This document shows, piece after piece, positions 1 through 33,113 of a DNA stretch of 33,113 bases. The position numbers were made by a program, and so were the translations under genes. Origin of the DNA: Nitrospirota bacterium (GTDB lineage: Bacteria; Nitrospirota; Thermodesulfovibrionia; UBA6902). Where the stretch lies: NCBI GenBank assembly GCA_016234115.1, contig JACRHD010000062.1, positions 1 through 33,113 on the forward strand, written 5' to 3'. The notes below the pieces were generated by a model that saw only the letters and a list, made by a program, of their open reading frames with translations, had not been told where the DNA came from and ran no database searches. How positions within the stretch are numbered: the first letter of the stretch is position 1; every line of letters starts with the position of its first letter.

Positions 1-2
1 AG

Positions 3-347
3 GGCAACACTATCAGCAACTCCGCAGCCAATGAGGGAATCAGCATCGACACTTTAGGCAATGCGGCGGTCACCGCCTTCGTAACCGGCAACGCGATATC
101 TCTCAGCGGAGCGGCGACCGACTTTCGTACCGCAATCGCCGCGGCCAGTACGGCAACTGTGTGCCTGGAACTTTCCGGCAACGTCAACGCTACTACCAAT
201 TCCACCTTCAGGGTGGACAACAACTCCGGGGTCATCGGCGCCTTCCGGTTCTTCGAAGGGGCAAATGATACCCTGGCAACTCGACTCCCTCTCGGCTCGA
301 TTACCGGTGTGGCCCGTGGGACCTGCGGAGTTCCACCAGTACCGTAA
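3..347 (+). CDS. C-terminal fragment of a surface beta-strand/beta-helix repeat protein (5' end outside window)
   Basis: The frame is open from base 3 to a TAA at 345-347 (114 residues), so the gene starts upstream of the window. The visible protein is rich in Gly, Ala, Asn, Ser and Thr with short alternating beta-type stretches (for example GNAISLSGAATDF), typical of large exported proteins with parallel beta-helix or polymorphic beta-strand repeats. The end carries an isolated cysteine pair (VCLELSGN and RGTCGVPP), as often seen in the closing module of such proteins. No membrane anchor or sorting signal is visible at the C-terminus. An imperfect inverted repeat follows: GGATACTCAT near 358-367 pairs with ATGAGTATTCC near 404-414, and may mark the transcript end. 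The function cannot be named from this fragment. Confidence 0.6.
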   Translation, partial: GNTISNSAANEGISIDTLGNAAVTAFVTGNAISLSGAATDFRTAIAAASTATVCLELSGNVNATTNSTFRVDNNSGVIGAFRFFEGANDTLATRLPLGSITGVARGTCGVPPVP

Positions 348-431
348 ACCTTATGGTGGATACTCATCAATAATGCATGCAACCTTTGAATGGAGTTCTT
401 CATGAGTATTCCTTATTAAGGAATCACCCGA

Positions 432-460
432 TTGATTATAATTTCAATTTCATATTAATA
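432..460 (+). promoter_or_regulatory. possible weak sigma-70 promoter of the sigma-54 activator gene
   Basis: TTGATT at 432-437 is separated by 17 nt from TTAATA at 455-460, in an AT-rich stretch about 35 nt before the start codon at 495. Both boxes are imperfect, so this is only a candidate. Confidence 0.25.
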
Positions 461-494
461 TAGGCTAAATATCTTAAAAGGGAAATCGGGTCAA

Positions 495-2240
495 ATGGGT
501 CCCCGCAGGAAAACAGAGACGGACGATTTTTTCACTTCTATTCTTGAGAACATTGCGGAAGGCATCGTCGTCATCGGGCTGGACAAGAAGATTATCTACA
601 TAAACAGAACAGCCCGGAACCTTATCGGCCTGCAGAACGAGGCTGTAGGGGGACGGCCCTGCATGGAGATATTCCGCACGGAGCTGTGCTCCCATTCCTG
701 CCCCCTCGATTCGGACAAGCATATCAGTTGCGCCTCCCACTTTATGAATGTGAAGATGTACAAAAGGGAAGACACGGACTCGATACCTCTTTGCCTCAAC
801 GTCGCGCCCCTCGAAAGCAGCACGGGAAAACCAATCGGCATTATTGAAAACTTCAGGCCGATGAGCGAGGCGGTCAGGATAATAGAAACCCTTGAAAAAA
901 GCAATGTAATACTCTCACAGGAGAAAAATAAAATATCGTCTATCATCGACAGCCTTGCGGACGGGGTATTTACCGTGGACAGGACCCTCAGGATAACGAG
1001 CTTCAACAGGGGGATGGAGAGGCTGACGGGCCAGACGGAGCAGGAGGCGATAGGCAGAGACTGCAGGGACGTCTTATGCGCCGATAACTGCGGTTCGAAT
1101 TGTCCTCTTTCATATACGCTGAAAAACGGTTACGGACTGGCGAATTTCATGGAGCGCATCGCGGGAAACAGCGGCAACATTATCCCGGTTTATATGAGCA
1201 CCGCGTTTCTTAAAGACGGGACGGAGGAGCGGGGACTCATTGCCACCATAAGAGACGCCTCGGAGATAGAGAACCTGAAAAAGGAAATGAATGACAGGTA
1301 CCAGTTCTCCAACATCATCGGCAAGAGCGTGCCCCTTCAGCAGATCTTCGAGCTGATAGAGGCCCTGCGCGACACCGACTGCGCCGTGCTCATAGAAGGG
1401 GAGAGCGGCACAGGAAAGGAACTTGTCGCGAGGGCGATACACCATGAGAGCGAGAGAAGGAACAAGCCCTTTATCAAAGTAAACTGCAGCGCGATTGTAG
1501 AGGGGCTATTCGAGAGCGAGCTGTTCGGGCACGTGAAAGGGGCCTTTACCGGCGCGATAAAAGACAAGGAAGGTAAATTCGAGCTTGCCGACGGCGGCTC
1601 CATATTCCTCGATGAAATAGGCGAAATGCCCATGTCCCTGCAATCCAAACTCCTGAGGGTAATCCAGGACATGGAGTTTGAGCGCGTCGGCGATACAAGG
1701 ACCAGAAAGGTTGACGTCCGGGTAATAGCCGCCACAAACAGGGACCTGCAGGAGGAGATAGGGGCCTGCAATTTCAGGGACGATCTGTATTACCGCCTCT
1801 GCATAGTCCCTGTCAAAATGCCCCCGCTGAGGGAACGCAGGGAAGACATCCCTCTGCTTGTGCGCCATTTTTTGGAAAAATGCTCCATCAAATCCCCGAA
1901 CAGGCCCGTAATCGAAGAGGTGACCCCGGCGGCGATGTCCGCGCTTATGGATTATCACTGGCCGGGCAACATCCGGGAGCTTGAAAACGCGGTCGAGCAC
2001 GCGTTTATCCGCTCAAAAAGGACTGTGATTGAATTAGAGTCGCTTCCGTCTTCAGTAAGGACCATCGCCGTCAGTGAAAGCCCCGGTCTGAAATCCCTGA
2101 TGTCCGGGCAGACGGTCGGGGAAAACAACATCAGGCAGATACTGAGTCAGTACCACGGCAGCAAGTCAAAAACCGCGAAGGCGCTGGGGCTCAGCAGGAC
2201 CACCCTCTGGAGAAAATTAAAGCAGAACGATGTTCAGTAG
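495..2240 (+). CDS. sigma-54-dependent transcriptional activator with two cysteine-containing PAS domains
   Basis: A 581-residue bacterial enhancer-binding protein. PAS 1 covers about residues 12-120 and PAS 2 about 145-258. The AAA+ domain (272-500) has Walker A GESGTGKE (302-309), the sigma-54 contact loop GAFTGA (349-354), Walker B IFLDEIGE (370-377) and WPGNIREL (489-496). A Fis-type helix-turn-helix lies at 543-578 (SKSKTAKALGLSRTTLWRKL). No receiver domain is present, so the signal should enter through the PAS domains rather than by phosphorylation. Each PAS domain has a CP-type cysteine cluster: CSHSCPL (65-71) and CADNCGSNCPL (195-205). These may bind a metal or a redox cofactor (inference). 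The start follows an AAGGG stretch near 479. The helicase gene lies 137 nt downstream across a heptad palindrome, so co-transcription is uncertain. The target promoters are unknown. Confidence 0.9.
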   Translation: MGPRRKTETDDFFTSILENIAEGIVVIGLDKKIIYINRTARNLIGLQNEAVGGRPCMEIFRTELCSHSCPLDSDKHISCASHFMNVKMYKREDTDSIPLCLNVAPLESSTGKPIGIIENFRPMSEAVRIIETLEKSNVILSQEKNKISSIIDSLADGVFTVDRTLRITSFNRGMERLTGQTEQEAIGRDCRDVLCADNCGSNCPLSYTLKNGYGLANFMERIAGNSGNIIPVYMSTAFLKDGTEERGLIATIRDASEIENLKKEMNDRYQFSNIIGKSVPLQQIFELIEALRDTDCAVLIEGESGTGKELVARAIHHESERRNKPFIKVNCSAIVEGLFESELFGHVKGAFTGAIKDKEGKFELADGGSIFLDEIGEMPMSLQSKLLRVIQDMEFERVGDTRTRKVDVRVIAATNRDLQEEIGACNFRDDLYYRLCIVPVKMPPLRERREDIPLLVRHFLEKCSIKSPNRPVIEEVTPAAMSALMDYHWPGNIRELENAVEHAFIRSKRTVIELESLPSSVRTIAVSESPGLKSLMSGQTVGENNIRQILSQYHGSKSKTAKALGLSRTTLWRKLKQNDVQ

Positions 2241-2275
2241 TTCCCAAACATCTTTCAGGCGCAAAGACAAAATTG

Positions 2276-2356
2276 AGTAGCAAGTAGTTAGTAGTTAAGG
2301 GGAAAGATTCCAAGAGGTTATTCCCTTAACTACTAACTACCCGCTACTAACTACTT
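2276..2356. repeat. heptad palindrome A
   Basis: The left arm is four 7-nt words: AGTAGCA, AGTAGTT, AGTAGTT, AAGGGGA (2276-2303). The right arm is five words: TCCCTTA, ACTACTA, ACTACCC, GCTACTA, ACTACTT (2322-2356). The arms are complementary and separated by 18 nt, so the transcript could fold into a long imperfect hairpin. It fills most of the gap between the activator and helicase genes. Confidence 0.85.
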
Positions 2357-2377
2357 TCTGTTAATATATACATCCCG

Positions 2378-4396
2378 ATGGAAATTTACGGAGAAATATC
2401 GCGTCTCAATCCAAGGCAGAAGGAGGCGGTCCTGCATACGGACGGCCCGCTCCTGGTCCTTGCGGGCGCCGGTTCAGGCAAGACAAGGGTCATAACCATG
2501 CGCACTGCTTACCTGATACACACCGGAGTCAGCGCGGGCTCGGTCCTGGCGGTCACCTTTACCAATAAGGCCGCGAGGGAGATGAAGGAAAGGGTAAAGT
2601 CCATGGTGAAGGGCGGCAACGGCGGACCTGTCATCTCTACATTCCATTCCCTCTGCCTCAGGATCCTCAGGCGCGAGATCGAACACTTAGGCTACAGGAA
2701 GGACTTCACTATCTATGACACCTCAGAGCAGGTCTCGGTGCTCAGGAATATCCTGTCGGAGATCAGGTTCTATGACAAAAGTTTCAAGGCGGAGGACATA
2801 TTAGAGAGGATAAGCAGGTCGAAAAACGATTTCACCCCGCAGGCCGCTCCTGCTGAGGAGGACCCTGTGGAGGAGGCCTCTGCGGTAATTCTTCCACGCT
2901 ATCGCGAGGCGCTGAAGGCGATGAACGCCCTTGACTTCGACGACCTTCTGCTGCTCGCGCTCAAGCTCTTCAGGGAACACCCTGACGTCCTTGAAAAGTA
3001 CAGGGAGCGGTTCCGGTATTTAATGGTCGACGAATATCAGGACACAAACCGGGTCCAGTATGATTTCGTCAAGCTGCTTGCGGGACAGAGGAGGAACCTC
3101 TGCGTGGTAGGGGACGACGACCAGTCCATATACGGCTGGAGGGGCGCGGACTTAGGCAACATCCTCGATTTTGAGAGGGACTTCCCCGGGACAGTAACGG
3201 TGAGGCTTGAACAGAACTACCGCTCCCGCGGACATATCCTCAAAGCGGCCAACGGAGTGATAAGCAATAACAGAAGGAGAATGGAAAAGTCCCTCTGGAC
3301 CGACAGGGGCGACGGCCCGAAGGTCCACATCTTCAGGGCCTCAGGCACTGAAGACGAGGCGGAATGGATTGTCGACAGGATTTCCGTGTTGACTCAGGTG
3401 AAAAATCTTCCCTGCGAAGAAATAGCGGTCATCTACAGGGCCAACATTTTTTCCAGACCCTTTGAAGAGGCGCTGAGGAAACAGAGAATTCCGTATTCGG
3501 TCGTGGGCGGGACGAGTTATTTCGAGCGCACCGAGATCAGGGACCTCGCGGCTTATCTCAAGATCATTGCCAACCCTTCGGACGACCTGAGCCTGCTGAG
3601 GGCTGCCAACGTTCCGAAGAGGGGATTAGGGACCACGGCCCTTGGCGCGTTTGCGGATTTTGCGCGCACCGGTTCTGTAAGTATTTTAGAGGCCTTCGGC
3701 AAGGCGTCGGAAGTACCCGGCGTCAGCCCGAGGGCGGCTGCGGCGGCAGAAAGATTTTTCACACTTATCGGCCGTTACCGGGACATGTTTATGAAAGGCA
3801 GGGATATGGGCCAGGCGCTCAGCGCTCTTATAGAGGAAATCAATTACAGAGACCATATACTCGCTCTTTACAAGACCCCTGAGGCCGCATACGGCAGGTC
3901 GGAAAATATAGACGGGTTTATCGGCTCCATGACCCACTATGAATCTACTGACGTCGCGCCTTCACTTCACGGCTTCCTTGAGACGATGGCCCTTACCGAC
4001 ATGATCGAGGAGAAGGAGGAAAAAGACGCGCGAGGCGTGACCCTGATATCGTTCCACTCGGCAAAGGGGCTGGAATTCCCCGTGGTGTTTATCGCCGGCG
4101 CCGAGGAGGACATAATCCCCCACAAAAAATCAGCGGACAGCGAGGAAGGTATAGAGGAGGAGAGAAGGCTTTTTTATGTGGGGATAACAAGGGCGATGAA
4201 TGAGTTGTACATTACGTACACGGACCACAGGATAAAATACGGAAAGAAGACGCCGTCCCTCCCCACCAGGTTTTTAATAGAGCTTCCCGAAGAAGCGGTC
4301 AGCACCCTCGACAGGTTCGAGAAGATGGAGCCTGAAGAGGAGAAGGTGTACGTAGATAATTTGTATAAGAACTTTATGGCAAAATTTGGAGACTGA
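2378..4396 (+). CDS. UvrD/Rep/PcrA-type superfamily 1A DNA helicase
   Basis: A 672-residue ATP-dependent 3'-5' DNA helicase of the UvrD/Rep/PcrA family, which acts in repair, replication restart and removal of proteins from DNA. Visible motifs: Q motif LNPRQKEAV (10-18), Walker A AGAGSGKTR (29-37), Ia AVTFTNKAAREMKER (58-72), II VDEYQDT (217-223), III GDDDQSIYGWRG (245-256), IV LEQNYRS (277-283), V FHSAKGLEFPVVFIAG (about 557-572) and VI ERRLFYVGITRA (about 594-605). The chain stops shortly after motif VI with an acidic tail. That is Rep-like in length and lacks the C-terminal Tudor-like domain of most PcrA/UvrD proteins. A free-standing protein resembling that domain is encoded at 9434-9961. 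No clear Shine-Dalgarno precedes the ATG. The helicase assignment is firm; choosing among uvrD, rep and pcrA is not. Confidence 0.93.
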   Translation: MEIYGEISRLNPRQKEAVLHTDGPLLVLAGAGSGKTRVITMRTAYLIHTGVSAGSVLAVTFTNKAAREMKERVKSMVKGGNGGPVISTFHSLCLRILRREIEHLGYRKDFTIYDTSEQVSVLRNILSEIRFYDKSFKAEDILERISRSKNDFTPQAAPAEEDPVEEASAVILPRYREALKAMNALDFDDLLLLALKLFREHPDVLEKYRERFRYLMVDEYQDTNRVQYDFVKLLAGQRRNLCVVGDDDQSIYGWRGADLGNILDFERDFPGTVTVRLEQNYRSRGHILKAANGVISNNRRRMEKSLWTDRGDGPKVHIFRASGTEDEAEWIVDRISVLTQVKNLPCEEIAVIYRANIFSRPFEEALRKQRIPYSVVGGTSYFERTEIRDLAAYLKIIANPSDDLSLLRAANVPKRGLGTTALGAFADFARTGSVSILEAFGKASEVPGVSPRAAAAAERFFTLIGRYRDMFMKGRDMGQALSALIEEINYRDHILALYKTPEAAYGRSENIDGFIGSMTHYESTDVAPSLHGFLETMALTDMIEEKEEKDARGVTLISFHSAKGLEFPVVFIAGAEEDIIPHKKSADSEEGIEEERRLFYVGITRAMNELYITYTDHRIKYGKKTPSLPTRFLIELPEEAVSTLDRFEKMEPEEEKVYVDNLYKNFMAKFGD

Positions 4397-4410
4397 AAGA
4401 AGAGAGAAAC

Positions 4411-4482
4411 GAGTTAAGAGTTAGGAGTCAAGAGTTAAGCGAAATCGTAATTCGTAACTCATAACCCATAACTCTTAACTCT
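4411..4482. repeat. heptad palindrome B
   Basis: The left arm words are GAGTTAA, GAGTTAG, GAGTCAA, GAGTTAA (4411-4438). The right arm words are TAACTCA, TAACCCA, TAACTCT, TAACTCT (4455-4482). It separates the helicase gene from tex and ends about 35 nt before the preferred tex start. Confidence 0.85.
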
Positions 4483-4517
4483 ATTTTTTGTCTCTGTGGA
4501 AAAAAAATGAGGTGAAG

Positions 4518-6818
4518 GTGAACGAATTACATATTTCCATAATCGCAAAAGAATTAGGCGTCAAACCGTCGCAGGTAATGGCCGCGGCGGGACTGCTCGA
4601 CGAAGGGGCGACAGTGCCCTTTATATCCCGTTACCGGAAGGAAGCCACCGGCAGCCTCGACGAGGTTGCTGTTGCCGCTATCAGGGACAGGACTGAACAA
4701 CTGCGTGAACTGGACAGCCGCCGCGAGGCCGTCATCAAATCCCTTGAAGAGCGCGGACTGCTTACGGATGAATTAAAACAAAAAATAGCCGAAGCTGAAT
4801 CCATGACTGTCCTTGAGGATATTTATCTGCCCTTCCGTCCCAAACGTCGCACGCGCGCGACTATCGCGAAGGAGAAGGGACTTGAACCGCTCGCCCTGAA
4901 AATTTACGAACAGGCGGAAATGGACGTCGAAGCAGAGGCGCTGGCGTTTGTTGACGCTGAAAAGGGGGTCGCGACCGTTGAGGAGGCCCTTGCAGGGGCG
5001 CGGGACATCATCGCGGAATGGGTCAGCGAGGACCGGCAGGCCCGTGAAAAGATGCGGTCTCTCTTTTCGGACAAGGGCGTCATGCGTTCAAAGGTTGTCC
5101 CTGGCAAAGAAGAGGAAGGCCTAAAGTACAAAGATTATTATGAATGGGAAGAACCGGTTGCAAAGGCGCCTTCGCACAGGGCCCTGGCGATCAGGCGTGG
5201 AGAGAAAGAAGGATTTCTCATCCTCCGGATATTGCCGCCTGAAGATGAGGCGCTTGTTCTCCTTGAAGCCCTCTTTGTAAAGGGAGACGGACCGGCTTCC
5301 GCACAGGTGAAGGCCGCGGTCCATGACGGCTTTAAACGCCTCCTGTCTCCCTCCATGGAGGCAGAGACACGCCTCGCTGTAAAAAAGCGGGCGGATGAAG
5401 ACGCGATACGCGTCTTTGTCGGAAACGTGAGACAGCTCCTGCTTTCTCCGCCGCTTGGCAGAAAGAACGTGCTTGCCGTTGACCCGGGTTTCAGGACCGG
5501 CTGCAAGGTCGTATGTCTCGACCGGCAGGGTAAGCTGCTCCGGAACGAGACCATATATCCTCATTTTTCGGAAAAGGGCTCAGCGGACGCCGCGCAGAAA
5601 ATAAAGGAGCTTTGCGAGAGTTTTTCAATCGAGGCGATAGCCATTGGAAACGGCACGGCCGGGAGAGAGACAGAGGCGTTTATCAGGGGACTCGGCCTTC
5701 CGGCAGAGATAACTATCGTGATGGTGAATGAAAGCGGCGCTTCCATCTATTCCGCTTCCGACGTCGCGCGGGAGGAATTTCCCGATTATGACGTGACTGT
5801 AAGGGGCTCGGTCTCCATCGGTCGCCGCCTCATGGACCCGCTTGCCGAATTAGTGAAGATAGACCCGAAATCAATAGGCGTCGGGCAGTACCAGCACGAC
5901 GTCGATCAGACCGCATTGAAGAAGAGCCTCGATGACGTTGTCGTCAGTTGTGTAAACGGCGTGGGTGTGGAAGTGAATACGTCGAGCCGTCAGCTCCTTA
6001 CTTATGTCTCCGGGCTCGGGCCGCAGCTTGCAAAGGGCATTGTGGAATACAGGAATGAACACGGCCCGTTCATGTCGCGCGAAGAGCTGAAAAAAATCCC
6101 CCGTCTCGGCCCCAGGGCGTTTGAACAGGCGGCGGGCTTCCTGCGCATACGCGATGGAGAAAACCCCCTGGACGGAAGCGCAGTCCATCCTGAAAGCTAT
6201 CACATCGTATATGCGATGGCTCAGGACACGGGAAGCTCCGTGGCCGACCTTATGAAGGACGGAGGACTCAGGGCGAAGATCGACCTTTCCCGCTACGTGA
6301 CGGACACCGTGGGTATGCCGACCCTGAACGACATCATGAGCGAGCTCGCAAAACCGGGAAGGGACCCCAGGGAGAAATTCGAGACCTTCGGTTTCGCTGA
6401 AGGAGTCGCGAAGATCGAAGACGTAAAACCCGGCATGAAGCTCCCCGGCATCGTCACAAATGTCGCGGCCTTCGGGGCCTTCGTGGACATCGGCGTGCAC
6501 CAGGACGGGCTTGTGCATATTAGCGAGTTGTCGGACCGCTATGTGAAGGACCCGGCGCAGGTTGTGAAGGTACAGCAGAGGGTGACTGTTACGGTGTTGG
6601 AAGTGGACCTTCCGAGAAAACGCATTTCCCTCTCTCTGAGGAGCTTGAGCCCGGAAGAGAGGAAGCTGGAAAAGGAAACGCTGCCGAGACGCGTAGCTCC
6701 GGAAGTTAAAGAACAGAAGCCTGCCCCAAGACCTCACAAAGACAGGAAGAAGCCTTCCCCCTATGCAAACAATCCGTTTTATGAGGCGTTTATGAAAAAG
6801 AAAGAGGAAAATAAGTAA
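4518..6818 (+). CDS. tex: Tex family RNA-binding transcription accessory protein
   Basis: Cytoplasmic nucleic-acid-binding protein of the Tex/YhgF/Spt6-like family. The N-terminal motif DEGATVPFISRYRKEATGSLDE is the family hallmark. It is followed by the YqgF/RNase H-like fold (about 316-440, starting NVLAVDPGFRTGCK), helix-hairpin-helix segments (about 497-560, VSGLGPQLAKGIVEYR) and an S1 domain (about 637-710, GIVTNVAAFGAFVDIG). The C-terminus is a basic tail (about 720-766). I prefer the GTG at 4518 because GAGG at 4509-4512 is a usable Shine-Dalgarno and the protein then begins VNELHISIIAKELG, as in homologues. GTG at 4512 and TTG at 4488 are in-frame alternatives. The TAA stop lies inside the first word of palindrome C, convergent with the ABC ATPase gene. 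Confidence 0.93.
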   Translation: MNELHISIIAKELGVKPSQVMAAAGLLDEGATVPFISRYRKEATGSLDEVAVAAIRDRTEQLRELDSRREAVIKSLEERGLLTDELKQKIAEAESMTVLEDIYLPFRPKRRTRATIAKEKGLEPLALKIYEQAEMDVEAEALAFVDAEKGVATVEEALAGARDIIAEWVSEDRQAREKMRSLFSDKGVMRSKVVPGKEEEGLKYKDYYEWEEPVAKAPSHRALAIRRGEKEGFLILRILPPEDEALVLLEALFVKGDGPASAQVKAAVHDGFKRLLSPSMEAETRLAVKKRADEDAIRVFVGNVRQLLLSPPLGRKNVLAVDPGFRTGCKVVCLDRQGKLLRNETIYPHFSEKGSADAAQKIKELCESFSIEAIAIGNGTAGRETEAFIRGLGLPAEITIVMVNESGASIYSASDVAREEFPDYDVTVRGSVSIGRRLMDPLAELVKIDPKSIGVGQYQHDVDQTALKKSLDDVVVSCVNGVGVEVNTSSRQLLTYVSGLGPQLAKGIVEYRNEHGPFMSREELKKIPRLGPRAFEQAAGFLRIRDGENPLDGSAVHPESYHIVYAMAQDTGSSVADLMKDGGLRAKIDLSRYVTDTVGMPTLNDIMSELAKPGRDPREKFETFGFAEGVAKIEDVKPGMKLPGIVTNVAAFGAFVDIGVHQDGLVHISELSDRYVKDPAQVVKVQQRVTVTVLEVDLPRKRISLSLRSLSPEERKLEKETLPRRVAPEVKEQKPAPRPHKDRKKPSPYANNPFYEAFMKKKEENK

Positions 6819-6870
6819 CGAGTGACAAGTAACGGGCAACGAGTAAAGCCTACCGTCACTTGTCACTAAC
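6815..6870. repeat. heptad palindrome C, overlapping both convergent stop codons
   Basis: Words are GTAACGA, GTGACAA, GTAACGG, GCAACGA, GTAAAGC (6815-6849), then CTACCGT, CACTTGT, CACTAAC (6850-6870). The first word contains the TAA of tex (6816-6818). The last contains the complement of the TAG of the ABC gene (6866-6868). It may act as a two-way terminator. Confidence 0.75.
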
Positions 6871-7846
6871 CGTGTCGCCGTCTGTACGCCCTCACTGTTT
6901 CTTTGACCGTATCATCCGCCCCGGCGTCCTGCTCCCGGATCTGCCTGCCCGTCATTCTCAGGAAGACGTCATTCAAGGTCGGCCTCTGCATCCTTACGGA
7001 GAGGACCTTTTCGCCGACCGCCTTGATAATTTCAGGTATGCGCGTATCGCCTTTTGGGGTCGTAAGAAATAATTCATTGTCCTTCTCCGATACCTCGAAG
7101 TTGAACAGTTTTTCTATTTCAAGCCGGGCCTTGAGATTGTCCGAGGTCCTGATATAAATGACGTCTCCGCCCACCGTCTTCTTGAGCTCTTCCGGCGTCC
7201 CTGAGGCGATTATTTTACCGTTGTCGATAATGGCTATCTGATCGCAGACCTCGGCCTCTTCCATGTAATGGGTCGTCATGAAGATCGTGACGTTATGCTT
7301 CTTCGGCAGCCCCACTATGAACTCCCACAGGTTGGCCCTTGTCTGGGGGTCAAGCCCGAGAGTAGGCTCGTCGAGGAACAGTACGCGGGGCCTGTGGATC
7401 ATCCCGCGCGCCACTTCAAGCCTGCGCTTCATGCCGCCTGAGAATTTCTTCACGAGGTCGTCTTTTCTCTCGTAAAGGTTGACGAAATGAAGCGCGTCGT
7501 CGATGCTCCCGCCGATCTCGCTTCTTCGGACATCATACAGGTACGCATGGAACAGCAGGTTTTCATAAGCCGTTAAGTCCTTGTCGAGAGTAGTGTCCTG
7601 AAAGACGATCCCGATGGACTTTCTCACGCCGGAGGGCTCTCTGACGCAGTCATGACCGGCTATGGAAGCCTTTCCTGACGTCGGCGAAAGCAGGGTGCAG
7701 AGGATGTTGATGGTGGTGGTCTTCCCGGCGCCGTTGGGACCCAGAAAACCGAAGATCGTCCCTTCCTCCACTTCAAAGGATATATCGTTTACCGCGATTA
7801 TATTCCCGAACCGCCTGGTGAGGTTTTCAACCCTGATTATCGGCAT
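6866..7846 (-). CDS. ABC transporter ATP-binding protein, DrrA-like with C-terminal extension
   Basis: A 326-residue ABC ATPase of the DrrA/CcmA-like exporter type, expected to power a two-subunit efflux or membrane-modification transporter. Walker A GPNGAGKTTT is at 36-45, the Q-loop VFQD at 81-84, the signature FSGGMKRRLEVARG at 135-148, Walker B VLFLDEPTLGLDP at 155-167 and the H-loop TTHYMEEAE at 191-199. A DUF4162-like segment (about 225-305) follows the nucleotide-binding domain, as is usual for DrrA-type proteins. No permease gene is next to it: tex is convergent on one side and the acetyltransferase gene lies upstream on the other. The partner must be elsewhere, and the substrate is unknown. 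Confidence 0.9.
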   Translation of the reverse strand: MPIIRVENLTRRFGNIIAVNDISFEVEEGTIFGFLGPNGAGKTTTINILCTLLSPTSGKASIAGHDCVREPSGVRKSIGIVFQDTTLDKDLTAYENLLFHAYLYDVRRSEIGGSIDDALHFVNLYERKDDLVKKFSGGMKRRLEVARGMIHRPRVLFLDEPTLGLDPQTRANLWEFIVGLPKKHNVTIFMTTHYMEEAEVCDQIAIIDNGKIIASGTPEELKKTVGGDVIYIRTSDNLKARLEIEKLFNFEVSEKDNELFLTTPKGDTRIPEIIKAVGEKVLSVRMQRPTLNDVFLRMTGRQIREQDAGADDTVKETVRAYRRRHG

Positions 7847-7878
7847 TAAGAGAGTTTAGCAGAAATGAGAGAAGGAGT

Positions 7879-7906
7879 GTAGGGGCGACCCGGCGGGTCG
7901 CCCTAC
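7879..7906. repeat. short GTAGGG/CCCTAC palindrome at the end of the acetyltransferase gene
   Basis: GTAGGGGCGACCCG pairs with CGGGTCGCCCTAC apart from one bulged G. On the minus strand it supplies the TAG stop of the acetyltransferase gene (7903-7905). Palindromes of this composition are common dispersed elements in many bacterial genomes. Here it may act as a terminator between the acetyltransferase and ABC genes. Confidence 0.65.
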
Positions 7907-8376
7907 AGCGCCTTTATGACTGCGATTTCATTGCATTCGGGGAACTTGTGGCACTTCAGGCATTCGCCCCAGATTTTTTGCGGCAGGGAATTTTTGTCTG
8001 CATCCTCAAATCCGATGTCCCTGAAGAACCCGGGATGATAGGTCAGGGCGAACACCTTTTCCACGCCGAGGACCTGGGCCTCGCTGAGGCAGCGTTTGAT
8101 CAGTTTTTTGCCGATGCCCTTGCGCTGGTGATTACTTGAAACGGCAACTGACCGGATCTCGGCAAGGTCTTCCCATAAGACGTGAAGGGCCGCGACCCCG
8201 ATGATCTTTTCGTCTTCCGTGCAGATGAAGAAGTCGCGGATATTTTCATAGATTTCATTTAATGAGCGCGGCAGCATCTCCTCTTTCCTGGCAAACTGGT
8301 TGACGAGGGTATGGATGGTTTTTGCGTCTTTAATCGTCGCTTTTTTAAACTGGTAATCAGGGGCCTTTTTTTTCAT
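7903..8376 (-). CDS. GNAT acetyltransferase, short N-acetylglutamate synthase-like
   Basis: A 157-residue single-domain GNAT protein. The acetyl-CoA loop is at 81-90 (SNHQRKGIGK), and the preceding strand has ALHVLWEDLAEIRSVAV (63-79). The combination of LHVLW, EIRSVAV and the segment VEKVFALTYHPGFFRDIGF matches the stand-alone N-acetylglutamate synthases described in actinobacteria and also found in other phyla; these catalyse the first step of arginine biosynthesis. A cysteine-rich tail CLKCHKFPEC (139-148) is characteristic of this subgroup. The start codon lies inside the end of the ppx-like gene, a 20-nt overlap, so the two are probably translationally coupled. GNAT membership is firm; the N-acetylglutamate synthase role is likely but not proven, as no other arg genes are near. 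Confidence 0.85.
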   Translation of the reverse strand: MKKKAPDYQFKKATIKDAKTIHTLVNQFARKEEMLPRSLNEIYENIRDFFICTEDEKIIGVAALHVLWEDLAEIRSVAVSSNHQRKGIGKKLIKRCLSEAQVLGVEKVFALTYHPGFFRDIGFEDADKNSLPQKIWGECLKCHKFPECNEIAVIKAL

Positions 8377-9334
8377 TCTGTCGCATGATCTTCCTGCATA
8401 AATCTACAAGAATCCCTTCTCTCAGTCCGTAGTTGCTGACGGTAATCTCGCGGAAGCCGAATATTTCCATCAGTCTAAGAAGTATAAGCGTTCCCGGCAC
8501 TATAATGTCAAGCCGAGACGACTCAAAGGGGATAAACTCTCCCCTTTCCCGCGCGGTGATCCGGGAGATGTCGGAATAAATATTATTGACCTTTTCCCTG
8601 GTCAGCCTGCTCCTGTGAATTTTCCTGTGCTCAAATTCCGTAAGCCCTCCGGCAATGGCTGAAAGCGACGTCACGGTGCCCGCCGTGCCTATGAACAGGG
8701 AGGTATCGTTCAGCCGCTTGATGAAGCGGCCCGCCGCCTGCATGATTTCCCTGATGATCTCGTCATTCATGCGGCCCAGGTCCTGCATCGAAGGGGGGTC
8801 TTTTCGCATGTACTTGCCAGCCAGATATACAACTCCGAGCTTCAGACTTTGCACCAGCAGGGGTCTGCCCCGCAGGGCGAAAATCAGCTCGGTGCTGCCC
8901 CCGCCTATATCGACCATAAGGGCGGTTTCGGGTATTTTAATGCCTATCAGCATCCCGGTCGCGGTCTTTTTGGCCTCTTCCTCGCCGCTGATTATCCTGA
9001 TCGAAAGGCCCGTCGATTGTTTTACCTTCGTCAGGAATTCCCCGCTGTTTCCGGCCTCCCTGAGGGCGCTCGTGGCGACTGCCGATACCTTGTTGATATC
9101 GTATTGGGGAAGGACAGAGGCGAATTTTTCCAGGGCCGAAAGACTTCGCGTCATGGCCTCCCTTTTCAGCAGCCCGCCGCGGGAGAGCCCTCCGCCGAGT
9201 CTTGTGATTATCCTTTCGGAAAAGATTTCCCTTATCGACCAGGCGCCTCTGCCCGGGTTGAAGCGAACGTCGGCAATGAGGAGCCTGAACGTGTTCGTTC
9301 CCATGTCTATTGCCGCAAGCGCTTTATCTTTCAC
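8357..9334 (-). CDS. Ppx/GppA family exopolyphosphatase / pppGpp phosphatase
   Basis: A 325-residue protein of the actin-like ASKHA superfamily. The first phosphate loop is AIDMGTNTFRLLIAD (8-22) and the second is VDIGGGSTELIF (141-152). The length fits the short form that lacks the C-terminal HD domain. Members hydrolyse inorganic polyphosphate and/or convert pppGpp to ppGpp in the cytoplasm; sequence alone does not separate the two. The start is a GTG (9332-9334) giving MKDKALAAIDMGTN, which places the first motif as in homologues. No strong Shine-Dalgarno is visible. The gene overlaps the acetyltransferase start by 20 nt, forming a two-gene operon. Confidence 0.9.
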   Translation of the reverse strand: MKDKALAAIDMGTNTFRLLIADVRFNPGRGAWSIREIFSERIITRLGGGLSRGGLLKREAMTRSLSALEKFASVLPQYDINKVSAVATSALREAGNSGEFLTKVKQSTGLSIRIISGEEEAKKTATGMLIGIKIPETALMVDIGGGSTELIFALRGRPLLVQSLKLGVVYLAGKYMRKDPPSMQDLGRMNDEIIREIMQAAGRFIKRLNDTSLFIGTAGTVTSLSAIAGGLTEFEHRKIHRSRLTREKVNNIYSDISRITARERGEFIPFESSRLDIIVPGTLILLRLMEIFGFREITVSNYGLREGILVDLCRKIMRQNEKKGP

Positions 9335-9433
9335 AATGAAATTATAAGAAAATCAGAAGGAAATTATCCATCAACAGCGCGCCCCGTTTCCGTCTGTCTG
9401 ACGCCGCTTCCGGCGCGCCGGAGGAGACGCAGA

Positions 9434-9961
9434 TCATTCCTTCTTCATCCCGGCGAACATATCCTGTTTGTCGCTGAAAAGGACATTGAATGTGGTGAGA
9501 GAGCCGTAACACCGGGTGATATATTGCTGGAGACTTATCTTTTCACCCTCTGAAAGTTTTTCAGAGGAATTGATATTCTGCTCAAGGACCCGCAGTTGAT
9601 TGCGGACCATGACGATCTTATGGAAAAAGGTCTCTATCGGCAGGGACTTGTCCTGCAACCCCGCCTTTCCGGGTTTCAGGACCAATTCACCCCCGACCCA
9701 TTTATCAGCCGGAAATGACGCGCCAGTCAACCCTTCTTCCGATAAAACTTCGCGGACCGCGTCCTTCAGCAAATTGATATCCATACCCTCTCCCCCGGCG
9801 ACAGGCCCATCGGACAGTTCGGTTTCCGCTTCCGTCTCCGTAAAATGCTTAACGCCGGCCTTAATAAAGTTCACCACAAGATGTTCCTTTTCCGTATGCA
9901 CGACTTTGCCCGTCCCGAAGGCCTTATGATAAACCACCCTGCCGGTATGAAATTCTTCCAC
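9434..9961 (-). CDS. small protein with an N-terminal PcrA/UvrD-type Tudor-like domain
   Basis: A 175-residue cytoplasmic protein without signal or membrane segments. Residues 4-48 follow the spacing of the small SH3/Tudor-like domain at the C-terminus of PcrA/UvrD helicases: GRVVYHKAFGTGKVV, then LVVNFIKAGVKHF, then an acidic turn. In PcrA that domain contacts RNA polymerase. The rest (about 60-175) is mostly helical and charged and is not recognised. It is the last gene of the minus-strand group and lies about 100 nt upstream of ppx, so it may share its promoter. The helicase in this window lacks such a domain, so a role as a detached adaptor is possible but speculative. A CarD-like fold is the main alternative. 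Confidence 0.6.
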   Translation of the reverse strand: MEEFHTGRVVYHKAFGTGKVVHTEKEHLVVNFIKAGVKHFTETEAETELSDGPVAGGEGMDINLLKDAVREVLSEEGLTGASFPADKWVGGELVLKPGKAGLQDKSLPIETFFHKIVMVRNQLRVLEQNINSSEKLSEGEKISLQQYITRCYGSLTTFNVLFSDKQDMFAGMKKE

Positions 9962-10340
9962 GCGTTCACTCCTTGTAAATGTATTTCATATAAATTGATT
10001 GTTTAGCCGCTTTGAAAAAATTGTCCGGGGCTGCTCCTCATGATGGATGTCTTCCGGCCATTACCTGAAGCGGACCATGCATAAAAAATAACATAAAGAC
10101 GATTGTTTTGCAAAAAGGCATGCGTCCTTCCGTATTTGTGACTCGTGCATCAAAAGGAAAACTTATGGTAACATGTGAAAGTGCTTCTGCGGATTTCCGC
10201 TCTTAGCGGTAATGATCGTCGCAATGAAAGGAGGTGCAGGCAGGAAAAAGTCCGACAAGGGAGCTGAGTAAGTTCACCGGGCGGGCGCACGATACATTTG
10301 CTCTTTTATTTGAACACCATAAACGCGAGGGAGGTTTAAG
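9962..10340. other. divergent intergenic region
   Basis: About 380 nt between the minus-strand Tudor-like gene and the plus-strand Met-rich gene. It should hold both promoters, but I see no pair of boxes good enough to call. A small GCGGATTTCCGC hairpin sits near 10188-10199. A 15-codon ATG frame at 10224 has no supporting feature and is not called. Confidence 0.4.
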
Positions 10341-10745
10341 ATGAGACGTATATTTTTTATAACGGTTTTGGTCCTGGGTATGGCTGCTTACGGTTTTGCG
10401 CAAACGGGCGGCGGTATGACAGGCGAACAGAAGCAGGAAGGCAAGATGGAACAAAAGGGAGAAATGACCGGGCACGCTGAGACGATGAGCCACGAAGACA
10501 TGATTGCAAACATGACCGAAATTATGAACCAGATGTGGGGAATGATGGGGGAAATGTCGGAAATGATAAAGGACATGCCGAAGGACAGGATGCATAAGAT
10601 GTCTTCTATAATTAAAGACATGTGCTCAGAGATGAACAGGTTGTCGGGACTTATGGACAGCGGCAAGGCGACTGAAAAGGACATGGACGCAATGCAGGAG
10701 AGGATGAATGAAATGCAGGAGAGGATGTCCGATATGATGAAGTAG
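10341..10745 (+). CDS. methionine-rich exported small protein
   Basis: A 134-residue protein with a Sec signal peptide (residues 1-20, cleavage likely after YGFAQ or nearby). The mature part is unusually methionine-rich: 27 of 134 residues are Met, often in runs such as MGEMSEMIKDM and MDAMQERMNEMQERM. Spacing is compatible with amphipathic helices that place Met on one face. Such Met-rich periplasmic proteins can bind Cu(I) or other soft metals, or act as chaperone-like helical proteins; no specific family is recognised. The ATG follows a good Shine-Dalgarno, GGAGG at 10331-10335. A second small exported protein is encoded 174 nt downstream, and an ion exchanger follows. Confidence 0.75.
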   Translation: MRRIFFITVLVLGMAAYGFAQTGGGMTGEQKQEGKMEQKGEMTGHAETMSHEDMIANMTEIMNQMWGMMGEMSEMIKDMPKDRMHKMSSIIKDMCSEMNRLSGLMDSGKATEKDMDAMQERMNEMQERMSDMMK

Positions 10746-10844
10746 GCTATCGGCCGGACGAGTTTCATAAAGATAATAAATATTACCATTGGAAACAGTA
10801 TGCCGGCCCCTGCGCTTGCCGCTCCTTCCCATGAGCGCTGTTTC

Positions 10845-10873
10845 TTGACCGTCATGCATCAAGGCGATATACT
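10845..10873 (+). promoter_or_regulatory. sigma-70-type promoter of the small exported-protein gene at 10919
   Basis: TTGACC (10845-10850), a 17-nt spacer, then TATACT (10868-10873). This is close to consensus and predicts a start about 40 nt upstream of the coding region, which has a GGAGG Shine-Dalgarno. Confidence 0.65.
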
Positions 10874-10918
10874 TTCTTTATAAGACAAACTTAATGCAAA
10901 TTAAAGTCAGGAGGGTCT

Positions 10919-11332
10919 ATGAAAACTATGCTCTCAATCTTGATTGCCGTGTGCGCGGTATTTTTCTTCTCGCCGGCGCAGGCAGGGCATAAAGGGATGT
11001 CTGTTCATGAGATGCACGCGATGATGCGTTTAATGGACAGCGCTCTCTGTGAGGCGCTTGAAGGCGCAAACCTCCAGATGTTCGGTCAAATGGGGGAATC
11101 GGGAAAGGTAGATAAAGATTTAATTGAACGCGGTACAAACATGGTAAAAGAAGGCAAGACGACGATACTGAATATCCTGGCCGGCACGGAGATGAAAGCC
11201 ATTCACAAAGAAGGCGACTACAATCAGAAGTTGATGCTCGATTTGCATGCATTGGGGGACAGGATGCTCCATGTTATTGAGGAAGTTGAAAAACTGCACG
11301 GGGAGGCGCTTAATCAGGTCAGCGGGAAATAG
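10919..11332 (+). CDS. small exported His/Met-containing protein
   Basis: A 137-residue protein with a clear Sec signal peptide (MKTMLSILIAVCAVFFFSPAQAG; cleavage after AQA at about residue 22). The mature N-terminus is dense in potential metal ligands (GHKGMSVHEMHAMMRLMDSAL) and the rest is predicted helical. It has its own promoter at 10845-10873 and a GGAGG Shine-Dalgarno at about 10910-10914. No known family is recognised. Proximity to the Met-rich protein suggests a shared periplasmic, possibly metal-related, role (inference). Confidence 0.7.
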   Translation: MKTMLSILIAVCAVFFFSPAQAGHKGMSVHEMHAMMRLMDSALCEALEGANLQMFGQMGESGKVDKDLIERGTNMVKEGKTTILNILAGTEMKAIHKEGDYNQKLMLDLHALGDRMLHVIEEVEKLHGEALNQVSGK

Positions 11333-11534
11333 TCGTATAAATTCGCACAATATTTCAAAAGATTTTCTGTCCTATTCATATGAGAACATTGAAGACGCGC
11401 CTTCTCATACGTCATTGCTTGAACAGTTCGCCGGGGAAAAGGCGGTTGTAGCTGGATGACGACAACAGCGATTGCAAATAATTTCAGGGTCTGCCGGTCC
11501 TTCCTGGGCGCAGAGATATACGGTCCGAAAGATA

Positions 11535-11711
11535 ATGAACATGGAGCATCTCCTGAAATCGCTTGCCCGGCCTAACATCGGCAGGACCGCATCGTTTGTG
11601 ATAGACGCATGGGACAGCGACGCGCAGGAGGTTGAGGAAAAGATTGAGCGGTTGTGTAAGGTGTTTGAGGATAGCAAGACTACTCTTATGGAAAAACGGG
11701 ATCATCTGTAA
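11535..11711 (+). CDS. doubtful small ORF or decayed gene remnant
   Basis: A 58-residue frame starting MNMEHLLKSLARPNIGR and ending 12 nt before the exchanger gene. Its C-terminal half (DAQEVEEKIERLCKVFEDSKTTL) looks like a genuine helix. In frame, ATG at 11472 would extend it. Just upstream, other frames hold protein-like but interrupted segments (for example ENIEDAPSHTSLLEQFAGEKAVVAG ending near 11459), so the whole 11335-11711 stretch may be a frameshifted relic. No Shine-Dalgarno is convincing. Confidence 0.3.
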   Translation: MNMEHLLKSLARPNIGRTASFVIDAWDSDAQEVEEKIERLCKVFEDSKTTLMEKRDHL

Positions 11712-11723
11712 GAAAGGAATGTT

Positions 11724-12722
11724 ATGCTGCTCTGGGTCGTCTTTCTGCTGTGTACGTCGGTAATCGTTTATTCAGGCACAAAACTCTCCAAATACGGCGA
11801 TATCATAGCCGAAAAGACAGGTCTTGGAGGCACGTGGATAGGCGTTGCATTGATGGCGTCCGTCACGTCGCTTCCGGAGTTCGTCACCGGAACAAGCTCA
11901 GTTACTTATGCAGGCGTTCCGGACATTGCCGCGGGGGACGTGCTCGGCAGTTGCGTTTTCAATATGCTTATCCTTGCCATTTTAGATGGCATTCAGCGCC
12001 CTGTGCCGATCTCTGCAAGGGCGCATTACGGTCATGTCCTTACAGCGGGATTCGGGATACTGCTTCTCAGTATAGCCGCCGCAGGCTTATTCCTTGATCA
12101 GGAAATGTTAAACCTTGGCTGGATAGGGATATACAGTTTGGTATTTGTGGTTATTTATTTTATTGCGATGAGGCTGGTCTTTATCTATGAAAAAAGGCAG
12201 ATAGCAGCGTATGTCAGAGAAGCGGCGAAGGGGCTGAAATATGAGAAAGTATCAACCCGGACTGCCGTAACTCATTATGTCATCAATGCGCTCTTTGTTA
12301 TTGCCGCGGCAACATTCCTTCCGAAAATCGGAGAAGGGCTTGCAGAGCTCACCGGTCTCGGACAGACGTTTGTCGGTAATATCTTCATCGCCGTATCTAC
12401 TTCTCTTCCTGAGGTAGTGGTTTCAGTCTCTGCCGTAAGAATGGGCGCGATAGACATGGGAATCGGCAACCTGTTCGGAAGCAACATTTTTAATATCTTC
12501 ATCCTTGCCGTCGACGATTTTCTATTCTTCAAAGGGCCTATTCTTGCTTTTGCCGATACTAACCATATAATCTCCGCATTGTCGGCCATCGCAATGACAA
12601 CTGTGGCAATCATCGGGCTGACTTACCGAGCGGAAAAGAAAACATTATTTTTAGCCTGGGATTCCATCGGGATATCGCTGATATATGTGGTCAACCTTAT
12701 GCTGCTGTATGTCTTGAGATAA
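11724..12722 (+). CDS. Na+/Ca2+ exchanger-family (CaCA) membrane protein, YrbG-like
   Basis: A 332-residue polytopic inner-membrane protein of about ten segments, in two inverted halves. Each half has the alpha-repeat of the CaCA superfamily: ASVTSLPEFVTGTSSV with GDVLGSCVFNML in the first (about 47-90), and AVSTSLPEVVVSVSAV with GNLFGSNIFNIFIL in the second (about 223-270). The acidic residue in SLPE of each repeat is the cation-coordinating position in the family. A cytoplasmic loop (about 155-180) separates the halves. Family members exchange Ca2+ for Na+ or H+; the substrate here is unproven. It has AAAGGA at 11713-11718 as Shine-Dalgarno. It is preceded by two small exported proteins with possible metal ligands. 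Confidence 0.88.
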   Translation: MLLWVVFLLCTSVIVYSGTKLSKYGDIIAEKTGLGGTWIGVALMASVTSLPEFVTGTSSVTYAGVPDIAAGDVLGSCVFNMLILAILDGIQRPVPISARAHYGHVLTAGFGILLLSIAAAGLFLDQEMLNLGWIGIYSLVFVVIYFIAMRLVFIYEKRQIAAYVREAAKGLKYEKVSTRTAVTHYVINALFVIAAATFLPKIGEGLAELTGLGQTFVGNIFIAVSTSLPEVVVSVSAVRMGAIDMGIGNLFGSNIFNIFILAVDDFLFFKGPILAFADTNHIISALSAIAMTTVAIIGLTYRAEKKTLFLAWDSIGISLIYVVNLMLLYVLR

Positions 12723-12734
12723 GTTTACGGCGAA

Positions 12735-12772
12735 AAAGGGTTTTCAAGGCTGTGACCCCTTGAAAACCCTTT
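12735..12772. terminator. two-way hairpin terminator after the exchanger gene
   Basis: A perfect 15-bp stem: AAAGGGTTTTCAAGG (12735-12749) with its complement at 12758-12772. Read on the minus strand it runs into TTTTT. A second, mutually exclusive pairing exists between GTGACCCCTT (12752-12761) and AAGGGGTCAC (12779-12788). Confidence 0.6.
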
Positions 12773-12801
12773 CGTGGGAAGGGGTCACGCCATAGTGCCG
12801 A

Positions 12802-12960
12802 TCAGCGATTTTTTTTTAATGCCTTAAGGTCTCCGACATCAATCACTATGCTTTTGCCGATCCTGCGCGACCGAAGGATACCCTCGGCCACCCATCTCCT
12901 GACTGTTATTTCAGCCAGGGCGTGAACCCTCGATGTTTTTTCCCCTTGTCTCCCTTGCCC
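12802..12960 (-). pseudogene. remnant of an HTH_17/excisionase-type DNA-binding protein
   Basis: The minus strand reads ITVRRWVAEGILRSRRIGKSI followed by VIDVGDLKALKKNR and a TGA at 12802-12804. This matches the second half of helix-turn-helix domains of the HTH_17/excisionase type (TVxRWIxxGxLPAxRIGRxxxI). The first helix is not intact and the frame meets a stop about 50 codons upstream with no start codon. A neighbouring frame continues with HEYVPAAIRAEIV, suggesting a frameshift. It is probably a dead gene; the pattern match is short. Confidence 0.4.
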
Positions 12961-13129
12961 GGTTACGTCCGCAAAGACCCGTCACTATCTCTGCGCGGAT
13001 CGCCGCCGGCACATACTCATGATCGATCAACCAGGACCGCGCTTATTCGTGCCGGTCCAGTGTATGCATTTTGTATGCAAATTTGGATTAAAATGACCGT
13101 TTCTGACATGTTTTGATAGGCAATAAAAG

Positions 13130-13163
13130 AAGGGTTTCAAGGTCATAAGTCCTTGAAACCCTT
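13130..13163 (-). terminator. terminator of the tRNA cluster
   Basis: The stem is AAGGGTTTCAAGG (13130-13142) with its perfect complement at 13151-13163. On the minus strand it ends in TTCTTTT. It lies 14 nt beyond the 3' end of tRNA-Lys, the last tRNA of the cluster. Confidence 0.65.
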
Positions 13164-13176
13164 TTAAAATATACCA

Positions 13177-13249
<73 letters not shown>

Positions 13250-13260
13250 TAAGAAGCGAC

Positions 13261-13316
13261 CAGCTATCAGCAGTCAGCTTTCAGAAAAAGCTGACTGCTG
13301 AGCGCTGTAAGCTGTA
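13261..13316. repeat. heptad palindrome D
   Basis: Words CAGCTAT, CAGCAGT, CAGCTTT, CAGAAAA on the left and AGCTGAC, TGCTGAG, CGCTGTA, AGCTGTA on the right. It fills the spacer between tRNA-Lys and tRNA-Arg(CCG). Confidence 0.8.
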
Positions 13317-13338
13317 AATTTACGACGCAAAATTACTA

Positions 13339-13412
13339 CGCGCCTGAGAGGAGTTGAACCTCCGACCCTCGGCTTCGGAGGCCGATGCTCTATCCAACTG
13401 AGCTACAGGCGC
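13339..13412 (-). tRNA. tRNA-Arg (anticodon CCG)
   Basis: The acceptor stem is GCGCCTG/CAGGCGC. The anticodon stem TCGGC/GCCGA encloses loop CTCCGAA, giving CCG. The discriminator is G, and no CCA is encoded. Confidence 0.95.
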
Positions 13413-13418
13413 TTCTTA

Positions 13419-13485
13419 GAGTAAAGAGTCAGGGGCCGGAATCCTTTGAACTTGACTCTTGACTCCTGACTCATAACTCTAAACT
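13419..13485. repeat. heptad palindrome E
   Basis: Words GAGTAAA, GAGTCAG, GGGCCGG on the left and TTGACTC, TTGACTC, CTGACTC, ATAACTC on the right, between tRNA-Arg(CCG) and tRNA-His. Confidence 0.8.
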
Positions 13486-13561
13486 GGGGTGAGTGACGGG
13501 GCTTGAACCCGCGGCCCTCTGAGCCACAGTCAGATGCTCTGCCAGCTGAGCTACACTCACC
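13485..13561 (-). tRNA. tRNA-His (anticodon GTG), CCA encoded
   Basis: The acceptor stem is GTGAGTG/CACTCAC. The extra G-1 (position 13561) opposite discriminator C73 is the histidine tRNA identity pair. The anticodon stem TCTGA/TCAGA encloses loop CTGTGGC, giving GTG. CCA is encoded at 13485-13487. Confidence 0.95.
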
Positions 13562-13570
13562 GCTTACTTA

Positions 13571-13649
13571 GAGTTATGAGTCAGGAGTCAAGAGTTATGG
13601 GTCGGATTTAATAATTTTACTTAACTCTTAACTCCTGACTCTTAACTCT
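13571..13649. repeat. heptad palindrome F
   Basis: Words GAGTTAT, GAGTCAG, GAGTCAA, GAGTTAT, GGGTCGG on the left and TTAACTC, TTAACTC, CTGACTC, TTAACTC on the right, between tRNA-His and tRNA-Arg(TCT). It is the cleanest example of the 7-nt period. Confidence 0.88.
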
Positions 13650-13653
13650 GCAA

Positions 13654-13730
13654 TGGCGCGCCTGAAGGGATTCGAACCCCTGGCCCACTGCTTAGAAGGC
13701 AGTTGCTCTATCCGACTGAGCTACAGGCGC
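13654..13730 (-). tRNA. tRNA-Arg (anticodon TCT), CCA encoded
   Basis: The acceptor stem is GCGCCTG/CAGGCGC. The anticodon stem ACTGC/GCAGT encloses loop CTTCTAA, giving TCT. The discriminator is G, and CCA is encoded at 13654-13656. It is the first tRNA in the direction of transcription. Confidence 0.95.
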
Positions 13731-13736
13731 ATTTCA

Positions 13737-13807
13737 GAGTATGGAGTCTGGAGTCCGGAGTTCAGCAACTGACTCTTGCTGAACTCTATACTCAAAGCCC
13801 TGAACTC
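13737..13807. repeat. heptad palindrome G
   Basis: Words GAGTATG, GAGTCTG, GAGTCCG, GAGTTCA on the left and TGAACTC, TATACTC, AAAGCCC, TGAACTC on the right. It lies upstream of the tRNA cluster. Confidence 0.8.
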
Positions 13808-13893
13808 CAACATGCCTGAATATTTTAAACAAGCCGGGGCAATATGGCAAGTGTCGGGGGCAAAGTAATAAAAATTATATGGGGAAGGACGAT

Positions 13894-14532
13894 TTATTGA
13901 GGGTCCTCGCCTTTGATATTTCTATATAAGGCGTTATACTCTTTTTCGAGATAAATATAATTCTTTTCAAGCTTCTCGTATTCTTTGGTTTTCTGATCGA
14001 CTTGCTGCCTGAGGTTTTCCACTTTCAGTTCAAGGGATTTCTTTTCGCTCAGCAAATTCTGGTACACGTCCATTTTTACGGAGTCGCGGATTTGGTTATC
14101 GAGTCCTTCAGTCTCTTTCTTCATATTTTGCATGCTCTGGCTAAGGGCGGCATTTTCATTTTCGAGCTTGCCGATGGCCGAGTTGAGCTCTTTATTTTGC
14201 AGGTCGATTTGCGCGAGCATTTGTTCGAATTCCTCCGACCTTCCAGCCGCAGGGACGAGGGCCTGGACGGTCTCAATCAATTTCGTGTTCATGACCTGTA
14301 TCTGCTCTAATTTCTGCCGGGTCTCTTCATACATCCCGGGCCAGGCCGAAAGCGACTCGATTTCTTCTTTCTGCCTGTCGAGCTCGCTCTCAAGCCGCCT
14401 TATTTCACTGTTCGAGATGGTCGCCTTTATGGATATTTTCTTATGCCGGATAAAGAAAAATGCAGCGAGCCCGGCGCATATCAGCATGAACTGGACAAGG
14501 AACATAAACAGGAGAGCAGGGATATTGATCAC
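13894..14532 (-). CDS. membrane-anchored coiled-coil protein
   Basis: A 212-residue protein. An N-terminal membrane helix (about 4-28) is followed by RHKK, which predicts a cytoplasmic C-terminal part. Residues 40-205 are almost continuous charged heptads (for example NSAIGKLENENAALSQ and EKKSLELKVENLRQQ), indicating a long coiled coil; the PGM around residue 75 and the VPAAG segment near 92-96 may break it. No enzymatic domain is visible. The start codon overlaps the stop of the VWA gene by 4 nt, so the two are probably translationally coupled. The family is not recognised; a structural or scaffolding role is inferred. Confidence 0.8.
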   Translation of the reverse strand: MINIPALLFMFLVQFMLICAGLAAFFFIRHKKISIKATISNSEIRRLESELDRQKEEIESLSAWPGMYEETRQKLEQIQVMNTKLIETVQALVPAAGRSEEFEQMLAQIDLQNKELNSAIGKLENENAALSQSMQNMKKETEGLDNQIRDSVKMDVYQNLLSEKKSLELKVENLRQQVDQKTKEYEKLEKNYIYLEKEYNALYRNIKGEDPQ

Positions 14533-15989
14533 TTACTCTTCTTCCTCCTGAATTTCGACATAATGAAATTTTTCAGATAAATTCTCCTGAAGAATATGAA
14601 AGCGGCAAGGCAGACAATCATATTGATGGACACGAACTGGATGATTACTCTTTTCCAGGACATGGCCGCCGTATCGGCGGGACTTTGCGCTGCCGGGCCT
14701 TCGCGCTCTTTTAGGGCCTGTCTCATCTTGAGGTCTTCCTTTGATTCTTTCACGTCGGACACCTTGAAGGTGAAGGATTTCTCCCTCTGAAAGGACTTTC
14801 CATCCGCCACAAGCCTGAGTCTATAGTTGCCCGCGGTGTAGAGTTCGATTTTTTTCGTGAAGACGCCGTCACCCTTATCTAAAGGCTGCAGCCGTATCGT
14901 TTCGCCGTCAGGGCGTGACAATTCGTAGTAGAACTCGATTTTATCGAGTATATCTTTTCCCTTTACGGGGGAGCCTTCTTTTTCAAGCCAGACGTTGATA
15001 TCGAGGGTCTCGCCGAAAAGAGGGTAAAGTTCATTGAAATTAGTCATAAGGCCGAGATTTGTAATAACGTAAGCCTTGTTGTTTTTTCCGGAGCTGAAGA
15101 GCACCTGCCATTTCCCTTCGGCAGGTTTTTGTATTGTGATCATGTCGAAATTGTCCGATATGAACCATCCGATTTCGGGAGTTTTGTTCCTGTATGAATA
15201 TTTGCTCCCTTGCGGCGAGGTCAGTTGTATTGTAGTGTCAGGCGTGTCTTTTGTCGCGACAATGGTGACTTCTTCAATCGACTTGTCGGCGAGAAAGCTG
15301 TTGTCTTTTATCGGGAGCATGTCGGGCGACTTGAGGCTTTCGAATATCGAAGTAAAGACGACGTGGAAATCTTTGTCCGTCACGGCGAGGTTGAAGAAGC
15401 CCCCTGTCTGCTTTGATACCTTTTCAAGGAGCTGTTTGTCCGATCCGCCGGTAAAGGCGACAGCATAGACTTTTACGCCCTGGTCTCTAAGCGATCCGCT
15501 CAGGTCCGTCTTTAACCTTTCTATGAGTTCTCTGTCCTTTCCGGCGTAGCCGGTATCCATCATACCGTCGGACATCAGGACGATGATGCGCTCCCGCCCG
15601 CTATTCTTCTCAGCGGACAAAGCCTCAAACCCTTTGTTCAGGGCCTCGAACAGGTTGGTATGAAGACCTGTCGATGTGATCTTTTCGGCTGAGAGCATAA
15701 GCGCATTTTTATTGCCGTCGCTGTCAAGCGATAAAAGAGGACTTAAAGAAGACGCGTTATCGCTGAAACTTATTATCCCCGCCCTGTCGTTTTTGTCCAG
15801 GAGAGAGATGAACATCTTGGCTGCGGGGATGCGGAGAGAGAGGGGGTCGGTTTTCTTCATGCTTCCCGAACTGTCCATGACAAGGACGACGTCCGTGCCG
15901 GCTTTATCTCCTGAGCAGGCAGTCCCCGGTAAAAGTAATACAGCCGCCAGAAGCGCGAAAATGTAAATTCCTCTTAAACCTGATATCAC
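14529..15989 (-). CDS. membrane-anchored periplasmic von Willebrand factor A domain protein
   Basis: A 486-residue protein. The N-terminal signal (1-25) ends in LPGTACSG and could be processed by signal peptidase I; the lipobox is poor. The VWA domain (about 33-215) has a complete MIDAS: DSSGSM at 39-44, a Thr in GLHTNLFEAL and an Asp in VLMSDGMMD. Beta-rich Ig-like segments follow (about 235-425; YRLRLVADGKSF resembles a surface beta-sandwich). A C-terminal membrane helix at about 448-467 precedes a strongly basic tail (KFRRKKSK), so the VWA domain faces outward. VWA/MIDAS domains bind protein ligands through a divalent metal. Both neighbours overlap it by 4 nt, showing a tight operon. The ligand and process are unknown. 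Confidence 0.88.
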   Translation of the reverse strand: MISGLRGIYIFALLAAVLLLPGTACSGDKAGTDVVLVMDSSGSMKKTDPLSLRIPAAKMFISLLDKNDRAGIISFSDNASSLSPLLSLDSDGNKNALMLSAEKITSTGLHTNLFEALNKGFEALSAEKNSGRERIIVLMSDGMMDTGYAGKDRELIERLKTDLSGSLRDQGVKVYAVAFTGGSDKQLLEKVSKQTGGFFNLAVTDKDFHVVFTSIFESLKSPDMLPIKDNSFLADKSIEEVTIVATKDTPDTTIQLTSPQGSKYSYRNKTPEIGWFISDNFDMITIQKPAEGKWQVLFSSGKNNKAYVITNLGLMTNFNELYPLFGETLDINVWLEKEGSPVKGKDILDKIEFYYELSRPDGETIRLQPLDKGDGVFTKKIELYTAGNYRLRLVADGKSFQREKSFTFKVSDVKESKEDLKMRQALKEREGPAAQSPADTAAMSWKRVIIQFVSINMIVCLAAFIFFRRIYLKNFIMSKFRRKKSK

Positions 15990-16360
15990 AACACCAGAAA
16001 GTCCCTTTCCTTAAATTTGATCAGAGCCCGGTTCATGTCTTCGTCCGTCAATATCCCTTTTTTTACCAGAAGCTCACCAAGTTTTGCGGACCGCTCTTTA
16101 TGCGCGGCCTCGATCTTCCTGATTGTCTCATCATCAGCGATTTTCAGCTCCGCTAATGCGTCACGAAATCTGGTCCCTTTCTGCCTCTGGTAATCAAGGG
16201 CATTCTTAAAGTCCTCCAGCGTAATCAGCCCGGTCATAAGCGCGGTAGCGGAAAAAGACCAGTTTATCTCGGATTGCACATTGATTGTCTCCCGCAAAGC
16301 GTCTTCGGGAATATTGTATTCCCGCACAAGAAATCTGCCGAAAAGGATGGGTATTTCCAT
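15986..16360 (-). CDS. small MshEN-like repeat protein
   Basis: A 124-residue cytoplasmic protein made of about three helical repeats of the kind found in the N-terminal domain of GspE/PilB/MshE ATPases: FGRFLVREYNIPEDALRETI, ALMTGLITLEDFKNALDYQ and LGELLVKKGILTDEDMNRAL. In MshE this domain binds c-di-GMP; the defining arginine-containing motif is only partly conserved here, so nucleotide binding is uncertain. It has no ATPase domain. It is the first gene of the operon, with a good Shine-Dalgarno (GAGAGGTG on the minus strand), and overlaps the VWA start by 4 nt. A regulatory or adaptor role for the VWA/coiled-coil pair is inferred. Confidence 0.7.
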   Translation of the reverse strand: MEIPILFGRFLVREYNIPEDALRETINVQSEINWSFSATALMTGLITLEDFKNALDYQRQKGTRFRDALAELKIADDETIRKIEAAHKERSAKLGELLVKKGILTDEDMNRALIKFKERDFLVL

Positions 16361-16544
16361 ATAACACCTCTCTTTATAGTATGTATATAGGTATATATCG
16401 CATTTTTCAGGAAATAACTTTACCCCCCCCGGCTGGTAGTCTCATTATTTAAGCAACATGTCAATCCGCCATCCCGGCTGCTCTTATTTTATCGTGTTTT
16501 ATTTTATAGTTCGGGTTACTCATTACAAGGCGCAATACGGGGTA

Positions 16545-16573
16545 TTGACAATATGGGCGCAATATTTTATTAT
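16545..16573 (+). promoter_or_regulatory. near-consensus sigma-70 promoter of the structured RNA
   Basis: TTGACA (16545-16550), a 17-nt spacer and TATTAT (16568-16573). This is the best-matching promoter I found in the window. It predicts a start near 16580. Confidence 0.75.
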
Positions 16574-16579
16574 TAACGT

Positions 16580-16712
16580 CTGTTGTGAGAGCGTAGTTTG
16601 AAAAAGGACAAAGGATGCTGACCTTGACTTTAAAAGGTTATTCCCTGCCTACGCTAAGAGCCCAATCTTTTAATTTCAGCCATGTCCCCTCATGGGTCAG
16701 CATCCTTTTTTT
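16580..16712 (+). ncRNA. candidate structured small RNA of about 130 nt, unknown family
   Basis: A perfect 13-bp closing helix pairs 16611-16623 (AAGGATGCTGACC) with 16695-16707 (GGTCAGCATCCTT) and runs into seven T's (16706-16712), as in an intrinsic terminator. Inside, TTAAAAG (about 16630-16636) can pair with CTTTTAA (about 16667-16673), and CCATG can pair with CATGG around loop TCCCCT (about 16680-16695). The last helix competes for one or two pairs with the closing helix. The result is a three-way junction with an approximately 30-nt apical loop containing CCCTGCC. A strong promoter sits just upstream, and no reading frame fits. I cannot match it to 6S, SRP, tmRNA, RNase P or a known riboswitch. 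Confidence 0.6.
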
Positions 16713-16903
16713 CCTCTCAGGCCGGTTATCGGCCGTATGATCACCTTCCCCTGAATATAACCTGGAAAGACTATAATTGCATTTAAGGCAGTGGACAGAG
16801 CGTCGTCAAGTCAGAGCAGAAGTTCGGACGACCGGGAACGAGACGAGCGCTTCATTCTTGCCTGACGTTGAATTCATGGCTAAGATAGTTTAAAGATTAC
16901 AGC

Positions 16904-17158
16904 ATGGTTAAAATTATCTTCTATTACAAGGACGGATGCTGGTTATGCGACGCGGCCCAGGAGATGCTGAACGGGCTCATGGAGAAATACGGCATCGAGG
17001 TCACCAAATTGGCGATTGATTCTGACGATGAGCTGTACGAATTGTACAGGTTCGACATACCTGTGTTTGAATTCAGGGACGGCTCGGCCCTTCACGGGCA
17101 GATCAGGAAGAAAGAGCTTCTGAAAAAGCTTGAAGAGAATAAGGAGCAGGGTGATTAA
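16904..17158 (+). CDS. glutaredoxin-like protein (DUF836 type)
   Basis: An 84-residue cytoplasmic protein with a thioredoxin-like fold. The redox motif CWLC is at 12-15, following the first strand IIFYYKDG. The cis-proline strand is FDIPVFEF (about 50-57). The size and CxLC form fit the DUF836/glutaredoxin-like family of small thiol oxidoreductases. No Shine-Dalgarno is obvious, but the frame begins exactly at the expected first strand. It stands alone between the small RNA and the oxidase cluster; a link to either is not shown. Confidence 0.8.
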   Translation: MVKIIFYYKDGCWLCDAAQEMLNGLMEKYGIEVTKLAIDSDDELYELYRFDIPVFEFRDGSALHGQIRKKELLKKLEENKEQGD

Positions 17159-17457
17159 GTCTAAAGGCCTGGACGGAATAATAGAACGACTCTTTGTTAT
17201 CATCTGAAATCCTCCGCTGAATTTTAATATCTTGAAAAACCTGCCTGCTGTTATCTCCTGAAAGACCGCTGAAAAATCTCCTGCGCAAGTTTTCCGCGCG
17301 CAGGATAATCCTTGAGTAAAAGACGTTTTTTTCTGTTTCTGAAATGGCTTTCCCCCTTGGGGGAATGGGTAGTTCTATGTATATTCAACGCGTTTTTTCT
17401 GTGATAAAAATTAACCAAGATGGTCTGATAATAAGCGAAACGCAGGAGGTATATGCT
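17159..17457. promoter_or_regulatory. leader/promoter region of the multicopper oxidase cluster
   Basis: This is a 299-nt gap. It holds a hairpin, TCCTGCGC pairing with GCGCAGGA, at about 17279-17304. It also holds a perfect TTCCCCC/GGGGGAA palindrome at about 17350-17365, and the 11-mer AATGGGTAGTT (17364-17374), whose complement contains TACCCAT, a match to the NarL-type heptamer TACYYMT. The same 11-mer recurs at 20786-20796 upstream of the Ig-like gene. No -35/-10 pair is convincing. Confidence 0.35.
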
Positions 17458-18984
17458 ATGAAAAAGTTAATCGACCGGCGCGAATTCCTTAAATTTGCCG
17501 GAGGAGTAACTGCCATGATCGTAGTCGGGTGCGGCGGCGGCGGCGGTGATAACGCCCCCGGCGGCGGAGGCCCCGGCGGAGGAGGTTCCGGTCCCGGCCC
17601 CGGCGCGGGCGGAGTGGGTACCGAGACCCTGAATTTTCATATTACCGACGCGATTAAGGAGATGATAACTCACGAGCCGAACAACCCGAACGCCGGAGCG
17701 TCGGAATGTTATTTCTGGGTCTTTAAGGAAGACCGCTTCCCGGCAGACTGTCCCGGTCCGCAGATATTTGCGGTGACAGGAGATATCATCACTGTCAATG
17801 TGACGAATGACCTTGACACGCCTCACGCCTTTTTCATCCCGGGCATGGTCGATACAGGACCTATAGCGCCCGGCGCTACCGTGACGAAGGAGTTTACTGC
17901 AGGGGCGCCCGGGGTTTATCTCTACCATGACAACCTGAACGAGCCCGTGAACCGGGTTATGGGACTTCACGGGGCCTTTGTCATTATGCCGGCCCAGTTA
18001 TCGACTCCATACGGCAACCCTACCCAAAGTGTACAGGCGTTGTTCAATGACTTCGGGACCACTCCCTGGTGGCCGGGCCTGTCATGGGCAGCGGGAGATC
18101 CGGCAAACAATACACCTGCCGCGCGGCAGCATATCTGGCTGATTCACGAGGCCAGCCCTGTGCTCTTTGAGGAAGTCGGGTTGGCTGCCCGGAGCGGGAC
18201 TGTCTTTAATGCGACCACATTCGTGAATGCCTTCACAAACGACCCATTTTTGAACACGAGCAATGATCCGAGGACAGTTGCGACCGCCCAGTTCCCCAAG
18301 TCGAACGTAACCGTAGGCGGAATAACGCGCGGCGTGTTCAACAGGAAGCCGCATTTCTTTACCATGAACGGCCAGTCAGGGTTCTTCTCGCACCACAATC
18401 CGGCTATTACCCCCATGTACCGCGTGGGCGAGCCTTGCGTGATCCGCATACTTAACGCGGGACTCAACACACATTCCCTACACCTGCACGCAAACCACTT
18501 CTTCGTGACGGCCATCAACAACGTCCCACAGGAAAATCCCATATGGGTGGACGTCTTCACTATTATGCCGATGGACCACGTAGACTATACGATCCCTTAC
18601 ATGAGGCCCCCTGACGTGCCTAATGTAAGGGGCATCGGCAGGGCGGACACGCCTTCTCAGACGCAGAGCGGCGGCAGGACGTGGCCGCCGGTCGAGGAGC
18701 TCGCCCGACAGATGCCTGCGCCGCCTGCTGCAACTTTCCCGATGCTGCAATCGCCCCTGTGCTTTCCGATGCATGACCATTCAGAGCCGTCCCAGACCGC
18801 CAAGGGCGCCAACTACAATAACGGCATGATTTCGGGGATGTATTTCTTCGGCGACCGGAACACGCCCGGCGCCATGAACTTCACCCTCGATGCCGAATTC
18901 CGGATGCTGTCAGGCTTCGGCCCCCATTCCGGAGAAACCGGTCCTGCTGTAGGAGGCTGGCCGCCGGAAAATGCGGGACCTTAA
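17458..18984 (+). CDS. multicopper-oxidase-like lipoprotein carrying copper motifs III and IV only
   Basis: A 508-residue exported protein. It has a twin-arginine signal (DRREFLKFAGG, 6-16) and a lipobox VVGC with Cys25, followed by a Gly-rich linker (26-53). Cupredoxin domain 1 (about 83-180) has the oxidase fold, but the usual HWHG is TPHAFFIPG and the usual YHxH is YLYHDN, so only one histidine of each pair remains. The C-terminal domain has an intact motif III, H339-x-x-H342-x-H344 (HSLHLHANHF). Motif IV is MHDHSEP (H439, H441), with Asp440 replacing the type-1 copper Cys. Alone it lacks type-1 copper and half of the trinuclear site. I chose the ATG at 17458 because AGGAGGT (17444-17450) precedes it and it begins directly with the signal; an upstream ATG at 17344 is rejected. 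The missing motifs are in the next gene. Confidence 0.88.
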   Translation: MKKLIDRREFLKFAGGVTAMIVVGCGGGGGDNAPGGGGPGGGGSGPGPGAGGVGTETLNFHITDAIKEMITHEPNNPNAGASECYFWVFKEDRFPADCPGPQIFAVTGDIITVNVTNDLDTPHAFFIPGMVDTGPIAPGATVTKEFTAGAPGVYLYHDNLNEPVNRVMGLHGAFVIMPAQLSTPYGNPTQSVQALFNDFGTTPWWPGLSWAAGDPANNTPAARQHIWLIHEASPVLFEEVGLAARSGTVFNATTFVNAFTNDPFLNTSNDPRTVATAQFPKSNVTVGGITRGVFNRKPHFFTMNGQSGFFSHHNPAITPMYRVGEPCVIRILNAGLNTHSLHLHANHFFVTAINNVPQENPIWVDVFTIMPMDHVDYTIPYMRPPDVPNVRGIGRADTPSQTQSGGRTWPPVEELARQMPAPPAATFPMLQSPLCFPMHDHSEPSQTAKGANYNNGMISGMYFFGDRNTPGAMNFTLDAEFRMLSGFGPHSGETGPAVGGWPPENAGP

Positions 18985-18989
18985 CCTTA

Positions 18990-19090
18990 ATTCCCCCTTA
19001 GGAAAGGGGGATACTGGTAAAACCATATTCCCCCTTAGTAAAGGGGGATACAGGTAAAACCATATTCCCCCTTAGTAAAGGGGGATACAG
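18990..19090. repeat. tandem 37-bp hairpin repeats between the two oxidase genes
   Basis: Two full 37-bp units (18990-19026 and 19027-19063) and a partial third (19064-19090) each contain TTCCCCCTT and AAGGGGGA around a short loop. Units 1 and 2 differ at two positions. Between the genes of a proposed heteromer, these hairpins could attenuate or stabilise the transcript. Confidence 0.85.
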
Positions 19091-19129
19091 GGGGTTGTTG
19101 AACAGGGGAGGCTTTTGGATGAATATTTA

Positions 19130-19174
19130 TATTTCAAAATCCCCCTTTCTCCCCCTTTTTCAAAGGGGGAATAT
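19130..19174. repeat. 45-bp dispersed palindromic repeat, copy 1
   Basis: TATTTCAAAATCCCCC, then a pyrimidine tract, then CAAAGGGGGAATAT. An inverted copy at 29368-29412 matches it at 44 of 45 positions. It can fold through CCCCCTTT/AAAGGGGG. Confidence 0.85.
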
Positions 19175-19220
19175 AGCAGAAACTGAGTATTAAGCAACAC
19201 AAGCTGAAAGGAGATATAAG

Positions 19221-20621
19221 ATGGCAATAACACCTAAATCAGGAACAAGAATTCGCCGCCTCAAGATATCGGAGATGGAGGCGGCGTGGACAAAGATGTG
19301 GGACCCGCCGAGGGAAAGCCCTCTCACACCGGAGCAATGTGATCCGACCAATCCCGTACCGGCATTTATGGCCGGTGTCTTTCAACGAGGGGCGCAGACA
19401 GCCAATACGGTCCAGCGCAGGCTTCTTGACAAACTGATTATTCCAACATGGGACGGCCTAAAGAATATTGAATTCATGACCTTTACCGATAGTGACTTTG
19501 CCCCGGCAGCATCGTGGCCGGCGGCGACCATACGTGTGCCGAGGGGCGTGATATTTCACGGCGCGACCCAGGCCCAGGGTCCCCCGCCTCACACGATTCA
19601 CTGGCACGGCATAGAGCCGACGCCGATGAACGACGGGGTCGGTCACTGCTCGATGGAACTCGGAACATACACATACCAATGGCAACCGAATTTCATCGGC
19701 ACATATTTCTACCACTGTCACAGGAACACGGTGCAGCACTTTGAGTTCGGACTTTACGGCATGCTCTTGATTGAGCCGCCTGATGCCTTTGATCCGACTA
19801 TTCCCATTATTGCAGGCGGTCCACCCAAGAACCCGGCTGGTTATCCGCGCAGGACCGCGGCAAACACATCGGCCTTCCCACAGTTCCCCGGGTTCGTCCC
19901 CGGAGACGCCACCTTCGGAGTCGGCAACGCGGCGGATACCGGAGTGGGAAACCCACATGCCTTTACCATTCCTTACGACGTGGAGGCCTTATGGGTGTTG
20001 GACGACCGTGACTCGGTATGGAGCGACCTGGCGAGTAATGCAAAAGCGTTCTACCCCGGCGGGGCAAATACGGCCGATGGACCGAATGGGCTTGTTATCC
20101 CGGTCCAACCCAGCATAGACGACCAGTTCCCGGATGGGTTCTTCCACGACTTCAACGCGGACTACTGGTTTGTAACCGGCGTGCCTGTGCCGGCGGCAAA
20201 GGGAGGAGAGGCAAGCATCGGCGCTACTGGACTCATACCCAACACTCACAACAGCGGTGTGACGGGGATGCAGATTGCCATCAACGCGGATTTAAACCAG
20301 ACCATCCTTGTACGGTGCCTCGATGCGGCTTACAACTCCGTGCGAATCACTTTTCCTATAGACGCCGTGATCATCGCCTTTGACGGCAGGGCGTTAGGAG
20401 TGCCGCCTTTCGCCAAGTACAATCATGCGTTTCTGCTTCCGGCCAATACCCCGATACAGCTCAGCACGGCGAGGCGCTTCGACGCGCTTCTGCGTCGGAG
20501 CACCCCATTCGACGGCGCTGCTACGGTGGAGTTTATTGACACCCGTGGTGAGAAGGTCACGGGCGCCGAGCGCCGCTTGATGACAGCGAAGATACCGATT
20601 AAAATAGGCATAGCTGTATAA
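19221..20621 (+). CDS. multicopper-oxidase-like protein with type-1 copper and motifs I and II, no signal peptide
   Basis: A 466-residue protein with an excellent Shine-Dalgarno (AAGGAGAT, 19208-19215). The N-terminus (MAITPKSGTRIRRLKISEME) is charged and has no signal peptide or membrane helix. Domain 1 (about 80-190) carries motif I as H124-x-x-H127-x-H129 (HTIHWHG) and motif II as H165-C166-H167 with H173 (YHCHRNTVQHFEFGLYG). This provides a type-1 copper site (H124, C166, H173, probable axial Leu178) and four trinuclear-site histidines. The C-terminal half (about 260-466) looks like a further cupredoxin-like fold, but no HxxHxH or second HCH is present. The protein therefore complements the lipoprotein encoded upstream, which has only motifs III and IV. 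Export by riding on the Tat signal of its partner is the simplest explanation (inference). A strong terminator follows. Confidence 0.88.
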   Translation: MAITPKSGTRIRRLKISEMEAAWTKMWDPPRESPLTPEQCDPTNPVPAFMAGVFQRGAQTANTVQRRLLDKLIIPTWDGLKNIEFMTFTDSDFAPAASWPAATIRVPRGVIFHGATQAQGPPPHTIHWHGIEPTPMNDGVGHCSMELGTYTYQWQPNFIGTYFYHCHRNTVQHFEFGLYGMLLIEPPDAFDPTIPIIAGGPPKNPAGYPRRTAANTSAFPQFPGFVPGDATFGVGNAADTGVGNPHAFTIPYDVEALWVLDDRDSVWSDLASNAKAFYPGGANTADGPNGLVIPVQPSIDDQFPDGFFHDFNADYWFVTGVPVPAAKGGEASIGATGLIPNTHNSGVTGMQIAINADLNQTILVRCLDAAYNSVRITFPIDAVIIAFDGRALGVPPFAKYNHAFLLPANTPIQLSTARRFDALLRRSTPFDGAATVEFIDTRGEKVTGAERRLMTAKIPIKIGIAV

Positions 20622-20631
20622 ACAGTTCGCA

Positions 20632-20665
20632 CGGGGCTGATAACGATAATCAGCCCCGCGCCTTT
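20632..20665 (+). terminator. intrinsic terminator after the second oxidase gene
   Basis: A perfect 10-bp stem, CGGGGCTGAT (20632-20641) with ATCAGCCCCG (20649-20658) and a 7-nt loop, is followed by a T-rich tract. It ends the two-gene oxidase transcript. Confidence 0.8.
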
Positions 20666-20986
20666 TGTTTCTTTTGCTTCAGGATTTCCGATTTCTTTTC
20701 TCCGGATCCTCAATAATCTTTTCCATTCATTTTATTAATTCTATCGCCTTAAAATCCGGTCGGCGCCCGGCGCAATTCCGCCATAAATGGGTAGTTGTAA
20801 CCATGCTCAAATGAGTATCTGTACGAATTGTTATCGAATTATATTCTGATAAAATTTATTTATAAAAATAAAAAAAGAACCGGATGCCCGATTAAGAACC
20901 TCGGGCATGACACCCTGTTATGAGTCCAACGACTTGCTTGATAATTCCGTCATATCTGCGAGGGATTACTGAAAAGGAGATATCCA
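20666..20986. promoter_or_regulatory. regulatory gap upstream of the Ig-like protein gene
   Basis: About 320 nt without a gene. It contains the 11-mer AATGGGTAGTT (20786-20796), shared with the upstream region of the first oxidase gene. A very AT-rich stretch spans about 20835-20880. A hairpin of ATGCCCGA (20884-20891) with TCGGGCAT (20901-20908) follows. The Shine-Dalgarno AAAGGAGA at about 20972-20979 belongs to the next gene. Confidence 0.4.
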
Positions 20987-23299
20987 ATGAAAACTAAATT
21001 AGGACAGACAATAATCATCATTGCCATCCTTGCGCTTTTCTTACCGGCTGCTGTTCATGCCCAGTTGAGCGCCTTCGGTCCTCCGGACCCTGATCACGCC
21101 TTCCCCATGTGGTATCAGGACGCGAACGGCCTGGCCTTGGGTCCATGCCTTGAATCCAACCTGTTCTGTCACTTGCCGCTGTTCGGAGAGGAATTGAGGT
21201 TCAACCCGTTTCAGCCGGTTGACTTCCCGGGCAACTTCCCTTCCGAATTCTCGTACTTTACTGCGGAGGCGTTTGTGTCAAGCCCGTTTAATCCCATCAA
21301 ACGTTTTGAGATGGCGCTGCTGGCAGGCTTCTTCAGGGAAGTCCCTGCTGCCGGAGACCAGGTGGGCTTTGTCAGTCTCAGTATAAGAGTTGACAATATT
21401 GTGACTGCCGGTGATTATGCCGTTGTCCATCCTTACGGAGTGCGAGTGTTCAGAAACGTTCAGGCCGGCGGACTGATCAGGGTGGACCCGGCGGAGATCA
21501 ATCTTATATCCGTGCCGCTGGACTTTGAGACCCCGAGGCAGCAGTTTGTCGGGCCGTTCCTTGAGAGCTCCGATCCGTCCAACAAGGACGTCCTTGACCC
21601 CATTACCGGAAATATCTATTTGACGAACCCCCTGACCTCCGTCACCGTCACAGGCAGTCCTTTCGCCACAAATTTCGTACGGGTCGAAAGGGTCGAGCTG
21701 GACGCGAATGACAACATCATAAATGTACTTGAAATCATAGATCAGACCGACCGGTTCTTTCTCTTCGGAAAAAAGGTCTCTGCACTGAGCATGTCTCCCG
21801 CAGCTCTTATATTCCCTGAACAGAATATCGCGCCGGTTTCTTCGGACATGTCAGTCACAGTGACCAATGCGAGCATATTGAGGTCCCCGCGTCTCGCGCA
21901 GATCGCAGTAACAGGACCTGACGCTGCCGATTTTACTATTCCGGCCGCGCTTGACGGGTGTTCCAATATTGACCTTAATCCATCGGCGTCATGCGCGTTT
22001 ACCGTGCGTTTCAGCGGCGCCGCAGGCAGTCCTGACAGGAACGCGACTGTAACCGTTCAGGGCGCCGCCGCAGACTTTTCTCCAATGACTATTCCTGTGA
22101 GCGGGGCAATCGATTCAGTACCGCCCGCGGTCACGGCTACCTTCCCTGAACGCGGCGGGCCCGCTCCGGCGAATATGAAAATCATCGCCCAGTTCGATGA
22201 CTCCATGGACCCCGCAACCGTTAACAACACGACATTCACTGTGTTGGAGGCCGGAGGGAATCCGGTTGCGGCCGCAGTGTCGTTTGACGGCAACAGCAAT
22301 ATTGCGGTATTTACTCCCTCATCATCCCTTACACAGGGAGTCGTGTATACCGCGACAATAAACAGGGGCGTTACGGATTCCGTGGGGAACCCTATGCAGG
22401 CGGACTTCATATGGAGTTTCACAGGAGCTGCCGCTGATCTGACACAGCCGAAGATAGCCTCGACCGACCCGGCGAATGTGTCCCGCGGTTTTCCAACGGG
22501 CTTACCCGTCACAGTGACATTCAGCGAGCCGATGTTGGGTTTTACGATTAACTCAAATACCGTCCGGTTAAGCACAGCCGGGGGACCCCTTGACGGCACG
22601 GTCGCTTTCGACGTTCAGACAAATACGGCTGCGTTCACTCCCTTGGTCCCGCTTGAGTTCGGAACGGCGCACACGCTTACGGTTGATGGTGTCCAGGACC
22701 TCGCTGGGAACATAACGGCTGGGGGCTTTACAACCACATTTACCACCAACTTTCGTCCCCCGGCCCCACAGTTATTATCACCTTCAAACAGGGCCACGGA
22801 TATATCGGGGCCTGTTACGCTGCGCTGGAAGAGGCCTGTGGACCAGGACGGCGACCCCGTCGGTTTTAGCGTCAGCGTGTGCAATAACGCCTCATTTATA
22901 GGGGGCGGACCCGATTGCCAGTTGAATATCGCTGTTACGGCATCCGCCCGGAGTGTGGATAAGACCAACTATGCGGGCGTTATGGGCTTGACGTTCGGCC
23001 TGGTCGGGGTCGTCTTTGCGGGCGGCCTGAGCAGGCGCAAGGCGATGACGGCAGCTATACTGATTTCCGCTATAACAATCGGAATATTCCTGTACGCTTG
23101 CGGCGGCGGAGGCGGCGGCGACGGAAACATCGGCGGCAGCGGCGACGTGGCGCCTCCGCAGGCCCAGGTAGAGGAGGACGGTATTATCCAGGTATCCGGC
23201 CTTACGGCGGGCATCACTTTCTTCTGGAAGGTAGAAGCCGATGACGGAAAGGGCGGCACTGCAGTCAGCGAGATATTCACGTTTTCGACGAGCCGGTAA
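20987..23299 (+). CDS. large exported Ig-like protein with an internal membrane/lipobox-like insert
   Basis: A 770-residue exported protein with a Sec signal (1-26, ending AVHAQ). Residues 27-265 form an unrecognised N-terminal domain with a Cys pair (CLESNLFC) and aromatic-rich surfaces. An ASH/choice-of-anchor-type Ig domain (about 270-385) ends in TIPVSGAI. Two SbsA/Big-type Ig domains follow (about 388-490 and 495-597), each with a DSMDPATV- or SEPMLGFT-type motif. A fibronectin type III domain starts at about 600 and resumes at about 725-770 (GLTAGITFFWKVEADDGKGG). It is interrupted by two hydrophobic segments: GVMGLTFGLVGVVFAGG before SRRK (about 663-684) and TAAILISAITIGIFLYAC before a Gly run (687-711, Cys705). 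The insert resembles a sorting helix followed by a lipoprotein signal. It lies 24 nt upstream of the peroxidase gene, probably in one operon. Confidence 0.8.
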   Translation: MKTKLGQTIIIIAILALFLPAAVHAQLSAFGPPDPDHAFPMWYQDANGLALGPCLESNLFCHLPLFGEELRFNPFQPVDFPGNFPSEFSYFTAEAFVSSPFNPIKRFEMALLAGFFREVPAAGDQVGFVSLSIRVDNIVTAGDYAVVHPYGVRVFRNVQAGGLIRVDPAEINLISVPLDFETPRQQFVGPFLESSDPSNKDVLDPITGNIYLTNPLTSVTVTGSPFATNFVRVERVELDANDNIINVLEIIDQTDRFFLFGKKVSALSMSPAALIFPEQNIAPVSSDMSVTVTNASILRSPRLAQIAVTGPDAADFTIPAALDGCSNIDLNPSASCAFTVRFSGAAGSPDRNATVTVQGAAADFSPMTIPVSGAIDSVPPAVTATFPERGGPAPANMKIIAQFDDSMDPATVNNTTFTVLEAGGNPVAAAVSFDGNSNIAVFTPSSSLTQGVVYTATINRGVTDSVGNPMQADFIWSFTGAAADLTQPKIASTDPANVSRGFPTGLPVTVTFSEPMLGFTINSNTVRLSTAGGPLDGTVAFDVQTNTAAFTPLVPLEFGTAHTLTVDGVQDLAGNITAGGFTTTFTTNFRPPAPQLLSPSNRATDISGPVTLRWKRPVDQDGDPVGFSVSVCNNASFIGGGPDCQLNIAVTASARSVDKTNYAGVMGLTFGLVGVVFAGGLSRRKAMTAAILISAITIGIFLYACGGGGGGDGNIGGSGDVAPPQAQVEEDGIIQVSGLTAGITFFWKVEADDGKGGTAVSEIFTFSTSR

Positions 23300-23323
23300 A
23301 AATTTGAAAGGATGGTCATAAGC

Positions 23324-25717
23324 ATGAAAAACAGACTGATACATAATCTCACTCCTGATTTGAAAGAGGGGCTGTGCCTGATTGCGGCGCTCGCGGTATT
23401 GATGGGCGCATCACAGGCTCGCGGGCAAGTGCCTGCCAACCCTCTAAGTTTTTTCCCGCCGATAGCATTCGAGGACCCGAAGGTATCAACCGATTTCGTA
23501 GCGGACCGCCTTGCCGCCATCAGGCTCGGGAAGGCGCTGTTCTGGGACATGCAGATAGGCAGCGACGGAATACAGGCCTGCGCGAGCTGTCATTTCCAGG
23601 CGGGCGCGGACGTAAGGCTCAGGAACCAGTTGAGCCCCGGCCTTCTTGGCGGCGATGTGGCATTCGGCAGCGCGGGTTTTCCTCAGTTCACCACGGATTA
23701 CACTTTGACGTCGGCTGACTTCCCATTTCATCAGAGGGAATTTCAGGACCGGCAGGACGCGCCGGTTGTCAGGGATATCAATGACGTTGTGTCTTCACAG
23801 GGGGTCGTCGTGGCGGATTTTGTGGACATCCGCCCCGGGTTTGCCGAAGATGAAATGGTCCCCATAGCCGATGCTGTTTTTAATAACAGCGGCTTCAATG
23901 TCCGAAGGGTACCCCCGAGAAATACCCCGTCGGTCATAAACGCGGTCTACAATCATGACAATTTCTGGGACGGCAGGGCCAATAACATTTTCAACGGCGT
24001 GAACCCTTTCGGCCACCTGGACCCTGCTGCCACAGTACTTGAAAATACCCTTGTGGGTCTGAGTGAAACTACGGTCAGGATCAGAAACGCCGGTCTCGCG
24101 TCCCAGTCTGTGGGACCTCCGCTGTCGGACTTTGAGATGTCGGCGGCGGGGAGGACCTTCCCGAAGCTCGGAAAGAAAATGCTCAGCCTGGTCCCTCTGT
24201 CAAAGCAGAAGGTCCATCCCGAAGACAGTTTTTTAGGACCGATAAGCAATTCCGGCGGGAAGGGTCTCAGCGTGTCTTATACCCAATTGATACAGCAGGC
24301 CTTCAGGTCGAAATGGTGGAGCTCAGACAGTATTGTGACATTCGGTCCGGGGGGAGAAAAACTTATAAGCCCGAACCCGGGACGCCCCCTCACCACGGAT
24401 GAATTCACCCAGATGGAAGCGAACTTCCCTCTCTTTTTCGGTCTGGCGGTCCAGATATATGAGAGCACACTTGTTTCCGACAGGAGCCGCTTTGACGAGT
24501 TTTTAGGCGGCAACCTAAACGCCCTGACCGCGCAGGAGCAGACGGGCCTCGGCATCTTCGTCGGCAAAGGCGCGTGCATCGCCTGCCACACCGGGACGTC
24601 GCTGACTTCCGCCTCCGTCCTCGTCATTCAGGGTATCGAAGACCCTTTCGTGGAGGCAGCCGGGATTGAATTCATGAACATGGCCCAGGGCAGCGCCTTC
24701 TACGACGTGGGCTTTTATAATATTTCCGTACGGCCCACTGCCGACGATATCGGCAGGGGCGGCACGGCTCCCGCGATCAACCCCCTGACGGGGCAGCAGT
24801 TTCCTCTTTCACGCTCGCGGCTCGCCCTTCTGAAAAGAGACGGCCTGCTGCCGCCGGAGGTGGACGCCTTCGTCATTGCCCTGCCTGCCGGCGATCCCAC
24901 CGGTGACAGGGTCGTTGTCGACGGCGCCCTCAAAACACCGGGGCTTCGCAATGTCGAGCTCACCGGACCTTACTTCCATAATGGCGGCGCGTCCACGCTT
25001 GAACAGGTAATCGAATTTTATTCACGCGGAGGTAATTTCCCGGCAGCGAATATAGACGACTTTGATCCCTTGATAACACAGATAGGGTTCAACGACGCGG
25101 AACAAGAGGCCCTGGTGGCTTTTCTCAAGTCGCTTACCGACGAAAGGGTCAGAAATGAAAGCGTGCCTTTCGACCATCCTGAACTGCTTGTCCCCAACGG
25201 CCATACCGCGGACGGCTCAACCCAACTGCTGCGCCTGCCGCCTGTAGGGGCCCAGGGCAGGGCGGCGGAAGGTTTACGGGCACTTCAGCCTTTCCCTGCG
25301 CCTTTAGTGTCTGTAGCGGAAGTCCCGTCTTCATCTCCAGCCGGACCCGGGACAACCGGAGGCGATGAGAGTGTGCCTGGAGTTGAAGGAGGCCGTGACG
25401 GAGGAGGCGGCGGCGGCGGCGGATGCTTTATCGCCACGGCGGCTTATGGAAGTTATATGGCCGACGAGGTGATGACGTTGAGAAGATTCAGGGACAGATA
25501 TCTCCTGACAAACGCCGCCGGTAAGGTGTTCGTGAAATTGTACTACACATATTCTCCGCCGATAGCTGATTACATAGCAGGGCATGAGGTGTTGAAGGCG
25601 GCTGCCAGGACGGCCCTGGCGCCCTTTGTCTACAGCGTCAAGTATCCTGTTCACGTATTGATGATAATCATTTTGATAACCGGAGTGATCGGTTTCAGGA
25701 AAAAGATAAGGGGATAA
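23324..25717 (+). CDS. di-haem cytochrome c peroxidase/MauG-family protein with CFI-box C-terminal domain
   Basis: A 797-residue exported protein. A signal peptide covers about residues 1-35 (ends QARGQ). It has two c-type haem motifs, CASCH (86-90) and CIACH (418-422), as in bacterial di-haem peroxidases and MauG. The conserved peroxidase C-terminal segment is [20 protein letters not shown]. It is longer than classical CcpA (about 330 residues) because of insertions between the haem sites. After a Pro/Gly-rich linker and a Gly run comes [16 protein letters not shown] (from Cys701), then [19 protein letters not shown] and [12 protein letters not shown]. This is the CFI-box CTERM module, ending in a membrane helix (about 770-790) and KKIRG. 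I prefer ATG 23324, since AAAGGA at 23307-23312 is well spaced for it and too close to ATG 23312. The family reduces H2O2 or oxidises protein side chains; the substrate here is unknown. Confidence 0.9.
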
Positions 25718-25883
25718 TTTCTACGGGGGGTGACAGCTCCGACAGTAACTGCCGCGGCTCCTTCAAATAACCGGAACAAGCTCCCGGAGTTGTTCTCCGT
25801 ATCATTAGGAGAAAGGTTGTCAAGGCTTGGTTTGAATTAGAATTAGTTTGAGGAGCCTTAGTAGTTGAGGCCCTGCCGCTGAG
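25718..25883. terminator. possible hairpin between the peroxidase and mqnD genes (convergent)
   Basis: GGAACAAGCTC near 25781-25791 can pair with GAGTTGTTCTCC just after it. The gap separates convergent genes, so a terminator is expected, but no T-tract is present. Confidence is low. Confidence 0.35.
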
Positions 25884-26795
25884 TCAAACCTCGCGCATAT
25901 CGGCCGCCGTTTGCGGGATGATCCCGGCGTCTTCGGCCCTCGAAAGAAGTTCAAGGACCGCCTTATCACCTTCCTCTCCGAGAGCGAGGGAATAGTCATT
26001 AACATAAAGAGCGATGTGCTGATTTATAACTTCATCTGAAAGCTCCTGCGAGTGCTGTTTTATATATTCCATAGGTTCGGAGCGATTGTTGAAGGAGAAT
26101 TCAACGCTTTGCCTGATCAGGCCTTCGATTTTTTCAATTGTTGAATCACCAAGAGAACGCTTCGCGATAATCCCCCCGAGGGGAATCGGCAGAACGGTCT
26201 CCTCCTCCCACCATTTGCCGAGGTCTATAAGCTGTTTAAGCCCATATGAAGGGTAGGTGAACCTGCTTTCGTGAATTATCAGCCCGGCGTCAACTTTCTC
26301 ATTCGCGACCGCCTCCATGATTTTGTGAAAAGGCATCTCTATAAAGACAGGGGCAAGGGTCCGGGGTCCAGGGTCCGGAGGGCGGGGGCCAGGGGCAAGG
26401 GTAGGGGCGGGTTTCAAACCCGTCCTTGCGAATGCCGGATCGTAAAGCTGCAGGAGAAGAAATGCCGTTGTGAATCTGCCGGGGATAGCGATCTTTTTGC
26501 CCCTCAATTCCTCCATCGTGTAATCGTGTTTTGTAACGACAAGGGGACCGCATCCTCTTCCAAGCGCCCCGCCTGAGCGGAGGAGGCGATATTTTTCACG
26601 CAAATATCCGAATGCGTGATAAGAGATTTTTGTAAGATCGAGTTCAGTGTTGAGCGCCTTCTGATTCAGGGTCTCCACATCGAGAAGGATTTCCTGAAAT
26701 TTCAGGTCGCCGGTGTCTATCTTCCCGTGAATCAGCGCGTAGAAGATGAAGGTGTCGTTAGGGCAGGGGGAGTAACCGAGTGTGAGGGTTTTCAT
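25884..26795 (-). CDS. mqnD: 1,4-dihydroxy-6-naphthoate synthase (futalosine menaquinone pathway)
   Basis: A 303-residue periplasmic-binding-protein-like enzyme. GYSPCPNDTFIFYALIHGKI (7-26) is the MqnD signature, and the segment DAGLIIHESRFTY (169-181) is also family-typical. MqnD converts cyclic de-hypoxanthinyl futalosine to 1,4-dihydroxy-6-naphthoate in menaquinone synthesis. Residues about 123-149 (rich in Pro, Gly, Ala, Arg: RTGLKPAPTLAPGPRPPDPG and following) interrupt the expected continuity between LLLQLYDPAF and VFIEMPFHKIMEAV. They correspond exactly to a heptad-repeat array in the DNA (26349-26429), so this is an in-frame insertion. The active-site regions flanking it appear intact. 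It lies downstream of iscU across a palindrome, and no other mqn gene is in the window. Confidence 0.9.
   Translation of the reverse strand: MKTLTLGYSPCPNDTFIFYALIHGKIDTGDLKFQEILLDVETLNQKALNTELDLTKISYHAFGYLREKYRLLRSGGALGRGCGPLVVTKHDYTMEELRGKKIAIPGRFTTAFLLLQLYDPAFARTGLKPAPTLAPGPRPPDPGPRTLAPVFIEMPFHKIMEAVANEKVDAGLIIHESRFTYPSYGLKQLIDLGKWWEEETVLPIPLGGIIAKRSLGDSTIEKIEGLIRQSVEFSFNNRSEPMEYIKQHSQELSDEVINQHIALYVNDYSLALGEEGDKAVLELLSRAEDAGIIPQTAADMREV
26349..26429. repeat. heptad repeat array inside mqnD
   Basis: Seven consecutive 7-nt words from 26350 to 26398: GGGGCAA, GGGTCCG, GGGTCCA, GGGTCCG, GAGGGCG, GGGGCCA, GGGGCAA. GGGTAGG follows, then a perfect CGGGTTT-C-AAACCCG palindrome (26408-26422). The array is in frame and adds about 27 residues. 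Confidence 0.8.
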
Positions 26796-26807
26796 TCCAA
26801 GTGATCT

Positions 26808-26900
26808 CTATCCGCAGATTACGCAGATTTCACAGATAAGAAAAATATAATAAAAATTCCTCCATTCTTAATCTGAGTAATCTGTGAAATCTGTGGATAT
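26808..26900. repeat. nonamer palindrome between iscU and mqnD
   Basis: The left arm has words ATTACGCAG, ATTTCACAG after ATCCGCAG (about 26810-26835). The right arm has CTGAGTAAT, CTGTGAAAT, CTGTGGAT (26873-26898). The design is the same as the heptad elements but with a 9-nt period. It ends at the iscU stop codon. Confidence 0.75.
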
Positions 26901-27271
26901 CATTTTTGTTGTTTATTCTTATAATCCTCAACGGCCTTGCGCAATGCGTCGGCGCCGAGGTTGGAGCAGTGCATCTTCTGGGGCGGCAGGCCGTCGAGGG
27001 CCTCGGCGAGCGAGCTCTTGGTTATCTTCAGAGCTTCGTCGAGCGTCATGCCTTTAGCCATCTCCGTCACCATGCTCGACACAGCGATTGCGGCCCCGCA
27101 GCCGAAGGTCTGGAATTTCGCGTCGGTGATTTTATCGTCTTTGACCTTTATGTATATCTTCATTACGTCGCCGCATACGGGGTTGCCTTCGGTCCCGATA
27201 CCGTCGGCGTCAGGCATTTCGCCTACGTTGCGGGGATTGCTGAAATGGTCCATTACTTTTGCGCTGTACAT
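26900..27271 (-). CDS. iscU: iron-sulfur cluster scaffold protein
   Basis: A 123-residue IscU-type scaffold. The start MYSAKVMDHFSNPRNVG is canonical. The three cluster cysteines are in NPVCGD, FGCGAAIA and HCSNLGADAL, and the conserved Asp follows the first (CGD). In IscU, [2Fe-2S] clusters are assembled on these ligands with sulfur from IscS. The ATG at 27271 has a GGAGGG Shine-Dalgarno; a longer open frame upstream reads through the end of iscS and is not used. It overlaps the iscS end by 19 nt, so the two are coupled. Confidence 0.93.
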   Translation of the reverse strand: MYSAKVMDHFSNPRNVGEMPDADGIGTEGNPVCGDVMKIYIKVKDDKITDAKFQTFGCGAAIAVSSMVTEMAKGMTLDEALKITKSSLAEALDGLPPQKMHCSNLGADALRKAVEDYKNKQQK

Positions 27272-28446
27272 GTCGGTCCCTCCGTTCCTTCCCAGCCTTT
27301 TGCATAAGGGGATATTTCCCTGAGCCGGGAAATGACCGCCGGGAAAATCTCCGTGAAATAAGTTATATCGTCTTCCGTAATTGTTTCTCCTAACGTAAAT
27401 ACTACCGATCCCTGGGCCACATGAGCGGGGATGCCGATTGATATCAGAACAGGCGACGCCTTTAACGCCTTTGAGCTGCACGCGGAACCGCTTGCCGAGT
27501 AAATTCCCTTCGCGGCAAGAAGAAGCAGCATGGCCTCGCCTTCAATATATTCAACTACAAAACTCGCGTGGCCCGGGAGCCTCTTCTCCGGGTGTCCGGT
27601 GAGAAGCGCTTTATCGATCTTAAGGGCGCAGTCGATTATTTTGTCCCTTAACGCTCTTACATGGTCCACGCGTTTCTTCAAGTCCCTTTTTGCGAGCTCC
27701 GCGGCCCTGCCCATTCCGACGATTGCAGGCACGTTTTCCGTCCCGGCGCGCCTGCCTCCTTCCTGTATCCCTCCGTAGACAAGGGGGACGATCCGCACGC
27801 CTTCTTTAACATAAAGGGCCGCGGCCCCTTTTGGACCGTAGAACTGGTGGGCGGTAAAAGATACAAGGTCCGCATTCAGAGATTGAACATCCACGGGGAT
27901 GTTCCCCACGGACGCGACCGCATCGGTGTGAAATATTACGCCTTTCTGTCTTGCGATCCTGCCGATTTCTTCAATGGGCTGTATCGTGCCGATTTCGGGA
28001 CTCGCGTGGATTACGGAAATCAGGATGGTCTCTTTCGTAATAGCCTTCTCAATGTCCGCGGGGTTGACCGTGCCGTATTTATCGACAGGGAGATATGTGA
28101 CCGCGAACCCCTGCTTTTCAAGAAAGCGAGCGGTATTGAGGACCGAGTGATGTTCGATCTTTGAGACGATAACGTGCTTCCCTTTGTTCTGGTTGGCATA
28201 TGCTATGCCTTTGACCGCAAAATTATTCGACTCTGCCCCGCTTGCGGTAAAGACTATCTCTTTGGGCTTCGCGTTTATAAGGGAGGCGGTGGCCGCGCGC
28301 GCGGTTTCTATGGCCTCTCTCGCCTTCATGCCCGGTTCATATAAGCTGAGGGGATTTCCGTAATGCTCCCTGAAGTAAGGCATCATTGCTTCGAGGACTT
28401 CGGGATGCAGCGGGTTTGTTGCTACGTGATCGAGATATATATTCAT
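27253..28446 (-). CDS. IscS/NifS-like cysteine desulfurase homologue lacking PLP-binding residues
   Basis: A 397-residue fold-type I aminotransferase V-family protein, in operon with iscU. The desulfurase cysteine loop is present (SGSACSSKAL, Cys323). His99 (SKIEHHSV) and Asp175 (HTDA) are also kept. However, the PLP Schiff-base lysine in the family motif HK-YGPKG is Gln201 here (TAHQFYGPKG, codon CAG). Other PLP contacts also differ from E. coli IscS: Thr76 to Ala71, Asn155 to Pro150 (HASPEIG) and Gln183 to Ala178 (DAVASVG). The start motif is YLDHVATNP instead of YLDNAATTP. The start has a GGAGGT Shine-Dalgarno. It is either a divergent enzyme with altered cofactor binding or a non-catalytic partner. 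E. coli numbering is from memory. The gene symbol is withheld because activity is doubtful. Confidence 0.85.
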   Translation of the reverse strand: MNIYLDHVATNPLHPEVLEAMMPYFREHYGNPLSLYEPGMKAREAIETARAATASLINAKPKEIVFTASGAESNNFAVKGIAYANQNKGKHVIVSKIEHHSVLNTARFLEKQGFAVTYLPVDKYGTVNPADIEKAITKETILISVIHASPEIGTIQPIEEIGRIARQKGVIFHTDAVASVGNIPVDVQSLNADLVSFTAHQFYGPKGAAALYVKEGVRIVPLVYGGIQEGGRRAGTENVPAIVGMGRAAELAKRDLKKRVDHVRALRDKIIDCALKIDKALLTGHPEKRLPGHASFVVEYIEGEAMLLLLAAKGIYSASGSACSSKALKASPVLISIGIPAHVAQGSVVFTLGETITEDDITYFTEIFPAVISRLREISPYAKGWEGTEGPTCTAQK

Positions 28447-28462
28447 TTTACCTCCGGTAAAA

Positions 28463-28578
28463 TTGATGGCACAGATTTAAGAATGATTACACAGATAGAA
28501 AAGTGGATTGCACAGATTTTCTTATTCGGTGTCATCTGATTTTGATCTGTGTCATCGGTTTTCTTATCTGTGAAATCA
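28463..28578. repeat. nonamer/irregular palindrome between tusA-like and iscS genes
   Basis: Repeated GCACAGATTT, ACACAGATA and GCACAGATTT on the left face ATCTGTGTCATCGG and ATCTGTGAAATCA on the right. The right end contains the stop of the tusA-like gene (28576-28578). It may reduce read-through into iscS or protect the upstream mRNA. Confidence 0.65.
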
Positions 28579-28875
28579 ACGGGTCTTCTTCCGTATATAA
28601 AATTTATAATGGTCCGAATCTTCAAAGATACCTAAAAAATCATTACCTGTCTTTGCGCACCAGGCCGGGATATCTTCGAGCGCGCCGTCGTAGTCGGTAA
28701 GTATCGCCAGGACCTCTCCCGGCTGCAATACCTTGATCTGGTCCTCGATTGTCAGCAGGTGCATCGGGCACATCATGTAAATGATGTCCGTGGTCGAATC
28801 CGCCTGCATGGGGCTGTCTAAAAATTTAAGCCTGCCGTCCGTTTCCAATTCTATTTGCGCCTCCGATACCAGCAC
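28576..28875 (-). CDS. TusA/SirA-family sulfur-carrier-like protein
   Basis: A 99-residue protein with the TusA fold. The catalytic CP motif is MMCPMHL (Cys36-Pro37), followed by the helix LLTIEDQIKVLQPGEVLAILTDYDGALEDIPAWC and the strand HYKFYIRKK. A second Cys (73) is the one often present in the DIPAWC segment. TusA proteins carry persulfide sulfur from IscS-like desulfurases. The GTG start (28873-28875) has GAGGTGA just upstream. It lies 3 nt after the iscR stop, in the iscR operon. An N-terminal extension of about 30 residues precedes the usual start of the fold. Sulfur transfer in the Fe-S or thiol pathways is inferred from the family and context. Confidence 0.85.
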   Translation of the reverse strand: MLVSEAQIELETDGRLKFLDSPMQADSTTDIIYMMCPMHLLTIEDQIKVLQPGEVLAILTDYDGALEDIPAWCAKTGNDFLGIFEDSDHYKFYIRKKTR

Positions 28876-28878
28876 ACT

Positions 28879-29304
28879 TCACCTCGTTAATTTGGCCTCT
28901 TCCTTCAATAAATCGTTCAGTGTTATAGTGCCCAGGAAATTCTCTATCTTCTCACCGAGGGATTTCCATAACAGCCTTGTCACGCATCCCTCGACGCGGT
29001 TGCACCCTTTTGCCTTCGGGCCGAGGCAATGAGTAATTGTCACGGGGCCTTCGAGGGCGTTCAGTATCATCCCTATGCTGATCAGCTCCGGCTTTTTGTT
29101 TATTATGTATCCGCCGCCCGGACCTTTCCGGCTCGTAATGAGCTTTGACCTGCGAAGCCTGTTCAGCAACTGCTCAAGATAGGCGACCGAAACGTCCTGC
29201 CGCTCGGCAATCTGCCTGATCGGCAAAGGGCCTTTTTCATAGTGCTTGGCCAGCTCGAACATGGCCCTTACACCGTATTGTCCCTTGGTCGATAATTTCA
29301 GCAC
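28879..29304 (-). CDS. iscR: Rrf2-family [2Fe-2S] transcriptional regulator, IscR-like
   Basis: A 141-residue winged-helix regulator. It begins MLKLSTKGQYGVRAMFELA, the standard Rrf2 start, with recognition helix DVSVAYLEQLLNRLRRSKL (38-56) and wing GPGGGY (61-66). Cys93, Cys101 and Cys107 (THCLGPKAKGCNRVEGC) are placed as the cluster ligands of IscR. It likely senses Fe-S status and controls the downstream isc genes. The GTG at 29304 is chosen over a longer open frame upstream, which would translate a repeat and unrelated sequence. The promoter is immediately upstream with a predicted transcription start almost at the GTG, so translation may begin with little or no leader. Confidence 0.9.
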   Translation of the reverse strand: MLKLSTKGQYGVRAMFELAKHYEKGPLPIRQIAERQDVSVAYLEQLLNRLRRSKLITSRKGPGGGYIINKKPELISIGMILNALEGPVTITHCLGPKAKGCNRVEGCVTRLLWKSLGEKIENFLGTITLNDLLKEEAKLTR

Positions 29305-29310
29305 GCAAAT

Positions 29311-29339
29311 AGGATAAAATAGTTTACTAAAGTTGTCAA
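29311..29339 (-). promoter_or_regulatory. promoter of the iscR operon with an overlapping near-palindrome
   Basis: On the minus strand TTGACA (29339-29334) is separated by 17 nt from TATCCT (29316-29311). The spacer contains AGTTTACTAAAGT (plus strand 29321-29333), a near-palindrome well placed for an operator, possibly for IscR itself. The predicted start is within a few bases of the GTG. Confidence 0.6.
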
Positions 29340-29367
29340 GTATTGTTGTGGGGGATTGTTGTGGGGG

Positions 29368-29412
29368 ATATTCCCCCTTTGAAAAAGGGGGAGGAAGGGG
29401 GATTTTGAAATA
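29368..29412. repeat. 45-bp dispersed palindromic repeat, inverted copy 2
   Basis: The reverse complement of this segment matches 19130-19174 at 44 of 45 positions. It lies upstream of the iscR promoter, outside the boxes. Confidence 0.85.
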
Positions 29413-30312
29413 AAAAGCATTTATCAAAAAATCTCTCTCACCCCTGCTTAAGGCACCTACTGTTGGTCTTTTCCAAAGAGAGGAATTGTAAAAATAGCCA
29501 AGGCTCGGGCAGGACACGCTAATTGACTTATAAAGCATAGGCATAAAAACTTCCGGGCCACCGCCTCCGACAAGGTTCTGTCCATAGCTTCTCTGCATAA
29601 GAATGTGGCCGCAGTCGATCCGGAACTGCTTACGATTTATAGGACTTTTACAGGCCTGAATCGGGGAAAAACCCATATGAACGTGGCGCTTTCACCTGAT
29701 ATTCTCTCATGTTAAATACCCTGTTATCCCCATTCCCCCCTCAAGAGAATTAATTTATTATAAAAAATAGCATTTGATTCACGAGGTTATTGTTAAATTT
29801 TATGACATGCTGATTGTCTCATCATAAGTTAATAAGTATCCGTCCATAACCTTAAAGCTTAGATCGTCATTCCCTCGCTCTTCTGAGAGGGAATCCATGG
29901 TAACACGAGCTCACGGTTCTGCAGGTCACCAAGACAAGCCTGTCATCCTGGGCCTGTCGAAGGATGAGCCTGAAGTAGCTCCCGGCTACAAGTTAACTGA
30001 CAAAATTATTTACATGCATCACCTGCCTTTTTTGAATCCCGAACTGTTTATTGGCATAATCATTGCTGCATAGAACGAAGCAGCTCTGCGTTTCATTTTA
30101 TTTGTTGTAAGTGGTTGATAGTGAATACTCCCTCTCCCGGATGTGAGGGGGCGAGGGTTGAAGTACTTTACTTCAGAGGGCGGTGTCGGATTTTCTCCCT
30201 TTGGAAAAGGGGGATGAAGAAGGGGGATTTTTTTAACTTGGGTCAGTCAGATTTAATTTCTTACCAGAACAGTAATCATAGATTACGAACAATGTTTTAA
30301 AGGAGGGATTTG
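29413..30312. other. 900-nt intergenic region with palindromes, no intact gene
   Basis: Between divergent iscR and the DUF1566 gene. A plus-strand open stretch at about 29522-29715 (for example SDKVLSIASLHKNVAAVDPE) has no start codon and may be a remnant. Inverted repeats include CATTCCCTC/GAGGGAATC near 29869-29897 and CCCTCTCCC-type repeats near 30130-30160. A related GGGGGA hairpin is at about 30190-30235. The Shine-Dalgarno AAAGGAGG at about 30299-30306 belongs to the next gene. Confidence 0.4.
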
Positions 30313-33113
30313 ATGAAGAGGATGAACGGATTTTTTGGAGGGTTGTTTGTTAATGGAAAGTGGAAAATGCATGTTCTTTTGTTTACCGTCCTTTTGTTTG
30401 CGGCTTTCCTTGTCCCTGTCCAGTCGGCAATAGTGGATATGAACGACGGGACGGTCTATGATACGGACCTGGAGATAAGCTGGCTGCAGGACGGCAATTA
30501 TGCTTACACGTCGGGGTACGCTGCGGCATCCTACGGAAGGATGACCTGGGACGATGCCAAAGCATGGATAGACACCTTGAACGCTGCCAACTTCAAGGGT
30601 TTCAATAACTGGCGTCTTCCTGAAACGGCACAGCCGGATACGACGTGTAGTTACATCGAAGACCCTGGTGGCGGCTTCCCTCTTGTATATGCAGGATGGG
30701 TATGCTCCGGCAGTGAGCTGGGGCATCTGTACTATACGGAACTTGGCAACATTGGGAGGTGCGACGCATCAGGCAACAACTGTCCTCAGCCGGGCTGGGG
30801 GCTTACTAATACAGGCCCTTTTATAAATGCTCAGGCCGACGCATACTGGTCAGGCACTGTGAATACGGCCCGTCCGGATACCGTGTTTATCTACTATTTC
30901 AGCATTGGCGGCCAGGAGAACAACTATAAGACTTGGCAGCTTGCTGTCTGGCCAGTGAGTCCAGGGGCAAGATCAATCAGTCTCCGCATAGGCCAGACCA
31001 CGAGTATCCCCCGCACCGGCCAGACCACGAGCTATGCGTCAGATGATGACGGCGCTATTCAGGCGGGCGTTGTATGGCCGAGTCCGAGGTTTACGGACAA
31101 TGGAGATCAGACTGCTACGGACAACCTCACGGGGCTTATGTGGACAAGGGACGTAAGCTTCCCATCTCTTGCCTGGCAGGACGCCCTCAACTATATAGCC
31201 TCCATGAACGCCGGGAGCTCTCCTAATTTCGGCCACACCGACTGGCGTCTTCCGACAGTCAATGAACTGCAGAGTCTTGTAAATTTAGAGGTGCCCAATC
31301 AGGAGGACTGGCTGAACGCGGTCGGGGGATACGGGAACCCATTCACGAACGTTCACGGGTATTTTTACTGGTCATCGACCGTTGCCGCGGGCCTTTCGGG
31401 CAGCGCATGGATGGTCAATTTGCATTACGGCGATGTGAACATGTGGGACAGGACGGTTGACATCTATTTCTGGCCGGTGCGCGGGCCGGTAAGTTCAGCC
31501 CCCGCTCTGGTCTGGAGGACAGGGCAAACTATCAGCTTAGATACAAACACGCCTCCTGCGGATGACGGCGCGCTGCAGACGGGTGTTGCATGGCCGTCGC
31601 CGCGATTCACCGACAATCTCAACGGAACGGTGACGGACAATCTCACTGGGCTTGTCTGGCTAAGGAACGCAGATTGTTTCGGAACACAGGCCTGGAGCAC
31701 GGCGCTTGGTTCTGCAAACGCCCTTGCAAACGGCGCATGCGGACTGACCGACGGCTCGACAGCGGGACAGTGGAGACTGCCGAACAGGGAGGAGCTTTAC
31801 AGCCTTATCGACTTTTCAACATGGGGACCTTCATTCCCGGCTGTTCATCCCTTTATAAATCTGCAGGCCTGCGGCTACTGGACGTCGACTACAGAAGCTG
31901 ACTGGACTGCCAATGCGTGGGGAATAAGCTTCCTCGACTCTGACGTAAACATGGGAAATAAAGAGGACCTTAAAGATGTCTGGCCGGTGAGAGACGGCAC
32001 GGTAGCAGCCGATGACTGTCCCAATGACCCGAATAAAACTGCAACAGGTATCTGCGGCTGCGGCATTGCTGATACTGACTCAGACAGCGACGGGACGGCC
32101 GACTGTAATGACGGTTGTTCGGCCGATCCGCTCAAGATCGCCCAGGGCATCTGCGGCTGCGGTGTTGCTGATACTGACTCCGACAGTGACGGGACGGCTG
32201 ATTGCAATGACGCTTGTCCGGCGGATCCGCTGAAGATCGGCCAGGGCAATTGCGGCTGTGGAGTTCCTGAGACCGATGTGTGTCCTGGAAGTAATGTGAC
32301 TGTAACACCTGCCCCTGTCATAACGCTTACATTCGACAATGTGACTACAGGCGGCGATGCAACTGCGACGGAGATAACCAACCCCACACCCGATGAGAAC
32401 TTCAGAATAGTTTCGGGCAAGTCGTATGACATCGACTTTACGGGAGCATTCAGCGGTACTGTTACGGTATGTGTTAATTACAATGATTCGGATGTGAGCG
32501 GAAATGGAAGTAATCTCAAACTCATGCACCGTGGCTCATCGGGTGGGTGGACAGACATAACGACATCCCATGATACGGTCAATAACATCATATGCGGCGT
32601 GACAGGTTCTTTTTCAGAGTTCGCGGTGACTGAGCCCGCCGACGCTACTCCGCCGACACCGAACTTCGGCTACACCACAAGCGGCCTGACAGCCAATGTC
32701 GACTCCTCGGCATCCGCCTGCGCAGGCTCCTGTCTGTACGCATGGAGCTGGGATGACGGAAACACGACCCCCTATGACATTGACGCAACGGTCTCTCACC
32801 AGTATGCCCTGGCAGGCACATACCAGGTGACGCTCACGGTCAAGGACGCAGTCAATCAGGCGACAGAGACGAAGACGTCTGAAATTACTGTGTACCCGCC
32901 TGACGCCAAACCAGCGGCGGACGGCTGCGGAGCAGGCGAATACTCATGGAACGCCAACACCTGGACCTTTACCTGCACACCTGCGTCGACAGACGACCAC
33001 GGAGTAGTTAAAGAGATAATCAAGTGGAATGACGGCACGGCGAACTACGTAGACGCCACGGCCCCGTTTGAGGCGGCCTCACACACCTTTACAACATCCG
33101 GCCTTAAGCTGAT
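30313..33113 (+). CDS. exported multi-domain protein: three DUF1566 domains, Ca2+-binding repeats, PKD domain (3' end outside window)
   Basis: The frame runs from ATG 30313 to the window end (933 codons) without a stop. An N-terminal signal follows a charged stretch (hydrophobic core about 20-36, ending VQSA). Three DUF1566/Lcl-type domains lie at about 40-220, 245-395 and 410-555. Each has a TWDDAKAWI- or AWQDALNYI-type helix, a WRLP motif (NNWRLP, TDWRLP, GQWRLP) and a YWS/T turn. Then two full and one partial Cys-rich calcium repeats follow (about 565-655: CGCGIADTDSDSDGTADCND type), resembling thrombospondin type 3 loops. A beta-rich segment and a PKD domain (about 780-860, SHQYALAGTYQVTLTV) come next. 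It is an adhesion or surface protein. The sequence after residue 933 and any sorting signal are outside the window. Confidence 0.85.
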   Translation, partial: MKRMNGFFGGLFVNGKWKMHVLLFTVLLFAAFLVPVQSAIVDMNDGTVYDTDLEISWLQDGNYAYTSGYAAASYGRMTWDDAKAWIDTLNAANFKGFNNWRLPETAQPDTTCSYIEDPGGGFPLVYAGWVCSGSELGHLYYTELGNIGRCDASGNNCPQPGWGLTNTGPFINAQADAYWSGTVNTARPDTVFIYYFSIGGQENNYKTWQLAVWPVSPGARSISLRIGQTTSIPRTGQTTSYASDDDGAIQAGVVWPSPRFTDNGDQTATDNLTGLMWTRDVSFPSLAWQDALNYIASMNAGSSPNFGHTDWRLPTVNELQSLVNLEVPNQEDWLNAVGGYGNPFTNVHGYFYWSSTVAAGLSGSAWMVNLHYGDVNMWDRTVDIYFWPVRGPVSSAPALVWRTGQTISLDTNTPPADDGALQTGVAWPSPRFTDNLNGTVTDNLTGLVWLRNADCFGTQAWSTALGSANALANGACGLTDGSTAGQWRLPNREELYSLIDFSTWGPSFPAVHPFINLQACGYWTSTTEADWTANAWGISFLDSDVNMGNKEDLKDVWPVRDGTVAADDCPNDPNKTATGICGCGIADTDSDSDGTADCNDGCSADPLKIAQGICGCGVADTDSDSDGTADCNDACPADPLKIGQGNCGCGVPETDVCPGSNVTVTPAPVITLTFDNVTTGGDATATEITNPTPDENFRIVSGKSYDIDFTGAFSGTVTVCVNYNDSDVSGNGSNLKLMHRGSSGGWTDITTSHDTVNNIICGVTGSFSEFAVTEPADATPPTPNFGYTTSGLTANVDSSASACAGSCLYAWSWDDGNTTPYDIDATVSHQYALAGTYQVTLTVKDAVNQATETKTSEITVYPPDAKPAADGCGAGEYSWNANTWTFTCTPASTDDHGVVKEIIKWNDGTANYVDATAPFEAASHTFTTSGLKL

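Follow-up and report, generated by a model that had tools for sequence, protein, structure and literature searches.

Two adjoining genes in the window, by which we mean the whole 33,113-nt stretch of DNA that was analysed, encode proteins A and B, and these are very probably obligate partners in a single heteromeric multicopper oxidase whose trinuclear site lies at the interface between domain 2 of A and domain 1 of B. The reading is based on the two sequences, the conservation of their ligands, the obligate adjacency of the genes, a natural fusion and a confident joint fold; from these observations we infer complex formation, copper binding, co-export and catalysis. The features of the locus are the following.

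17458..18984, forward strand: gene of subunit A (508 aa); two cupredoxin domains and, of the copper motifs, only motif III and HDH
17458..17532, forward strand: twin-arginine signal of A with a lipobox-like end (MKKLIDRREFLKFAGG...VVGC); Pfam TAT_signal 18.7 bits, below the cut-off of 22.7
17746..17994, forward strand: A domain 1 (Cu-oxidase_3), copper ligands lost
18472..18489, forward strand: A motif III, the three-histidine strand H339-S-L-H342-L-H344, with H342 and H344 invariant family-wide
18772..18780, forward strand: A motif IV, H439-D440-H441; both His invariant
18990..19100, forward strand: palindromic repeat (ATTCCCCCTTAGTAAAGGGGGATAC...) between A and B, in three copies of 37 nt
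19207..19213, forward strand: AAAGGAG, a ribosome-binding-like sequence ahead of the B start codon (ATG at 19221)
19221..20621, forward strand: gene of subunit B (466 aa); two cupredoxin domains with motifs I and II and the type-1 (T1) site, and without a signal peptide
19515..19787, forward strand: B domain 1 (Cu-oxidase_3), predicted half of the trinuclear site plus T1
19590..19610, forward strand: B motif I, H124-TI-H127-W-H129-G; by type C template alignments, one T1 His and two trinuclear His
19713..19754, forward strand: B motif II plus T1, H165-C166-H167 x5 H173 ... L178
19788..20606, forward strand: C-terminal part of B, a second cupredoxin domain without motifs III and IV
23312..25717, forward strand: MauG/MbnH-like protein of the di-haem peroxidase type with a CFI-box C terminus, a recurrent neighbour outside the oxidase itself

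The A gene starts at an internal ATG (17458) with AGGAGG ahead of it. Both proteins contain domains of the multicopper oxidase superfamily above the Pfam cut-off, namely Cu-oxidase_3 (38.5 bits) and Cu-oxidase_2 (32.6 bits) in A and Cu-oxidase_3 (42.7 bits) in B. These Pfam domains are general ones; no NCBIfam family reaches its cut-off for A or B, and no known PDB or NCBIfam family for the pair lies above cut-off. The initial annotation had placed the ligands at H339, H342, H344, H439 and H441 of A and at H124 to H173 of B, with L178 beside them, and these numbers are exact in the translations. The translations also agree with the absences it listed: A has no HWHG, no YHxH, no motif I or II and no T1 Cys, and B has neither motif III nor motif IV. 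In the A-B alignment, B residues H127, H129, H165, C166 and H167 correspond to F126, P128, H157, D158 and N159 in A domain 1, and the segment NSVRITFPID of B occupies the place of NTHSLHLHAN in A. Family-wide, the matching A positions hold F/A/Y, P/V, Y/F/L, D and N/P, with D158 invariant across the 82-pair alignment, and the alignments place no His in the B strand equivalent to A motif III. The losses are thus complementary, domain by domain.

For ligand scoring, 82 homologous A-B pairs were aligned, one of them with a B cut by a contig end. The eight trinuclear histidines of motifs I-IV are complete only when A and B are taken jointly, four per protein. This four/four split, proposed in the initial annotation, is kept in 81 of the 82 pairs, the exception being the contig-cut B, and it persists down to ~28% identity. 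H342, H344, H439 and H441 of A are invariant (82/82), as is H347. Wherever a B copy extends to them, H124, H127, H129, H165, C166, H167 and H173 show no substitution; the HCH conservation is partly a retrieval bias because the B loci were picked by the patterns HCH[RK]NT.. or DG[RH]..GVPP; A was not a selection criterion. In B, each of the six columns that are His in 90% or more of the copies is a predicted copper ligand; in A this applies to four of the five invariant His columns. Judged from these alignments, the ligand conservation is far beyond chance.

The T1 His/Cys/His set is found in B (H124, C166, H173) and not in A, as had been anticipated; of 81 copies, 66 have Leu and 15 have Met at the predicted axial position 178. 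In A, the residue at the usual T1 His position, H339, is kept in only 71/82 copies; the T1 Cys position (440) is D, C, S or G, and the second T1 His position (445) is S, T or D. HCH stands in place of HDH in 19/82 A copies, which might be taken for complete oxidases. That assignment was rejected, since position 445 is always S, T or D and motifs I and II are absent; a Cys in place of Asp440 does not give A a usable type-1 site. Nor is the HDH of A a broken HCH: it matches the HDH found in 2zwn, a type C two-domain oxidase. A full copper set on A or B alone was never seen in the family.

It could be argued that A and B are merely separate products of one operon, B being a blue-copper electron carrier with a type-1 site only and A a structural or copper-storage cupredoxin, with no common trinuclear site. 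B does hold all the T1 ligands itself (H124, C166, H173), and relaxed constraint would likewise lead each protein to lose one half. However, the half-site histidines of both proteins are invariant to ~28% identity and are needed by neither role, and the genes show obligate pairing as well as a natural fusion; we consider this reading very improbable.

The evidence for pairing comes from several scans. In the main scan, 84,980 genomes were searched with the B alignment as query, giving 78 loci; the family comprises 83 A-B pairs after removal of duplicates. The pairs are distributed over Nitrospirota, Desulfobacterota (including Geomonas and Citrifermentans), Chloroflexota, Planctomycetota, Bacillota, Actinomycetota and Alphaproteobacteria, and the hosts include Poribacteria, Minicystis, Bacillus/Neobacillus, an acidimicrobiian and the archaeon Candidatus Methanoperedens; an additional copy resides on an Arthrobacter plasmid. 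In 83/83 pairs A is directly upstream of B on the same strand, with gaps ranging from -208 to 279 nt (median about 38 nt). With B as query, the source genome yields two further pairs on contig C16 and one compact pair on C20. Other Nitrospirota genomes also have pairs, and Skermanella aerolata has seven. The unpaired copies are accounted for: three B genes lie at contig ends, one A is split into two ORFs, and one further apparently solitary copy is a pair overlooked through an over-long ORF.

Two checks did not hinge on the B-driven scan. An A profile run against 396 Nitrospirota genomes retrieved 13 full-length A proteins, all with an adjoining B, and the single unpaired A in these genomes is truncated and stops short of motif III. 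The positions of A and B matches were also compared by eye in 18 whole genomes to which the loci led; they correspond one to one, except for one partial A on a small contig. Solitary homologues of wide occurrence, which would speak against a pair, were sought and not found in the 80 loci, the 18 whole genomes or the 396 Nitrospirota genomes. Pairwise identities within A and within B correlate with r = 0.90 over the 82 pairs. At the same time, 15 of 48 well-supported splits in the A tree conflict with well-supported B-tree splits, so some partner exchange or tree error exists.

A search for fusions, one of the checks proposed at the outset, did bring up a natural case: locus L104 is an in-frame A-B fusion, a single 854-aa ORF in the order A then B with no stop. 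On the Arthrobacter plasmid, the A frame continues into B-like sequence and overlaps the B frame, an arrangement that looks, from the reading frames, as if a fusion had since been interrupted. The 236-nt spacer of the window pair, among the longest A-B gaps in the family and holding the three copies of a dispersed palindromic repeat, might instead suggest that a single gene was recently broken in this genome, perhaps via those repeats, leaving a pseudogene, or that the split is an assembly artefact. This idea is already refuted by the family as a whole, since in every phylum examined A and B are as a rule separate genes; moreover, both genes have their own ribosome-binding-like sites and intact frames, and three other pairs occur in the same genome. 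We give a recent break practically no credence. The coding frames of A and B are intact and mutually different, so the locus is not one frameshifted gene, and a frameshift or split pseudogene was rejected on this ground and on the separateness of the genes throughout the family. As a cause of the split, the spacer repeats were rejected as well, given that other pairs have no such long spacers and that the repeat is dispersed in this genome and forms no part of the enzyme.

The initial annotation called a heteromer structurally plausible, and joint single-chain models, a partial test of this, are confident. AlphaFold2 gives pLDDT 85 and pTM 0.88 for L066, a window-type pair with A and B in one frame whose stop was read through, and pLDDT 87.6 and pTM 0.89 for the natural fusion L104; being built as one chain, these models favour A-B contact, and the heteromer is not proven thereby. 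A high pTM across all four domains speaks for a fixed relative placement of the halves in the models. For both, the best PDB match is MnxG, followed by ceruloplasmin and factors V/VIII, with MnxG TM-scores (by query length) of 0.44 for L066 and 0.55 for L104.

This ranking, together with the presence of an MnxG homologue downstream of the pair in Bacillus sp. EB01, would fit an origin of A and B by fission of an MnxG-like six-domain oxidase in place of duplication of a two-domain one. The order of motifs along the MnxG chain (9bxa) is also the same, III, IV, then I, II, as in A followed by B (HVFHYHVHQW, HCHLYP, HIHFVKFD and FFHDH in the alignment). Yet MnxG is a single 1,217-aa chain of six domains with very weak sequence similarity to the pair, and its T1 Cys is in the III/IV half (HCHLYP) and its HDH in the I/II half, the reverse of A/B. 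Type C oxidases rank first in sequence searches, with MnxG absent from the best 60, and A and B are mutually alignable over both domains. Fission of such an oxidase is accordingly unlikely, if somewhat less so than the two separate operon products considered above. Membership of the pair in the MnxG/MofA-type Mn oxidases was rejected on the T1 position, in the I/II half, and on the presence of two chains.

Also among the closest known systems are the type C two-domain oxidases, represented by the blue copper oxidase of Nitrosomonas europaea (3g5w) and a metagenomic laccase (2zwn), which are the best solved-structure sequence templates for either protein. Two-domain oxidases form trimers, each trinuclear site being common to two protomers, and type C is defined by T1 in the N-terminal domain (PMC13151041). 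This agrees with the initial annotation's premise of a site between subunits, and the inter-subunit site would be the ancestral state; the new point is that two different proteins would contribute to it. In 2zwn, domain 1 carries HTIHWHG and HCHx5H and domain 2 carries HAMHSHGH and HDH; here the domain-1 set is retained in B domain 1 and the domain-2 set in A domain 2. A and B resemble type C in having two cupredoxin domains per chain and T1 in domain 1 (of B), but type C oxidases have all ligands on one polypeptide and form a homotrimer. With ligands split over two diverged, incomplete paralogues, A/B falls outside a class that has one chain type, and a 1:1 pair would have no three-fold symmetry, whereas the known two-domain oxidases are trimeric. 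From the mutual alignability of A and B and their shared templates, the pair probably arose by duplication of a type C-like two-domain oxidase. The picture of a laccase cut in half was replaced by one of two paralogous two-domain units with complementary loss.

Other multi-chain cupredoxin proteins differ from the pair. The fungal heterodimeric laccases of the Pleurotus POXA3 type consist of two different polypeptides, with all four coppers in the large subunit; their small subunit has no half-site, unlike A or B. The heavy and light chains of factors VIII and V, structural matches of our models, distribute cupredoxin A-domains over several polypeptides, but they are proteolysis products of one gene and non-oxidases, while A and B are two genes. 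A search of open-access literature found no description of a split, heterodimeric or heteromeric bacterial multicopper oxidase. By its sequences, the A/B system is a multicopper oxidase in every testable feature, and only as a pair.

Within the proposed heteromer, A would have lost its domain-1 copper ligands and kept the HxxHxH/HDH half of the trinuclear site in domain 2, and B would retain in domain 1 both the HxHG/HxH half and the blue type-1 copper and would have lost its domain-2 ligands. Packing of A domain 2 on B domain 1 would allow the eight histidines to bind three coppers that reduce O2 to water. Electrons would pass from the substrate to the type-1 copper of B and on to the trinuclear site through the Cys166-His bridge. 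Copper loading would probably occur with or after assembly.

The initial annotation assigned a Tat/lipoprotein signal to A. In this copy the signal scores below curated cut-offs, but a twin-arginine motif recurs close to the N-terminal end in 76/83 members of the A family; most of the others are truncated or have over-long starts. No signal-like hydrophobic stretch was found in the B proteins of the family, in keeping with the lack of a signal noted for B in the window, and in the L104 fusion a single Tat signal stands at the end formed by A. With a twin-arginine signal on A and none on B, the folded pair is most likely exported together, the A signal carrying both out; co-export as a folded complex would be the simplest reading of these sequences. 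Tat hitch-hiker subunits have precedents, for example in hydrogenases.

In 19/80 loci, as in the window, a MauG/MbnH-like di-haem protein is encoded on the same strand no more than about 8 kb away. In four loci, a very large MnxG-type oxidase is encoded downstream of the pair; that of Bacillus sp. EB01 matches solved MnxG over its whole length (4e-261), and the one in Methanoperedens is a clear homologue of it. The neighbour genes suggest an extracytoplasmic oxidase tied to metal chemistry. As to substrate, an extracytoplasmic metal or phenol oxidase is our guess, and metal oxidation as the function is considered possible but less likely than not. By inspection, other recurrent neighbours resemble SCO-type copper chaperones and metal-efflux RND components. 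Large repeat-rich neighbour proteins with NHL, RCC1 and S-layer domains are also seen, and with Ig-like domains in the window.

The public annotations that were inspected treat the subunits separately: in Indioceanicola, A is a "hypothetical protein" and B a "multicopper oxidase domain-containing protein", and in Arthrobacter both bear the latter name. Surveys of oxidase genes may therefore double-count or misjudge A/B. It is probable, though with less assurance than for the heteromer itself, that the pair represents a previously undescribed architectural class: an obligate A/B heteromer of four cupredoxin domains, derived by type C duplication and complementary ligand loss, spread over bacterial phyla and archaea, exported pre-assembled via one Tat signal and possibly serving extracellular metal oxidation. 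If this is true, A or B expressed alone would give an inactive protein, and the half-sites would provide clean, separable mutants for studies of trinuclear assembly. The family would also be a likely case of Tat hitch-hiking. It would illustrate in detail how complementary decay of single metal ligands can follow a duplication, and would be a clear natural case of a trinuclear copper site that requires two different gene products.

Two genes downstream of the window's A-B pair, which encodes the two subunits of the proposed heteromeric multicopper oxidase, recur in whole or in part beside homologous pairs elsewhere.

Window 20987-23299: secreted Big_5 protein, with N-terminal part FPMWYQDANGLALGPC...
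Window 23312-25717, same strand as the A-B pair: MauG/MbnH-like di-haem protein, whose C terminus is a CFI-box

The N-terminal part of the Big_5 protein has no Pfam name and is found again adjoining A-B pairs at no fewer than 10 loci, Methanoperedens and Bacillus among them. In 19 of the 80 loci, a homologue of the di-haem protein is encoded no more than about 8 kb from the pair. At four loci, a very large multicopper oxidase resembling MnxG, the six-domain manganese oxidase, is encoded immediately downstream of the pair or a few kb beyond it.

L081:12177-16349: MnxG-type oxidase
L058:10866-15941: MnxG-type oxidase
L041:1606-6762 (-): MnxG-type oxidase
L067:10644-16067: MnxG-type oxidase

The large oxidase of Bacillus sp. 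EB01 matches MnxG at 4e-261. An Arthrobacter plasmid (NZ_CP084562.1) carries an A-B homologue next to genes for a metal transporter of the Nramp type and for a metal-dependent regulator.

L128:3538-5885: A-B homologue

Here, the A frame extends into sequence resembling B and overlaps the B frame, an arrangement that looks like an interrupted fusion.

Within A, the residue flanked by the two motif IV histidines varies.

Window 18775-18777: codon for A position 440

Asp occupies this position in 55 of 82 A proteins, with Cys in 19, Ser in five and Gly in three; the Cys stands without the other type-1 copper ligand. Many B proteins have long C-terminal extensions, and those of L036, judged by inspection of the sequence, appear to be carboxypeptidase-regulatory-like repeats.

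L036:7706-9952: B with long C-terminal extension
L036:11618-14077: B with long C-terminal extension
L050:8974-11172: B with long C-terminal extension

The window's A and B genes are separated by a spacer containing a palindromic repeat.

Window 18990-19100: three copies of 37 nt

The repeat has 13 matches in the genome, each with at most two mismatches; on contigs C28 and C55, some of them are arranged as inverted pairs.

L126:8098-9003 (genome G077): solitary, truncated A gene

This A ends before motif III, has no adjoining B and is a decaying copy. Skermanella aerolata (G433, locus L118) holds seven separate A-B pairs in a single genome.
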